A DNA stretch of 64,000 nt from Psychrobacter vallis. GTDB lineage: Bacteria > Pseudomonadota > Gammaproteobacteria > Pseudomonadales > Moraxellaceae. Below are positions 1 to 64,000 of this stretch, piece by piece (positions within the stretch are counted from its first letter, which is position 1; each line of letters starts with the position of its first letter). The notes under the pieces are model-generated. The model had not been told where the DNA came from. It searched no databases and saw only the letters and a list, made by a program, of their open reading frames with translations. A program made the translations under genes and the position numbers. Location of the stretch: NCBI RefSeq assembly GCF_904846715.1, contig NZ_CAJHBU010000010.1:1-64000 (forward strand). The letters are read 5' to 3'.

Positions 1-1
1 A

Positions 2-38
2 AAGGACTGAGCCCTGTGCAGTACAGAACTCAGTCCTT
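2..38. repeat. Inverted repeat at window edge, possible terminator
   Basis: A 10-bp arm (AAGGACTGAG) at 2-11 is matched exactly by its reverse complement at 29-38, around a 17-nt loop. It lies about 145 bp beyond the betT stop codon. A flanking T-run cannot be judged because the window begins here, so the terminator role is a guess. Confidence 0.45.
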
Positions 39-184
39 GGGTTAAACTAAACTGTCCAAGTTTCGGGGGTCAGTTCAAAGCAGCATTCAGCTTATGGGGT
101 CATCTCTTACGATACTGTTGGGTCATATTTATCCGCTGCTTTTATAGCCATGCCACATCAAGATAATACAACCACTCTACCCAA

Positions 185-2230
185 TTAACGCTCTAAATGT
201 AGATACTGCAAATGGCGCTCGTACTGATTCAAGATATCGACCAGTACTTGCTCTTTGGTATAGCCCACCAAATCATACTCTTGTGATCCATCACTCAAGA
301 ACACCTCAGCGCGATAATAGTACTCGGCATGCTTGGTTGAGGTATTCAACGTAAAGTTGGGTCGCTCAGCTTTGATCAAATTGACTTCATAGATAAAATC
401 ATCTTCATCGCCATGACCGACACGCAGTTTTAGACCATCTACCTGACCGCTGTCTTGACTCATACCCGCATCGATATCTTGACCAATACTGGCAAGATTG
501 TGGATATCCAAAGACGTTTTGAGACCACCTGCGGCGAACTCTTTTTCGACCTCAGTCATCGCTGGCATGACCACATTGTGCAAGAATTTTTCGACCTGCG
601 CATGACTGGGGAAGCTAACAATACGTTGCAAACGCGCTTTCCAGCCTTTACCACTGTCCAGCACGTTGGCCGTACCGATGGCGCTGGCCTTGCGTTTGTT
701 ACCTTCCTCTTTTAGCGACTTCCACATCGACATCATATAGAGGACGAGGATAAGTGAGAACGGCAAACCAGCAATCACAGACACAGATTGTAATGAGGCA
801 AAGCCACCCGCAAACAACAAACCTAACGTGATAAATCCCGTCGCTGCTGCCCAAAACAGACGCAACCAAACGGGCGCATCGGTATCATTGGTCATGCCTC
901 TTGAGCTTAGATTGGCCAGTACCAAAGCGCCTGAATCGGCAGAAGTCACAAAAAATACCAAACCGATAACGACGCCAGCAAATGACAAGATGTCGCTGTA
1001 AGGAAAATATTCAAACAAGGCAAACATGCCCATCGCTGCATCATTGACCGCGATTTCGCCAAGCTCAGTTGCGCCATTGGCAACCAAATCTATCGCTGAG
1101 TTGCCAAAGATAGAAAACCAAGCAAAGATAAAGCCGAGTGGAATAAACATCACGCCAAACACAAACTCACGCAGCGTACGACCACGGCTGATACGGGCGA
1201 TAAACAAGCCCACAAACGGTGCCCAAGCTACCCACCACGCCCAGAAAAATATCGTCCATGCCGATTTCCAATCAGCACCGGCGCTGCCATCATAAGCATA
1301 AACGTCAAAAGTTTTTGCAACGATTGTTTGGAAGTATTGACCAATACTTTGGGTGAAGGTGTTGAGCAGATAAACTGTGTTGCCCATCACTAATATCGCC
1401 AGCAACAGCAATATCGACGCCAACATGTTAAATTCAGATAAACGGCGTACGCCTTTTTCTACACCCGTCATCGCAGAGATAGCTGCCGCCGCAACGACAC
1501 CCACGATAATGAGTGTCTGAACCGTTTTGCTCGATTCAATACCGAACACATGAGTCAATCCAGCGTTGGCCTGCAATACGCCAATCCCTAAACTGGTCGC
1601 GATACCCATCAAGGTACAGACGACACCAAACGTATCAATGCCATCACCAAGCCAGCCTTTAATCAAGCGCTCGCCAAATATCGGCGTCAATGGTGAACGT
1701 AAGGCCAGTGGCATGTTTTTACGGTACGCAAAATACGCCAATGCCATACCGATGAGTGCATAAATCCCCCAACCATGCAGTCCCCAATGCAAAAAGGTCT
1801 GCGATAACGCTTGGCGCATGGCTTCTTCGCTGGCAGGTTCGAGTCCTGTATGCGGTGTCAAATAATGCATCAATGGTTCAGACGCACCAAAGAACAGCAA
1901 GTCAATACCGATGCCTGCCGAAAACAACATGGCGGCCCATGCTAAAAAGGGAAACTGGGCTTTTTCATGGTCTTGACCAAGCTTGATGTCACCATATTTA
2001 GAAAAACCAACAAATAGCGCAAATATACTATAAGCGGCAACCACCAACATGTAGTACCAACCAAAACTCGATGATACCCAAGCCATACTTGAGCTGAGTA
2101 AAGCCTCACTATAATCTGGAAAAGCAATCGTCCAGACTATTAATAAAATAGAAATAATAGCGGAGCCTAAAAAAACCGTTTTATTTAGGCTTAAGGGTTT
2201 CGTTCCATCTTCTGATGGCGAACTGTACAT
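185..2230 (-). CDS. betT: BCCT-family choline transporter (BetT type)
   Basis: Secondary transporter of the betaine/choline/carnitine family, expected to import choline across the inner membrane to supply the adjacent betA and betB. The protein (681 aa from this start) has about twelve hydrophobic segments in its first 500 residues. The Trp-rich BCCT signature (WAWWVAWAPFVG, followed by an RISRGRT-like basic loop) lies roughly at 335-360. A hydrophilic C-terminal tail of about 160 residues follows; E. coli BetT (677 aa) has a similar tail, implicated in osmotic activation. I chose ATG at 2230, preceded by TTGAGG, over an upstream TTG at 2242. It is last in the bet gene order and separated from betA by 234 bp containing a terminator-like hairpin, so it may have its own promoter. 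The substrate is inferred from context. Confidence 0.92.
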   Translation of the reverse strand: MYSSPSEDGTKPLSLNKTVFLGSAIISILLIVWTIAFPDYSEALLSSSMAWVSSSFGWYYMLVVAAYSIFALFVGFSKYGDIKLGQDHEKAQFPFLAWAAMLFSAGIGIDLLFFGASEPLMHYLTPHTGLEPASEEAMRQALSQTFLHWGLHGWGIYALIGMALAYFAYRKNMPLALRSPLTPIFGERLIKGWLGDGIDTFGVVCTLMGIATSLGIGVLQANAGLTHVFGIESSKTVQTLIIVGVVAAAAISAMTGVEKGVRRLSEFNMLASILLLLAILVMGNTVYLLNTFTQSIGQYFQTIVAKTFDVYAYDGSAGADWKSAWTIFFWAWWVAWAPFVGLFIARISRGRTLREFVFGVMFIPLGFIFAWFSIFGNSAIDLVANGATELGEIAVNDAAMGMFALFEYFPYSDILSFAGVVIGLVFFVTSADSGALVLANLSSRGMTNDTDAPVWLRLFWAAATGFITLGLLFAGGFASLQSVSVIAGLPFSLILVLYMMSMWKSLKEEGNKRKASAIGTANVLDSGKGWKARLQRIVSFPSHAQVEKFLHNVVMPAMTEVEKEFAAGGLKTSLDIHNLASIGQDIDAGMSQDSGQVDGLKLRVGHGDEDDFIYEVNLIKAERPNFTLNTSTKHAEYYYRAEVFLSDGSQEYDLVGYTKEQVLVDILNQYERHLQYLHLER

Positions 2231-2266
2231 AAAAAACCTCAATAGATAAATTAAACACTATCTGAC

Positions 2267-2306
2267 ATTGCTTTGTCCGTCATAAAAAGGTGAGAGACAA
2301 AGCAAT
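2267..2306. repeat. Perfect 11-bp inverted repeat upstream of betT
   Basis: ATTGCTTTGTC at 2267-2277 is repeated in inverted orientation at 2296-2306 with an 18-nt loop. It lies 37-76 bp upstream of the betT start. It could be an operator or a 5'-leader hairpin. A separate 10-bp palindrome, TCAACGTTGA, sits at 2375-2384. No function is demonstrated. Confidence 0.5.
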
Positions 2307-2385
2307 ATCAACAAGTAAAAAGTGAATAGGATGACAAACAGATTTCACCATAACGGTGTTCATCACCTATTATGTCAACGTTGAT

Positions 2386-2417
2386 GAAAAAGGCCTTTAC
2401 TGAGAAAGCGCTTTTTT
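2386..2417 (-). terminator. Terminator-like hairpin after betA
   Basis: On the minus strand AAAAAGCGCTTT and AAAGGCCTTTTT flank a 6-nt loop, pairing except for two central bases, with the stem ending in a T-run. It lies 48 bp beyond the betA stop, so it may end or attenuate transcription between betA and betT. Confidence 0.5.
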
Positions 2418-2464
2418 ATGAAATTGTCTTATATAGTTATTTATCCAGCCACTTACACAATCGC

Positions 2465-4165
2465 TTACGCCATAGCATCATAACGACGCATAGGTTGTGC
2501 TCTTAGTGGCGCACCATTGGCGACATAATAATCTGCCGTTGAACGTGGCAGCTGTACGCCGCGCATCTTGTCGACGATTTTTTCTGCCAGCATGATGGTC
2601 GTCGCATTGAGATTACCACTGATGATATTTGGCATAATAGATGCATCGACGACGCGCAAGCCTTCGATACCATGTACCAGCCCTTCGCCATTCACCACGG
2701 CATCATTACCTTCGCCCATCGCACACGTACAAGAAGGATGGTAAGCAGTCTCACCATGTTCGCGCACATAGTCGTCTAGCTGCTGATCGGTCACCAAGTC
2801 TTCGCTTGGTGAAAGCGCACGACCACGGTAAGGATCAAGCGCTGGCTGATGCATAATTTCACGAGTAATACGCATAGCGGCGCGGAATTCTTGCCAGTCT
2901 TGATCGTGAGACATATAGTTAAATAAAATACTCGGGTGGGCACTTGGATCTTTTGAGGTCAGCTTGACACGGCCACGACTGGGTGAGCGCAATGAACCCA
3001 CATGCGCCTGAAAACTGTGAGAGTCACTGGCACTTCGGCCATCATAGCGAACGGCAAGCGGCAAGAAATGATACTGAATATTGGGATGCGTGAATTTCTC
3101 ATCGGTACGAATAAAACCGCCACCCTCAAACTGATTGGACGCACCAAGTCCTGTGCCATTGAATAACCACTCCGCACCAATGGCAGGCTTATTCCACCAT
3201 TTATTGGCAGGGGCAATCGAGACTGGCAGCTTACATTCATACTGCATGTACAGCTCTAAATGGTCCTGCAAGTTGTTACCAACGCCCGGCAAGTCCAGCA
3301 CTTCCGTCACGCCAGCTTCTTTAAGCCACTGACCAGGGCCAATGCCTGAGCGTTGCAGCAATTGCGGTGAGGCAATCGCGCCCGAGGAAACCACGACTTC
3401 ACGAGCTGCATAAAAATTCTTGGTTTGACCTTGATGCTCGACTTTGACCCCAATAGCACGCTTACCATCAAATAAAATCACATCGGTAAGTGCCCCAGTC
3501 AAAATCGTGATATTGCTACGGGGCTTGGCACGATCAAGATAACCACGAGCGGTCGAAGCACGGCGACCATTTGGCGTGACAAAACGATCCATCGGCCCAA
3601 AGCCTTCTTGCTGATAGCCGTTTAAGTCTTCAGTGCGCGGAAAACCAGCCTGCACGCCCGCTTCAATCATGGCTTGAAACAGCGGATTGACGCCCGGCTT
3701 TGAGGTGGTCATCTCAACAGGGCCGCCTGCGCCATGATAGTCATTTTCGCCAACATCACGGTTTTCTGACTTTTTAAAATACGGCAAGCAATCCAAATAC
3801 GTCCAATCTGATAAACCGTCTAGTGTCGCCCAGTCATCAAAATCTAACGCATTACCACGGATATAACACATACCGTTAATCAGCGATGAGCCGCCCAGTC
3901 CTTTGCCGCGACCGCAGTCCATGACTCGGTTATTCATATACGGCTCGGGATCGGTTTTATAACCCCAATTGTACGTGGTTCCTTGTAAAGGCATGGCGAG
4001 TGCCGCTGGCATCTGCGTACGAAAATCCAAACGATAATCAGGGCGACCTGCCTCTAACAGCAATACCTTAATGTTGGCATCTTCCGTCAGACGCGTGGCC
4101 AGCACATTGCCTGCTGAGCCTGCGCCGACAATGATATAATCGTACTCAGGAGTACTTGATGTCAT
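2465..4165 (-). CDS. betA: Choline dehydrogenase
   Basis: FAD-dependent GMC-family oxidoreductase that oxidises choline to betaine aldehyde, usually membrane-associated and coupled to the respiratory chain. The 566-aa length is close to E. coli BetA (556 aa). The N-terminal ADP-binding motif [13 protein letters not shown] is at about residues 14-27. The second GMC signature ([17 protein letters not shown]) is near 265. The C-terminal catalytic region contains [11 protein letters not shown] around residue 475 and GNLNATTIM near 525. GGAG lies upstream of the ATG. It follows betB after a 168-bp gap that holds a large composite hairpin. Assignment is firm from motifs plus betB and betT context. 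Confidence 0.95.
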
Positions 4166-4194
4166 AAACTGCTCCGTAATCTTAAAAAGCTCAG

Positions 4195-4299
4195 TATTGA
4201 AAAATCATTCATTTAATATCAGTCAGGTGGAATAACAAGGACAAATAAGTCCTAATAAAACAAGCTTCAAACACCCTGACTGATTAAAATTTTTCAATA
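4195..4299. repeat. 105-nt composite intercistronic hairpin between betB and betA
   Basis: Three nested inverted repeats share one axis. TATTGAAAAAT (4195-4205) pairs with ATTTTTCAATA (4289-4299), both 11 bp and exact. ATCAGTCAGG (4218-4227) pairs with CCTGACTGAT (4275-4284). An inner AGGAC/GTCCT pair (4238-4242, 4249-4253) closes a 6-nt loop. It begins about 35 nt after the betB stop and ends about 30 nt before the betA start, without a T-run typical of a terminator. Likely roles are mRNA processing or stability, or attenuation within the operon. Confidence 0.75.
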
Positions 4300-4333
4300 A
4301 TTATTAAAATATGGGTTGTTAACACATGGATTA

Positions 4334-5836
4334 TTAAAATACAGATTCAAACGCGCCCAACTCTACTTGGATAGACTTGGTCTGAGTGTAGTGCTCAAGG
4401 GCTTCAATACCGTTTTCGCGGCCAATACCCGAGTGCTTATAGCCACCAACTGGCATTTGCGCTGCTGACTCGCCCCACGTATTTAGCCAGCAGATGCCCG
4501 CTTCAATTTGAGCGATAACGCGATGCGCTCGGGTTAAATCAGCGGTCACAACGCCTGCGGCCAAGCCATAATCGGTATCATTGGCACGGCGGATCACTTC
4601 TTCTTCTGTCTCATACGTCAATATCGACATGACAGGCCCAAAGATTTCTTCGCGTACAATGGTCATCTCATCGCTGCAATCGGTAAACACGGTCGGTGCG
4701 ACAAACGCGCCATTTGCAAGCGATGGGGTCGTGACACGCTCGCCACCCGCTAGCAAGCGTGCGCCACTGGCTTTACCTTGTTCAATATAATCCAGCACTC
4801 TTTCCATATGTGGAAAGCTTACCAATGGCCCCATATTGATGTTCTCATCTATCGGATCGCCAAGTTTGATACGTTCGACCCGCGTCAAGATGGCTTGCTC
4901 AAATTTGGTTTGTAGCGCTTTAGGGATAAATACTCGCGTGCCATTGGTACAGACCTGACCGCTACTATAAAAGTTCGCCATCATAGCGATATCAGCCGCG
5001 GTATCAATATCGGCATCATCAAATATGATTAATGGCGATTTGCCACCCAGCTCTAATGTCACGTCTTTGAGAGACGTTGATGCTGCACTCGACATGACTT
5101 TTTTGCCCGTCGGTACGCCACCTGTGAACGATACTTTGGCGATATCGGGATGCTGAGTCAGCGCTTCGCCCACTTCATAATTACCTTGCACTACGTTAAA
5201 GACGCCGTTTGGCAATCCCGCTTCTGTAAAGATTTCTGCCAGTTTTAGTGCGGTCAAAGGCGTGACTTCTGATGGTTTAAAAATCATCGCGTTACCAGCG
5301 GCTAGTGCTGGTGCTGCTTTCCACATAGCGATCTGAATAGGATAATTCCATGCGCCAATACCTGCGACCACGCCTAACGGTTCGCGGCGGGTATAGACAA
5401 AACTGCTGTCACGCAGCGGAATCTGACGGCCTTCTATGGTTGGTGCAAGCCCTGCGTAATATTCAACAACGTCAGCACCCGTGACGATATCCACGTATTT
5501 TGTCTCAGAGTACGCTTTACCTGTGTCTTTTGTTTCGAGCAACGCCAGCACATCGTTGCGCGCGCGTAGTATGTCAACGGCATTTAACAAAATTCGACTA
5601 CGCTCAACAGCCGTCATCGCCGCCCAAATTTTCTGACCTTGCTGTGCCGCTTTTACCGCTTCATTGATCTGCTCATTGGTCGTTTGCTGAATGGTTGCCA
5701 ACACTTCACCAGTCGCTGGATTGATATCTTCAAAAGTCGTGAGTGACGTATCGATAGGCAAGTAACGACCATTAATATAAGCGGTTTGTACCTGTTCTAA
5801 ATCGATAATGTCTGTCAAAATTTTTGAATCTGTCAT
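4334..5836 (-). CDS. betB: Betaine aldehyde dehydrogenase
   Basis: NAD(P)-dependent aldehyde dehydrogenase converting betaine aldehyde to glycine betaine, the second step of osmoprotectant synthesis. The 500-residue protein has the ALDH fold throughout. The oxyanion/NAD motif [15 protein letters not shown] is near 150-165, FTGGVPTGK near 230, the glutamate motif TLELGGKSP near 250, and the catalytic cysteine motif [11 protein letters not shown] near 285. The start at 5836 is preserved by a clear AAGGAG eight bases upstream. An in-frame ATG at 5884 would add 16 residues but lacks such a site. The 204-bp gap to the TetR gene is A+T-rich and contains GTATTAAAATA twice (about 5909 and 5924), so a separate promoter here is possible. 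Confidence 0.96.
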
Positions 5837-6040
5837 AAGTTCTCCTTTCGACGATTGGCAGCTGCTTTTGTAAAAAGCGCTCAAACCAAATAGCTCGTCA
5901 TTGTTTACGTATTAAAATATTAAGTATTAAAATAAAATGTCGTGATTTTTCACTTATAAACGGTTCATTTGATTATTAAAACATCGGTTGGCTTACTAAC
6001 ACTCTGTATATATCGATCATTTGAAAGCCATGTTTTAAAC

Positions 6041-6625
6041 TTACTCATCTGACTCATCAAAACCGCGCTGCGTCATTCTTATCAAACGATTGCGTAAGGA
6101 TTGCTTGTCCAATATGTTGATTCCCGAAAAATCAGAGAGCCAAATACCATCAGCGACCAAACGTACCATACATAGTGTTTCGGTATTGTCGGTTGCCTCA
6201 TGCTTCTTCAATTGCTCATTGGCCCACTGTGCCCACAACTCACGCAGCTCGCTGTCGCCTAGCATCAATACATACAAGGTCGCTTGATTGTCAAACTCTT
6301 CTTGCCCCTTCTCACCTAAGCTGATGGTGGCATCAATATAGGCACGCGTAAAAGAACCATAAGGCACAGGATCTTTGGCCATAGCCGCATCCACTTCTGC
6401 CTCAAACCTAGCCATAGCGTCATCAAACACTTCCAAGATCAGCGCGTTTTTGGTGGCAAAGTGATGCATCACGCCGCCTTTTGTGACGCCAGTTGCGTCC
6501 GCGACCGCTTGAAACGTAACTTTAGACAAGCCCTGTTCTAACGTAATTCGTGCTGCTTGATCTAACAACGCACGACGAACCAACTCTGGCTGTTTTTTGC
6601 GTTTATACGCATTTTCCACTTCCAT
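6041..6625 (-). CDS. TetR/AcrR-family regulator of the bet/SMR locus
   Basis: Predicted transcriptional repressor. The N-terminal TetR helix-turn-helix (TFQAVADATGVTKGGVMHHF, about residues 35-54) is followed by a ligand-binding C-terminal half ending in a VADGIWLSD-type helix. It sits where betI is found in many proteobacterial bet clusters, but the recognition helix reads TKGGVMHHF. BetI from E. coli reads STGIISHYF, so I do not call it betI. The start at 6625 follows the SMR stop codon by one base, which indicates translational coupling. An alternative ATG at 6643 overlaps the SMR gene. It may control the SMR gene, the bet genes or both. Confidence 0.85.
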   Translation of the reverse strand: MEVENAYKRKKQPELVRRALLDQAARITLEQGLSKVTFQAVADATGVTKGGVMHHFATKNALILEVFDDAMARFEAEVDAAMAKDPVPYGSFTRAYIDATISLGEKGQEEFDNQATLYVLMLGDSELRELWAQWANEQLKKHEATDNTETLCMVRLVADGIWLSDFSGINILDKQSLRNRLIRMTQRGFDESDE

Positions 6626-6626
6626 C

Positions 6627-6986
6627 TCAGTGCACCACCACATTAGAAAATAAATTCATTACCACGACACCGCCCACAATCATGGCAATGCCAACCACTG
6701 CTGCTATATCGAGACTTTGCTTAAACAGCACGACACCAACGAGCGATGTCAACACAATTCCCAAACCAGCCCATAACGCATAAGCAATACCAAGCGGTAT
6801 AATTTTGAGAGACTGGGCCAACAAATAAAACGAGAGTACATAAAGCACACCCATAGTCAGTGTCGGTAACAAACGAGTGAACTGCTCTGACTTTACCAAA
6901 AAACTGGTGCCTATCACTTCACAGAGGATGGCAATAGCCAGATAACCGTAAGCAATAATGGTAGGACTCATATTCATGTCACTCAT
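6627..6986 (-). CDS. Small multidrug resistance (SMR/EmrE-type) transporter
   Basis: Four-helix inner-membrane exporter of about 119 aa, the usual SMR length of 105-120. The essential membrane-embedded glutamate is visible in AIAILCEVIGTSFLVKS near residue 23. GIAYALWAGLGIVL in helix 3 is the family signature. SMR proteins exchange protons for quaternary ammonium compounds and other lipophilic cations, and EmrE is reported to export choline and betaine. It is the first gene of the minus-strand bet cluster and nearly overlaps the TetR gene. Export of quaternary amines is a plausible role here, inferred from position. Alternative in-frame ATG starts lie at 6977 and 6971. Confidence 0.9.
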   Translation of the reverse strand: MSDMNMSPTIIAYGYLAIAILCEVIGTSFLVKSEQFTRLLPTLTMGVLYVLSFYLLAQSLKIIPLGIAYALWAGLGIVLTSLVGVVLFKQSLDIAAVVGIAMIVGGVVVMNLFSNVVVH

Positions 6987-7252
6987 CTCAAATAGAGCAG
7001 CTATTAATAATATGTGTTAAAGAAACCACACGGTTGGTATTTTATAGAAATATTGTAGCAATGTGAAGGGTAAGTTCATGATTTTTTGTTGAAAGAGATA
7101 TAAAGAGGGTTTTATTACTCAAAAAGAGAGGCAATCTTTCTTTTATATTGCCCTGACGATCGCGCTATTTATCAAAATCGCCTGTTATCTAAGAGATAAA
7201 AGTCTGTTTTTGAGAGATTACAACAATATTTCTAATTAATGATGTAATAAGG
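6987..7252. other. Intergenic region upstream of the SMR/bet cluster
   Basis: About 270 bp between the SMR gene (leftward) and the tRNA-Asn promoter (rightward). It is A+T-rich and should hold the promoter of the SMR-TetR unit and any TetR operator. I see no convincing palindrome and no open reading frame of merit. Confidence 0.4.
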
Positions 7253-7281
7253 TTGACAGCCCGTAGCGACTTGGCTAAAAT
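7253..7281 (+). promoter_or_regulatory. Sigma-70 promoter of tRNA-Asn
   Basis: A consensus -35 TTGACA (7253-7258), an exact 17-bp spacer and -10 TAAAAT (7276-7281) are followed by a G+C-rich stretch (GTGCCCC) where the discriminator would be. A G+C-rich discriminator is typical of stable-RNA promoters under stringent control. The start would lie near 7288, about 70 bp before the mature tRNA. Confidence 0.85.
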
Positions 7282-7358
7282 GTGCCCCACGTAACGCAAA
7301 CAAGCCAAGTAATTGCTTGTGTACAGCGCTTAAATAACTTGCTGTTATGACAATTTAT

Positions 7359-7434
7359 TCTCCAATAGCTCAGTTGGTAGAGCAACGGACTGTTAATCCG
7401 TGTGTCCCTGGTTCGAGCCCAGGTTGGAGAGCCA
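7359..7434 (+). tRNA. tRNA-Asn (anticodon GTT)
   Basis: Complete cloverleaf. The acceptor arm TCTCCAA (7359-7365) pairs exactly with TTGGAGA (7424-7430), the D-arm reads GCTCAGTTGGTAGAGC, anticodon GTT is at 7392-7394, and the T-loop is GTTCGAG. Discriminator G and encoded CCA are at 7431-7434. Confidence 0.98.
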
Positions 7435-7443
7435 TATATTAAG

Positions 7444-7475
7444 AACCTTCATCATTATTAGATGGAGGTTTTTTT
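7444..7475 (+). terminator. Terminator of tRNA-Asn
   Basis: AACCTTCATC (7444-7453) pairs with GATGGAGGTT (7461-7470) with one wobble around a 7-nt loop, followed by a T-run. It starts 10 bp after the tRNA. The rest of the gap to 7700 holds a short CATGGCC/GGCCATG inverted pair (7535-7541, 7593-7599) and nothing else I recognise. Confidence 0.85.
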
Positions 7476-7700
7476 ATGTTTTTCGGTTTTATATTTAGTA
7501 CCCATTATATAGTCGATAGTAAATAATATGGATACATGGCCTTCTGATGAGTGACTGGTATTCATGTTACTTTTCATCGATGCTATTAGCGTGGCCATGG
7601 TGTTCTTTTAAGCGTTTTTGTTGTATGGTAAGGTTAGTTTCGATTGGGTTAGTTTTCGTCTGAATGCTTTACTCCTACTCACTAAAAGTAATGGTTTATT

Positions 7701-8030
7701 ATGATACCTGTCCGTGTAAAAAATAAATTTTCTGATCATCCGCAAAAAATCATGCGCCCGATCAGTATTCGTTTGTCTGAAGAGATGATTATGCTATTAG
7801 AATCGACTTCGGCAGAGTTGGGTTTTAAACGTATTCAAGGGCTTATTCGTCTATACATCCGCCAAGGTCTTGATCGTGACCATCAAGATTACACGCTGGC
7901 ACACGATGAAGTTTTCATCGAAACATTGCGCAAACGCGGTGTGAGTCAGCATATTATCGATGAAGCAATTGTAGTAACACATAATAATAATACGACCCAC
8001 TCATTGTCTGAGCTACAAGACAACGATTGA
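7701..8030 (+). CDS. Small protein with ribbon-helix-helix-like N-terminal region
   Basis: 109-aa protein of unknown function. Residues about 18-55 (beginning MRPISIRLSEEMIMLLES and continuing into FKRIQGLIRLYIRQGLD) look like a CopG/Arc-type ribbon-helix-helix: a short strand, then two amphipathic helices. The remainder is hydrophilic with an Asn-rich stretch (HNNNTTH) near the C-terminus. There is no neighbouring toxin gene, so an antitoxin role is not supported; a small DNA-binding regulator is more likely. The start is uncertain because no strong ribosome-binding site precedes 7701, and ATG at 7752 would leave just the RHH core. The gene stands alone between tRNA-Asn and a strong terminator. 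Confidence 0.7.
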   Translation: MIPVRVKNKFSDHPQKIMRPISIRLSEEMIMLLESTSAELGFKRIQGLIRLYIRQGLDRDHQDYTLAHDEVFIETLRKRGVSQHIIDEAIVVTHNNNTTHSLSELQDND

Positions 8031-8096
8031 GAGCACGTCTAAAAGCCCCTTATTAAAAAGTTGCTATTTGCCTCTCTCAGGCTCAAAGCTTGCTTT

Positions 8097-8145
8097 CCAT
8101 AAAAAAAGACTAAGTCTGCCCAGCGCACTTAGTCTTTTTTTATGG
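8097..8145. terminator. Strong bidirectional terminator
   Basis: A perfect 19-bp inverted repeat, CCATAAAAAAAGACTAAGT against its complement, surrounds an 11-nt loop. A-run and T-run sit within the stem, so it can act on both strands. It closes the RHH-like gene. The rest of 8031-8368 is leader sequence for the lipoprotein gene, A+T-rich and otherwise featureless. Confidence 0.9.
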
Positions 8146-8368
8146 CTATCATTTCATTTATATAGTTAGATCAATATAAATAAGATGATAGGAGGACTGG
8201 TGACAATTTTTCTTTATAGATTTTTTATATGTTGAGACAATCAAGTTTTTTAGGGTTGGTTTAAGTTTACTACAGTATTTAGCCATAACTAAACACAACC
8301 TGCCATCAAACGAGGTATATTAAGGAAGTAGTCGTCACGATTAAGAAGTACTTACGAGGAGGTGTACG

Positions 8369-9094
8369 ATGATGAGTTTACATCAACGTTTCAATAAAGC
8401 TTTGTTATTAACGGTCACTTTAACGATGCTCGCGCTCGCGCCTGCCTGCTCGTCGCCACAAATGGATCCAACCAAAAAAACCATACCGACCAACTCTGAC
8501 CAATGGCAAAAAAAACTGGGATCCACTCTAGAGCAATTGCCCGAATCCGATCAGCAATTACTGAGTCGATATATGCTGCGTATGAAGCTTAGCGAAGCCT
8601 ACGAGTCAGGAGCCATGCCCCGTACCACCATTAAACAGGCACTGATACAGCAGCGTGAATACGAGCGTCTACATCCAAACAACCCAACGGGCAAAAAAAG
8701 TCCCATCACCACCAACCAGCAAACAACAACCGTCCAATACCCCGTTGCCCTTCTTCCAGTCAAAAGCAGCGACAGTGATAGCTTGAATCAGGTAAAGCTG
8801 CAATTTATGCTGTCAAATCACGGTAAAGTTGCCATTCAAAGCTTTAAGGGCACGCTGACGATGCAAGACACCACTCTTAAGCAAGCCAAGAGCTTTAATG
8901 TTCCATTGACCCAGTTCGATCCACCTATTAGACCAGAACAATCTGGCAAAATAATCATTGAGAGTAGTATTGAGGACATCAATGTCATGCGCGCTATTAA
9001 AAATACCAAAGATATGACCATTCAAATCGAGGAAGGCACACTTGTGTTAGAAGATGGCCAAAAAATCGAGTTCGGCCAGTCGCTAGTGAAATAA
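8369..9094 (+). CDS. Predicted lipoprotein of unknown function
   Basis: 241-aa exported protein. A basic N-terminus and hydrophobic stretch (LLLTVTLTMLALAPAC) end in a cysteine at about residue 27, which fits a lipoprotein signal although Pro at -2 is unusual. The mature part has a helical segment (WQKKLGSTLEQLPESDQQLL, about 46-65), a Lys/Gln/Thr-rich linker, and a C-terminal beta-rich domain of about 120 residues with the character of an Ig-like/FxLYD-type fold. I do not recognise the family. A very strong ribosome-binding site (GAGGAGGTG) precedes the ATG. It is a single-gene unit bounded by terminators. Periplasmic or outer-membrane location is inferred. Confidence 0.82.
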   Translation: MMSLHQRFNKALLLTVTLTMLALAPACSSPQMDPTKKTIPTNSDQWQKKLGSTLEQLPESDQQLLSRYMLRMKLSEAYESGAMPRTTIKQALIQQREYERLHPNNPTGKKSPITTNQQTTTVQYPVALLPVKSSDSDSLNQVKLQFMLSNHGKVAIQSFKGTLTMQDTTLKQAKSFNVPLTQFDPPIRPEQSGKIIIESSIEDINVMRAIKNTKDMTIQIEEGTLVLEDGQKIEFGQSLVK

Positions 9095-9128
9095 AAGGCA
9101 TTATTTAAAGCCTTAATAAAAGCACAAT

Positions 9129-9162
9129 AAAAAACCCCGATCATCACTGATCGGGGTTTTTT
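9129..9162 (+). terminator. Terminator after the lipoprotein gene
   Basis: AAAAAACCCCGATC and GATCGGGGTTTTTT form an exact stem around a 6-nt loop. Because A- and T-runs are both present, it may also stop transcripts of the converging tRNA-Ser gene, whose 3' end is 6 bp away. Confidence 0.92.
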
Positions 9163-9167
9163 GAATT

Positions 9168-9258
9168 TGGCGGAGACGGAGAGATTCGAACTCTCGAAGG
9201 GCTATGAACCCTTGTCGGTTTTCAAGACCGGTGCATTCAACCGCTCTGCCACGTCTCC
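9168..9258 (-). tRNA. tRNA-Ser (anticodon TGA)
   Basis: 91-nt class II tRNA on the minus strand. Acceptor GGAGACG pairs with CGTCTCC, the anticodon loop CTTGAAA gives TGA, the long variable arm typical of serine tRNAs is present, the T-loop is GTTCGAA, and the 3' CCA is encoded at 9168-9170. Confidence 0.98.
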
Positions 9259-9269
9259 ATTGGTGCATC

Positions 9270-9297
9270 ATTATATAGATATCATTTTATAATGCAA
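9270..9297 (-). promoter_or_regulatory. Promoter of tRNA-Ser
   Basis: On the minus strand, -35 TTGCAT (9292-9297), a 16-bp spacer and -10 TATAAT (9270-9275) place the start about 5 nt before the mature tRNA. Confidence 0.7.
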
Positions 9298-9329
9298 GTA
9301 GTTAATCTAAAAAAATCGAATTAATTTAC

Positions 9330-9344
9330 TAGGGCGTGTCCTAA
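9330..9344. repeat. Solo copy of the MITE-like terminal repeat
   Basis: TAGGGCGTGTCCTAA matches 14 of 15 bases of the terminal inverted repeat of the element at 15825-15997 (TAGGGCGTGTCCTCA). It lies just beyond the stop codon of the dehydrogenase gene at 9351. No partner end is visible nearby, so it may be a remnant end or a chance match. Confidence 0.45.
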
Positions 9345-9350
9345 CAGCCC

Positions 9351-10511
9351 TTAATCACTGATATGTTCTTTGCTTGAGGCCAAATGTAAGCACATATCTA
9401 ACAATCTATTGGCATAACCCCATTCATTATCATACCAAGCAAACACCTTATACTGCTCACCCACTCGCATCAGCTGCTGACCATCGATGATCAAGGATTC
9501 GGGCTGATGGATAAAATCACTTGAAACTAACGGTTCATCGGTATAAGCCATGATATCGAGCAAATGCGCTTGGCTTGCAGATTTGAGTGCCTCGCGAACT
9601 GCCTCAACACTCACATTGGACGTATCAAATATAAAAGTCACATCAATAGCAGCGACATCGATGGTCGGCACGCGTATCGAATGACCATGTATTTTGCCGA
9701 TCATCGCTGGTAGCACACGCTCCGTGGCAGCGATACTACTGGAGGTAGTCGGGATAATGTTATAGCCGGAAGCGCGCGCTCGTCTTGGGTCACGATGTGC
9801 TTGATCCAAGACCGTTTGATCCGCTGTGACGGCATGAATCTCTGTCATCATTGCCGACTTGACACCAAACGCTTTATCAAGCGTATCAATCAACGGTACC
9901 AATGCCTGCGTGGTACAAGAGACGCTGGAGATAATTGGCAGCTTGCGCGTTAACTCATCTGTGTTAACACCCATGACAATGCAGGCATCGACATCATCGA
10001 AAGGGGCTGCACCGATGATTACTTGCCGTGCGCCCGCCTCAATATGCAGATTTGCTTGTTTATAAGAGCGGAAGTGACCAGTACACTCTAGCACCACATC
10101 GACGCCCAACGCTTGCCACGGTAATTGCGAAGGGTTGGGTTCTGACAACAAATTGATGCAGTAAGTATAATTATTTTTGGTCAGACAAAGCTGCGTTCTG
10201 CTATCGTCATCGCCACTACTCGCCACAATATCAGCACTGACGCCAAGTCGACTCAATCGGCCATGTGTACTATCGAATTTTAATAAGTGCAATAAAATGT
10301 CAGCTGGCGCTAAGTCATTGATTGCCACCACATGAATGGCGCGGCCCAACACCTCAAAGCGCTCTAGCAAGGCGCGCAATACGTTGCGCCCGATACGCCC
10401 AAAACCGTTAATGGCGACTCTCAAGGGCTGTGTGTGCTCACCAGTGGTGCGGAATCCCGCCACTACTGGGTCAGAGTTTAATTGATAAGTGGTGCTAGAA
10501 AAATCAGGCAT
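9351..10511 (-). CDS. Glyceraldehyde-3-phosphate/erythrose-4-phosphate dehydrogenase family protein
   Basis: NAD(P)-dependent phosphorylating aldehyde dehydrogenase of the GAPDH superfamily, 386 aa. An N-terminal extension of about 30 residues precedes the Rossmann motif RVAINGFGRIGRNVLRAL. LPWQALGVDVVLECTG resembles the LPWRELGVDVVLDCTG stretch of E. coli Epd. The catalytic cysteine motif is SSVSCTTQA near residue 193, with Gln where most family members have Asn. The catalytic histidine lies in TEIHAVTADQ, and the C-terminal signature WYDNEWGYANR is intact. It could be Epd (the vitamin B6 branch) or a second GapA-type enzyme; sequence alone does not settle this. The ATG at 10511 lacks a clear ribosome-binding site. 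It lies 42 bp downstream of the helicase gene in the same orientation. Confidence 0.85.
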   Translation of the reverse strand: MPDFSSTTYQLNSDPVVAGFRTTGEHTQPLRVAINGFGRIGRNVLRALLERFEVLGRAIHVVAINDLAPADILLHLLKFDSTHGRLSRLGVSADIVASSGDDDSRTQLCLTKNNYTYCINLLSEPNPSQLPWQALGVDVVLECTGHFRSYKQANLHIEAGARQVIIGAAPFDDVDACIVMGVNTDELTRKLPIISSVSCTTQALVPLIDTLDKAFGVKSAMMTEIHAVTADQTVLDQAHRDPRRARASGYNIIPTTSSSIAATERVLPAMIGKIHGHSIRVPTIDVAAIDVTFIFDTSNVSVEAVREALKSASQAHLLDIMAYTDEPLVSSDFIHQPESLIIDGQQLMRVGEQYKVFAWYDNEWGYANRLLDMCLHLASSKEHISD

Positions 10512-10553
10512 AACAAGTTATCGCTATAAATGTAGGAACAAGGGCGTGCAAAT

Positions 10554-12506
10554 TTATGGCGTAATAAAAATCAGTGCCAAGCGAATGGTATTATAATCAA
10601 TACTCTGCTTGAGATGATCAAATACTGGACGCAGCTTGATACTACCATCATCATTAAAATCGTTTGGATTATTGGCAACTTTGATCGCCACATAGGCATT
10701 GCCAACTGCCGTCATAATCTCATCTGCTGGGCGCAAATGGTCGCAAGCCAAACTTGGGTCTTGCGATTTTAGCTCGCCAATATGACGCATAATAGTGGAT
10801 TGTGACAGCTGGCGCGCTTGCGATATCTCCACAATGGTCAAACTCTCTTCTAATAACAATCTGGTCGCAAGTAAAGTACTGTCTGATTTATCAGAGACCT
10901 GATTGCCCAGTTTTTGTTTTTTATCTTGCTGAGCTTGCTGTTGTTCACGGCGCTTTTTTTGTAGGTTGGCATAAGCATCAATCACCGATTTACTCAGCGT
11001 ACCGCCTGATTTGAGAGTGAATTTCTCATGCGCCTGCGTCATGCTTTCTTCATCGAGCATCGCATAATTGGCATCGGCTTCCGCGGATAGTGCTAAAAAG
11101 CGCTTATCTGCCCCGCGTGCCAATGGATCGAGTTGTAAGCTCATGTCATTCATGCCTAGCAACTGTAGCCCTGCCAGCGATTTCAGCCGTGATAGCGCCA
11201 CATAACCTTGTCCCAGCTCAAACGTACGAGACAAATCAATCTCGGCTGCCTCTAGCGTCATGCCTTGCGACTTATGAATGGTAATCGCCCATGCCAGACA
11301 TAGCGGCACTTGCTCGTAGCTCGCCAACACCTCCCCTGTCTCGTCTTCGATGATCCACTCTTCTGGCTCCGCGATGACTTCGCGTCCTGAATTGAGCCTA
11401 ACTACGGGCATTTTTTGGGTGGATGGTTTTTTGGTCTTTGGTTGATCGACGTCTTTTTTGGCGGCGCTTTTTTTACCCTTAAGCGTTTTTTTATCGTCGC
11501 CAGTGTCTTTATCATCGCCAGTGTCATCGTCTTTGCCATCATCTTCGATTAAGGCGTCGCTATTATCCTTGCCATCATCAACCTTAACGGCGGCAAAGCC
11601 GATCAACTCACCCATTGTGCCGTTAGAGACACCAAGCTCGGTATTGTTTTTGATAAACATCACTTTAGCGCCAATTTTGAGAATCAGCTCATCTTGAGTC
11701 CGTACGGTTTTTTTCAACGTCTCAACCAGCTTACTATCGCCTGTCGATGTTGCCTCAAAACGCATCATTTCACCAGACAGCGCCGTAAGTTCTTTATCAT
11801 TAATTTTATTGACATTAAGATTGTGTGTATAAAGACGCGTGCGCTTGATGTCAACATTTTGATCAACGGTGGCTTCTAGTGCAGCAATCGCCTCAAACGT
11901 TACTTCCTGACGACGGATTTGGTTCAAGATATCATCTAAATCAAGACCGCCATTGGCTGCTTCACTCACCTGCCGATGTTGCTCAGATAAATAACAAATG
12001 TGAAACTTGGCATCGAGCCAAGCTTCCGACATAAAAGCAAACTTCTCACGGTTGCTCTCACCCTTACTACCTATCGGCGGCAACTGAAAAAAGTCGCCCG
12101 CCACCACTATCTGAATCCCGCCAAACGCGGTATCGTTTTTGCGCACATGCTTGAGTACTTGACTCACCAAATTGAGCTGTTTGGCGTGCAACATCGATAT
12201 CTCATCGATAATCAACACTGCCGTGTCTTTTAATCGGTCTGCCAAAAACTGTTTGCGTGATAAATTACTCAAATCACGATCGGACAGCTCATCTTTGATT
12301 CCAATGCCTGACCAACTATGTATGGTCGTGCCACTCATATGAGTCGCGGCGATACCAGTGCTGGCAGTCACAGCGACAGGCACACGGCGCGCACGCAAAT
12401 AATCAATATATTGATTGAGCGTATAGGTCTTACCTGAACCTGCTGAGCCAGTTAAAAAGACATTTTGACCTGTTTTCAAGATATCAAGAGCAGAAGATTG
12501 ACGCAT
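10554..12506 (-). CDS. Pif1-like / AAA-family DNA helicase
   Basis: Superfamily 1 helicase of the Pif1/RecD-like group. Walker A (GSAGSGKTYT) begins about 20 residues after this start, and ASTGIAATHMSGTTIHSW is the Pif1-type motif Ia. Walker B is LIIDEISMLH, GDFFQLPP is motif III, and AITIHKSQGMTLEAAEIDL with GYVALSRLKSL are the C-terminal motifs. A roughly 65-residue insert rich in Asp, then Lys, interrupts the region before the last motifs. The C-terminal 170 residues contain a helix-turn-helix (LTIVEISQARQLSQSTIMRHI). I chose ATG at 12506 because the 28 upstream residues in frame are hydrophobic and unlike the family; neither start has a strong ribosome-binding site. It probably acts in DNA repair or replication restart. 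Confidence 0.88.
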   Translation of the reverse strand: MRQSSALDILKTGQNVFLTGSAGSGKTYTLNQYIDYLRARRVPVAVTASTGIAATHMSGTTIHSWSGIGIKDELSDRDLSNLSRKQFLADRLKDTAVLIIDEISMLHAKQLNLVSQVLKHVRKNDTAFGGIQIVVAGDFFQLPPIGSKGESNREKFAFMSEAWLDAKFHICYLSEQHRQVSEAANGGLDLDDILNQIRRQEVTFEAIAALEATVDQNVDIKRTRLYTHNLNVNKINDKELTALSGEMMRFEATSTGDSKLVETLKKTVRTQDELILKIGAKVMFIKNNTELGVSNGTMGELIGFAAVKVDDGKDNSDALIEDDGKDDDTGDDKDTGDDKKTLKGKKSAAKKDVDQPKTKKPSTQKMPVVRLNSGREVIAEPEEWIIEDETGEVLASYEQVPLCLAWAITIHKSQGMTLEAAEIDLSRTFELGQGYVALSRLKSLAGLQLLGMNDMSLQLDPLARGADKRFLALSAEADANYAMLDEESMTQAHEKFTLKSGGTLSKSVIDAYANLQKKRREQQQAQQDKKQKLGNQVSDKSDSTLLATRLLLEESLTIVEISQARQLSQSTIMRHIGELKSQDPSLACDHLRPADEIMTAVGNAYVAIKVANNPNDFNDDGSIKLRPVFDHLKQSIDYNTIRLALIFITP

Positions 12507-13018
12507 AGATTCAAACCAACTATTAGTATAAAAAAAGAGTAACAATACAATCATAACAACTGACGGAATAGTGCAACGGTTCATACCCAATCAGCGGGGG
12601 TTTTAGGTGCACAATATTTAAGAGTATAGCTAATATAATTATTAACAATTGTCCATTAATTATATTTTAAAAAATACTTCATTTCACATATTTATGAAAA
12701 ATCAATATGATATCTCTTGATTTTTCCAGTAATAAAACCGTTAAAAATATTTTTATTATTGCTATACCGTTAAGGCACTACAGCGATATTATTTCTACTA
12801 AAAAACAAACCTTAAAGTTATATATTTACTCATCAGTCATTATAAAATTTTAGTATGATTATCAGCAGAAGCCGAGTAGTATAGAACGTGTACAGAGAGC
12901 AATTGATGTTAATCAATCACAATAGCAACTGATATTGTTTTGCGATAACAGATATTAGGATAGATAAAACTGCGCCTGTATTATCCGATAAAACAAACAA
13001 CACAACAAGGAGTGTTTC
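12507..13018. other. Divergent intergenic region between helicase and aldehyde dehydrogenase genes
   Basis: About 510 bp, very A+T-rich. GAAAAATCAA (12696-12705) is repeated inverted and exact at 12717-12726 with an 11-nt loop, a candidate operator or hairpin. The promoter of the 13019 gene must lie here, but I cannot assign -35/-10 boxes with confidence. AAGGAG at 13007-13012 is its ribosome-binding site. Confidence 0.5.
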
Positions 13019-14545
13019 ATGCTGTATGCAAATCCCAATACGGAAGGTAGCCCAGTTCAGTTCCGCGAAAAATACGACAACTTTATTAATGGTGAGTGGG
13101 TTGCACCAATCGATGGCGAATACTTTGACAACTCAAGCCCCATTGATGGTAAAACCTTCTGTCAGATCGCACGTTCAAAAGAAGCCGATGTTGAAGCTGC
13201 ACTAGATGCCGCTCATGCAGCAAAAGACGCTTGGGGCAAAACGAGTGTCACTGATCGCTCTAATATGTTGCTCAAACTTGCTGACGGTATCGAGGCCAAC
13301 TTAGAAGCCATCGCTATCGCCGAAAGCTATGAAAACGGTAAACCCGTACGTGAAACCCTCGCCGCTGACATTCCAATCGCCATCGACCATTTGCGTTACT
13401 TTGCTGGCGTTATTCGCGCACAAGAAGGCGGCATCAGTCAGATTGACGAAGACACAGTTGCCTATCATTTTCATGAGCCTCTAGGCGTCGTCGGTCAAAT
13501 CATTCCTTGGAACTTCCCTATCCTAATGGCAATTTGGAAAATTGCCCCAGCATTAGCCGCTGGTAACTGTATCGTCCTCAAGCCTGCTGAGCAAACCCCT
13601 GCTTCTGTTTTGTACATGCTTGACTTAATAGGGGCAGCAGATATTCTGCCTAAAGGCGTACTAAACGTCGTTAACGGCTTCGGTGTTGAAGCCGGTAAAC
13701 CAATTGCTTCTAACCCGCGTATCGACAAAGTATCCTTTACTGGTGAGACCACAACTGGTCGCTTAATTATGCAATACGCCAGTGAAAATATCATTCCGGT
13801 AACGCTAGAGCTAGGCGGCAAAAGTCCGAATATCTTCTTTGCCGATATCATGGACGAAGACGATGACTTCTTAGACAAAGCTGTCGAAGGTCTGGTGATG
13901 TTTGCACTTAACCAAGGCGAAGTCTGTACTTGTCCATCACGCGCCCTCGTTCACGAAAGCATCTATGATGAATTTATGAAACGCTGTATCGCCCGCGTTA
14001 AAGCCATCAAAATGGGCAACCCGCTCGATACCGATACCATGATTGGTGCGCAGGCCAGCTCGGATCAGTTAGAAAAAATCCTATCTTATATCGATATCGG
14101 CAAAAAAGAAGGCGCAAAAGTCCTTGTAGGCGGTGAACTCGCCAAACATGATGGCGATCTCGGCGATGGCTATTATGTGCAGCCCACCATCTTTGAAGGC
14201 ACGAATGATATGCGTGTGTTCCAAGAAGAAATCTTTGGTCCCGTGCTAGCTGTCACCACTTTTAAAGATGATGAAGAAGCAATGACTCTCGCCAATGACA
14301 CGTTATATGGTCTTGGTGCTGGTGTATGGACGCGTAATGGTACTCGTGCTTATCGTTTCGGGCGTGGCATTAAAGCCGGTCGCGTTTGGACCAACTGCTA
14401 TCACCTTTATCCTGCGCATTCAGCATTTGGTGGTTATAAGCAATCCGGTATTGGCCGCGAAAACCATTTAATGATGCTCGATCATTATCAGCAGACCAAA
14501 AACATGCTGGTCTCTTATAGTCCAAAAGCGATGGGGTTCTTTTAG
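13019..14545 (+). CDS. aldB: Acetaldehyde-type aldehyde dehydrogenase (AldB/ExaC family)
   Basis: NAD(P)-dependent aldehyde dehydrogenase, 508 aa, resembling the AldB/ExaC group that oxidises acetaldehyde to acetate. Visible features are [11 protein letters not shown] near the N-terminus, the oxyanion motif [16 protein letters not shown] near 160, FTGETTTGR near 242, the glutamate motif [10 protein letters not shown] near 262, and the catalytic cysteine in [13 protein letters not shown] near 302. The CTCPSR form is characteristic of this subgroup. AAGGAG precedes the ATG. The alcohol dehydrogenase gene follows after 97 bp containing a hairpin, so the pair can convert ethanol to acetate. A DUF779 gene, a frequent companion of this subgroup, lies 1.5 kb downstream. 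Confidence 0.93.
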
Positions 14546-14560
14546 ACCGTTAACGTTCAC

Positions 14561-14589
14561 AGCACTTTATGGTTTTGCCATGAAGTGCT
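14561..14589 (+). repeat. Intercistronic hairpin between aldB and adhP
   Basis: AGCACTTTATGG (14561-14572) pairs with CCATGAAGTGCT (14578-14589) with one G-U pair around a 5-nt loop. No T-run follows, so it is more likely an mRNA stability or processing element, or a weak attenuator, than a full terminator. Confidence 0.65.
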
Positions 14590-14642
14590 TAGTTGATAGT
14601 TATAAAACTGCCATTTAAGAATGCTTAATAAGGAGAAGTCAC

Positions 14643-15671
14643 GTGAGTAACAAAATGAAAGCCGCCGTGCTACATGAGTTCGGACAACCCTTACAAATTG
14701 AAGAAGTCGATATACCAACGCCAGGCGCTGGTCAAATTGTCGTTAAGATGCAGGCATCAGGTGTCTGTCACACTGACTTACATGCAGTTGAGGGCGACTG
14801 GCCTGTCAAACCCAGTCCACCTTTTATTCCGGGACATGAAGGCGTCGGTTTGATCACTGCCGTTGGTGAAAATGTCCATCACGTTAAAGAAGGTGACCGC
14901 GTTGGTGTACCTTGGCTCTACTCTGCTTGCGGACACTGCACGCACTGTTTGGGTGGCTGGGAAACCTTGTGTGAAAAGCAAGAAAACTCTGGTTACTCCG
15001 TGAATGGCAGTTTTGCAGAATATGTCCTAGCAGATGCAAACTATGTTGGCATTATCCCTGAGAGTGTCGACTCTATTGAGATTGCCCCTGTTTTATGTGC
15101 GGGCGTCACGGTATACAAAGGTCTTAAAATGACCGACACCAAACCAGGCGATTGGGTTGTCATTTCAGGTATCGGCGGCCTTGGTCACATGGCGGTACAA
15201 TATGCCATTGCCATGGGACTCAATGTTGCTGCTGTTGATATTGACGACGAGAAGCTCGAATTTGCCAAAAAACTGGGCGCAAAACTCACGATCAATGCAA
15301 AAAATACTGATCCGGGTGAATTTCTACAAGAAGAGATCGGCGGTGCGCATGGTGTACTAGTGACAGCCGTATCCACCAAAGCATTTGATCAAGCATTAAG
15401 CATGTTACGACGCGGTGGTACCTTAGTCTGTAATGGTCTACCAACTGGTGATTTCCCTGTATCAATCTTTGATACTGTTTTGAACGGTATCACCATTCGT
15501 GGTTCAATCGTTGGTACCCGTCTGGATTTACAAGAGTCGCTAGAGATGGCAGCAGCAGGTAAAGTAAAAGCGACCGTTGCCGCTGAGCCATTAGAGAATA
15601 TCAATGATATCTTTCAGCGTATGCGTGACGGTAAAATCGAGGGTCGCATTGTTATTGACTATAGTATGTAG
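14643..15671 (+). CDS. adhP: Zinc-dependent alcohol dehydrogenase (AdhP type)
   Basis: Medium-chain NAD-dependent alcohol dehydrogenase, 342 aa, expected to oxidise ethanol and similar alcohols. Catalytic zinc ligands are visible in [15 protein letters not shown] (about residues 42-56) and PGHEGVG (near 69). Structural zinc cysteines are in the [15 protein letters not shown] stretch (about 97-112). The NAD-binding motif [13 protein letters not shown] is near 175. It starts with GTG at 14643, supported by AAGGAG nine bases upstream. It forms a likely two-gene operon with aldB and is followed by a strong terminator. Confidence 0.95.
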
Positions 15672-15733
15672 ACATATCTTTTGACATCTTAATACTGCTT
15701 TAGTGATTAGCACGCCCTAATCATAAACAACAG

Positions 15734-15792
15734 GTCGTATCATTTTTAATCACGTCATTCATAGCATGTGATTGAAAATGATGCGACTTTTT
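15734..15792 (+). terminator. Terminator of the aldB-adhP unit
   Basis: Two 22-nt arms (15734-15755 and 15766-15787) pair at 19 positions plus wobbles around a 10-nt loop and are followed by five T. A shorter TGATTAG/CTAATCA inverted pair precedes it at about 15702-15721. Confidence 0.85.
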
Positions 15793-15824
15793 GCCTTCTT
15801 ACTCAATAAGATTGTGGATTATAT

Positions 15825-15997
15825 TAGGGCGTGTCCTCATTTCAAAAATGGTGATAAAAATGAGATAAATTGCAGTCAAACAAGGAAAATAGCGCAGATA
15901 ATATCGGGATATTAACCAGCTATTTAACGATGTTTGGCAAAATTTAGCCATTTTTAGCCCGTTTAGATATGATCAATTGAATTGAGGACACGCCCTA
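15825..15997. mobile_element. MITE-like element, 173 bp, with 15-bp terminal inverted repeats
   Basis: TAGGGCGTGTCCTCA at 15825-15839 is the exact reverse complement of the other end at 15983-15997. The interior is A+T-rich and non-coding and contains no transposase. It could be mobilised in trans by a transposase recognising the same ends. A TA target duplication would be consistent with the ends but cannot be distinguished from the repeat itself. It separates adhP from the DUF779 gene, whose ribosome-binding site begins about 14 bp after it. The transposase family is not identified. Confidence 0.75.
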
Positions 15998-16024
15998 GTA
16001 TTCTCTCAAGATAAGGAAATCATT

Positions 16025-16351
16025 ATGAAAGTGACAGCAACAGAATCCTGTAAAGCGTTAATTGAGCTACTACAATCCAAACACGGCGAGCTAATGTTTC
16101 ATCAATCAGGTGGCTGCTGTGATGGTAGCTCACCCATGTGCTATCCACTTGGTGAGTTCAAAGTGGGCGGACAAGATGTATTGGTCGGTGAGCTGGTTGG
16201 CTGTCCATTTTATATGGGCAAAGCACAATACAAGCTATGGCAACATACCGATCTGACGATCGATGTCGTAAAAGGACGCGGCGCCAGTTTTTCGCTAGAG
16301 ATACCTGAGGGCAAACGCTTTATCGTGCGCTCGGAAGTCTGCTCAGTATAA
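16025..16351 (+). CDS. DUF779 family protein
   Basis: 108-aa cytosolic protein of the DUF779 family. The family hallmark is the Cys/Gly-rich motif HQSGGCCDGSSPMC (about residues 27-40), with further cysteines in LVGCPFYMG and at SEVCSV near the C-terminus. These suggest metal or redox chemistry, though no function is established. DUF779 genes are commonly found beside AldB/ExaC-type aldehyde dehydrogenase genes, and here aldB lies upstream beyond adhP and a MITE-like insertion. AAGGAA precedes the ATG. The adhP terminator and the insertion suggest it is now transcribed separately. Confidence 0.9.
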   Translation: MKVTATESCKALIELLQSKHGELMFHQSGGCCDGSSPMCYPLGEFKVGGQDVLVGELVGCPFYMGKAQYKLWQHTDLTIDVVKGRGASFSLEIPEGKRFIVRSEVCSV

Positions 16352-16531
16352 GTTTGTGTGCAGTAGAGCAGAAACTATCCATAAGTCTAACTTCACAGTA
16401 TGTTTTTTTCACGTTGCCTCTCAACAAGCAGAGACTACTTAGTCATTTTTATTTTATTATTTCAACAAAATAGTAGATATTGCAAAGAGTACCCTACTCT
16501 TAATTAGCATGGACGCTATAAGGAATATAAA

Positions 16532-17798
16532 ATGGAATTTGACTCCACATTTGATTATGTCATCGTGGGTGGTGGTTCTGCCCGTTGCGTGCTGGCCAGT
16601 CGTCTCACCGAAGACCCCAATATCAGCGTCTGCTTATTAGAATACAGCGGTGATGGTAAAGACCTTGCCGTACGTGTCCCTGCTGGACTGATCCTTATGG
16701 TGCCTGGCAAGCGCCTTAAATTAAATAACTGATGTTTTCACACTACTCCGCAAACTCATCTCAATAACCGTCGTGGTTTCCAGCCACGTGGGCAGTGCTT
16801 GGGCGGCTCCTCTGCGATCAATGCCATGATTCATACACGCGGTAGTAAGCTAGATTATGAGCGCTGGGTAGAGCAAGGCTGCACGGGTTGGGGCTTTGAT
16901 GATGCACTGCCTTACTTTATCAAAGCCGAAAATAACGTCCACGGCGGTAATGAGTTGCATGGTGACAGTGGCCCGTTGCATGTCAGCGAGCTACTCAGTC
17001 CACGCGAGGTATCCAAAGCATTTGTAAAGGCTGCTATCGTCAATGGTTTGGACCATAACACTGACTTCAATAGTGAAAAGCAAGACGGTGCAGGGTTATA
17101 TCAAGTCACTCATTTTCATGGAGAAAAAAAGGCCAGCGCTGTTCTGCCGCTGCCGCCTATCTCCATCCTGTCCTGTCTAAAGCCTTCCGAATTTGACCGT
17201 AATCACGCATGCACAGGCCAACCGCGTCGTGATTGAAAACAACCAAGCAACTGGCGTGATCTACGAAAAAGATGCCGTGGAACATACCGTCAAAGCGCAT
17301 CATGAGGTTCTGCTATCAGGAGGTGCCTTTGGTTCGCCCAAAGTGCTCATGCTATCGGTTATCGGCCCTGCTGCGCACCTGCAGTCGCATGGTATTGAGG
17401 TGATAGTACACGCTCCTGACGTCGGTGGTAATCTACAAGATCATTTGGATGTGGCCTTTGATTACGAGGTCAATACCACTGATGTCATCGGCATCGGTAT
17501 GGCGGCATTGCCCAAGAGCATTCGGCAATGGAGAAAAGACGGTATGCTCTGCTATATCCGCAACAAGTCAGATACCATCTACCATCCTATAGGTACTTGC
17601 CGTATGGGCTCAGATGACAAATCCGTGGTCGATTTGGAACCAAACGTGCGCGGCGTTAGCAGATTACGGGTCATCGACGCCTTCATAATGCCGACACTTA
17701 TTAGCGCCAATACCAATGCGCCGACTATCATGATCGCTGAAAAACTGGCTGATCTGATTAAAGCCAACCATGGCCATGTCGAGCCAGAAATCACTTGA
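16532..17798 (+). pseudogene. Decayed GMC oxidoreductase (choline/alcohol dehydrogenase-like)
   Basis: Remnant of an FAD-dependent GMC-family gene. The start reads FDYVIVGGGSARCVLASRL, where the conserved Gly of GGGSAG is now Arg. TGA at 16730-16732 replaces the expected Trp codon, and the same frame continues as CFHTTPQTHLNNRRG and then LGGSSAINAMIHTRG. The frame shifts at an A-run near 17124-17130 and again near 17180-17192, where it resumes as NLTVITHAQANRVV. About 140 residues of the substrate domain are missing between LPKSIRQWRKDG and the C-terminal YHPIGTCRMG motif. Its position after the alcohol/aldehyde genes suggests it was a membrane alcohol dehydrogenase. It cannot encode a working enzyme. 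Confidence 0.93.
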
Positions 17799-18256
17799 AA
17801 ATATTCACCAGCAGTACCAAAATCCAAGTGTTTTATAACTTTATACGCTAAAACCAACTCACGCTAACATAAATAATTGTATTGTTTTCGTAATTATTAA
17901 CTCACAATACATATGGTATTTATGATTCTTTCATATTAGGAATACAAACAAAAGCAATAAAATCTATTGGTTTACATCCAATTAGAGGCGAAAAATAGTA
18001 AAAAAGTAGGTTTTATATCAAAATTAGTTCAAAGATTTCTTGCATTACGACTGTTTATAAGAGTATATTCGAACGACTTATTTATAACACTATGTTTACC
18101 CAAACGTCAATTAAAGTTATAACAACTTAATTTATGTTTTATTTTGTAAAAATAATGTGTCGTATAAATAAATACTCAAAAGCAATTAAGCACTTGCTCA
18201 TTGTATTCATGATTGGATAAGAATATGTAAATGCATGAGTAACTACCTATCATTAC
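17799..18256. other. A+T-rich intergenic region upstream of dppA
   Basis: About 460 bp without a credible gene. TGTATTGT (17878-17885) has an exact inverted partner ACAATACA (17904-17911) with an 18-nt loop, which may be an operator. The dppA promoter is expected in the A+T-rich remainder, but I cannot pinpoint it. Confidence 0.45.
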
Positions 18257-19909
18257 ATGGGACGTAATATGCAAAAATCACTCTTCAAACTGACGATGTT
18301 GGCCACGCTTATCTTAGGTATGAGCGCTTGTAGTGGCGACAACAAAACCACTGACGACTCTGCTGCCAGCTCAGACGCTAAAGCGGCCAAAACCCTACTT
18401 TACTGTTCAGAAGGCAGCCCGGCTGGTTTCGATCCAGCACAGTACACAGCAGGTACGGATTTTGATGCAAGCGCCTATCCCATTTATAACGGTTTAGTGC
18501 AATTCAAGAGAGATGGTACTGAGATTCAACCAGCACTGGCTGACAGCTGGGATATTAGCGAAGATGGCAAGACTTATACCTTTAATCTACGTAAAGGTGT
18601 GAAATTCGGTAAAACGGATTACTTCACCCCAAGCCGCGATTTTAACGCAGACGATCTTATTTTTACGCTAGAACGTCTCACCAACCCAGAATTTGAATTT
18701 AACAAAGCCTACCCTGCTGAGTTCCCATATTCGGTTGGCATGGGACTACCAGATATTATTTCTAACATTGAAAAAGTTGACGATTACACGGTAAAAGTCA
18801 CGCTTAGCGAAACCAATGCGCCATTTTTACAAAATTTAGCGATGCCTTTTGCTTATATCAATTCTGCTGAATATGCTGACAAGTTGATGGCATCTGGTAA
18901 TGAGCCTGATATCAATAACAAACCAGTCGGTACTGGACCTTTTGTCTTTACGTCTTATCAAAAAGATGCCCAAATTCGTTATACCAAAAACCCAGACTAT
19001 TGGGACAAAGATAATATCCACATCGACAATTTAGTCTTTGTCATTACCAAAGATTCAGCGGTTCGTGCGCAAAAAGTTCAAGCGGGCGAATGTCATGTAT
19101 CTGCTTATCCAAAACCTGCCGAAATTGAATCGGTCAAAAAATCCGGTAAAGCCACCGTTCTTGATCAACCAGGTTTCAACGTCGGCTATGTCGGCTACAA
19201 CGTTGAAAAACCGAAGCTGAGTGATCTTAGAGTTCGTCAAGCATTAGATATGGCGATTAATAAAGACGCGATTATCAATGCCGTCTATCAAAGCGAAGGT
19301 CTCAAGGCCACCAACCCAATGCCGCCAACGCAGTGGGGTTACGACAAGTCTCTAAAAGATGCGCCTTATGACGTCGAAAAAGCCAAAGCACTTATCAAAG
19401 AAGCTGGCGCAGACAATATGTCTATCAATCTCTGGTATATGCCAGTTCAACGACCATACAACCCTAATGCCAAGCTAATGGCTGAAATGCTGCAAGCAGA
19501 TTGGGCGAAGATTGGTGTCGATGCCACGCTGGTAACCTATGAGTGGGGCGAGTACCTCAAACGCGCTGCTAAGGGTGAGCCTGATGTGATCTTGGCAGGT
19601 TGGACGGGTGATAATGGTGATCCAGACAACTGGCTTGGTTCGTTATTGTCTTGCGACGCTGTCGGTGGTAATAACTACTCACGCTGGTGTAATAAAGACT
19701 TTGATAATTTAGTGATGAAGGCGCGCCAGGTCACGAATCAAGATGAACGTGTGGATGACTATGTACAAGCTCAGCAGATATTCAAAGAGCAACTGCCTTG
19801 GACAACAATGGCTCATTCGGTCGTAACCGTATTTACTGCTCCAAACGTGGTGGATTTCAAAATTAGTCCGCTTGGTGCCGTACGCTTTGATGGCGTGAAG
19901 GTTGAATAG
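18257..19909 (+). CDS. dppA: Dipeptide/oligopeptide ABC transporter substrate-binding lipoprotein
   Basis: Periplasmic solute-binding protein of family 5 (DppA/OppA-like), 550 aa, that captures peptides for the dppBCDF importer. The signal peptide ends in the lipobox GMSAC with Cys near residue 27, so it is probably membrane-anchored. Family landmarks include PALADSWDISEDGKTYTFNLRKGVKF (about 92-117), DLIFTLERL near 135 and PVGTGPFVFTSY near 225. ATG at 18269 is an alternative start. A hairpin separates it from dppB, the usual arrangement allowing more binding protein than permease. Heme or other substrates are possible for this family. Confidence 0.93.
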   Translation: MGRNMQKSLFKLTMLATLILGMSACSGDNKTTDDSAASSDAKAAKTLLYCSEGSPAGFDPAQYTAGTDFDASAYPIYNGLVQFKRDGTEIQPALADSWDISEDGKTYTFNLRKGVKFGKTDYFTPSRDFNADDLIFTLERLTNPEFEFNKAYPAEFPYSVGMGLPDIISNIEKVDDYTVKVTLSETNAPFLQNLAMPFAYINSAEYADKLMASGNEPDINNKPVGTGPFVFTSYQKDAQIRYTKNPDYWDKDNIHIDNLVFVITKDSAVRAQKVQAGECHVSAYPKPAEIESVKKSGKATVLDQPGFNVGYVGYNVEKPKLSDLRVRQALDMAINKDAIINAVYQSEGLKATNPMPPTQWGYDKSLKDAPYDVEKAKALIKEAGADNMSINLWYMPVQRPYNPNAKLMAEMLQADWAKIGVDATLVTYEWGEYLKRAAKGEPDVILAGWTGDNGDPDNWLGSLLSCDAVGGNNYSRWCNKDFDNLVMKARQVTNQDERVDDYVQAQQIFKEQLPWTTMAHSVVTVFTAPNVVDFKISPLGAVRFDGVKVE

Positions 19910-19964
19910 CGTTACCTAGTTAATTAAGTCCGGTACGACATGCACTATTGTTTGATTTGTATTC

Positions 19965-19993
19965 GGCTGGCTCAGAATTTCTGTTCCAGCCGT
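19965..19993 (+). repeat. Hairpin between dppA and dppB
   Basis: CGGCTGG (19965-19971) and CCAGCCG (19987-19993) form an exact 7-bp stem with a 15-nt loop and no T-run. Such hairpins after binding-protein genes often protect the upstream mRNA from decay or partly terminate transcription. Confidence 0.6.
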
Positions 19994-20077
19994 ATTTATA
20001 TGAGTTAAGTGCTTTGTCACGGACAACCTCCTTAGTGCTACCACTCTAATCATTGAACCACAACTATTGAGCAGCCC

Positions 20078-21094
20078 ATGCTACTTTATATTTTGCGTCG
20101 TATTGCCATTCTCATTCCTGTCTATCTTGGCTTGACACTATCTACTTTTACGTTGATTCGTCTCGTACCGGGTGATGCCGTCGAGATTATGATGGGTGAG
20201 CGTATGGTCGATCCAGAGCTACATGCTCGTGCCTTAGAAAGACTCGGATTGGATAAACCACTCGTTGTCCAGTATTGGGACTATTTGACAGGTATATTGA
20301 CCGGTGACTTTGGCGAGTCCTTTCGTACACGTTCCCCAGTTTTACAAGACTTTTTTGCCCATTTTGTACCAACCTTAGAGTTGGCGCTGTGCGCGATTGT
20401 CATTGCCAGTATTGTCGGGGTGAGCTTAGGTATTTTTGCCGCACTGCGCCGCGGTACTTGGATTGATTACACCCTGATGTCAGGTGCGCTGGCAGGTTAC
20501 TCTATGCCCATCTATTTATTGGGGCCTATCCTCACGGGCATATTCGCCCATTATCTAGGGCTTTTACCCGTCGCTGGTGTGATCTCTGTCGCTCAGTTTT
20601 TAGATGTTCAGCCGTTATACGGTTCATGGCTACTAGGCTCTCTTACCTCAGGAGAACCGGGGGCGTTTTGGGACGTGGTCAAGCACTTTATCTTGCCTTC
20701 CATTGCTTTATCAACCATTCCGTTAGCGATGATCGCACGGATGACACGCTCAGCAATGCTGGAAGTGTTAGATGAAGATTATGTGCGGACGGCTCGAGCC
20801 AAAGGCTTATCCCCGCGCCGAGTGATATTGATCCACGTAATGCGTAATGCGTTGATTACCGTTGTGACCGTGGTTGGCTTACAGATGGCGACGTTGCTTG
20901 CTGGCGCTATTATCACTGAGACCATCTTTAGTTGGCCAGGTGTTGGTAATTGGCTACTGGATGGATTTTTCACGCGTGATTATCCTATCGTGCAAAACGG
21001 GATTTTATTGGTCGCCACCGCCTTGATTTTGGTCAGTTTATTTATTGATATTTTGTATGGTCTGATCAATCCGCGTATTCGCCATACCTCTTAA
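20078..21094 (+). CDS. dppB: Dipeptide ABC transporter permease
   Basis: Inner-membrane permease of the DppB/OppB type, 338 aa, with about six transmembrane helices. The N-terminus MLLYILRRIAILIPVYLGLTL and the following RLVPGDAVEIMMGE are typical. The EAA loop that contacts the ATPases is visible around residue 235-255 (YVRTARAKGLSPRRVILIHVMRNA written in two overlapping parts: YVRTARAKGLSP, RRVILIHVMRNA). It pairs with DppC to form the channel. Gene order dppABCDF is complete here. Confidence 0.95.
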   Translation: MLLYILRRIAILIPVYLGLTLSTFTLIRLVPGDAVEIMMGERMVDPELHARALERLGLDKPLVVQYWDYLTGILTGDFGESFRTRSPVLQDFFAHFVPTLELALCAIVIASIVGVSLGIFAALRRGTWIDYTLMSGALAGYSMPIYLLGPILTGIFAHYLGLLPVAGVISVAQFLDVQPLYGSWLLGSLTSGEPGAFWDVVKHFILPSIALSTIPLAMIARMTRSAMLEVLDEDYVRTARAKGLSPRRVILIHVMRNALITVVTVVGLQMATLLAGAIITETIFSWPGVGNWLLDGFFTRDYPIVQNGILLVATALILVSLFIDILYGLINPRIRHTS

Positions 21095-21227
21095 CTTACC
21101 ATTGATAAATACTCATATTATAAATAGTGATGATTGGCGCTCAAGTGATGTTTTAGCAATGCTTAGTACTTTTTTAGGAATGGAATTCTAAAAACTGTCA
21201 CTGCGCTAGCCACTATAGGAACTGCTC

Positions 21228-22142
21228 ATGAAGCCTTCTGTTCTCCCCTCTGATGTCAACCTTACGGCAGCCACACCGCCTTCCTCTTGGCAACTATTCT
21301 TGTCGACATTCTGCCGAAACAAAGGCGCTGTACTTGGGTTTATTGTACTGGCATTGATGGTTGTTATTGCCGTACTCGCGCCCGCGCTTGCTCCTCATGA
21401 TCCTTATGAGTTGTTTACCGGCCAAGAACAATTGCCGCCAGCATTTTTAAGTGGTGGCGATACGATGTTTTGGCTGGGCACTGATGATGCCGGTCGCGAC
21501 ACATTATCTCGAGTAATGTATGGCGCGCGTTACTCACTGTTTATCGGTCTCAGCGCGACCACACTTGCTATGTTGGTCGGTGTCTCTTTAGGATTGAGTG
21601 CGGCATTTTGGCCCAAAGTTTGGGGCAAAGCCGTCATGCTCGTCAATGACATCTTGATGTCTTATCCAAGCTTGCTATTGGCCATCATTATTGCCGCTAT
21701 CTTAGGGCCTTCCATGACCAATACGATCATCACGATTGCGTTGGTCTGTACGCCACCCTTCATTCGTCTTACTCGTGCTACCGCCATGGTTGAGCTACAA
21801 CGTGAATACTTTATTGCTTCACAAGTGATGGGTGCGGGCGTGCTCAGACTATTGTTCGTGACGATTTTGCCCAACTGTATGGCGCCACTTATCGTACAGG
21901 CGACGATGATATTCTCTTCTGCGATTTTAGAAGCAGGCGCGATTGGTTTCTTAGGGTTTGGCGTGCAACCACCCGATGCCGAATGGGGCGCGATGCTAGG
22001 TACGGCGCGTCAATATATTCAAAGTAATGTTTGGCTCGCTATTTGGCCAGGTGTCGCTATTTTCTTAGCTGCATTGTCGATCAACTTGACGGGTGATGGC
22101 TTGCGCGATGCGCTCGATCCCAAATTGAAGCAGGTGACCTAA
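21228..22142 (+). CDS. dppC: Dipeptide ABC transporter permease
   Basis: Second permease subunit (304 aa) of the peptide importer. It has an N-terminal cytosolic stretch, a first helix around 35-55 ([20 protein letters not shown]), the PHDPYE motif and [19 protein letters not shown] near 90-110, all hallmarks of DppC/OppC. The EAA motif lies around 205-225 ([13 protein letters not shown]). AGGA precedes the ATG. Its stop codon at 22142 is one base before the dppD start, indicating translational coupling. Confidence 0.95.
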
Positions 22143-22143
22143 G

Positions 22144-23226
22144 ATGACTGAACTATTAAATAAAACGCCTATAACCAATGTTTCCATGAATAACCCATCA
22201 ATAGAAACAGCACCGTTATTATTAGATATTGAAAATCTTTCGGTCACTTTCGGTCAAGGGGCGCGCGCTTTTCGTGCCGTAGATGATGTGTCGTTGTCCA
22301 TTACGCAAGGCGAAGTGATCGCCGTAGTGGGTGAATCTGGCTCAGGCAAGTCAGTGACGATGATGGCCTTAATGGGACTGTTGCCGCCCTCTGCGACGGT
22401 GCGTGCTAAGCGTGTGATGTTTGATAATAAGGACATGCTCGGTATGTCACCCAAAGAGCGCCGCGGCATTATTGGCAAAGACATCTCGATGATCTTTCAA
22501 AATGCGATGTCGTGCTTAAACCCAAGCTTTACGGTTGAGATGCAATTGGGCGAAGTACTGCGCAAACATCTTGGCTTACGGGGTTCAGCCGTGCGCACAC
22601 GTAGCTTAGAGCTATTGGAATTGGTCGAGATGCCCGATGCCCAAAACCGACTCAAGGTTTATCCGCATCAGCTGTCAGGCGGTATGAGTCAGCGGGTGAT
22701 GATTGCGATGGCGCTGGCTTGCGAGCCAAAACTGCTCATCGCTGATGAACCGACCACAGCGCTTGATGTGACGGTACAAGCGCAAATCATGGATTTACTT
22801 GGTCGATTACAACGCGAAAAACAAATGGCCATGGTGCTGATTACCCATGATTTGGGTTTGGTGGCGCAAAATTCACGTGATGTCGCCGTCATGTATGCCG
22901 GACAAGTGGTTGAAACCAGTACGGTGCCAGAGATTTTCCAAAACCCTGCTCATCCGTATACCGAAGCATTACTACAAGCGATCCCTGAATTGGCTATCGG
23001 TCAAGACCGTCTGAACAGCTTGCCGGGAGTCGTGCCAAGCCAATATGATCGTCCGAGTGGTTGCTTATTGTCTCCCCGTTGTCCCTATAAACAGCCTATT
23101 TGCGAAGTACCGCCACCTATCTTAGACACACCTAATGGTAAGGTGCGCTGTATTCATTCTGAACTACCAGACCTACCTTCTCGCACATCTACCTTGAACG
23201 CTGCTACTTTGGAGTCCCAAGCATGA
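22144..23226 (+). CDS. dppD: Dipeptide ABC transporter ATP-binding protein
   Basis: ATPase subunit of 360 aa. Walker A is [10 protein letters not shown] near residue 68, the Q-loop is in [12 protein letters not shown], the ABC signature is [13 protein letters not shown] near 178, and Walker B is [12 protein letters not shown] near 199 with the switch histidine in ITHDLG. The C-terminal oligopeptide/dipeptide transporter domain has the cysteine-containing motif [15 protein letters not shown]. About 25 residues precede the first beta strand, slightly long for the family. It overlaps dppF by 4 bp (ATGA). Confidence 0.95.
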
Positions 23227-24194
23227 GTAATAAAGTGGTCTTAAAAGCGGACAATCTACACAAGCATTACCCCGTATCCCAAGGGTTGGGTAAAGCTAAA
23301 GCTTACGTGAAAGCCCTAAACGGTATCTCATTCGAACTTGAAGCAGGTAAAACACTGGCAGTCGTTGGTGAGTCAGGCTGCGGTAAATCCACCCTTGCCC
23401 GCCAGCTGACGCTCATTGAATCCCCTACTGAAGGCCAGCTATTTATCAACGATGAGGGTACGACTGACTACAGCAGAAAAGCGCTAAAAGACTTGCGTAC
23501 CGAGATTCAAATGGTCTTTCAAAACCCGTATGGTAGCTTAAACCCACGCCATACCATTGGCTATCAATTGACGGAACCACTAGATATCCATACCAAACTG
23601 TCAAAAGATGAAAAGCGCGATAAAATTAATGAGATGATGCGAAATGTTGGTCTGCGTCCAGAACACTCTGGCCGCTTTCCGCATATGTTTTCGGGTGGTC
23701 AACGACAGCGTATTGCCCTCGCCCGCGCCATGATGCTCAATCCAAAGATTGTCGTCGCTGACGAACCAACCTCGGCGCTCGATGTGTCGATTCAAGCGCA
23801 AGTACTGAATCTGTTTATGGACTTGCAAGACGAATACCATACCGCGTATGTCTTCATCTCGCACAACTTATCCGTCGTACGCCACGTCGCTGATGATGTC
23901 ATGGTCATGTATTTAGGTCAGGCAGTCGAGCACGGTCCTAAAGAGGCGATCTATAATGCACCAAAGCATCCTTATACCATCGCTTTATTAGCCGCTGCGC
24001 CAACGGTCAATGGTCATAAAAATGATCTAACGCTCCATGGTGAGTTGCCAAGCCCGCTAAATCCACCAAGTGGTTGCGCGCTACATAAGCGCTGCCCTTA
24101 TGCCAAGCCGCAGTGTAGTGAAATAGAGCCACAACTGCGCGAATGGGATGGTCGATTGGTGGCTTGTCTGCGTTTAGAAGAGATATATGGTTAA
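23223..24194 (+). CDS. dppF: Dipeptide ABC transporter ATP-binding protein
   Basis: Second ATPase subunit, 323 aa. Walker A is [13 protein letters not shown] near residue 48, the signature is [15 protein letters not shown] near 155, and Walker B is [12 protein letters not shown] near 178, followed by the H-loop in FISHNLSVV. The C-terminal motif [15 protein letters not shown] matches DppF/OppF. Its start overlaps the end of dppD, so the two are translated together as the heterodimeric engine of the importer. It is the last gene of the operon. Confidence 0.95.
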
Positions 24195-24214
24195 GAGATT
24201 TTGATAGCTGATAA

Positions 24215-24240
24215 AACCGCTGTAATGGCGGTTCTATTAT
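24215..24240 (+). terminator. Weak terminator after dppF
   Basis: AACCGC (24215-24220) and GCGGTT (24228-24233) form a 6-bp stem with a 7-nt loop, followed by a T-containing stretch. The stem is short, so this is tentative. Confidence 0.45.
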
Positions 24241-24293
24241 TTGGCAGCTTCAAACCAATCTTCTTTCTATCGATATTTATTTTATTAAAAAAC

Positions 24294-24713
24294 CTATCTT
24301 GCAATTTGCATCGCCGCTTCTAACGCTGCGGTGTCTTCGTGCATGCGATATAAGCAAATCTTACCTGCCTCATCGAAGCGTACAATCATTGTCCAAAGGC
24401 TGTTGAATACGTCTCCAGTACGCTTAACCGTGTGGGCAAGTTCGCCAAATCTGACAATGTAATTATCGCTCGCGATAGAATCTTCCATCGCAAACGTGCC
24501 AAACTCAAACATCTGGGCCAGATTTTTAAAGAATATAGTGCCTGCTGCTTGGCCAATATGAGTCCCATAAATCGGTATTTGGCTGTCGCTCTCCTTTCGA
24601 AAAACCACAAATTCAACGTTTTTATCACACAGTTGCATTGCTTGCTCATACTCACCTGTAAAGACATGAGCGACGAACTGGTCAAGGGTTTGGATATTGG
24701 ATTTTGTTTGCAT
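24294..24713 (-). CDS. Nuclear transport factor 2 / SnoaL-like family protein
   Basis: 139-aa protein with the alpha+beta cone pattern of NTF2-like proteins: an N-terminal helix (LDQFVAHVFTGEYEQAMQLC), a strand pair (VEFVVFRK, IYGTHIGQAA), a helix with FFKNLAQMFEFG, and three long C-terminal strands (YIVRFGELAHTVK, VFNSLWTMIVRFD, ICLYRMHEDT). Members of this fold include ketosteroid isomerases and many ligand-binding proteins of unknown role; no catalytic residue can be assigned here. It is divergent from a LysR-type regulator gene 176 bp away, which may control it. Confidence 0.82.
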   Translation of the reverse strand: MQTKSNIQTLDQFVAHVFTGEYEQAMQLCDKNVEFVVFRKESDSQIPIYGTHIGQAAGTIFFKNLAQMFEFGTFAMEDSIASDNYIVRFGELAHTVKRTGDVFNSLWTMIVRFDEAGKICLYRMHEDTAALEAAMQIAR

Positions 24714-24773
24714 ATATTTTCTCGATATTGTGGATGAAATAAATCTCGGCGCTTTTAAGGCTGCTAGCGAGTT

Positions 24774-24796
24774 ATGCCCAGTCTAATGAAAGGCAT
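24774..24796. promoter_or_regulatory. Candidate LysR operator in divergent promoter region
   Basis: ATGCC (24774-24778) and GGCAT (24792-24796) form an inverted repeat spaced by 13 bp between the divergent NTF2-like and LysR genes. Size and place fit a LysR-type site, but no binding is demonstrated. Confidence 0.35.
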
Positions 24797-24889
24797 GGTA
24801 AATAAATATACGACACCCACACATTGACTGTGCAAATAGGCACAATAGAATTTGCTAAGATAAGAGACTATTAACATAAGAGAATAGAT

Positions 24890-25852
24890 ATGTACTGGGA
24901 TGATTTGGCTTACTTTGTTTGCTTGGTAGAAAAACAGACACTGACCGCGTGCGCTGAGGAAATGAATGTGCAGCACAGCACGGTTGCTCGGCGCATTGAG
25001 CATCTTGAGCAAACATTAGATATTAATCTTTTCGATCGGCTAGGCAAACGCTATGTGCTGACTATCGAGGGCGAACTGCTCTATCACCAAGCAGTCGCAG
25101 TTAAAAAAGAAATAACCATTTTTCAGAGAATGGCGATTGATCAAAACGCGCTGCAAGGTAAAGTTGTGATATCTGCTCCGCCTGTATGGGCAAATGAGGT
25201 GCTCATAACTGCTTTGACTGACTTTCGCCAACAATTTCCAAATATATTAGTGGAATTAAGCGGTGATGTGAGTATGAGCAATCTGCACCAAAGAGAAGCT
25301 GATATCGCCATACGCACACGCCGTCCCACCCAAGAAGACTTAGTTATCCGGACATTGGGATCATCGACCTATCGATTTTACGCCCATGATGAATATCTCA
25401 AAGATACGATACATGAGGAATGGCAACTTATAGAATTTCAAGCCAATGCCAGAGTACTCAGTTGGTCGCAGACGTTAATAAAGCAGCATGCTTATACGAT
25501 TGCTTTTAGTACCAACGATTTATATATGGCGTGTCACGCGACTCGTCAAAAAATAGGGTTTGCCTTATTACCCAACTTTTTAGCCCGTCAGTACCCAGAG
25601 CTGATAGCGGTTAATCCTATTCGCAAAGTAATAATGACTGACTTAGAAACCAATCCCTCAGCGTTAGATTACCCTGCTGACAGTCTATCGCAATCACGAC
25701 CCCAAAATTCCTTTACAAGCCTATCTATTCCATTGTCTCAGGGCTATCCGCTCTATCTTGTCATGCATCCAGATGTCAGGCGTTCAGCACGGGTCAGAGC
25801 GGTCGCAGATTGGTTGATTGCTTGTTCTAATGAATTAAGCGGATTCGAGTGA
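24890..25852 (+). CDS. LysR-family transcriptional regulator
   Basis: 320-aa regulator. The N-terminal winged helix-turn-helix reads LAYFVCLVEKQTLTACAEEM and then VQHSTVARRIEHLEQTL (about residues 5-45), followed by the linker helix and a periplasmic-binding-like effector domain starting at GKVVISAPP. The region near residues 215-245 (ETNPSALDYPADSLSQSRPQ) is an unusual hydrophilic insert not typical of the fold. It probably autoregulates and controls the divergent NTF2-like gene. The effector is unknown. It converges with the NERD-domain gene, whose stop lies 45 bp away. Confidence 0.9.
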   Translation: MYWDDLAYFVCLVEKQTLTACAEEMNVQHSTVARRIEHLEQTLDINLFDRLGKRYVLTIEGELLYHQAVAVKKEITIFQRMAIDQNALQGKVVISAPPVWANEVLITALTDFRQQFPNILVELSGDVSMSNLHQREADIAIRTRRPTQEDLVIRTLGSSTYRFYAHDEYLKDTIHEEWQLIEFQANARVLSWSQTLIKQHAYTIAFSTNDLYMACHATRQKIGFALLPNFLARQYPELIAVNPIRKVIMTDLETNPSALDYPADSLSQSRPQNSFTSLSIPLSQGYPLYLVMHPDVRRSARVRAVADWLIACSNELSGFE

Positions 25853-25897
25853 TGTTTTTGTATCGCTTAGATGATAGACATCTAAATTGCAGCGTAT

Positions 25898-26941
25898 TTA
25901 TTGTTGGCTGACATTGACCACACCGCGACATTTAGGGAATTGGCTACAGCCAAAAAAGGTCTGCCCTTGATGCTGGCCTTTTTTTGCAACACGTTCAACC
26001 ATTTCAGCGTTACATCTTGGGCAAGTTGGGGTTTGAGTTAAATTAGCCATGTGTTCTGCCAACTCAAATGTCAAAGGTTCATCCACTTCTGGCTCAGACT
26101 CTAGAATCTCAAATGGCGTAAGAAACAATTTATCAGCAATATCATGCGACATATTGGTAGGCGTTGTGATGGTCTGCTGAGTATTCAGACTATCAGTCGG
26201 TAATTCGCTAGATTCAATCTCAGTTTGACCAGACCATCGCAGCACTTCTCTACTTTTCAGAGTAGCTCTTTTAGCTGTTTCTTTTACTACTGGCTCAGGT
26301 GTAGGATTGTTAGCAACTGACTGACCATTAGAATGACTGATAGGCAGATTATTCGTATTCTTGCTTGGGTTGCTATGCTTATTTTTTAGATAGGCTTTGT
26401 GCTGGCGATTGGTACGCCACGACTTGCTAAATCTATTACTTTCTATCTGCTCAACGATGGATGTGACCTCATCTTCAGTCAGTAGCTTATCTTGTTTCCT
26501 CTTTACATAAGAGACCATACCACTCGTCAATACGTGCTCGGGTAGCTCATCACGGGTTTTTAACTCACACTCACCGATGAAGGCAATCATTGAGTGAAAA
26601 TAGCTCAGCTCCAATCCTAATAAATCTGCAAGCGTCTTAATATGTAAGTAATTTTGGCGCAGCGGATTTTGGAATTTATATTTACTTCCATTTGGGAACG
26701 ATTGCGTCCACTGGCTTTGCTTCTCGCTACCATATATCCAGCCTTTATAATTTTTGGTTTCGATGACAAATATGCCGTAAACAGAGACGATGACGTGATC
26801 GATTTGCGTACTGCCACCATTAGCTCGTGGCAAGGTGATACCGTTTAATCGATGATAAACGTCTTTTTCTAATTTTAGCCACATGGCAACGTTGATGACG
26901 GTCTCGCCGAGAAAGCCTTTAAAGGTGGATTTTAGGGACAT
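25898..26941 (-). CDS. NERD-domain protein with topoisomerase-type zinc ribbon
   Basis: 347-aa protein. The N-terminal NERD (nuclease-related) domain spans about residues 10-125, with the strongly conserved GSTQIDHVIVSVYGIFVIETKN written here as GSTQIDHVIVS and GIFVIETKNYKG; Asp, Glu and Lys of this core resemble restriction-type nuclease active sites. A low-complexity, Asn/Ser/Thr-rich linker (about 185-290) leads to a C-terminal zinc ribbon with four cysteines (CPRCNAEM and FFGCSQFPKCRG) like those at the end of topoisomerase I. A DNA-processing role is plausible but unproven. A truncated copy of its first 66 codons lies at 28284-28487. Confidence 0.88.
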   Translation of the reverse strand: MSLKSTFKGFLGETVINVAMWLKLEKDVYHRLNGITLPRANGGSTQIDHVIVSVYGIFVIETKNYKGWIYGSEKQSQWTQSFPNGSKYKFQNPLRQNYLHIKTLADLLGLELSYFHSMIAFIGECELKTRDELPEHVLTSGMVSYVKRKQDKLLTEDEVTSIVEQIESNRFSKSWRTNRQHKAYLKNKHSNPSKNTNNLPISHSNGQSVANNPTPEPVVKETAKRATLKSREVLRWSGQTEIESSELPTDSLNTQQTITTPTNMSHDIADKLFLTPFEILESEPEVDEPLTFELAEHMANLTQTPTCPRCNAEMVERVAKKGQHQGQTFFGCSQFPKCRGVVNVSQQ

Positions 26942-27227
26942 GGTTTCTTACTCTATCGATAGACTTTACTTAATTGCATTCGCACTAAACACTCATTGAA
27001 CGTTACCAGCAGACTAACTTTTGACGAGTCTTTACATTGCCTAATATAGTCCATTTTCTCATCCATTGTCGGTCAATGATTTTCATCATCAAAACAGTCA
27101 AAAATCTTAATTTTGTTTGTATTTTTGCTATGTCAAACTGTCTGTTTTTTAAGTATTATGAAAGCTATCTTACACGTAATATACTCTTAAACTTATAAAT
27201 AATTCAAAAAAAGCGAGCAAACATAAA

Positions 27228-28220
27228 GTGAAAAACAATCACAACGACATGATCAAGAACCATTTTATGTTTAGCAGTAAATTAGCTTTTACTTTACTAA
27301 TAGCCATAACCGCTGCCCAAGCGAACGACTCTGCTGAATATATCGGTACGGGCGGTGTTACGTATCTTAAAAATAAAAATATCAGCATGCATAGTGAAGA
27401 TTTATACATCTCAAAAGATAAAATTCGCGTCAACTATGAGTTTAAAAATTTGAGTAATAAGGATATTACGGAGACTATTCTCTTTCCTATGCCAGCTGTA
27501 CCCAGTTTTATAGACTCAGATTATGCTGATATAAACGCTACTTATGATAACTTTCAAGTTTGGGTAAATGGTAAGCCTATCAATCCTGACCTGCATGTTC
27601 GTACTTTCATGCACCCAATTGTCGTCAAAGATGGCGATAAAATTTATTCTGAGACGTCTGTCGATAACACTGAGATTTTTAAGGCATGTGGTATCAATGA
27701 AGCTGAAATGATGACACCTTGGACGTATAAGTTTGATACCAACGATATCAATCAACGGCTTTTGAATTGTAATAATAAAAAATTAGATCAATTTATTGAC
27801 GATAGAGAAGATCCGTATATATCTTGGGATTCTCAAATCATTTATAGCTGGGAGCAAACTTTTAAAGCCAATACTGTTACTAAGATTAAGCACACTTATA
27901 CACCGTTAGTAGGTGGCTCAGTACATTTAGACGAAGAACAATATGCCGATTTTTGTGTGGATAGATCAACTCAGCGAGGATTTAATAAGAATGGTGGTCG
28001 TCCCTATCAGGCTCTAAGCTATATCTTGACCACGGGAGCGAACTGGGCAAAACCAATCAGCAACTTTAAACTGACTGTAGAACGCGATCCCAATGAATTA
28101 GTGTCTTTTTGTTGGAAAGGTAAAGGCAAAGTTAAGAAAATTGGACCAACGACGTTTGAAATCAAAGAAAGTAATTTCGTTCCAACCCACGATTTTGATG
28201 TGGCTTTTATTATGAAATGA
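27228..28220 (+). CDS. DUF4424-family exported protein
   Basis: 330-aa protein of unknown function matching my recollection of DUF4424. A signal peptide ends around AQANDSAEY. The mature protein begins with a beta-rich region containing NISMHSEDLYISKDKIRVNY and ETILFPMPAVP, and it has paired cysteines (FKACG, LLNCN, ADFCV, SFCWKG) that may form disulfides in the periplasm. GTG at 27228 is the longest start. ATG at 27249 or 27267 would give more typical signal peptides, and no start has a clear ribosome-binding site. It is embedded between the intact NERD gene and a truncated NERD copy, on the opposite strand. A CTCAGT/ACTGAG inverted pair lies about 28248-28278. Confidence 0.75.
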   Translation: MKNNHNDMIKNHFMFSSKLAFTLLIAITAAQANDSAEYIGTGGVTYLKNKNISMHSEDLYISKDKIRVNYEFKNLSNKDITETILFPMPAVPSFIDSDYADINATYDNFQVWVNGKPINPDLHVRTFMHPIVVKDGDKIYSETSVDNTEIFKACGINEAEMMTPWTYKFDTNDINQRLLNCNNKKLDQFIDDREDPYISWDSQIIYSWEQTFKANTVTKIKHTYTPLVGGSVHLDEEQYADFCVDRSTQRGFNKNGGRPYQALSYILTTGANWAKPISNFKLTVERDPNELVSFCWKGKGKVKKIGPTTFEIKESNFVPTHDFDVAFIMK

Positions 28221-28283
28221 GGGTTATTTTGTGGAGTGACCAATGCCTCAGTAACTTCTCTAACCTGTTAGACTGAGTTTAAC

Positions 28284-28487
28284 TTATTTAAAACCACTTT
28301 TGGTTTCGATAAAAAAGATGCCGTATATGGAGATGATGACGTGATCGATTTGCGTACTGCCGTCATTGGCTAATGGCAAGGTGACATTGTTTAGGCGATA
28401 ATAAATGTCTTTGTCTAGTTTTAGCCACATGGCGACGTTGATGACAGTTTCCCCTAGGAAGCCTTTGAAGGTAGATTTTAGGGACAT
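28284..28487 (-). pseudogene. Truncated copy of the NERD-domain gene
   Basis: The first 66 or so codons duplicate the start of the NERD gene at 25898-26941: MSLKSTFKGFLGETVINVAM is identical, and the match continues through GSTQIDHVII and GIFFIETKS before the frame ends. Nucleotide identity is high (by eye above 80%) from about 28300 to 28490. The catalytic core is cut off directly after the ETK motif, and no zinc ribbon remains, so it is a duplication remnant. It has the same orientation as the intact gene and flanks the DUF4424 gene on the other side. Confidence 0.85.
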
Positions 28488-28573
28488 GGTAAAAATCTTA
28501 AAACAAATCGTTAAAGTCAATATATCATAAAAGATCTCAACTTTTAGAGTTTGCTCACTATTCTTAAATTAAG

Positions 28574-29107
28574 CTAATACAGCGATTCAATACTTACAAT
28601 AACCTTATCTGATAACTTATTAATATTTTCTGCTGCTTCTATAAATAGGTCTTTATGATTAATCCAAGCTGCATGATAGCCATCTCGTTGTAACCTAGTA
28701 TTTTCTGCTAGAAGTTCATTCGTTTGGAAAACAATCGACATCAGCTCTGTCAACTGCTCTTGTATAACTCCACCTTTTGATGTAACTCTTAAAATGTTAG
28801 TGAACTCTTTTATCAAACTAAAAAAATCGTCATCAAAATCGTCAGGACTCCTGTCCACACCAAGAAAAGACTTTTCCCCCGATTGAAAATCCAAAAAATC
28901 TTTAGTAGATGAACGCAGTCTATATAAATCTGGTAGCAGAGACACTTGTATCACTCTTGAAAGAGAGACTTTCTCAGCTTCTTGTTTATTTTGTGAATCT
29001 TTAGCCAGCCTGAAAGGAACCCATATTGCAATACCAATTGCTATTATGCTTCCAATAGCTTGTACCCAAGCAGCCGTTGTAATCCAATTAATATCATGAA
29101 ATTCCAA
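28574..29107 (-). CDS. Predicted single-pass membrane protein, unknown function
   Basis: 177-aa protein I do not recognise. An N-terminal transmembrane helix lies around residues 12-32 (AWVQAIGSIIAIGIAIWVPF), followed by a basic/polar stretch and a mostly helical cytosolic domain. Short membrane proteins of this design are often lineage-specific. Codon use is A+T-rich relative to the core genes, suggesting an accessory gene. It stands alone between the truncated NERD copy and the tkt terminator. The start is supported by AGGAG about 8 bases upstream. Confidence 0.7.
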   Translation of the reverse strand: MEFHDINWITTAAWVQAIGSIIAIGIAIWVPFRLAKDSQNKQEAEKVSLSRVIQVSLLPDLYRLRSSTKDFLDFQSGEKSFLGVDRSPDDFDDDFFSLIKEFTNILRVTSKGGVIQEQLTELMSIVFQTNELLAENTRLQRDGYHAAWINHKDLFIEAAENINKLSDKVIVSIESLY

Positions 29108-29256
29108 ACTGTCACTCCTTTATTAAATCTTGATTAGGCTCAAACAATGGTAGGGTAAACTCATACTATGAAAGAACAATTTTTATAGGTAAGTCAGGTA
29201 ATAAAAAGCAAAAATTAAACTTCTGTAAGAACTTGGAAGCTCAGCTCAATTTACCA

Positions 29257-29297
29257 TAAAAAAAAGCCACCAGATTTCTCTGGTAGCTCTTTTTTTT
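29257..29297. terminator. Terminator of tkt
   Basis: AGCCACCAGA (29265-29274) pairs with TCTGGTAGCT (29279-29288) with one mismatch around a 4-nt loop. An A-run on the left provides the T-run for minus-strand transcripts and a T-run lies on the right, so it may work both ways. It starts 24 bp after the tkt stop. Confidence 0.85.
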
Positions 29298-29320
29298 AAA
29301 CATTAACTTAGTCAGGTTTA

Positions 29321-31318
29321 TTACACCAAACTATTTACCGCTTCAACCACAGCGTCAGTCGTAATACCAAACTCTTTATATAGCTCGTCTGCTGGTGCAG
29401 ATTCGCCATAAGTCGTCATACCGATGACTTTGCCATCTAGACCAACGAACTTATACCAGTAATCTACATGCGCGGCTTCTACTGCGACGCGAGCACGGAT
29501 GTTGACAGGCAATACCGACGCGCGGTAGTCAGCATCTTGCTCTACGAAAATCTCTGCACATGGCATAGACACTACACGCACGCCAACACCATTTGCGCTG
29601 AGTGTTTCGTACGCCTCCATTGCTAGGCCAACTTCTGAGCCGGTTGCGATGATGATGGCTTGTAGCTCGCTTTGCTCTTTGGCAAGCACATAACCACCTT
29701 TGGTAATGTTCGCTACTTGCTCGCTATCACGTGCTTGATGTGGCAAGCTTTGACGGCTAAAGATCAGTGCTGATGGGTTGTTTTCTGATTTAATTGCTTC
29801 AACCCACGCGCTTGCAGATTCTGTTGCATCACATGGACGCCATGTACGTAGATTGGGCGTGGTACGCAAGCTGGTTAATTGCTCAACAGGCTGATGCGTT
29901 GGACCATCTTCACCCAGACCGATAGAGTCATGCGTATAGACATGGATGACGCGCTGTTTCATCAATGCACCCATGCGTACCGCGTTACGCGCGTATTCCA
30001 TAAACATCAGGAAAGTCGCCACGTAAGGGATAAAGCCGCCGTGCAATGCGATACCATTGGCAATCGCGGTCATACCGAACTCACGCACGCCATAATAGAT
30101 ATAGTTGCCATCAGCGTCTTTCTCGATGCCTTTAGCGCCTTTGAATAGCGTAAGGTTTGAACCCGCTAGATCTGCTGAACCGCCCAGTAATTCTGGCAAT
30201 AATGGCTGCAAGCTATTAATCGCATTTTGGCTGGCTTTACGGCTGGCAACATCACCGCCTGCTTCTTGAGTTTGCTGAATATAGGCTTGTGCTTGGCTAT
30301 CAAAGTCAGCTGGCAATTCGCCATTTAGACGACGTAACAGTTCTTTGGCAAGCTCTGGATGGGCCTGTTTGTACGCTTCAAAGTCGGCTTCCCAATTCTT
30401 TTGCTGTACGTCGCCTTTGGCTTTGGCATCCCACGCTTCATAGATTTCATCATCTAATTCAAACGGCGCATGCGTCCAAGACAGTGCATCACGAGTCAAG
30501 ATAATTTCGTCATCACCCAATGGCGCGCCATGGCTCGCTGCTAGGCCTTGCTTATTCGGGCTACCCGCACCAATTGTGGTTTTGCAAATGATCAAACTTG
30601 GCTTAGTCGTTTCTTTGATCGCTTGCTCAGTCGCTTGAGTGATGCCATCAGTATCATGACCATCGACTTTGATGACTTGCCAGCCGTACGATTCAAAGCG
30701 CGCTTGCGTATCATCCGTAAACCAACCTTCGACATTACCATCGATAGAGATGCCATTGTCATCATAGAAGAATACTAGCTTGCCAAGCGCTAACGTGCCA
30801 GCCAATGAGCACACTTCATGACTGATGCCTTCCATCAAGCAACCATCGCCTAAGAACGCATAAGTATGATGATCAACGATGTTGTGACCGTCGCGGTTAA
30901 ACTGTGCTGCGAGTGTCTTCTCTGCAATCGCAAAACCGACAGCATTAGCAATACCCTGTCCTAATGGACCAGTGGTCGTTTCAATACCTGGCGTATAACC
31001 AAGCTCAGGATGGCCTGGGGTTTTTGAATGCAGTTGGCGAAAGCCTTTTAGGTCATCAACGCTGACATCATAACCTGATAAATGCAGAAGAGAATAAATA
31101 AGCATCGAGCCATGACCGTTTGACAGTACAAAGCGATCACGGTTATGCCAAGTAGGATCCGCTGGATTGTGCTTCAAAAATTTGCGCCACAACACTTCGG
31201 CAATATCAGCCATACCCATTGGCGCACCCGGATGTCCAGAGTTGGCTTTTTGAACCGCGTCAAACGACAGTACACGGATGGCATTGGCTAGTTTACGTTC
31301 GTTAATTGGGGTGGGCAT
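29321..31318 (-). CDS. tkt: Transketolase
   Basis: Thiamine-diphosphate enzyme of the pentose phosphate pathway that transfers two-carbon units between sugar phosphates. The protein is 665 aa from ATG 31318, the usual length. It starts with [26 protein letters not shown]. The thiamine-binding motif [18 protein letters not shown] is near residue 155, and the C-terminal pyrimidine-binding part has [18 protein letters not shown] near 470. A longer in-frame start at 31405 would add 29 residues not seen in the family; AGGA lies upstream of 31318. It has its own terminator. Confidence 0.97.
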
Positions 31319-31411
31319 AGCGTGTCCTAAGATTAAAGGAAAGTTTATTTGATTGAAAAAGGTTATTGAACTGAGTTTGCTTAGATATCGAAATAGGTGG
31401 CTCATTATAAA

Positions 31412-31792
31412 CTAAGTAGCAACAATTTTCCCTGTTACTCCTAGTCCACAACTTGATCGGGTCACATAATAAAAAATCAATTGATCGTTAACGACTTCAA
31501 TATAATGTTTCTCAAATGCTGGATAGCAAACATACTGAAGCCATTTTTCCTCTAAATAATCTGCCATTTGCTGATAGCTTATATTATTTGCAAATTTGCA
31601 ACACAACGTGAGCATACAATTCGCATCATCATGACGTTCTTGATAAAGAAAGTCGCAGCCAATATTGTTTTCCATACAACAGAAAAATACATTGGCATCT
31701 ATTTCAAAGCCCAACAAATTGTCGCCACTACTTTGACCGTAGATGAGATATTGCGAGTAATTCAATTCATCAACTATGTTCAAAATCTTCAT
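31412..31792 (-). CDS. Small hypothetical protein downstream of serS
   Basis: 126-aa protein of unknown function. ATG at 31792 lies 13 nt after the serS stop, so it is probably co-transcribed with serS. The sequence is compositionally protein-like, with six or more cysteines (VFFCCMENNIGCDF, MLTLCCKFA, VCYPAFE), alternating strands, and an amphipathic helix (ISYQQMADYLEEKWLQY). I recognise no family. A start further upstream in frame (31903) would overlap serS and is unlikely. It is a possible lineage-specific gene; expression evidence would decide. Confidence 0.6.
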   Translation of the reverse strand: MKILNIVDELNYSQYLIYGQSSGDNLLGFEIDANVFFCCMENNIGCDFLYQERHDDANCMLTLCCKFANNISYQQMADYLEEKWLQYVCYPAFEKHYIEVVNDQLIFYYVTRSSCGLGVTGKIVAT

Positions 31793-31805
31793 GACGTTAA
31801 TACCA

Positions 31806-33092
31806 TCAAATTTCAATACGTTCAGCACCGCCCATAAATGGACGCAATACTTCTGGAATCGTGATGCTACTGTCCGCATTTTGATGGTTTTCCATGACCG
31901 CAAGCAACGTACGTCCGACTGCCAAACCAGAACCGTTCAAGGTATGTGCCAAGCTGGTTTGTTTGCCATCTTTGACGCGGGTGCCCATACGGCGCGCTTG
32001 AAAGTCACCACAGTTAGAGCAGCTAGAGATCTCGCGGTAGGTGTCTTGGCTTGGCAACCAAACTTCGATGTCATAGGTTTTTTGCGCCGCAAAACCCATA
32101 TCGCCAGTACATAGCTGCACCGTGCGGTACGGCAGGTTCAATTGCTGCAAAATGTATTCGGCTTGTCCTGTCATCGCTTCTAGCAACTCATCAGACTGCT
32201 CAGCGGTACCAATATTAACCATTTCCACTTTTTCGAACTGATGCTGACGAATTAAACCACGAGTATCACGACCGTGCGAGCCAGCTTCACTGCGGAAACA
32301 TGGCGTATGCGCCGTAAATTTCAATGGCAACTCTTTGATATCCAAACGTTCGCCGCGCACCAAATTGGTCATCGGCACTTCAGCGGTTGGAATCAAATAA
32401 AAGTCCATATCATCATTATTAGTATGGTTGCTCAGCTTAAACAAGTCATCTTCAAACTTAGGGAGCTGTCCTGTACCTTTTAAGCTGTCGCTATTGACGA
32501 TATAAGGCACATAAGTCTCAAGGTAGCCATACTTCATGGTATGCGTATTCAGCATAAATTGTATCAATGCGCGGTGCAGCTGCGCCAATTGACCTTTTAG
32601 CACATTAAAGCGACTACCCGTTAGTTTGGTTGCTATTTCAAAGTCAAGCATACCAAGTGTCTCACCAATATGCGTATGATCTTGAATCTCAAAATCATAC
32701 GTACGTGGCGTGCCCCACTTACGCACTTCTACATTGTCATCTTCTGACGTACCCACTGGCACATCTGCTGCTGGAATATTTGGGATTTGCAAGGCTGCTT
32801 GAGTAATACGCTCTTGCAGAGTGCGCAGCTCGTCTTCGGCGGCTTTAATCTCACCACTGACACTCTGCATCTCAGCCAATAGCTCACTGGCATCTTCGCC
32901 TGACTTTTTCAGTGCACCCACTTGCTTAGCCCCAGCGTTACGGCGCGACTGCAACTCTTCTGTTTTGACTTGTAGAGACTTACGCTCGTTTTCAATAGTC
33001 TGCCAAAACGACATATCAAGCGCATAACCACGAGTGGCCAGTTGCTGTTGTAAATCGCTTAAATCGCCGCGTAAGAGTTTCGGATCAATCAT
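31806..33092 (-). CDS. serS: Serine--tRNA ligase
   Basis: Class II aminoacyl-tRNA synthetase charging tRNA-Ser, including the tRNA-Ser in this window. It is 428 aa from ATG 33092. The N-terminal coiled-coil arm (about residues 30-100, rich in Glu/Lys/Gln) contacts the long variable arm of tRNA-Ser. Motif 2 is in [25 protein letters not shown], here seen as [14 protein letters not shown] followed by QFEKVEM. Motif 3 is [15 protein letters not shown] near the end. The 15 extra in-frame residues upstream of 33092 are not family-like. Confidence 0.97.
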
Positions 33093-33179
33093 AGTAGTTG
33101 CCTGTGACACTAAAGGTGAGTAAAAGGGTTCAAACATATTATTAATATAATCATTGCCCAGCGCATCGTTATCACTAGA

Positions 33180-33208
33180 TTAGTAACAATTGGCTGTGCC
33201 GCTATAAT
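33180..33208 (+). promoter_or_regulatory. Possible promoter upstream of the YcxB-like gene
   Basis: A perfect -10 TATAAT (33203-33208) is preceded by a weak TTAGTA (33180-33185) at 17 bp. The start would leave a leader of nearly 190 nt before the gene at 33402. The serS promoter must lie in the same 310-bp gap on the other strand. Confidence 0.4.
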
Positions 33209-33401
33209 ACCAAGACGCAGCAGATTTGACCATGTTTTGGCTATATTTCAGTGAACAGAGTGGCTTATATGTTTCATTTAGGAATACTTTTCGGTAAGAT
33301 AAGCGCATGCCTTTTTTCCACTTTCAGCCAAATATGGCGTAGCTGCTTTCATTTGGCGATTTAAACCCAACGCTTTTAATACAAGTATTTGAGAAACCTT
33401 T

Positions 33402-34061
33402 ATGGCCTTGTACCCGTACACTTTGCAACCTGTTGCCTTAAATCTAACCGAGGCTGAATTTCAACAAGCACAGTATGAACTGTTTGCCAGCGCCAGTCCT
33501 TCTTTTGGTCTAAAAAGTATCAAAACGAAAGAATGGATCATAATGGCAGTTGTCGTGGTATTAGCCATTGCAGGACTGGTCTTTGTTACGGGCTATTCAA
33601 CCATTATTTTTTGGCTGATGCTGGTCTCAGTAGTGATTTATCTGCTGGTTCGTACCCTTGGGTTTAAATGGTATGTCAAAAGAGAGTTTGAAAAACAAGT
33701 CGCTGATCAAGAAATGCCTGATGAGATGCGTCAAATGAAATTGGGCGTACAAAAGCATGGCTTAGTTATGGCGATGCCAGTCAATCAACCCGATACGTTT
33801 AATAACAACCAAATGCGCGGTATGCAAATGCGCACTGGCTCTACTCAACAAGCAGTGATTCCTTGGCATGCTGTTAAGAGTTGGGATGAGACTGATGACT
33901 ACCTCTTTATAATGTTTGAGATGAAAGGTCAGCAAGGCAGCCAGATCGTCCCTAAGCGCTTGCAAGCACAAAAATTCCCAATTGATACGGTACGTCAGCA
34001 TTTGCAAGAAGTGGTTCCAACCAAAGGATTGAATCCTGAGAATTTGCAACCACCAGCTTAA
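33402..34061 (+). CDS. YcxB-like membrane protein
   Basis: 219-aa inner-membrane protein. Two adjacent transmembrane helices span about residues 45-86 (IIMAVVVVLAIAGLVFVTGY and TIIFWLMLVSVVIYLLVRTL). The soluble C-terminal domain ends with the YcxB-like pattern IPWHAVKSWDETDDYLFIMF and IVPKRL, then a helix. The function of the family is unknown. It stands alone, divergent from serS, with an inverted repeat 33 bp after its stop. Confidence 0.85.
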   Translation: MALYPYTLQPVALNLTEAEFQQAQYELFASASPSFGLKSIKTKEWIIMAVVVVLAIAGLVFVTGYSTIIFWLMLVSVVIYLLVRTLGFKWYVKREFEKQVADQEMPDEMRQMKLGVQKHGLVMAMPVNQPDTFNNNQMRGMQMRTGSTQQAVIPWHAVKSWDETDDYLFIMFEMKGQQGSQIVPKRLQAQKFPIDTVRQHLQEVVPTKGLNPENLQPPA

Positions 34062-34093
34062 TTCGGTAGTGCCTTTTGGCAAGTGTAGCGGCT

Positions 34094-34139
34094 ATAGCGA
34101 TGTCATGTGTGATCACCAATTCACGTATGACATTGCTAT
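34094..34139. repeat. 13-bp inverted repeat downstream of the YcxB-like gene
   Basis: ATAGCGATGTCAT (34094-34106) pairs with ATGACATTGCTAT (34127-34139) with one G-U pair. The 20-nt loop contains the palindrome GTGATCAC. No T-run follows, so it is not a classical terminator. The rest of 34062-34488 is A+T-rich and contains no gene I can support. Confidence 0.55.
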
Positions 34140-34488
34140 CATCACAACATAACAGACAACCTTATGTTTATTATTGGTATGCACTCATCAGGCTACTAAT
34201 CAATGACAAGCTATGATAACCATTCTCTAAACAACACACCTCACTGTTTTTAAGCACTATCTACCACCACAAGATCACGACCTCTTTATCAATCAAATAA
34301 TGCCAGTCTTTTTGACTCGCTTACCTTGTAAAACTGCTTTCTACATATTTTTTAGCGTTTATACGTCTTTGATCGCTGAGGAAGCCGTCTAAAATCACTC
34401 TATATTCTCAGAAAGAAATAACCATTTGATTTTCTTCTGCCATAATAAAATGCTTTTTGTACATCAAAACACAAGAGTATATGAAATT

Positions 34489-35346
34489 ATGAGCACTCAG
34501 ATATTGTATAAACTAGCGTTGTTATCGTTACCAGTCATGACACTACAGTCTTGCGTCGTAGGTTCAGATCCTGTTGAAAAAAAGACAATTGCCCAACAAC
34601 GTGCCACATTAGCCAAAAACACTAACAATATAGGCTTTGGCCCACAGTCGCCACGCGATATTGATCGTAGCGTCGGACAAAATCCACTCGTATTTAGCTT
34701 GGCACCAAACGCTAAGCAAATGAACTTGTGTAACATTCATCTGCATAAAAACGCTGAGCACAAAGGCGGAGAATTTACCACGTACGCGGGTGATGGTAAT
34801 GGTCATGGATATGATACGGGGTATAAATACTCAGGGCAGCTCACAGTCGCAGAGCAAGCTCCTCTAGCTGAAGCTGTATGCGCCAGTGAATACAGCGCCA
34901 TTCAGTCGGGTGACACGCTTGAAGTGCACTATGTATACTCTACCTCTTTGGTACAACCAGGAGCTACCTTAGCGGCTTGCGTTGCCAACCCTGTTTTGAA
35001 CCCACAGTTGCGAGTAGAAGGGCAAGTGATTGTGGCAGTGAATGACGAGCATGCGACAGATTTTATGGAGATGACAAAATATGCCGTGAGCGACAAGCGT
35101 ACCCAAGCAATCAATATCCCAACTGATACTGGCACGCCCGTTGAATATGTGGGCTCAACAACAGGACCAAGCTACAACGAACAAGGTTCACCATACAAAG
35201 TGACGTGGAGCGTACGCCCCGAAATGAAAAAGGTGAATATCAAATCTTTAGGTAAATGGTGTGAACGCAATGTATTTGATGAAGATCATGCACACGGTGT
35301 ACGCAATCTAATTACAAACCCCAATTTATTGTCACCTATTCAGTAA
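34489..35346 (+). CDS. Delta-class carbonic anhydrase-like lipoprotein
   Basis: 285-aa exported protein resembling the bacterial delta-class carbonic anhydrase group, related to the diatom TWCA1 enzymes that hydrate CO2. Recognisable stretches are GFGPQSPRDID, the His-rich metal-site segment MNLCNIHLHKNAEHKGGEF, GHGYDTGYKYSG, GDTLEVHYVYST, PQLRVEGQV and the C-terminal EDHAHGVRNLITNP. The signal sequence LALLSLPVMTLQSC ends in a lipobox-like cysteine near residue 17, so periplasmic anchoring is likely. I chose ATG at 34489 because it places the signal peptide at the N-terminus; an upstream in-frame start at 34426 adds 21 residues that do not fit. Family assignment is from memory of motifs. Confidence 0.78.
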   Translation: MSTQILYKLALLSLPVMTLQSCVVGSDPVEKKTIAQQRATLAKNTNNIGFGPQSPRDIDRSVGQNPLVFSLAPNAKQMNLCNIHLHKNAEHKGGEFTTYAGDGNGHGYDTGYKYSGQLTVAEQAPLAEAVCASEYSAIQSGDTLEVHYVYSTSLVQPGATLAACVANPVLNPQLRVEGQVIVAVNDEHATDFMEMTKYAVSDKRTQAINIPTDTGTPVEYVGSTTGPSYNEQGSPYKVTWSVRPEMKKVNIKSLGKWCERNVFDEDHAHGVRNLITNPNLLSPIQ

Positions 35347-35480
35347 GTCAGGGCAGTTAAAAAGCCGACAGAATAAGAAAACCGCTAGATAATCGGTTTG
35401 CTTTATCAGCTATCCAATACAAAGATAGAATGAAACGTTATAAAAAATTGCATGATAAAAAAACAAATCATAGTTTTATA

Positions 35481-35498
35481 AAACATAACTTTATGTTT
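35481..35498. promoter_or_regulatory. 18-bp palindrome upstream of dps
   Basis: AAACATAA and TTATGTTT are exact inverted halves separated by CT. It lies about 180 bp before dps and 36 bp before a TATAAT at 35535-35540, which itself is centred in GCTATAATAGC. It may be a repressor or activator site for dps. The rest of 35347-35676 shows a short AAACCG/CGGTTT hairpin (35379-35399) that could end the carbonic anhydrase transcript. Confidence 0.45.
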
Positions 35499-35676
35499 GT
35501 TTATATAAATTTAACTTATGAAGAACACTTTGCTATAATAGCAACCATTAGAGAAAAATATTAATGTTTGCGAACTGACATAAACTGTTCACAACGGTGA
35601 TAGTATAGTAATGATACAGTTTACTAATAGTAGTTCGTAGACCGTAAAAAACAATACCCATCAAAAGGATAATAAA

Positions 35677-36159
35677 ATGAATAATGATAATGCTACCAAC
35701 CAAATTGGTCTAGAAAAAGCAGACATGAGCGAAGTTATCGCACAACTAAACAATCTACTATCAACGTATCATGTGTTTTATTTAAACGTACGTGGCTATC
35801 ATTGGAATGTGAAAGGCGAGCATTTCTTTACTTTGCATCCAAAGTTTGAAGAACTGTATACAGCGCTACAAATACAAATTGACGAAATTGCTGAACGTAT
35901 CTTAACGCTAGGTGGCACCCCACTTCATGCCTATAGCGATTTTTCTCAAAATACTAGCATCAGCGAAGACAAAAACGTTAAAGACGGCACAACTTGCGTC
36001 AAAGGCGTAGTAACTGGCCTACAAGCGTTGATTACAGAGCAGCGCCAAGTATCATCATTAGCAGCAGAAAGTGATGACCAAGGAACAGCTGACCTTGTCG
36101 ATGCCTACGTACAAGAGCAAGAAAAGCTGATTTGGATGTATAACGCTTTCTTGGGCTAA
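35677..36159 (+). CDS. dps: Dps-family ferritin-like protein
   Basis: 160-aa iron-sequestering, DNA-protecting mini-ferritin, assembling as a dodecamer in the cytoplasm and oxidising ferrous iron with peroxide. Ferroxidase ligands are in place: His42 and His54 (GYHWNVKGEHFFTLH), Asp69 and Glu73 (IDEIAERI), with the same 12-15-4 spacing as in E. coli Dps. The N-terminal tail is short with few lysines, so direct DNA binding is uncertain. AAGGATAA precedes the ATG. It is a single-gene unit with a long terminator hairpin. Confidence 0.95.
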   Translation: MNNDNATNQIGLEKADMSEVIAQLNNLLSTYHVFYLNVRGYHWNVKGEHFFTLHPKFEELYTALQIQIDEIAERILTLGGTPLHAYSDFSQNTSISEDKNVKDGTTCVKGVVTGLQALITEQRQVSSLAAESDDQGTADLVDAYVQEQEKLIWMYNAFLG

Positions 36160-36190
36160 TCACATTCTTTTTGTTAGCATATTTTAAAAC

Positions 36191-36238
36191 TGAGAACCAT
36201 AAAAAAGCACCTAAGTAGGTGCTTTTTTATGGTTCTCA
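36191..36238. terminator. Bidirectional terminator between dps and the DUF2057 gene
   Basis: A perfect 23-bp inverted repeat (36191-36213 and 36216-36238) leaves only two central bases. It begins TGAGAACCATAAAAAAGCAC and carries A- and T-runs inside the stem, serving the two convergent genes. Confidence 0.92.
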
Positions 36239-36258
36239 ATTATTCTAAAAACAGTCGT

Positions 36259-36978
36259 TTATTTTTGCATCCATTGACGCATTTTTTCACGCTCAGCAGG
36301 TGTTGCTTGTAGCCAAATTTGCATAAACTGATCCAATTTGTCAGTAGATGCATTCATGTTGGTACTTTGACTAATAGAAGCTATTGTACCAGTATTAGCA
36401 TTGGTTTGAGTGCTCATAGAGGGCTGATTTATTGCTGCGATAGCACGCTGATTTTGTGTTTCAGCATCACCTGCTCCATCAAATACACCACCTAACGCTT
36501 TACCCAAACCTGAAAACAAACTTCCTTGATTATTCGCTATACCTTGTGCACTTGCGATCACAGTATTATTTTGTTGTATCGCCAATGTTGGACGTTTGGC
36601 ATATTCTTTAGCCGCTCTATAGTCTTCTGGCTGATTCAGCATGGTAAGACGATACGTTTGATTGTCCGTTAAATCTGCTACCACGCTGACGTTGCCTGAG
36701 CGTAAATAGTCATGTTCATCACGGCTCAAATCATATAGTCGATCATATTTGGCGGTAATAGCATGCCGACCAGGCTCAAGCGTAAATTCTTTTGCTGATT
36801 GTTGAAAAATGCTCTGCTCCAACTCCTGCCCATTAATGGCAGTTACTTTCATATGGTCACCAACCACTAGAGTGACGGCTGCCTGTGACAGCATAGAGAC
36901 GGAAGCAGCGCCAATGAGCAACGTGCTGATGGTCATTTTTTTTAGCAAAGAAACAGTGGGTTTCATAAGTGATTCCAT
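36259..36978 (-). CDS. DUF2057-family periplasmic protein
   Basis: 239-aa exported protein. The signal peptide runs to about SMLSQAAV. The DUF2057 (YccT-like) domain follows: a first strand VTLVVGDHMKVTAING, then FTLEPGRHAITAKYDRLYDL, VSVVADLTDNQTYRLTML and YAKRPTLAI. A low-complexity Asn/Thr/Gln linker leads to a C-terminal helix LDQFMQIWLQATPAEREKM, also common in the family. E. coli YccT is reported to inhibit curli assembly, but transfer of that role is not justified here. ATG at 36966, with GGAA upstream, is an alternative start. It lies 43 bp downstream of hda. Confidence 0.82.
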   Translation of the reverse strand: MESLMKPTVSLLKKMTISTLLIGAASVSMLSQAAVTLVVGDHMKVTAINGQELEQSIFQQSAKEFTLEPGRHAITAKYDRLYDLSRDEHDYLRSGNVSVVADLTDNQTYRLTMLNQPEDYRAAKEYAKRPTLAIQQNNTVIASAQGIANNQGSLFSGLGKALGGVFDGAGDAETQNQRAIAAINQPSMSTQTNANTGTIASISQSTNMNASTDKLDQFMQIWLQATPAEREKMRQWMQK

Positions 36979-37021
36979 TTATAGTAAAGGCGTTTTGGTA
37001 GAAAAATTTGTGTTCTTAGTG

Positions 37022-37825
37022 CTAAAAATCAAGTGGCATGGTATGTTGATCTTGATCGGCTGCGTCATTATCTACTTGGGTTTCTTGAGCAATATCGGCA
37101 AGCTCTGCTACAAGCGTTTGCTCGTCAATAGTACGCAAGGCATCACTGATGACCGCTTTGGATATATTGCTGCGACCAAGGTTAGAAAACATCGGCTGAA
37201 TATAATTGAGCACTTCCATCATCGCCCCAATACGATGTGGCCCCTCGGTGAGCAAATGATTTATAATTCGATCATCAAACTGCCAACCACGCCTCCGTAA
37301 AATAGACTGCAACAACGCTTGACGATCCGCTTGGTTCTCACCATTAGGGACTTTAAACGTAGGTGCCTGTGCCAAGCGAGTCAGCAAATCTCTCAATTGA
37401 AAAGGCAGATCACCCGCAGGCTTATTTGCAGCAAACAATAACTGACGTTGCCCTTCGCGACTACGATTGATTAGATGAAATAACGCTTCTTGCCACTGGC
37501 TACTTTGCTCTAGTACTTCTAAATCATCAATGGCAATCAGATCAAAATTCTCTAAAGAAGAGAGCACGTGAACATCGGTATGAATCAGCTCATTGAGAGA
37601 CAAACAGATGGCCGACTTGTCCATTTCAATAAATGATTCACAAATAGCAGATAGTAAATGGGACTTACCAGTAGCAGGGCTGCCAAACAAATATAGCTGA
37701 CCAATTAAGCCAACATGTAATTGTCGTACTGCATCAATAATCGACATCCAGCCAGGACCTGCAAAGTCGCTTAAACTTGCATCATGCTTAATGTCCAGAT
37801 TGAGACTTAGCTGTGCTTCTGCCAT
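37022..37825 (-). CDS. hda: DnaA regulatory inactivator Hda
   Basis: AAA+ protein homologous to the DnaA ATPase domain that, bound to the sliding clamp, stimulates ATP hydrolysis by DnaA after initiation. It is 267 aa. The clamp-binding motif QLSLNL sits at residues 5-10. Walker A is GSPATGKSHLL near 50, Walker B is LIAIDDLEVL near 100, and the arginine-finger region is LRDLLTRLAQA near 145. A C-terminal extension of about 25 acidic residues exceeds the E. coli protein (233 aa). It is probably co-transcribed with the DUF2057 gene. Confidence 0.9.
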   Translation of the reverse strand: MAEAQLSLNLDIKHDASLSDFAGPGWMSIIDAVRQLHVGLIGQLYLFGSPATGKSHLLSAICESFIEMDKSAICLSLNELIHTDVHVLSSLENFDLIAIDDLEVLEQSSQWQEALFHLINRSREGQRQLLFAANKPAGDLPFQLRDLLTRLAQAPTFKVPNGENQADRQALLQSILRRRGWQFDDRIINHLLTEGPHRIGAMMEVLNYIQPMFSNLGRSNISKAVISDALRTIDEQTLVAELADIAQETQVDNDAADQDQHTMPLDF

Positions 37826-38158
37826 GAATCGTCAACTCGTGTTGCGTAATGCAATCTAAAAAAGGATACACCATTAATAACTTGCTTTGAACTGCTTTTA
37901 TAATTTTGAATAAAGACTTGCTACGTTAATGTGTCGTCGTTTCTACCATCAATAAAACGAAAAATTGCGTAATCAAAACAGACCTGACTAAGAATTCATT
38001 TATTAATGGCTGACGCTAGCAATACTCTGCCTATATATAACATATTTACAAAATGACTGACAAGTCTTTTACTTCTTAACCGCGCTCAGTCTCTTATTCT
38101 CTCACTTTACCAATCCCAGCCCACCTTTCGCTATCTTCTTGATTTAACAATAAATCGC
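37826..38158. other. Intergenic region between perM-like gene and hda
   Basis: 333 bp with both neighbours on the minus strand. It should contain the hda promoter. I see no inverted repeat, tRNA or reading frame worth reporting. Confidence 0.4.
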
Positions 38159-39265
38159 TTAATTTTTTTCAAATAACGCCAATTGCTTACGGCCTTTGTA
38201 AAAATCAGTCGAGCGGTAATACTGATATAAATGACGGAATAACACATTAAGAACAGCAGATACAGGCAGCGCAATCAGCATACCAACGAAACCTAATAAA
38301 CTTGCACCCGCTAATACCGCAAAGATAACCCATAGCGGCGATAGACCAATCTTATCGCCTAATAACAATGGCTGTAGGACATACCCTTCTGCGGCTTGTC
38401 CGACCAAAAATGCCCCAACGATCAATGACAAATACGTCCAATTCAAGCCAAACTGAAATAAGCACGCAATGATGGCGGCGATAAAACCTATACCAAACCC
38501 TAAATAAGGAACAAAGCTGGCGATACCGGCGACCATACCAATAATAAGTCCAAGCTCAAGTCCGATAAGCTGCAACTGTACCGCATAAATTGCCCCTAGT
38601 AAAACCATGACCAATAGCTGACCTTTGATAAAAGCCATCAGTGCACGGTCACATTCTTGGGCGATATTGACGACTTGTTTACAATAAGAAGCAGGAAGCG
38701 CCATCTTCCATGTGTGCAACCGCTGATCCCAATTGAATAAAAAATAAAAGGTCAAAATCGGTACCAACACAATCAGTCCTGCACTATTGATAAAATTCAT
38801 ACTCGAAGCAATGATTTGGCTCATCATGGTGCTGGCATCTGCAAACTTATAATTTGTTTGCATGTAATCCATCAATGTATCAGAGAACTCTTTGGACTCT
38901 AGTTGCGGCAGACGAATACGGCTGTTATTGATGAACCACTCACGTACCACTTGATTATACCAATTTAAAACTTTAGGCAAATATTCCCATGCTGCTTGCA
39001 GCTGATACCACAATGTCGGTATCAACCACCAAAGCAGCAGCGCCATACCCAAAGTAATGGTCGAGTAAACAATGATAATCGCCACCCAACGCTTGAGGTG
39101 TCTTGACAAGAGCTTGACCAGCGGATTTAACAAATAAGCGAGTACGAAAGCAAAAACGAACGGTACAATCACTGGTAGCATCAAATACAATAGAAAAACA
39201 GCCACCACTATCCCAACGACAATAAATAAGCGCCGAAAAAAGGGATCTATTGATTGGTTTGTCAT
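38159..39265 (-). CDS. AI-2E family transporter (PerM-like)
   Basis: 368-aa inner-membrane protein of the AI-2E exporter/PerM superfamily. Two N-terminal helices (LFIVVGIVVAVFLLYLMLPV and VPFVFAFVLAYLLNPLVKLL) are followed by a soluble region of about 60 residues and then five or six more helices. The family motif PYLGFGIGFIAAI is near residue 262. The name derives from E. coli TqsA, which exports autoinducer-2, but most members have other or unknown substrates and some are Na+/H+ antiporters. PerM is often located near purM, and here purM is divergent 500 bp away. Confidence 0.9.
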   Translation of the reverse strand: MTNQSIDPFFRRLFIVVGIVVAVFLLYLMLPVIVPFVFAFVLAYLLNPLVKLLSRHLKRWVAIIIVYSTITLGMALLLWWLIPTLWYQLQAAWEYLPKVLNWYNQVVREWFINNSRIRLPQLESKEFSDTLMDYMQTNYKFADASTMMSQIIASSMNFINSAGLIVLVPILTFYFLFNWDQRLHTWKMALPASYCKQVVNIAQECDRALMAFIKGQLLVMVLLGAIYAVQLQLIGLELGLIIGMVAGIASFVPYLGFGIGFIAAIIACLFQFGLNWTYLSLIVGAFLVGQAAEGYVLQPLLLGDKIGLSPLWVIFAVLAGASLLGFVGMLIALPVSAVLNVLFRHLYQYYRSTDFYKGRKQLALFEKN

Positions 39266-39349
39266 GATAAGAAATCCTCTAATTGGGCTAATTTAAGGTA
39301 GTACCGTGATTAAGGCTCACGTGTTTTACTGAATAATAAAGTCACAATA

Positions 39350-39394
39350 ATCAATAGGGCGTGGTCGAATGTGCAACACGCTCTAGTTATTGAT
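39350..39394. repeat. Hairpin in the perM-purM divergent region
   Basis: ATCAATAGGGCGTG (39350-39363) pairs with CACGCTCTAGTTATTGAT (39377-39394) apart from a small bulge and one wobble. The inner TAGGGCGTG also matches the start of the MITE-like terminal repeat. It could be a remnant of such an element or a regulatory hairpin for the perM-like gene. Confidence 0.5.
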
Positions 39395-39615
39395 GATAAA
39401 TTTAGCGTTCTATTATCGCAGAGTCCAACAAAAAATCAGTCATTTTTTGTTTCTTGATTTTTATACCAGTGCCGCGTTGCAATACAATGTATCTGCTTTA
39501 TTTAAAATCGACTATATTTATCAATAAAGGCGTATTTGAACATTCAAACATGGCACTGACAGAGACTATTTGTGAATATCAAACACAGCCTATTTATCGA
39601 TTGCAGCAAATCTTC

Positions 39616-39643
39616 GTCAAATATCCGTCAAATTCAGTCAAAT
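39616..39643 (+). promoter_or_regulatory. Three helically phased GTCAAAT repeats upstream of purM
   Basis: GTCAAAT occurs at 39616, 39627 and 39637, spaced 11 and 10 bp, so all three face the same side of the helix. The last ends 15 bp before the -35 box of the purM promoter. They could bind an activator or repressor, or act as an UP-like element. Confidence 0.5.
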
Positions 39644-39657
39644 ATGGGCAAGTTGCT

Positions 39658-39687
39658 TTGCGAGTGTGGGTCATTTTTGGGTATAAT
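39658..39687 (+). promoter_or_regulatory. Sigma-70 promoter of purMN
   Basis: -35 TTGCGA (39658-39663), an 18-bp spacer and -10 TATAAT (39682-39687) are followed by GCGCGC, a G+C-rich discriminator. It would start near 39694, giving a leader of about 72 nt. Confidence 0.75.
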
Positions 39688-39765
39688 GCGCGCACTATCT
39701 ACAGAATTAACACGACCGACTCGCTTTTCTACTGACTGACCTTCATTCCCTATAAAATTTGTGAG

Positions 39766-40821
39766 ATGACCATGAGCAACAAGCCTTCTTTAAGCTACAA
39801 AGATGCTGGCGTTGATATTGATGCTGGCGATGCGCTGGTTCAGCGTATTAAATCAGTGGCAAAAGCCACCTCTCGTCCTGAGGTTGTGGGCGGACTTGGC
39901 GGCTTTGGCGCGCTTTGTCGCATCCCGACTGGTTACACCTCCCCTTTATTGGTCTCAGGTACAGACGGCGTCGGTACCAAGCTAAAACTGGCTTTACAAC
40001 TGAATCGTCATGACACTATCGGTATTGATTTGGTCGCTATGTGCGTCAATGACCTATTGGTTTGCGGTGCCGAGCCATTGTTCTTCTTAGATTATTATGC
40101 CACTGGTAAACTCGATATCGACACTGCGGCTACGGTCGTCACGGGTATTGGCGAAGGCTGTAAGCTTGCAAATTGCGCACTTATTGGTGGCGAAACCGCT
40201 GAGATGCCAGGTATGTACCAAGATGAAGATTACGACTTGGCTGGATTCTGTGTGGGTGTGGTTGAAGAAGCCGAAGTCATCACAGGCGAAAATGTCGCAG
40301 AAGGCGATGTGCTAATTGCCCTTGCCTCAAGTGGCGCTCATTCTAATGGTTATTCATTGGTTCGCAAGGTCATCGAAGTCAGCGGTGTTGATATCACTAG
40401 CAGCAATGAGCAACTAGATGGTCAACCGATTCAAGACGCACTGATGGCGCCTACTCGCATCTATGTAAAAGCCATTAAAGCCTTGCAAGATACGCTTGGC
40501 AGCTCGTCTCTACATGCGATGTCTCACATCACAGGTGGCGGCTTGACCGACAACCTACCTCGTGTGCTACCAGAGAGCTTGGCTGCTAGTATCGACACCA
40601 ACAGCTGGCAGTTTTCAGAGCTGTTCACTTGGCTACAAACGCAAGGTAATATCGAGCAAAGTGAGATGTATCGCACCTTTAATTGTGGCGTCGGGTTTGT
40701 CATCGTTGTCCCTAAAGATAAAGCAGAAGCGGCCATCAAGACTTTAAACGATGCTGGTGAAACTGCATGGCAGTTAGGCGAAATGGTCACGCGCGACACA
40801 GATGCAGTGGTATACCGTTAA
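39766..40821 (+). CDS. purM: Phosphoribosylformylglycinamidine cyclo-ligase
   Basis: AIR synthetase of purine biosynthesis, converting FGAM to AIR with ATP. It is 351 aa, the usual length. Family stretches include [20 protein letters not shown] at the N-terminus, [12 protein letters not shown] near 65, [20 protein letters not shown] near 85, and [14 protein letters not shown] near 185. Its TAA stop shares its last base with the ATG of purN, so translation is coupled. Confidence 0.97.
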
Positions 40822-41528
40822 TGTCGATTAATACTGCATCGGTTAATCCTACTGACCATATTACCAAACCCTTAAGAGTGGTTGTTTTGGTATCAGGTAG
40901 TGGCAGCAATCTGCAAGTGTTAATCGATGCGATGCACGCAGGCGAGCTGCCGATTGAGATAGTCGGTGTCATTAGCAACCGTGATGATGCTTATGCCATC
41001 ACACGTGCCAATGACGCTGCTATCCCTGTAGCCATATTGTCACACGTGGCAAACGGCAAACGTATGGGCATTCAGACCTTTGAGAAGCATGCCAGTCATC
41101 AGCTGAAAGCATGGCAACCAGACCTCATTGTCTTGGCTGGTTTTATGCGGGTATTGAGCGCCGCATTTATCGATAACGCGCCAGCACCAATGATTAATTT
41201 GCATCCCTCTCTGCTACCGGCTTATAAAGGTCTTGATACTCATCAACGTGCTATACAAGCAGGTGAGCGGCATCATGGCTGTAGTACTCATGTGGTTACC
41301 GCTGAGCTTGATGCGGGAACTGTTCTGACCCAAGCCTTGCTGGAAGTCACTCAAAAAGATACAGCAGACGGTCTACAAGCACGCGTGCAAAAGCTTGAGC
41401 ATCAGCTGCTGCCTTGGACCGTTGCATTATTAGCGAAAGGCGTGCTCTCGTTGAATCATGAGCAAACACACAATCCACAAAGTGCTTTTATGCCGACTTT
41501 GCCTTTGAAGTTGTACTTAGACAATTAA
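40821..41528 (+). CDS. purN: Phosphoribosylglycinamide formyltransferase
   Basis: Transfers a formyl group from 10-formyl-tetrahydrofolate to GAR in purine synthesis. It is 235 aa from ATG 40821, which overlaps the purM stop by one base. VVVLVSGSGSNLQVLIDAM is the substrate-binding N-terminal motif (about 20-38). The catalytic Asn-His-Asp set is seen in INLHPSLLPAYKG (near 130) and AELDAG (near 168). About 18 N-terminal residues precede the first strand, more than in E. coli PurN (212 aa). Confidence 0.96.
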   Translation: MSINTASVNPTDHITKPLRVVVLVSGSGSNLQVLIDAMHAGELPIEIVGVISNRDDAYAITRANDAAIPVAILSHVANGKRMGIQTFEKHASHQLKAWQPDLIVLAGFMRVLSAAFIDNAPAPMINLHPSLLPAYKGLDTHQRAIQAGERHHGCSTHVVTAELDAGTVLTQALLEVTQKDTADGLQARVQKLEHQLLPWTVALLAKGVLSLNHEQTHNPQSAFMPTLPLKLYLDN

Positions 41529-41600
41529 GGGCTGTATTTGACAGCAAAAATCGTTGTTAATCACAAAAAATCCTCGTTTCTGAAAAATCATTAACCATAA

Positions 41601-41638
41601 AAAAGCCCCATCACTCACTATTGAATGATGGGGCTTTT
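41601..41638 (+). terminator. Terminator of purMN
   Basis: AAAAGCCCCATCA and TGATGGGGCTTTT form an exact 13-bp stem with a 12-nt loop and flanking A/T runs, about 70 bp after purN. Confidence 0.9.
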
Positions 41639-41687
41639 CGGCATTTATTATAAATAAACGCTTAAAATGTCTTAACAATAAAGCGTC

Positions 41688-41794
41688 TATAGTCGAGGCA
41701 GTTTACAGTGGGTACAAGGCAACCGAGTGCAGATAGTAACGTTGTACAGCAAGCAAGGTTAACACCGTACCCATTTATAAATGCTTTGACTATA
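41688..41794. repeat. 107-bp dispersed hairpin repeat, copy 1
   Basis: One of three copies in the window, each exactly 107 bp. The ends TATAGTCGAGGCA and TGCTTTGACTATA pair over 13 bp with two G-U pairs. Inner arms AGTGGGTAC and GTACCCATT pair over 9 bp. The conserved middle includes ACAGCAAGCAAGGTTAA. It sits between the purN terminator and the end of the convergent dehydrogenase gene, 7 bp past the latter's stop. It is non-coding. Confidence 0.85.
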
Positions 41795-41801
41795 AATACT
41801 A

Positions 41802-43181
41802 TTAGCCATTGTGGACATGTAGACCTTTAATATTCACAAACTCTTTAATACCGAAACCACCATGCTCACGGCCATGACCTGAGTTTTTCACTCCACCGAA
41901 TGGCAGTGCTGGATTTGCAAGACCATAACCATTGATATAGACCATACCGGTATCAAACTCTTCACGCGCTAAGCGAATGGCTTTTTCTTCGTCTTTAGAG
42001 AAGATAGCACCGCCTAGACCATAACGGCTGTCATTAGCAATACGCATCGCATCGTCTTGATCTTTAGCACGGATAAGTGAGGCTACTGGGCCAAATAATT
42101 CGTCGTCATAAGCAGGCTGACCTTTTTCGACATTTTCCAGAATAGTCGCTGGATAGAAGCTGCCTTTGCCTTCTGGTAACTTACCACCAACTGCGATGGT
42201 CGCACCCTTACTAACGCTTTCTTCTACTTGTTCATGCAACTTTTCTTGTAGATCTTTGCGCGCTAACGGGCCAAGATCAGAGCTTTCATCCATTGGATCG
42301 CCAGATTTTTGGCTTTCAAATTTTTCGACAATACGTTTGCGGAAGTCGTCATATAAGCTATCCACAACGATAAAACGCTTCGCTGCGACACAAGTTTCGC
42401 CATTATTGATGAGACGCGCTTGAGTGCAGGTTTCTACTGCTAATTCTAAATCAGCATCTTCTAAAACGATAAACGCATCGTTCGAGCCCAATTCTAGCAC
42501 CACTTTCTTAATGGCTTTTGCTGCTTGCTGACCAACAATGCTACCCGCACCATCACTACCTGTAAGCGTGATACCACGTACTTTATCATGACCAATTAAT
42601 TTTTCTGATTGATCGTGATCGATTAAAATCGTACGGAAAAGATTGTTTGGCAAATCAGATTCATGGAATATTTTTTCAATCAATAAGCCGGAACCAGTCA
42701 CGTTTGCGGCGTGCTTAAGTAAAACGCTGTTACCCGCCATCAAGTTGGCAATGGTATAACGAAACACTTGATACGCTGGAAAATTCCAAGGCTGCATACC
42801 ATAAATAACGCCGATAGGCTGATAGGTAACGATACCTTTCTTCATACCTTCAATGTCACGCTCATCATCTGCTAACGCGGCGATACCTTTCTCTGCCGTG
42901 TAATCACAAATGGATTTGCACAAGTCTATTTCTTGTAGACTTTGGCTATAGAGCTTGCCGCGCTCTTCCGTCATTAGCTTAGACAGCTCTTCTTTATACT
43001 TCATCAACGTCTCACCAATAGAGGTGATGACTTTTGCACGTTCTTCGTGGCTGGTCTTGCGCCATTCTAAAAATGCTTCATGTGAGGCATCAACGATACT
43101 GTTGACCTCATCAGTACTCATATAGTTATATTCTTGGATGTCTTCGCCCGTAGCTGGGTTTACAGTAGTAATATCTGACAT
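41802..43181 (-). CDS. Succinate-semialdehyde dehydrogenase-type ALDH (Sad/YneI-like)
   Basis: NAD(P)-dependent aldehyde dehydrogenase, 459 aa, close in size and style to E. coli Sad/YneI (462 aa), which oxidises succinate semialdehyde to succinate. It lacks the longer N-terminus of other ALDHs. Motifs are GMQPWNFPAYQVFRY near 130, LTGSDGAGS near 205, the glutamate motif VLELGSNDAF near 228, the catalytic cysteine in NNGETCVAAKRF near 262, and PFGGVKNSGHGRE at the end. The substrate is inferred from length class. No gabT is near. The next gene upstream is a LysR regulator in the same orientation. Confidence 0.88.
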   Translation of the reverse strand: MSDITTVNPATGEDIQEYNYMSTDEVNSIVDASHEAFLEWRKTSHEERAKVITSIGETLMKYKEELSKLMTEERGKLYSQSLQEIDLCKSICDYTAEKGIAALADDERDIEGMKKGIVTYQPIGVIYGMQPWNFPAYQVFRYTIANLMAGNSVLLKHAANVTGSGLLIEKIFHESDLPNNLFRTILIDHDQSEKLIGHDKVRGITLTGSDGAGSIVGQQAAKAIKKVVLELGSNDAFIVLEDADLELAVETCTQARLINNGETCVAAKRFIVVDSLYDDFRKRIVEKFESQKSGDPMDESSDLGPLARKDLQEKLHEQVEESVSKGATIAVGGKLPEGKGSFYPATILENVEKGQPAYDDELFGPVASLIRAKDQDDAMRIANDSRYGLGGAIFSKDEEKAIRLAREEFDTGMVYINGYGLANPALPFGGVKNSGHGREHGGFGIKEFVNIKGLHVHNG

Positions 43182-43499
43182 AATTATTGTCCTTACTTAT
43201 TGGAATATTTTATTGGTTTGACACTTTTATGATTTAGAAAATACATATCATTGGGTCTTGGATTGTCATACTTTATTGGCGTTTTCTTGGACTCCAATAT
43301 TAGCTTGTAGCTTAACAATAGACCTTCTAATTGTCTTTTTTCTTAATGTCCATTGATAATAACAAAATATCCGATGAGTAGTTTTACAAGTTATGAAGAA
43401 GTGTGCATAAGATGTTAAGAATGTGACTGCCTTATTGAATAAACCTAAATTTTGGGTGAGAAGTGTCAACAGAGTAAAGTCTATATAGCATTCACAAAT

Positions 43500-43526
43500 A
43501 AAAAACCAGCCATAGGGCTGGTTTAA
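43500..43526 (-). terminator. Terminator after the LysR gene
   Basis: AAACCAGCC and GGCTGGTTT form an exact 9-bp stem with a 4-nt loop. The A-run on the left gives the T-run for minus-strand transcripts from the LysR gene ending at 43601. The remaining 43182-43499 is A+T-rich and should hold the promoter of the dehydrogenase gene; I see no gene there. Confidence 0.8.
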
Positions 43527-43600
43527 TAAATAGTTGGTCTCGTATTGAGAGATAGGTCACTCAAAAGCTGTCGTTAAACCATTCAAAAAATAGTTAATCA

Positions 43601-44590
43601 TTAAAATAAATGGTTCGTCACCGGAATGTCTTGCGGTGGGTTCTCTTCTTCATCGACGATTTGACGAGCCACGTGCATAATAAGCTGGCGTAACCATCGA
43701 TGTGCTGGATGGTGCTGTAGTAAAGGTGACCACGCCATGGTTAGCTCAAACTCAGGGATAAAAAATGGTGGTTCTTCCATCTTGATGCTGTCATTGTTGG
43801 CCTGCATTTTTGCCACACGAGTGGGCAAGGTTGCAATCAAATCTTTGTTAGCCGCTAGCATGGCTGGCATTTGATAGTGGCGGGTAAAGACACTGATTTG
43901 GCGCTTTTGCCCCAAACGCTGTAGCGCCTGATCGATAGAACCCAAGCCACCAGATTTTTCTGGGTTTACCCCAAATCCCACGCCCATACCCGTTTTAGAA
44001 ACCCAAACGTGCTGAGCTTTTAGATAGTTTTTTAAATTAAAACGGTTGGCATACGGGCTTTCTGAAGACAACAAACAACTAAAGGTATCACGCCATACCA
44101 GTACTTGGTGGAAACTCTGGGGTATCTCATTAAAGCGGTTAATCGCCAAATCAACACGCCCCTGCTCCATGTCGCGATAGGAGACGTCGGATGGTGTCAA
44201 GAAATCCAAAATGACATTGGGCGCTTCAGAACGTAATGCCTTAACCAGTTTAGGCACTAAAGTCGCTTCTGCATAGTCTGACGTCATAATACGAAAAACA
44301 CGCGAGGTACTATAAGGACGAAACTCTGTGCGCGGCTCTAATACTTGCGTCAAGTCAGCCAATATCTCACGGATACGAGGCTGTAGTTCCAAAGCGCGCT
44401 CAGTTGGTGTCATACCTTCAGAAGAACGTACCAGCAATGGATCATTAAAGAGTTTACGTAGACGACGCAAAATATTACTCATCGCAGGTTGGGTAATGCC
44501 AAGCTGCTCGGCTGCACGAGTGACGTTTTTTTCTCGTAGCAGCACATCTAAATGTACCAATAAGTTTAAATCTACCCGCTGCAAATTCAT
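43601..44590 (-). CDS. LysR-family transcriptional regulator
   Basis: 329-aa regulator. The DNA-binding domain reads VDLNLLVHLDVLLREKNVTR and AAEQLGITQPAMSNILRRLR (about residues 6-46), a NodD/LeuO-like subgroup style. DPLLVRSSEGMTPTERA follows, then the effector-binding domain. It is divergent from aceA across a 685-bp region and upstream of the succinate-semialdehyde-type dehydrogenase, so either could be a target. The effector is unknown. Confidence 0.92.
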   Translation of the reverse strand: MNLQRVDLNLLVHLDVLLREKNVTRAAEQLGITQPAMSNILRRLRKLFNDPLLVRSSEGMTPTERALELQPRIREILADLTQVLEPRTEFRPYSTSRVFRIMTSDYAEATLVPKLVKALRSEAPNVILDFLTPSDVSYRDMEQGRVDLAINRFNEIPQSFHQVLVWRDTFSCLLSSESPYANRFNLKNYLKAQHVWVSKTGMGVGFGVNPEKSGGLGSIDQALQRLGQKRQISVFTRHYQMPAMLAANKDLIATLPTRVAKMQANNDSIKMEEPPFFIPEFELTMAWSPLLQHHPAHRWLRQLIMHVARQIVDEEENPPQDIPVTNHLF

Positions 44591-45275
44591 ATATATAGTT
44601 CTCTTGGCTTTTAAATAAGTACCACTGCAAGCTTGGTATTTTTAGTGCTGCGATGGTGGTTTTCGATCTATAACAGGACAATCTTGCGAGATTTTATGGA
44701 TTGCACTATAGAATACACTGATTATAACTCAATTCACCCATCGTAAGACATTGTTATACATGCATTATAATCTATGAAAATACTAAAGATAACTATCATA
44801 AATTAGATAAATCTTGGTAAGGCAGTTATAGTTAGTTTCACAAAGGATTTGCGATACAGACAATAAATCCGATTTTTATGAGGCAGTTACTGTCTAAAAA
44901 ATACTAGAACTAAGTAGCAAGTTAGCCGTTTATATCGGCAGCAAAACACTGCTAAGTGAATGTATTATTGTAACATCTCTTGTTGCCAATTATGACATGA
45001 CTGCTTATTAAATACGCAAACGCCTTAGAGATATATGGACAAGCTGAATAAGCGTTTAGAGATCAGCAACTATTTGTCAACTGATGAGTTCAGCAATCTC
45101 CTTGTATTAATGCACAGGTTTGTTTAGGGTAAAGAAGACCTTTAGTAATGACGTATGATTGCATCCAACCTCTGTCAGACGCCGATAGCATTAATACAAA
45201 ACGTATTCGCATTACAAAATTATTATCTTAACGCTTAATTTTTTTATTTTTTACACCCCACCAAGGAGACTATAG
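44591..45275. other. Long divergent region between LysR gene and aceA
   Basis: 685 bp without a gene. GGCAGTTA occurs twice in direct orientation, at about 44821 and 44882. The region is A+T-rich and must hold promoters for both genes. The length suggests a long leader or several regulator sites for aceA. AAGGAGAC at 45262-45269 is the aceA ribosome-binding site. Confidence 0.45.
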
Positions 45276-46862
45276 ATGTCAACTGCATATAAATCAGCGA
45301 TCGATTTAGTACGTGAATTAAAGCAAAAACACGGTAACTGGCAAAATATCAGCGAAACCGATGCTGCACGTATGATGTCACAGAACCGTTTCAAAACTGG
45401 TCTAGATATCGCCAAATATACTGCAAAGATCATGCGTCAAGACATGGAAGACTATGACAATGATACGTCTCAATACACTCAGTCTTTAGGTGCATGGCAT
45501 GGTTTTGTGGCACAACAAACCATGTACGCTAAGAAAAAATATTTCGGTACAACGGCTAAAACTTACATCTACCTATCTGGTTGGATGGTAGCAGCGCTAC
45601 GTTCTGAGTTTGGTCCTCTACCTGACCAATCTATGCACGAAAAAACGTCAGTACCTAAACTAATCGAAGAGATCTACACGTTCTTGCGTCAAGCCGATGC
45701 TAAAGTGTTGAACGATTACTTCCGTGAGCTAAATGCTGCTGAAGAAGCGGGTCAAGATACCTCAGCTATCGTAGAAAAAATCGAAAACTTTGATTCGCAT
45801 GTGGTGCCAATCATTGCTGATATCGATGCAGGTTTCGGTAACGAAGAAGCTACTTACCTATTAACTAAGCAAATGATCGAAGCGGGTGCTTGTGCCATTC
45901 AGGTTGAAAACCAAGTATCTGATGCTAAGCAATGTGGTCACCAAGCTGGTAAAGTAACCGTACCACACGAAGACTTCATCTCTAAGCTAAACGCTATCCG
46001 TTATGCCTTCTTAGAGCTTGGTGTTGAAGATGGTATTATCGTTGCACGTACTGACTCTGAAGGTGCATCACTCACGCAGAAGATCCCAGTATCAAATGAG
46101 CCAGGCGATCTTGCTTCTAAATACATCGATTTTATCGAGATGGAAGAAGTCACGTTAGAGAACGCCAAAGAAAACGACAGCCTGCTTAAGCACAACGGCA
46201 AACTAGTACGTCCAGTACGTCTACCTAACGGCTTATATCAGTTCCGTGAAGATACTAATATCGACCGCGTTGTACTTGACTGCGTGACTGCGCTAGAAAA
46301 TGGCGCTGATCTACTATGGATCGAAACCCCTACTCCAGACGTAGAACACATCAAAATGATGGTTGACCGTATCAAAGAGCAGCAGCCTAAAGCGAAGCTG
46401 GTATACAACAACAGCCCATCATTCAACTGGACGCTTAACTTCCGTAAGCAAGTGATCGCTCAGTGGGAAGAAGAAGGCAAAGACCTCTCTGCCTACAATA
46501 AAGATGACTTGATGAGTGTTGATTACGACGGTACTGAACTTGATGCAGCAGCTGACATTGCCGCCAAAAACTTCCAACGTGATGCGTCACGCGAAGCGGG
46601 TGTATTCCATCACTTAATCACGTTACCGACTTACCACACGACTGCTCTTAGCGTTCATGAACTTGCTAAAGGTTATTTCGGTGAAGAAGGTATGCTTGCT
46701 TATGCTGCGGGTGTACAACGTAAAGAAATCCGTGAAGGCATCGCTTGTGTGAAGCACCAAGCAATGGCGGGTTCTGACCTTGGCGACGATCACAAAGAAA
46801 TCTTCTCTGGTGACAACGCTCTGAAAGCGGGTGGCGGCAAAAACACCATGAACCAGTTCTAA
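45276..46862 (+). CDS. aceA: Isocitrate lyase (long form)
   Basis: Glyoxylate-shunt enzyme cleaving isocitrate to succinate and glyoxylate, needed for growth on acetate and fatty acids. At 528 aa it is the long form known from Pseudomonas and Acinetobacter rather than the 434-aa E. coli enzyme. The catalytic cysteine motif is KQCGHQAGK near residue 212. GWMVAALRSEFGPLPDQ is near 100, ADIDAGFGNEEATYLL near 185, and NNSPSFNW near 380. It links the aldB-adhP acetate-producing genes to central metabolism. It has its own terminator. Confidence 0.97.
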   Translation: MSTAYKSAIDLVRELKQKHGNWQNISETDAARMMSQNRFKTGLDIAKYTAKIMRQDMEDYDNDTSQYTQSLGAWHGFVAQQTMYAKKKYFGTTAKTYIYLSGWMVAALRSEFGPLPDQSMHEKTSVPKLIEEIYTFLRQADAKVLNDYFRELNAAEEAGQDTSAIVEKIENFDSHVVPIIADIDAGFGNEEATYLLTKQMIEAGACAIQVENQVSDAKQCGHQAGKVTVPHEDFISKLNAIRYAFLELGVEDGIIVARTDSEGASLTQKIPVSNEPGDLASKYIDFIEMEEVTLENAKENDSLLKHNGKLVRPVRLPNGLYQFREDTNIDRVVLDCVTALENGADLLWIETPTPDVEHIKMMVDRIKEQQPKAKLVYNNSPSFNWTLNFRKQVIAQWEEEGKDLSAYNKDDLMSVDYDGTELDAAADIAAKNFQRDASREAGVFHHLITLPTYHTTALSVHELAKGYFGEEGMLAYAAGVQRKEIREGIACVKHQAMAGSDLGDDHKEIFSGDNALKAGGGKNTMNQF

Positions 46863-46906
46863 TAACTGACCTTTTATCATTATAAATTACAAAAAAACAA
46901 GTTACA

Positions 46907-46944
46907 AAAAAAGCCGCTCTACATAACGTAGGGCGGTTTTTTTA
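46907..46944 (+). terminator. Terminator of aceA
   Basis: GCCGCTCTAC (46914-46923) pairs with GTAGGGCGGT around a 5-nt loop with two non-Watson-Crick pairs, preceded by an A-run and followed by seven T. Confidence 0.85.
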
Positions 46945-47022
46945 TTGCGGTTTAAACAATCATAGAATGGTAGACTAATAATTGTTAATCAAAGCCATCA
47001 TTGATCATTATTAGGAGCTGTC

Positions 47023-48609
47023 ATGCAAGAGATAGAGCTGAAGTTTTTGGTACCAGAATCGCGCCTAAAAGGCTTAATGCGTCAAGCAAAAGTCAAATCC
47101 TCGCAAGTCACGCCACTGGCTGCCCACTATTATGATACGCCAGATCAACAGCTTGCACAGGCAGGTATTGGTTTGCGTATTCGTCAAGAAGGCGATACTT
47201 GGGTGCAGACTCTCAAAGCTGGCGGCGATGGTATTGCTGCACGCTTAGAGCACAATGCCATACTGGACAATGAGCAAGTACAAGCGATGCTAGATGATAA
47301 TGCACTCATGCCTGACCTAACCATTTACAAAGACACTAGTGTTGACTCTGCCTTAGAGGATTTTAAGCTCAAAAAATTGGCTAAAAACCTTACTCGCCTG
47401 TATGTCACAGACGTACAGCGCACCACACGACTGTTAGTAGAGCGCGATGACGAAACGGACAACAGTATCGAGATGGCATACGATCATGGAGAAATCATTC
47501 ACGGCAATGATGATACTCAGCGTGATGCTATTCAAGAGGTTGAATTTGAATTGATATCAGGCGATTTAGACTTTTTATTTATGACTGCCAAAACATGGTG
47601 TAAGCGCTATAAACTCTGCTTATCTACCGTGACCAAAGCAGAACGTGGGGGCTTACTCATCAAAAACCAAAGCCACGGCACAGCCGTTAGCGCTGACCTT
47701 AGCCAGCTAAAAATCAATAAAAAAATCAATATGCCCGCCTTTGTACGCGCAGCAGTACATAACTGTCTGTTGCAGATATTACCGAACAGCAGCGCGCTCG
47801 TAGCAGGTAGCACTGACGATAAACACGTCTTGCAATTACAAGCTGGCATTGATCGCTTGCGCGCGGCAATAAAGGCATTTGCAGATTTTTCTGATGAAAT
47901 CAATCCGGATTGGGAGCTTATCCTAAAGCAAACTGCCACTTTGCTCAGTAATTATAATGAACTGACTTATCTGGTAAACCATATCGAGCCCAAACTACAG
48001 AAGCAAGGCGCGCCTGCAACTGACTGGACGAAAGATATCGAGGCGCTCAAAATTAAACCCATAGATGCGGTAAGCGCCAATGACTTTCAGCTGACCCTGC
48101 TAGAGCTGATTGCTTTTACCATGAGTGACCCAAATCTCGAACCGCAAGCCGATAAGCTTGCCATCGATCAGCTTACAAAACCCCTATCCCAGCAGCGTAA
48201 AAACATTATCAAATTCAATGAAAAACTCGATGATACAGACAATGCTAAACTTGATGGTACTGATACACAGGATACAGATTCAAAAGACAATGACGCAGAT
48301 CAAACACAGCAAGATTTGCTCCAACAGCTAAAAGAGTTACGCTATATCAGTGAGTTTTCTGCGCCATTATTTGATAAAAAAGACGCCAAAAAGGAAGCAA
48401 AACACTGGCTAAAACGTTTGATAAAAGCGCAAAAATCATTGGGACAATATCTTGATCACATTCAATACCAGCAGCATTATCAATTAAAATCAGCATCAGA
48501 TGCTAAGGCGCTTTATGGGGCGGGTTGGTTTGCCGCTACGCTAAAAAAAGATCATAAGCACGCCGAAAAACGCTTGGCCAACGCTAAAGACAGTTCAATA
48601 TTTTGGTAA
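47023..48609 (+). CDS. CYTH-CHAD domain protein (inorganic triphosphatase-like)
   Basis: 528-aa protein with an N-terminal CYTH domain (about residues 1-205), bearing the hallmark EIELKF at 3-8 and Arg/Lys/Glu strands lining a tunnel (GIGLRIRQEG, WVQTLKAGG). CYTH enzymes hydrolyse triphosphates, and E. coli YgiF of the same architecture is an inorganic triphosphatase. The C-terminal half is a diverged CHAD-type helical domain, interrupted by an Asp/Thr/Gln-rich stretch (about 405-435). The usual CHAD histidines are sparse, so polyphosphate binding may be lost. It is a single-gene unit with GGAG before the ATG. Confidence 0.88.
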   Translation: MQEIELKFLVPESRLKGLMRQAKVKSSQVTPLAAHYYDTPDQQLAQAGIGLRIRQEGDTWVQTLKAGGDGIAARLEHNAILDNEQVQAMLDDNALMPDLTIYKDTSVDSALEDFKLKKLAKNLTRLYVTDVQRTTRLLVERDDETDNSIEMAYDHGEIIHGNDDTQRDAIQEVEFELISGDLDFLFMTAKTWCKRYKLCLSTVTKAERGGLLIKNQSHGTAVSADLSQLKINKKINMPAFVRAAVHNCLLQILPNSSALVAGSTDDKHVLQLQAGIDRLRAAIKAFADFSDEINPDWELILKQTATLLSNYNELTYLVNHIEPKLQKQGAPATDWTKDIEALKIKPIDAVSANDFQLTLLELIAFTMSDPNLEPQADKLAIDQLTKPLSQQRKNIIKFNEKLDDTDNAKLDGTDTQDTDSKDNDADQTQQDLLQQLKELRYISEFSAPLFDKKDAKKEAKHWLKRLIKAQKSLGQYLDHIQYQQHYQLKSASDAKALYGAGWFAATLKKDHKHAEKRLANAKDSSIFW

Positions 48610-48640
48610 CTCTCTTTATAAGAGAATAAAAAGTCCGTAT

Positions 48641-48676
48641 AAAAAAGACAGCTTACTTCATCGAGGCTGTCTTTTT
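48641..48676. terminator. Terminator after the CYTH-CHAD gene
   Basis: AAAAAGACAGC and GCTGTCTTTTT form an exact 11-bp stem around a 12-nt loop, with A- and T-runs for either direction. It also faces the convergent L,D-transpeptidase gene. Confidence 0.88.
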
Positions 48677-48725
48677 CTTGTACTTATTTAACTCACAACA
48701 ACCACAATCATTTAATCCGCAACAT

Positions 48726-49241
48726 TTAATCTGCACTAATAGTCACAAGCGTCCCTTCTTTCACCTGTTCGAACAATTCCAAAATGTCTTTATTACGCAT
48801 ACGCACACAGCCGTGCGAGAGCGGCACACCCATAGGCTCTGTGTCTGGCGTACCATGGATATAGATATAACGCTGATACGTATCGCAGCTACCTTGGCGA
48901 TTACTGCCTTTGTTCATTCCATTTTCAAGACCACTTAGCCATAAAATACGGCTCAATATCCAGTCGCGCTCAGGATTTAGTGCGCCAAACTCAGCGCTGT
49001 ATCTCTCACCAGTCGGCACACGCCCAACGAACACGGTATTCATGGGCATACTATCCCCTATTTTTTCTGCAATGACATGCTGACCAAGCGGCGTACAACC
49101 ACTATCTTGCAGGCAACCTATGCCATTTTTCGCGGTAGATACTGAATATGTATAAATTTCACTTTGCTGCTGATATACGGTTAATGTTTGTTTAGCAATA
49201 TTAATCACTAGCTGCGTATTAGGATTCTCGTTATTTTTCAT
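48726..49241 (-). CDS. L,D-transpeptidase (YkuD) family protein
   Basis: 171-aa YkuD-domain protein. The catalytic motif is IHGTPDTEPMGVPLSHGCVR near residues 125-145, with nucleophilic cysteine in SHGCVRM. The N-terminal strands (QLVINIAKQTLTVYQQQ) are the domain itself. Such enzymes form 3-3 peptidoglycan crosslinks or attach lipoproteins in the periplasm, yet this protein begins directly with the catalytic domain and shows no signal peptide. It may be exported otherwise or act inside. ATG 49241 is preceded by GGAAG; an in-frame ATG at 49253 adds four residues. Confidence 0.9.
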   Translation of the reverse strand: MKNNENPNTQLVINIAKQTLTVYQQQSEIYTYSVSTAKNGIGCLQDSGCTPLGQHVIAEKIGDSMPMNTVFVGRVPTGERYSAEFGALNPERDWILSRILWLSGLENGMNKGSNRQGSCDTYQRYIYIHGTPDTEPMGVPLSHGCVRMRNKDILELFEQVKEGTLVTISAD

Positions 49242-49377
49242 AAATACTTCCAACGGTTATTCATGGTATGACTCATAGCGCTATCAATAAAATGATTGAA
49301 AATTTCTATTATCAAGGGATTGTATCAAGGCATTGGGCACCGTAAGATAGGGACATACTTTTTAATGCTAGCAAATT

Positions 49378-50580
49378 ATGACGACTATTTCACCGACACG
49401 TGTGTCGATGTATGATTTTCTATATCAAGATACCATTCCTATGCTGTCATTGTTGGCAGATGCCGCCCAGCTGTCATTACCACAGGCACGTTTGGCCATG
49501 GATGCCAGTTTACAGGCCATCATTAGTGGCTTGCTTGCCTATCAGCAGCAGCAAGGGCCAGTCGTCAGCAAAAAACTGTTTGGACGTGCAGCGGTCAAAG
49601 AGTTACGGCAATATAATTCTATGAACTTTATGACCATCAATGCGACACTATATCATCGTCATGATGCCGCTGACGCAATATTTTATGATAACGCTCGCGT
49701 GATCAAAGCCAGCGATCACATTGCCGCACAGATTGGTGCGACGACGCAACAAGTCCAAATTTTACTAACCTCTTTGTGTGTGATCGTCCTACGTGAATTG
49801 GCGATATTGGCTGAATATAGCCAACTTGATAATAATGAATTGAATAAATGGTTTGCATTGCAGCCACAGTTTTTGTCAGCAGCACGCTTTATAGCGAGTG
49901 AGCCCCATTTAGCCTCTATCGATGGCGACTTAAAACAGACAAATCATAATCAAGAGTCCGCATCACCAGCAGAAAATACGCCACCACCTTTCGACCCTTA
50001 CTGGTATGAGTTGACCTCATTTAAACCTGAAAATCATCAGCCAGTACAAGACATGCAGTTGGCAACTGGCAACTACTTAAAAGCGATCGGTCGCTCACCC
50101 GACAATTTACAACAAGGACGTCACAATGACATGCTGGTATTTGCAGAAATGCATGCGATTGCCTTGCCGCATCAGCGCTGGTTATTGCAGCTGGCAAAAA
50201 TATCTGACATTTATCTGAGCCGACATCGACTACGCATTAACTCTGAACCTGCCAGCCCCCCAAAACCGCCTTTGGTAAGTTTGGGATTGCTCGGTGGTAA
50301 CAGCGAAAACACGCCGTCAACCATTAGTGAAAAACCGATTGAATATGACGCAGCGACACCTCTCTGGAAAAATCCAGTGATTCTCATTATTATTTTGGTC
50401 ATCGGTATACTTGGGGCGCTGGCGACCCTCAAATATCAAATACAAAAATCTAATGGCGCCACGTTTGCAACAGCCGAGGTGTTAGAGCAAGATATTATCA
50501 AAGAACATCAGCAGCAAGATGTCGCTATTGTGATGATAGATGATGATGAACCTAGCACTGAAAGCGCACAAGATAAGTAA
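49378..50580 (+). CDS. Predicted tail-anchored membrane protein, unknown function
   Basis: 400-aa protein I do not recognise with certainty. The first 200 residues are helical and look like a DUF937-type repeat (LLADAAQLSLPQARLAMDAS, then HIAAQIGATTQQVQILLTSL). A polar, Pro/Ser-rich linker follows, then a helix-rich stretch and one strong transmembrane segment near residues 338-360 (NPVILIIILVIGILGALATL). The last 35 residues are acidic (DDDEPSTESAQDK). The bulk is therefore probably cytosolic, with a short acidic periplasmic or cytosolic tail. It is divergent from the L,D-transpeptidase gene; a link to envelope biology is only suggested by position. Confidence 0.75.
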   Translation: MTTISPTRVSMYDFLYQDTIPMLSLLADAAQLSLPQARLAMDASLQAIISGLLAYQQQQGPVVSKKLFGRAAVKELRQYNSMNFMTINATLYHRHDAADAIFYDNARVIKASDHIAAQIGATTQQVQILLTSLCVIVLRELAILAEYSQLDNNELNKWFALQPQFLSAARFIASEPHLASIDGDLKQTNHNQESASPAENTPPPFDPYWYELTSFKPENHQPVQDMQLATGNYLKAIGRSPDNLQQGRHNDMLVFAEMHAIALPHQRWLLQLAKISDIYLSRHRLRINSEPASPPKPPLVSLGLLGGNSENTPSTISEKPIEYDAATPLWKNPVILIIILVIGILGALATLKYQIQKSNGATFATAEVLEQDIIKEHQQQDVAIVMIDDDEPSTESAQDK

Positions 50581-50590
50581 AATGTATAAC

Positions 50591-50632
50591 AAAAAAAACA
50601 GAGGCGCTATTTATATAGGCCTCTGTTTTTTT
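50591..50632. terminator. Bidirectional terminator before argG
   Basis: AACAGAGGC (50597-50605) and GCCTCTGTT (50619-50627) form an exact 9-bp stem with A-run and T-run on the two sides, shared by the convergent orphan gene and argG. Confidence 0.88.
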
Positions 50633-50672
50633 ATTGATTAACGTCTACTCAACCATAAGGTCGTTTAAAAGT

Positions 50673-51911
50673 TTACTTTGATAAGTCGCGACCACGGCTG
50701 GCTTCAATGGCCAAACGTAAACCATTTAGACGGATAAAGCCTTCTGCATCTTTTTGATCATAAGCGCCCGCATCATCTTCGAAAGTGGCGATTTTTTCGT
50801 CAAATAACGAATCATCTGACTTACGACCAACAACGCTCACAGCACCTTTGTATAATTTTACGCGTACCGTACCGTTGACATATTCTTGTGATTTGTCAAT
50901 CAATGCCTGCAACATCATACGCTCAGGGCTGAACCAATAGCCATTATAGATGATTTTTGCATAGCGTGGCATCAGCTCATCTTTTAAATGCGCCGCTTCA
51001 CGGTCAAGCGTTAGTGACTCAATACCGCGATGCGCTTTTAGCATAATGTTACCAGCTGGCGTCTCGTAGCAGCCACGTGATTTCATACCGACGTAACGGT
51101 TTTCGACGATATCTAAACGACCAATACCATGCTTTCCACCAATTTCGTTCAGCTTAATCATAACTTCATAAGGTTTAAGCGTCTCACCGTCGATGGCAAC
51201 GATATCACCTTTTTCGTATTCTAATTCTAGATACTGTGCTTCGTCAGGCGCTTCTTCTGGGCTAACTGACCACCGCCACATATCATCTTCAGCTTCAGCA
51301 TACGGATCTTCTAGAACACCGCCTTCATAAGAGATATGGAGTAAGTTGGCATCCATTGAATAAGGAGATTTTTTCTTATTGCCAGCATAATCAATGGCAA
51401 TATCATGCTCTTTGGCATATTCCATCAAGCTTTCGCGGCTCGATAAATCCCACTCACGCCAAGGTGCAATCGTTACAACATCTGGCGATAAGGCCACAGC
51501 GCCCAGCTCAAAACGCACTTGATCATTTCCTTTACCAGTCGCACCATGACTGATGGCATCGGCGTTGTGCTCTTTAGCAATCTCGACCAAACGCTTAGCG
51601 ATGAGCGGACGAGCGATAGAAGTACCGAGTAAATACTCACCTTCATAGATGGCATTGGCACGGAACATAGGGAATACGTAATCACGGGCAAACTCTTCAC
51701 GCAAATCTTCGATATGGATATGCTTGATACCCATCGCCTGAGCTTTGGCTCGTGCTGGCTCAACTTCTTCGCCTTGGCCGATATCAGCGGTAAAAGTAAT
51801 CACTTCCGCGTCATAGGTTTCTTGCAGCCATTTAGCGATGATTGAGGTATCAAGACCACCTGAATATGCCAATACGATTTTATTAATATTTTTTGGATCA
51901 AGTTGAGCCAT
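50673..51911 (-). CDS. argG: Argininosuccinate synthase
   Basis: Joins citrulline and aspartate with ATP in arginine biosynthesis. It is 412 aa, the typical short-form length. The P-loop-like ATP pyrophosphatase motif is [16 protein letters not shown] near residue 14. [13 protein letters not shown] is near 118, and the citrulline-binding [21 protein letters not shown] is near 175 (seen as [17 protein letters not shown]). AGGAG lies upstream of the ATG. It is a single gene, divergent from pyrC. Confidence 0.98.
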
Positions 51912-52170
51912 GAATAACTCCTGTTATGAGAATGTAGTGTTGATAAAAGCACTAAATGTAAATAAAAAGATAAATTGCTTAGTCAGTGTACATCATATTT
52001 ACTATAGGCAAAAGTCTAACTGCCATAAGGCGTGTGCTTTTGGCTTAAATTTCAAACGAGGTTATTTTATACTATCAGTATTTAGGCGTTGTCTAATGAC
52101 AAAGGGTTAGATAGTGCTCCCTGAATTATGTACAGATATTTCGCCTTATATTTAGTCAAGTGGGCAAATC
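51912..52170. other. Divergent region between argG and pyrC
   Basis: Together with the pyrC leader this forms 329 bp between the two starts. It is A+T-rich. I could not find a convincing ArgR box pair or PyrR-like structure. Confidence 0.35.
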
Positions 52171-52179
52171 TGTTATGAT
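52171..52179 (+). promoter_or_regulatory. Extended -10 promoter of pyrC
   Basis: TGTTATGAT gives a TGn extension and -10 TATGAT (52174-52179), with a weak TTTAGT 17 bp upstream. The start near 52186 lies inside the region a longer reading frame from 52160 would need, which supports ATG 52241 as the true start. Confidence 0.5.
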
Positions 52180-52240
52180 AGTCGCACAGTATCACTCCCT
52201 TTTGTTTCCTTTATTTGACGATATAGAGCGCTTTGACACT

Positions 52241-53311
52241 ATGACTGATTCGATTAGAGAATTGACCATCCTTCAGCCAGACGATTGGCATATTCACTTG
52301 CGCGACGATCAAGCTTTGAGCACGACCGTACCCCATGCAGCAAGTAGCTTTAACCGTGTGATCTGTATGCCAAACCTTGTACCGCCCGTCAAGAATGCTC
52401 ATGATGCACGTGCTTACCGCGCACGTATCATGGATCATTTGGCAGCGAGTGATTTGAGCCTTGAGCGACAATCAGCCTTTGATCCGCGTATGACCTTATA
52501 TTTGACAGACAATACCACTGCCCAAGATATCGAGTTGGCCGCACAATCAGGGATCGTACAAGCGGTCAAGCTTTATCCTGCTGGGGCGACTACCAATTCA
52601 GCAGATGGTGTCACCAACATCAACGCCTGTGTCGACGTGTTTGAAGCACTAGAAAAACACAATCTGCCATTATTAATCCATGGCGAAGTGACACAAGATC
52701 ATGTCGATATTTTTGATCGTGAAAAGCGTTTTTTAGATGAAGTATTGGCGCAAATTATCCTAAAATTCCCCACATTAAAAATCGTGGTAGAGCATATAAC
52801 CACTAGTGATGCCGCAGACTTTGTATTGGCTCAAGGTAACCATGTTGCTGCTACTATTACCCCGCAACATTTGATGTTCAACCGCAACCACCTATTGGTT
52901 GGTGGTATCAAGCCGCATTTTTATTGCTTACCTATCTTAAAGCGCGAAAGCCATCAAAGAGTGTTATTGGATGTTGCGACCAGTGGTAATCCAAAGTTCT
53001 TTTTGGGTACTGACTCCGCTCCCCATGCGACGGATAAAAAAGAAGCAGCTTGCGGCTGTGCGGGCTGTTATAGCGCTGCAACTGCCTTACCACTATACGC
53101 CACCGCTTTTGATAGTGTCGGCAAAATAGACAAGTTAGAAGGCTTTGCCAGTCGTTTCGGCGCTCAGTTTTATGGTCTACCATTAAATGAAAGTACCGTT
53201 ACCCTTGTCAACACGCCTATGCAAGTACCAGCAGACTATCCTTATTTTGACGGTGGTTCACTGACCCCGCTGATGGCTGGCGAGATGCTGCCTTGGTCTA
53301 TTAAGGCATAA
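52241..53311 (+). CDS. pyrC: Dihydroorotase
   Basis: Zinc enzyme of pyrimidine biosynthesis that cyclises carbamoyl aspartate. It is 356 aa from ATG 52241, close to E. coli PyrC (348 aa). Metal ligands are in the DDWHIHLRD motif at residues 14-22. The carboxylated-lysine region is [13 protein letters not shown] near 105, followed by LIHGEV and VEHITTSDA, with the catalytic Asp in GTDSAPH near 255. An in-frame ATG at 52160 would add 27 residues upstream of the probable promoter and is rejected. Confidence 0.97.
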
Positions 53312-53340
53312 GCCTGACTAAGTAATATCTCCTTTATTTT

Positions 53341-53396
53341 ATCCTATGATAGAAACAACACCTTTATAGTAAGCGGTGTGGCTTTTATCATAGGAT
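53341..53396. terminator. Compound hairpin after pyrC
   Basis: ATCCTATGATA (53341-53351) pairs exactly with TATCATAGGAT (53386-53396), and an inner ACACC/GGTGT pair (53358-53362, 53375-53379) continues the helix. It lies 30 bp after the pyrC stop and is followed by a T-rich stretch (TTATTTTTTAA), so a terminator role is reasonable. Confidence 0.6.
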
Positions 53397-53451
53397 GCTT
53401 ATTTTTTAATTCAATATAACGTTACGACTGATAAAAGCGACTTAACCTGAT

Positions 53452-54225
53452 ATGACCACTCAAAACGATGCCGCCTTACCTGACGACAACTCATCAAAGA
53501 ACGTAGAGGAGAGTCTTAATAGTGCTTCAAGCGTGCATACTGAAGATACCGCAGCGGACGAACAAGCGCCGATGGGCTTAAAAGACCGTTTCCGTAAGTT
53601 TCTACCTGTCGTCGTCGACGTTGAGACAGCCGGTTTTAATGCTCAAACCGATGCTTTATTAGAAATTGCCTGTATTCCCATATTACTTGATGAACAGGGC
53701 GTATTTTATCCGGGCGAGGCACTTAATGCCCATATAGAACCCTTTGAAGGCGCAAATTTAGAACCAAGTGCGCTAGCCTTTACTGGTATCGATCCTAAAA
53801 ACCCACTGCGTAAAGCGATTGCTGAAGATGAAAAAACAGCATTGCGCCGCATTTTTAAGGGCTTAAAAGAAGTACGCCGTGAGGAAGACTGCCGTCAATG
53901 CGTCTTGATCGGCCACAATGCCCATTTTGACTTAGCGTTTTTAAACGCGGCCGTGCTACGTACCAATAGCAAAAACCACAACCCTTTTCATAATTTTTCA
54001 GTGTTTGATACCGTGACCCTATCGGCACTAGCGTTTGGTCAAACAGTGCTAGCACGTGCCTGTAAGGCAGCGGGGCTGGATTTTGATGGTAAAGATGCAC
54101 ACTCCGCTTTATATGATACGCAAAAAACTGCTGAGCTATTTTGTTATATTCTCAATCACTACCCTATGCTGTCTAATGCGATGCATGCTGAGCAAACCAG
54201 TGAAGAACTGACTGATAATAAATAA
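53452..54225 (+). CDS. rnt: Ribonuclease T
   Basis: DEDD-family 3'-5' exoribonuclease that trims tRNA, including CCA-end turnover, and other stable RNA 3' ends. The exonuclease I motif is VVVDVETAGFNAQTDALLEIA, here starting VDVETAGFN near residue 56. Motif II is GHNAHFDLAFLNAA near 160, and motif III DAHSALYDTQKTAELF is near 220. An acidic N-terminal tail of about 45 residues rich in Ser, Asn and Glu precedes the domain and is not present in the 215-aa E. coli protein. It is close to tRNA-Glu. Confidence 0.94.
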   Translation: MTTQNDAALPDDNSSKNVEESLNSASSVHTEDTAADEQAPMGLKDRFRKFLPVVVDVETAGFNAQTDALLEIACIPILLDEQGVFYPGEALNAHIEPFEGANLEPSALAFTGIDPKNPLRKAIAEDEKTALRRIFKGLKEVRREEDCRQCVLIGHNAHFDLAFLNAAVLRTNSKNHNPFHNFSVFDTVTLSALAFGQTVLARACKAAGLDFDGKDAHSALYDTQKTAELFCYILNHYPMLSNAMHAEQTSEELTDNK

Positions 54226-54511
54226 GTCACATATCATAGGTTGCTAACCATACATAATAGTGCTATTTGTAATACTTGATGACTTTGACATCTTGCTTTG
54301 ACAATCAATAGGGATATGATTGATATCAAGATACATAGATGGCAGTATTTCATATTTTTTAGGTGTCATACTTTTAGACAATCCGTATGAGTTACCTGAT
54401 AATACGGTATCGCGCTCAAGCGCTGCATTAGTTATATCCCATAGATGGTTTAAGTTGCTCGCGATGTCTTATTAGCAAATGCTATCGAGGCTTAATAGGA
54501 GGGACTTTATC

Positions 54512-54709
54512 ATGGATCCACAGCTAAAATTATGGGGCACAATCATTGGTTATATGTTGCTAGCATTGACTATCAGCGCGTGTACTTCTTTATGGATTCG
54601 GTATCATTTAAAGCGCAACGATTTGCATCCTCGCCGCGCCATCAAAAAAAGATATTTAATTTTAAAAAGACGTAGAAAAAGGCTTGACAGAAAACGCAGA
54701 CACCATTAG
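54512..54709 (+). CDS. Small basic single-pass membrane protein
   Basis: 65-aa protein of unknown function. One transmembrane helix (WGTIIGYMLLALTISACTSL, about residues 8-27) is followed by a strongly basic tail with Arg/Lys clusters (KRYLILKRRRKRLDRKRRHH). The positive tail should stay cytosolic, where it could contact nucleic acid or phospholipid. ATG 54512 has a strong GGAGGG 9 bases upstream. The last codons overlap the -35/-10 of the tRNA-Glu promoter. Confidence that it is expressed comes mainly from the ribosome-binding site. Confidence 0.7.
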   Translation: MDPQLKLWGTIIGYMLLALTISACTSLWIRYHLKRNDLHPRRAIKKRYLILKRRRKRLDRKRRHH

Positions 54710-54712
54710 AAT
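54684..54712 (+). promoter_or_regulatory. Sigma-70 promoter of tRNA-Glu
   Basis: TTGACA (54684-54689), exactly 17 bp, then TAGAAT (54707-54712). It overlaps the end of the small membrane protein gene and would start near 54719, 45 bp before the tRNA. Confidence 0.85.
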
Positions 54713-54763
54713 ACGCACCACTTCAGCATAAACGGTGAAAGCAGTTGAAGTGTTGTTATACTA

Positions 54764-54839
54764 GTCCCCATCGTCTAGAGGCCTAGGACACTGCCCTTTC
54801 ACGGCGGTAACGGGGGTTCGAATCCCCCTGGGGACGCCA
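54764..54839 (+). tRNA. tRNA-Glu (anticodon TTC)
   Basis: 76-nt cloverleaf. Acceptor GTCCCCA pairs with TGGGGAC, the anticodon TTC is at 54798-54800, the T-loop is GTTCGAA, and CCA is encoded at 54837-54839. Confidence 0.98.
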
Positions 54840-54906
54840 CTATTTGGCGTCACTTATTAGCAATATTGCCGTAAAGCATTATATAAGACTGTTAAGCGTA
54901 CCAACG

Positions 54907-54947
54907 AAAAAGCCCAATCACAACATATCGTGATTGGGCTTTTTTTA
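54907..54947 (+). terminator. Terminator of tRNA-Glu
   Basis: AAAAAGCCCAATCAC and GTGATTGGGCTTTTT form an exact 15-bp stem around an 8-nt loop, ending in seven T. Confidence 0.93.
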
Positions 54948-55025
54948 TGCCTGCTCATTTCTTATACTCAGCAAAGGTTTTAGGCTTCAACGCTTTCATT
55001 TCAACACTTTCACTTTGAATATACC

Positions 55026-55056
55026 AAAACAGTCAGCATAGAATGCTGACTGTTTT
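55026..55056. terminator. Terminator after the BLUF gene
   Basis: AAAACAGTCAGCAT and ATGCTGACTGTTTT form an exact 14-bp stem with a 3-nt loop, 42 bp beyond the BLUF stop codon. It can act on both strands. Confidence 0.88.
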
Positions 55057-55097
55057 ATTTAAATATTACCCGCTTATCACTGCTCTCAAATCTTGCG

Positions 55098-55706
55098 TTA
55101 CAGTATCAACCAAAGCAACGCCAATACGATCAATCCACCCAATATAGCCTGAATCAAGAAAAAAGCTTGATGCTGCCCTACCACTTTACCCAACGTTATA
55201 CCCAGCGTACTATATTTTATAGGCTGAGAATCCGTATCACCACTTCTGACTTCTTCATCATAATAGCTTTGCAAAATATCTAGGAACTGCTGACACTCAT
55301 CAGCTTCCCAAAGATCAGGCTTAAAGGGCATAAATGACTTGAGCTTAGGCTCGTTAACCATCCAACGCTCAAGTGTGATAGAGCGTAGTGACCAACCAGA
55401 AAAACGGCGCTCAGCGATAACTGAAAAATCTAATATCGTTAAATCTTTATGTCGCTCATCTACCAATAAACGATTCTTGAGATTGGTCAATACTTGCTCA
55501 GTACCTTCTACACATTGCAAAAAGTAGCCATTGCCGTAGCAAAGAATACCAGTAATATTATCGATATTGTTATTCTTAATTGAGATTTCTGCGATGTCAT
55601 TAAGTGTGCTGGCATTTGAAAGACCAGTCGAAGTAATGTGGCTCAGATATACAAGCTGGCAGAGATCCGTTATTACTGGGTTTTTAGCATCATTAGCTGT
55701 TGACAA
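55098..55706 (-). CDS. BLUF-domain blue-light sensor with C-terminal membrane anchor
   Basis: 202-aa photoreceptor-type protein. The FAD-binding BLUF domain covers about residues 15-110. Tyr20 (LVYLSHI), Asn46 (KNNNIDNITG) and Gln64 (GYFLQCVEG) match the photochemical triad, with the same 18-residue Asn-Gln spacing as in AppA and PixD. Trp105 in FSGWSL matches the AppA tryptophan. After a helical segment, residues about 178-201 (FLIQAILGGLIVLALLWLIL) form a transmembrane anchor, unlike most short BLUF proteins, which are soluble. The start is a TTG at 55706 with GGGAG 8 bases upstream; no ATG is available. Any output partner is unknown. Confidence 0.92.
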   Translation of the reverse strand: MSTANDAKNPVITDLCQLVYLSHITSTGLSNASTLNDIAEISIKNNNIDNITGILCYGNGYFLQCVEGTEQVLTNLKNRLLVDERHKDLTILDFSVIAERRFSGWSLRSITLERWMVNEPKLKSFMPFKPDLWEADECQQFLDILQSYYDEEVRSGDTDSQPIKYSTLGITLGKVVGQHQAFFLIQAILGGLIVLALLWLIL

Positions 55707-56020
55707 TCAGTTTCTCCCTATTATTAGGTATGTGTAGCTAGAACAACCATATTAACTTTAGAAAAAAACATAAAGATAGAACCTTTGAAAGTATCAAATC
55801 GGCTTGCTATAGTATTGATTTTATAATGTTTATATTAATTGTATTAAGTTGGTTACATCATAAGCCAGTTCGGTCACCAAAGCAACATATGTTTATATGA
55901 ATAGATTGATTATTATTACTTAAGGATAACTAACGTTCCTATGCATATGCTTTTGGCATATGTTTTGGTCAGTAGTAGCAGAATAACTGGAAACATTTTA
56001 CGGAACTGAAAAAGAAAATG
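55707..56020. other. Region upstream of the BLUF gene
   Basis: A+T-rich, with the BLUF promoter presumably on the minus strand. A perfect CATATGC/GCATATG hairpin with a 5-nt loop lies at 55944-55962 and may be an operator. No gene is supported. Confidence 0.45.
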
Positions 56021-56127
56021 TATAGTCGAGGCAGTTTAAAGTGAGTACAAGGCAGCCAAGTGCAGATAGTACCGTTATACAGCAAGCAAGGTTAACACCG
56101 TACTCATTTATAAATGCTTTGACTATA
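56021..56127. repeat. 107-bp dispersed hairpin repeat, copy 2
   Basis: About 90% identical to copy 1 by eye. The outer arms are unchanged. The inner arms read AGTGAGTAC and GTACTCATT, a G-C to A-T change on both sides that keeps the helix. It lies between the BLUF gene and the 3' end of ispD, 95 bp past the ispD stop. Confidence 0.85.
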
Positions 56128-56221
56128 ATTTGAATAAACGAGACAATTTTATGGAATGGCAAAATCGAAGACAATAGAGAATAGTAGAGATGTAAGAGTT
56201 ATACAAAATACTGTAGAGCAA

Positions 56222-56971
56222 TTATGATTGGGCAGCCAGAATCGCTGCTAGCAAGACAGCATCATCAGGATAAGTGAGCTTGATGTTTTGGCGACTGCCA
56301 GTCACTAGCCGAATCGGTAAATCTAAGTATTCAAAAGCGCTGGCTTCATCGGTAATATCAAGTTGATACTCAGAAACATAATGTAATACGGCTTTTAGCT
56401 GACCTAATCGAAATACTTGCGGGGTTTGGGCTTGCCACGTATTAATGCGGTCGATTGTGTGTTTGATATAAGAGTATGAAGTCTGCCTTATATCGTCATT
56501 GGCAACCTCAGATTGAGCATTAGACTGTGTGTAAGACTGTTTTAGAGTATCGGCAACTGGTGTCGCCAAAATCGCCCCATAAGGCTCTACCATAGCGGCT
56601 CTAATGACTTGGTCAATGTCTTGAATGGGTACAGCAGGGCGTGCAGCATCATGGATCAGTACCAAATCTGAATCGTCGGCTCCTGTGTTAGCAATCGACT
56701 CTACCCCTGCCTGTACAGACTGCCAACGCTCAGCACCCCCAATCGCATACTGTATAGGAAGTGCAAAATCTAATGTTTGCACAGTGCTATCATCTGCTGC
56801 AACCACTAATAGGCATTGATCAATATAAGCGCTACAAGCAAGCCGTGCCACGCTATGCTGTAGCAATGTCTGCCCTTGCAGCATGGTATATTGCTTAGCG
56901 ATAGACGAACCAAAACGACTGCCGCGACCAGCAGCGACAATCATGGCATGTATATTAAGTTTGCTATTCAT
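56222..56971 (-). CDS. ispD: 2-C-methyl-D-erythritol 4-phosphate cytidylyltransferase
   Basis: MEP-pathway enzyme of isoprenoid biosynthesis, adding CMP to methylerythritol phosphate. It is 249 aa from ATG 56971. The nucleotide-binding motif is MIVAAGRGSRFGSSIAKQY near residue 9. LVLIHDAARPAVP is near 107, the Lys/Thr motif TPVADTLKQ near 142, and QTPQVFRLGQL near 180. ATG at 56998 would add nine residues. It follows ftsB in the widely conserved eno-ftsB-ispD order. Confidence 0.95.
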   Translation of the reverse strand: MNSKLNIHAMIVAAGRGSRFGSSIAKQYTMLQGQTLLQHSVARLACSAYIDQCLLVVAADDSTVQTLDFALPIQYAIGGAERWQSVQAGVESIANTGADDSDLVLIHDAARPAVPIQDIDQVIRAAMVEPYGAILATPVADTLKQSYTQSNAQSEVANDDIRQTSYSYIKHTIDRINTWQAQTPQVFRLGQLKAVLHYVSEYQLDITDEASAFEYLDLPIRLVTGSRQNIKLTYPDDAVLLAAILAAQS

Positions 56972-57101
56972 AAGGCAGTACTCATGGCTGAAACCCATGA
57001 CGGTGTGGTTGAGAACAAGGACAAGCTAAAATAGAAAACGCATTAAAGATGAATCATCTCTCTATCATAGACAACAGAGAGCAACATAACGTCATAAAAA
57101 A

Positions 57102-57410
57102 CTAATAACGACTGTGTGTGATGGGTGCGGTTGATACTTGTACAAACGTTTCATTCGGCTTAATCAAGCCCAAATCCAGACGGGCGTGTTCTTCTACTGC
57201 CTCAAGACCGTTTTTTAAATCATACACATCGGTACGTAATAAGTTGTTTGCGGTGACTTGGTTTTCGTTTAGGCCTTGTTGCTCTTCAATCTGAGTCATC
57301 AGTTTATTATGTTCAAATCGACCGTTTTCGCCCAGCCAGTACTGATATTGCAATCCTAATAAGACGGCAACAGCTAAAGCAAGCAGCATAAATTGACTAA
57401 AGTATTTCAT
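57102..57410 (-). CDS. ftsB: Cell division protein FtsB
   Basis: Small bitopic division protein that joins FtsL and FtsQ at the septum. It is 102 aa. One transmembrane helix (FMLLALAVAVLLGLQYQYWL, about residues 7-26) precedes WLGENGRF and a coiled-coil rich in Glu, Gln and Leu (about 38-75), ending in the conserved HARLDLGLIKPNETFVQ motif. It lies between eno and ispD as in most gammaproteobacteria. Confidence 0.94.
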   Translation of the reverse strand: MKYFSQFMLLALAVAVLLGLQYQYWLGENGRFEHNKLMTQIEEQQGLNENQVTANNLLRTDVYDLKNGLEAVEEHARLDLGLIKPNETFVQVSTAPITHSRY

Positions 57411-57553
57411 AAGAAGATAACGCCAAACGATAAAGAGATAATAAAATAGAGCCCACTAAGCTTACTAGGCAGTACATAATCACATTAGTTACCTATCAAT
57501 GGTTACCTAATGCCTAGCGTTAGCGGTAATTTTTGCTTCTGAACCAAGGCTTC

Positions 57554-59213
<1,660 letters not shown>

Positions 59214-61580
59214 TTATACTTTAGCCAAATGATCTCTATTAGCATGAGAGGCAGAGACCGTATTCTCCAGCTCAACCTCTGTCTTAAAACGTGTCAATCG
59301 TAGCGCATTCATCAAAACCGAGATGGAACTAAGCGCCATAGCAGCCGCCGCAATCATCGGATTTAAAAAGCCAAAAGCGGCAAGCGGAATACCGAGACAG
59401 TTATAAATAAAGGCAAAAAACAGATTTTGTTTGATATTACGTAACGTTGCTTGCGCAATCTTCTGCGCGGCATCGATATGCATCAGTGACTCACCCATTA
59501 AGCGCGCAGAAGCACTATGCTGTGCCACATCAGTGCCTTCAAACATAGCAAAACTGGCATCAGCGGTGGCCATCGCTGGCGCATCATTGACACCATCTCC
59601 CGCCATCGCAACCTTGTGACCAGCCGTTTGTAGCAGTGCGATTTGACTGGCCTTGTCGCGTGGACTCATTTTGCCATAAGCTTTGTCAATACCTAACTGC
59701 CCTGCTACATGATCGACGACAGACTGCTTATCACCGCTCATCAAAATAACATTAATACCAGCATCTTGTAACGCCGTAATCGCCCGCGGCGTATCAACTT
59801 TTAGGTCATCCGCTAAGGCAAAAGCACCTAGAGGTTCATCATTAATACTAATCGCAACAGTACTAGCGATGTTCCATACTTTTGGCATCAGCTTCGGTAA
59901 GATCAAATTAGCAAACTCTGCTGTACCAACTTTTACCAGTCCAAGTCCTTCGATATTTGCTTGAATACCTGCACCCTTGACCACACTGATATCATTTACA
60001 GTTAACAATGGCAATTGACGCGCAGTGGCCGCATTGACGAGCGCCGTTGCTAGTGGATGGCTGGCATGTGCCTCGACACTGGCAGCAATTTGCAATACAT
60101 CATCGACTGCCAATGACTTATCTACCATTAATTCATTGACGATTGTAGGTTTGCCAATGGTCAAAGTGCCTGTTTTATCGAGCACCACTGTATCAATACT
60201 ACCCGCAGCCTCAAGGCTTTGTGCGTCTTTAAACCAAACACCATGACGCGCTGCCACACCCATGCCAGCCATAATAGCGGCTGGGGTTGCCAAACCAAGG
60301 GCACAAGGACATGCAATAACCAATACGGATACCGCGTGCATTAAAGCCGTATCAATCATGCCCGTGAGCCACCACGTCAGACCAAAAGTAACCAAGGCAA
60401 TCGCAACCACAACGGGCACAAAGATAGCCGTCACTCTATCGGCAAGACGTGCCAAATTGGCTTTTGACCCTTGCGCGTCACTCAGGGCTTGTACCATATC
60501 ACCCAGCTTAGTATCGCTGCCTTTAGCACTGACGCGGTATAATAAACTACCATTTTCTACCAAGGCACCTGCCAGCAGCCCATCGCCCACGTCTTTTTTG
60601 AGTGGTACCGACTCACCTGTTAAATGACTCTCCACACACCAGCCACTACCGTCAATGACCGACCCATCAGTGGCGACGCGGCTGCCTTGCTTGGCGCGCA
60701 AGATATCACCTATTTGTACCTCTTTCAGAGCAACGTTATGAAAGTCACCATTTGCTTGCTGCTGCTCGACTTCATCAGGCGTCAATGACAATAATAAATC
60801 AATACTGTTTAGGCTGTGTTTTTTGGTTCGTTCCTCTAAATATTTGCCTGTACGCACAAAAGCAATAACCATAACGCCAGCTTCAAAATATACAGCTGGA
60901 CCATCACTAGCACTGTGACCAGCATGACCGCTTTGTAACAAACTGTTTAAGCTACCATCGCCATGAGTGAGCCACAAATATGTCGAATATGCCCAAATAG
61001 TCACCGTACCAATAACAACCAACACATCCATATTGGCAAGACCACCTTTGATGGATGCCCAAGCACTCTTATAAAATGGTAAAGCAAAGCCAAATTGTAC
61101 AACTGTCGCTAAAATAAACTGCAGCCAAATGGGCGGCATCCACGCCATACCCTGACCTGTCAGCATGCCTGCCATACCGATTAAGAATGGCACCAAACAA
61201 ATCCACAGTCCAATCAATCGCCATGGATACTGGGTGGCTGTGTCTTCATCCGTCTGTGAAAACAAGCTATCGGCTGCCTGCAAATTGGCGACAAAACCCG
61301 TTTTGTTCACCCATTCTGTGATTTCATCTGGCGTCGTCTGCGTTGGATTATAATCCACATTGGCTGTCTCGCCTGCGAAGTTCACATTCACTTCATAGAC
61401 CGAAGGCTTTTTGTTCAGTACCTTCTCGATACGCGAGGCACAAGCCTGACACGTCATTCCATCAATCGCCAGTTGCAGATGCGCACGCTGCGGCGATTGC
61501 CGCGTACTGGATTGAATATCGGTATCGACATCATAGGTGTTTTGGTTATTGGTAGGGTTATCAGTATGGGAATCATTCAT
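59214..61580 (-). CDS. copA: Copper-exporting P-type ATPase
   Basis: P1B-type ATPase of 788 aa that pumps Cu(I) out of the cytoplasm. One N-terminal metal-binding HMA domain has GMTCQACAS near residue 42. Eight transmembrane helices include the metal site CPC in VIACPCALGLATPAA near 423. The phosphorylation site is DKTGTLT near 468, SHPLA is the HP motif near 513, and the hinge is GDGVNDAPAMATADASFAM near 660. A His/Asp-containing periplasmic loop (GHAGHSASDG) lies between early helices. No CueR-type operator is evident upstream. The copZ gene lies just upstream on the same strand. Confidence 0.95.
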   Translation of the reverse strand: MNDSHTDNPTNNQNTYDVDTDIQSSTRQSPQRAHLQLAIDGMTCQACASRIEKVLNKKPSVYEVNVNFAGETANVDYNPTQTTPDEITEWVNKTGFVANLQAADSLFSQTDEDTATQYPWRLIGLWICLVPFLIGMAGMLTGQGMAWMPPIWLQFILATVVQFGFALPFYKSAWASIKGGLANMDVLVVIGTVTIWAYSTYLWLTHGDGSLNSLLQSGHAGHSASDGPAVYFEAGVMVIAFVRTGKYLEERTKKHSLNSIDLLLSLTPDEVEQQQANGDFHNVALKEVQIGDILRAKQGSRVATDGSVIDGSGWCVESHLTGESVPLKKDVGDGLLAGALVENGSLLYRVSAKGSDTKLGDMVQALSDAQGSKANLARLADRVTAIFVPVVVAIALVTFGLTWWLTGMIDTALMHAVSVLVIACPCALGLATPAAIMAGMGVAARHGVWFKDAQSLEAAGSIDTVVLDKTGTLTIGKPTIVNELMVDKSLAVDDVLQIAASVEAHASHPLATALVNAATARQLPLLTVNDISVVKGAGIQANIEGLGLVKVGTAEFANLILPKLMPKVWNIASTVAISINDEPLGAFALADDLKVDTPRAITALQDAGINVILMSGDKQSVVDHVAGQLGIDKAYGKMSPRDKASQIALLQTAGHKVAMAGDGVNDAPAMATADASFAMFEGTDVAQHSASARLMGESLMHIDAAQKIAQATLRNIKQNLFFAFIYNCLGIPLAAFGFLNPMIAAAAMALSSISVLMNALRLTRFKTEVELENTVSASHANRDHLAKV

Positions 61581-61700
61581 AAATAGGACTCGTTATGGCG
61601 TTTATACAATGGTATAAGCCATAAAAACAACAATGGGTGGAGAGATTTAAATCAAACAACAATTACGTTCTAAAACTATCGGTTTTATTTGAACCACTTA

Positions 61701-61807
61701 TATAATCGAGGCATTTTCAAGTGGGTGCAAGGCAACCGAGTGCAAATAGTACTGTTGTACAGCAAGCAAGGTTAAAACTGTACTCATTTATAAATGCTTT
61801 AATTATA
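61701..61807. repeat. 107-bp dispersed hairpin repeat, copy 3
   Basis: Third copy, more diverged. Outer arms TATAATCGAGGCA and TGCTTTAATTATA show a compensated G-C to A-T pair and one mismatch. Inner arms AGTGGGTGC and GTACTCATT pair using three G-U pairs. It lies in the 322-bp gap between copA and copZ. Confidence 0.85.
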
Positions 61808-61857
61808 GTTCATTCATTTTAAGAAAGGTCAGAGTGCAGAGCCAATTTTTAATCACT

Positions 61858-61886
61858 AAAAAACCAGCCCTGATAGCTGGTTTTTT
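61858..61886. terminator. Terminator of copZ
   Basis: AAAAAACCAGC and GCTGGTTTTTT form an exact 11-bp stem with a 7-nt loop, 17 bp past the copZ stop. It implies that copA is transcribed separately from copZ. Confidence 0.9.
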
Positions 61887-61902
61887 AAATAAAGAACAAA
61901 AC

Positions 61903-62127
61903 CTATGCGTTAGCGACTGTGGCATCAAAGCCAGCGTCATCAATAGCCGCCGCAATGATTTCCGCACTGGTCTTACTGTCATCAAAAGTGACTGTGGCTT
62001 GATTATCCGCAAGCTCAATGCTCATAGCACTTAAACCATCAATATCTGCGGTGGCATTGTAAACGCTGGCTACGCAACCACCACAAGTCATACCGTCGAT
62101 TTTAATAATACGGGTTTGGTCTGCCAT
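61903..62127 (-). CDS. copZ: Copper chaperone (HMA domain protein)
   Basis: 74-aa single HMA domain of ferredoxin-like fold that carries Cu(I) to CopA. The metal site is GMTCGGCVASV near residues 12-22, and the C-terminal AIDDAGFDA helix-loop is typical. AAGGAG lies upstream of the ATG. A terminator follows, so copA, 322 bp downstream, must have its own promoter or rely on readthrough. Confidence 0.93.
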   Translation of the reverse strand: MADQTRIIKIDGMTCGGCVASVYNATADIDGLSAMSIELADNQATVTFDDSKTSAEIIAAAIDDAGFDATVANA

Positions 62128-62228
62128 GGTAGGCTCCTTATGTTTATTGATAAATAACGTTATCTTTTAAGTATTTGTAAATACAATTACTAAACTAGCA
62201 TAAGTCGTATTGCTATGAACCACAAGGC

Positions 62229-62483
62229 TCAATCATCATAGCGTGGGTTTTGCGGTGCATCGATAGGGAATGGCTGAGTCACATAATCCACCATACTAAT
62301 TGCCGCCGTTAACGCATGAATACTAGTATCTGTATCCTCATAACGTACAGTCGCAATATGACTGGCAGCATCCAGCTCAATAGCTGTCACACCTGAAATG
62401 TTTTGCAGCGCCGTCATTACGCTATCTAACCCTTCCGCATCATTAATATTTTCAATACTTACCTGTGCAATTTTTATCGCCAT
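62229..62483 (-). CDS. HMA-like small protein lacking the metal-binding cysteines
   Basis: 84-aa protein. Its pattern (strand AIKIAQVSIENI, helix GLDSVMTALQNI, strand AIELDAASHIATVRYE, helix SIHALTAAISMV) follows the heavy-metal-associated fold of copZ, but the CxxC loop is replaced by NINDAEGL, and the protein has no cysteine at all. ATG 62483 has AGGAG upstream and lies 19 nt after the kdsA stop, so it is co-transcribed with kdsA. A longer in-frame start overlapping kdsA is unlikely. It may be a structural relic, a regulatory binder or an unrelated protein of similar fold. Confidence 0.75.
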   Translation of the reverse strand: MAIKIAQVSIENINDAEGLDSVMTALQNISGVTAIELDAASHIATVRYEDTDTSIHALTAAISMVDYVTQPFPIDAPQNPRYDD

Positions 62484-62502
62484 GGTGTTATCTCCTACTT
62501 TA

Positions 62503-63741
<1,239 letters not shown>

Positions 63742-64000
63742 CTACTTAGCTTCACTAAAGTTTTTTGCGGCTTTTACAAAGCTGTTAAACAGTGGATGAC
63801 CGCCACGTGGCGAGCTGGTAAATTCTGGATGGAACTGCACTGCGATAAACCATGGATGATCCGCCACTTCAACCGACTCCACCAAATGCTGCTTGGCAGA
63901 ATAACCTGAGATGGTCATACCTGCTTGCTCTAATGGCTCGATGTAACGATTGTTCATCTCGTAACGATGACGATGACGCTCAGTGATATTGCTTGCGCCA
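63742..64000 (-). CDS. pyrG: CTP synthase, C-terminal part (cut by window end)
   Basis: The last 85 codons of CTP synthase, which aminates UTP to CTP using glutamine. The visible reading frame enters at the window edge as [21 protein letters not shown] and includes the glutamine amidotransferase His-Glu pair in [19 protein letters not shown], with ligands His and Glu in FHPEF. The Tyr/Glu/Asn stretch RHRHRYE is characteristic of PyrG. The 5' part lies beyond 64000. Its position beside kdsA matches the common pyrG-kdsA-eno order. Confidence 0.95.

Follow-up and report, generated by a model that had tools for sequence, protein, structure and literature searches.

The closest described counterparts of the element studied here are the Correia elements (CREE, NEMIS) of Neisseria, which occur in a short form of 104-108 bp and a long form of 153-157 bp (the 155-bp form carrying an IHF insert), and whose inverted repeat of about 26 bp starts TATAGTGGATTAA. 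In the portions of the literature that were available, these elements are treated as a feature of Neisseria; RNase III cleavage and promoters at their ends have been reported there (PMC10969869, PMC2649163), and a paper of 2009 gives the means of their mobilisation as not determined (PMC2649163). The 107-bp repeat described here, from Psychrobacter vallis, is a new branch of this known kind of element. We consider it highly probable that it is a non-autonomous MITE of the IS630 kind (Tc1/mariner-like, DDE), forming a Psychrobacter branch of the Correia/NEMIS elements, and that the fold of its core is under separate selection.

The window (the whole stretch of DNA that was analysed, 64,000 nucleotides of contig NZ_CAJHBU010000010.1) contains three copies, each of 107 bp and all on the + strand, at the places given in the original prediction. 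Copy 1 occupies 41688..41794 and runs from TATAGTC to GACTATA, copy 2 lies at 56021..56127, and copy 3, the most diverged of the three, at 61701..61807; all belong to what we call subfamily A. A 23-base pattern for the ends, with up to 3 mismatches allowed, finds only these three copies in the window, against a mean of 0.00 in 100 shuffles. Copy 1 has outer arms of 13 bp at 41688..41700 and 41782..41794, the left one being the outer part of an IS630-like terminal inverted repeat, and inner arms of 9 bp at 41707..41715 and 41767..41775. Between these lies a conserved core at 41715..41767 (+), in the order CAAGGC, helix, GCAG, hairpin, CAAG, helix, AACAC; the cores of copies 2 and 3 are at 56048..56100 and 61728..61780, also on the + strand. 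Both sets of arms that had been described for the repeat are seen in the predicted fold of copy 1, for which the minimum free energy is -36.9 and the z-score -5.27, with none of 200 shuffles folding as well. The paired differences between copies were also read correctly: the inner arms are GTGGGTAC/GTACCCAT in copy 1 and GTGAGTAC/GTACTCAT in copy 2, and in the outer arm of copy 3 the pair 5/104 has changed from G-C to A-T, a compensated change.

The three copies have the following contexts (gene names being read from translations). Copy 1 lies between the 3' ends of two convergent genes, a purN-like gene on the + strand ending at 41528 and an aldehyde dehydrogenase-like gene on the - strand with its stop at 41802. 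Copy 2 is downstream of an ispD-like gene (56222-56998, - strand), and copy 3 is between a copper-ATPase-like gene (start 61580, - strand) and a gene ending at 62229. Among the 16 aligned copies from the same genome, 14 are outside mechanically called ORFs of at least 100 aa and 2 overlap one. A promoter and terminator scan of 41500-41900 gave one site of each kind, neither of them on copy 1, and no T-run follows copy 1.

The 107-bp repeat is part of a dispersed family. BLAST with copy 1 gave 18 matches in the genome, ranging from near-identical copies down to fragments. Fifteen of these, together with a copy of a third type found by the end-pattern search (L041), make up an alignment of 16 copies of 107-108 bp, from which a 99-bp copy (L016) and two fragments (L017, L018) were left out. 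The two main subfamilies are A, TATAGTCGAGGCA...TGCTTTGACTATA, which includes the window copies, and B, TATAGTTGATCCA...TGGATTGACTATA. A covariance model (R1), built from copies of this genome only, has at least 25 matches in the P. vallis genome, and a search of the genus with it found matches in 54 of 60 genomes, with no more than 65 candidates scored per genome. Across the whole genome the end pattern, at 3 mismatches, gives 146 matches, compared with 50 for the reversed pattern. Rfam at the gathering threshold reported three tRNAs in the whole window and nothing on the elements; in seven loci searched at E up to 5 the elements were without a match, and a search of copy 1 against plasmids gave none. 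It is worth adding that the genome holds a second MITE family, also with TATAGT ends, which is about 146 bp long and has a different core around CTGTCACGCTTGCGAACAGCCAGCGA; nine loci hold either this family or shorter elements of about 80-90 bp.

The original prediction knew no name for the family; it is not nameless, R1 matching Correia/NEMIS elements over its full length. A scan of named genomes for a Correia pattern gave at least 80 records, all from Neisseria among the matches listed. Run on 20 of those Neisseria loci, R1 gave 28 matches, each over positions 1-107 and with E-values between 1.1e-10 and 2.1e-5, and Correia ends are present in all 28. A sequence-only model, R2, also matches the Neisseria copies (best E 6.9e-8, five loci). 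Because R1, derived from the P. vallis genome only, and R2 both match Neisseria copies, we conclude that the 107-bp element is a relative of the Correia elements and not merely alike in build. The Psychrobacter copies, at 107-108 bp in the 16 aligned, have the length of the Correia short form (short forms that we measured in Neisseria were 105-106 bp, with one of 111), both kinds have TATAGT ends, and the order of the Correia core, ACAAGGC..GCAGA..AGTAC hairpin GTAC..GCAAG..AACGCCGTAC, matches that of the Psychrobacter core. The two differ in host, which is of a different genus and order, and in their ends after TATAGT, which read TCGAGGCA/TCAAAGCA or TTGATCCA as against TGGATTAA; TATAGT of the Correia inverted repeat is common to both, and the remainder, though diverged, aligns under R1. 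The arms of the Psychrobacter elements contain G.U pairs, in contrast to those of Correia.

The ends of the element resemble those of IS630 transposons. The MITE ends start with TATAGT, as do the ends of local IS630 elements, and the P. vallis genome has an IS630 of its own, of 920 bp (L104:1153-2072), with an HTH_Tnp_IS630 (PF01710) ORF and an overlapping DDE_3 (PF13358) ORF, whose best full-length match is on a plasmid of Psychrobacter urativorans. Of the 60 genus genomes, 45 have IS630 transposase matches, which exceed the family cut-off in 38, and at 21 of 30 fetched transposase loci a TATAGT...ACTATA pair stands 889-920 bp apart, mostly with further similarity of the ends. Eight of nine MITE or Correia ends match IS630 ends better than shuffled tails do (P 0.0005-0.0165, values that are optimistic because the 13 IS ends compared were hand-picked for their likeness). 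These are the right end of subfamily A, both ends of B, the left end of C and Correia ends, which makes four of five Psychrobacter ends; the left end of subfamily A is no closer to the IS630 ends than shuffled tails are (17/28, P 0.22). In Neisseria elongata (G434), an IS630 of 905 bp (L233:1445-2349) has the ends TATAGTCAATTAAAATAAAAATAGGACAGT and TATAGTAAATTAAAAACGAAATAGTACAAT, which agree with those of Correia elements at 20-22 of 28 positions (P 0.001-0.0165, again optimistic), and on this likeness it is a possible candidate for the mover of the Correia elements. Six other Neisseria genomes were searched as well, and none showed an IS630 match with an end pair of this kind.

Copy 1 is absent from the corresponding site in the 18 relatives for which the junction was read, and this absence fits past mobility of the element. 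At the empty site the junction is TA in 10 of the 18, CA in 7 and TC in 1, counts that concern copy 1 only, were taken without gaps from the match to the right flank, and include several near-identical relatives; matches to the left flank were found for only part of the 18 among the matches listed. In one further genome, G032, the site is occupied, with one match over 1-907 at 92%. Copy number and IS630 matches are uncorrelated over the 60 genomes (Spearman -0.17, P 0.19), and 11 of the 36 genomes with at least 10 copies have no IS630 match, so that many copies may be old, or may have been moved by a transposase that has since been lost. The action of an IS630 transposase on both ends would explain the ends, the TA and the dispersal. 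It would not explain the core, which is absent from the IS630 ends (45 bases of each).

The pairing was analysed in the 16 aligned copies, a set picked without use of structure, over 30 pairs. Standard pairs occupy 92.5% of cells compared with 85.6% after shuffling, and the covariation score is 0.294 as against 0.179 (sd 0.013), with none of 500 shuffles reaching 0.294, a result that is not a probability because the 16 copies are related. When the partner is slid by 1-3 columns, pairing falls to 30-37%. The compensated changes in the arms, on which the original prediction was built, hold up under this analysis. G.U occupies 49 cells in the arms and A.C 6, the G.U count being partly inherited, as one G.U pair is common to 13 copies. 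Given this excess of G.U over A.C, the + strand is predicted to be the better-folding one, and calculated fold energies agree: -36.9 for the + strand of copy 1 and -33.2 for the other strand, and for L010 -37.4 and -23.4. We note that several copies (for example L005:1501-1607 and L010:1501-1607) have a tandem G.A step in the core helix P3, with CGAG facing CGAG, and that the window copies vary here, having CAAG on one or both sides. Tandem G.A steps occur in stable RNA internal loops. It had been proposed that the pattern reflects selection or mobility tied to a folded strand. The compensated arms and the G.U bias favour a fold of the + strand, and past mobility fits; however, the ends and the TA fit the double-strand mechanism of IS630 (DDE), so the fold need not be a transposition intermediate.

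The core is more widespread than the ends. Of 369 class genomes R1 matched 3, namely P. vallis and two from other families; the elements of these two share the core, but their arms are wholly different and near-perfect. A core model, R3, whose structure was set by hand because RNAalifold gave a poor fold for the mixed alignment A2, matches 43 of 369 class genomes (38 of 272 genera, E 1e-3, copy counts limited to 12 per genome), and within the family 49 of 149 genomes (5 of 16 genera, E 1e-4); it includes L108, L109 and four Neisseria copies, so that matches to these are by construction. A bases-only pattern, CAAGGC-N8-GCMG-N17..23-AAG-N7..8-AACGC, was used to avoid a bias towards pairing. It occurs in 39 of the 369 class genomes, where the reversed pattern gives 0. 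In a phylum sample of 398 genomes it is present in 16, of which 5 lie outside the class (4 of these 5 from one family), and there the reversed pattern gives 4 matches in 3 genomes. The highest number of core-pattern matches among the 369 genomes is in G425, with 122 in a 3 Mb genome. A search of plasmids with an element from one other genome gave one Variovorax match, and a search with an element from a second gave none; the core is present on a plasmid of Variovorax paradoxus (Comamonadaceae).

Pairing in the core was scored on 71 distinct matches representing all 39 genomes, taken by hand from the matches listed (for high-copy genomes the first places among these), with near-duplicates within a genome omitted and poorly paired rows kept, three of which have 4 or fewer of the 8 P3 pairs. 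P3 forms 7.24 of 8 pairs on average, compared with 4.47 when partners are swapped (sd 0.16, maximum 5.14 in 2000), and P4 forms 6.18 of 7, compared with 4.32 (sd 0.12, maximum 4.72); since rows from the same genome are related, the swapped values give no strict probability. At 5 of the 8 positions, P3 shows all four Watson-Crick pairs. G.U outnumbers A.C in the core helices by 86 to 19, with 38 of the 86 at one position of P4. An effect of this size, seen over 36 genera, makes it nearly certain that a structure is conserved. The recurrence of the folded centre in many other proteobacteria, within otherwise unrelated palindromes, suggests that evolution keeps the fold itself.

These results bear on whether a folded strand is needed at all, because compensated changes might come from matching DNA ends alone, if the transposase homogenises the terminal inverted repeats. 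The outer and inner arms do correspond to IS630 terminal repeats, and ends homogenised in this way would look compensated. However, P3 and P4, which are not ends, covary in the 71 matches from 39 genomes, and the preference for G.U over A.C in both arms and core is unexplained by double-stranded ends. We therefore regard this explanation as improbable.

In 13 of 29 loci from other genera of the class, a core copy on the + strand is followed by one on the - strand at a distance of 106-126 bp; where these inverted pairs were read their arms differ, and some spacers are CCCGAAGGG-like. Such pairs resemble REPINs, and a palindromic, folded and dispersed element could be of the REP/REPIN type, mobilised in single-stranded form by a Y1 (TnpA_REP/RAYT) transposase, matches to which occur in 35 of the 60 genus genomes. 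The original prediction pointed to such a transposase in the same genome, but a search with PF01797 gave 0 matches at E 1e-5 in P. vallis, and there is none in G032 either, each of these genomes having at least 25 copies. Moreover, copy number is uncorrelated with Y1 matches (Spearman -0.18, P 0.17), and IS630 accounts better for the ends and TA, which makes a REP-like origin very unlikely. Least likely of all is the duplication, with no transposon involved, of a structured RNA gene or terminator resident in the genome, which would suit the conserved fold and the position of 14 of 16 copies outside called ORFs, but not the transposon-like ends, the empty orthologous site of copy 1 in 18 relatives, or the lack of a T-run after copy 1 and of a terminator-like site on it.

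Returning to the IS630-type MITE that we favour, an IS630 transposase supplied in trans would recognise bipartite ends of about 28 bp, consisting of the outer 13 bp and the inner 9 bp, and would insert the element at TA; mobilisation in this way is what the sequences of the ends lead us to infer. The core of about 53 nt would fold on the + strand into P3 and P4, with the conserved internal loops CAAGGC, GCMG, AA and AACGC between them. Since the core structure is kept across the class in elements with unrelated arms, the folded strand would be selected separately from the ends. What folds would be the + strand as RNA or as a single strand, given that the fold is kept, the helix sequence is free and G.U is preferred, and it is most likely RNA in read-through transcripts. 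Our first choice for its role, by analogy, would be an RNA processing or stability element, because RNase III is reported to cleave the Correia transcripts of Neisseria (PMC10969869). A role for the hairpin in DNA transposition is an alternative.

We also lean, by a modest margin of belief, towards a broader proposal: that the Correia core is one branch of a structured element that is class-wide and probably phylum-wide, with a fold of about 53 nt (CAAGGC-P3-GCMG-P4 hairpin-CAAG-P3'-AACGC) carried between unrelated transposon ends and kept for a function as folded RNA or single strand. Psychrobacter and Neisseria would have it as single copies, whereas in other genera it would often come as inverted pairs. 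The BRE of Bordetella and relatives, a dispersed repeat of about 90 bp that is part of the bprJ sRNA region and is found in Comamonadaceae among others (PMC3110155), may be part of the same family as the core; the two are alike in being dispersed repeats and in occurring in Comamonadaceae, a comparison made by description only. In those parts of the open-licence literature that were accessible, nothing was recognised that describes Correia elements outside Neisseria, or the core, and no printed account turned up of the Neisseria link, the IS630 candidates or the wide fold.

The ERIC of enterobacteria is alike in size, also has a long hairpin, and has a stretch that we take to resemble the core; kinship is not supported, as the score of the core model on the one E. 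coli ERIC locus searched was no more than 2.6 bits (E 8.8). The RUP of pneumococcus is linked to an IS630. Like RUP and other IS630-derived MITEs, to which it is likened by description only, the Psychrobacter element is non-autonomous, would target TA and has ends resembling those of a resident IS630; unlike RUP, it has a conserved structured core. Comparison with the Correia elements now places relatives of these in another bacterial order, brings in TATAGT-ended IS630 elements as candidate movers, including the 905-bp one in Neisseria elongata, and adds a covarying fold common to many genera, without an Rfam family in the searches made, whose function becomes testable in hosts that are harmless.
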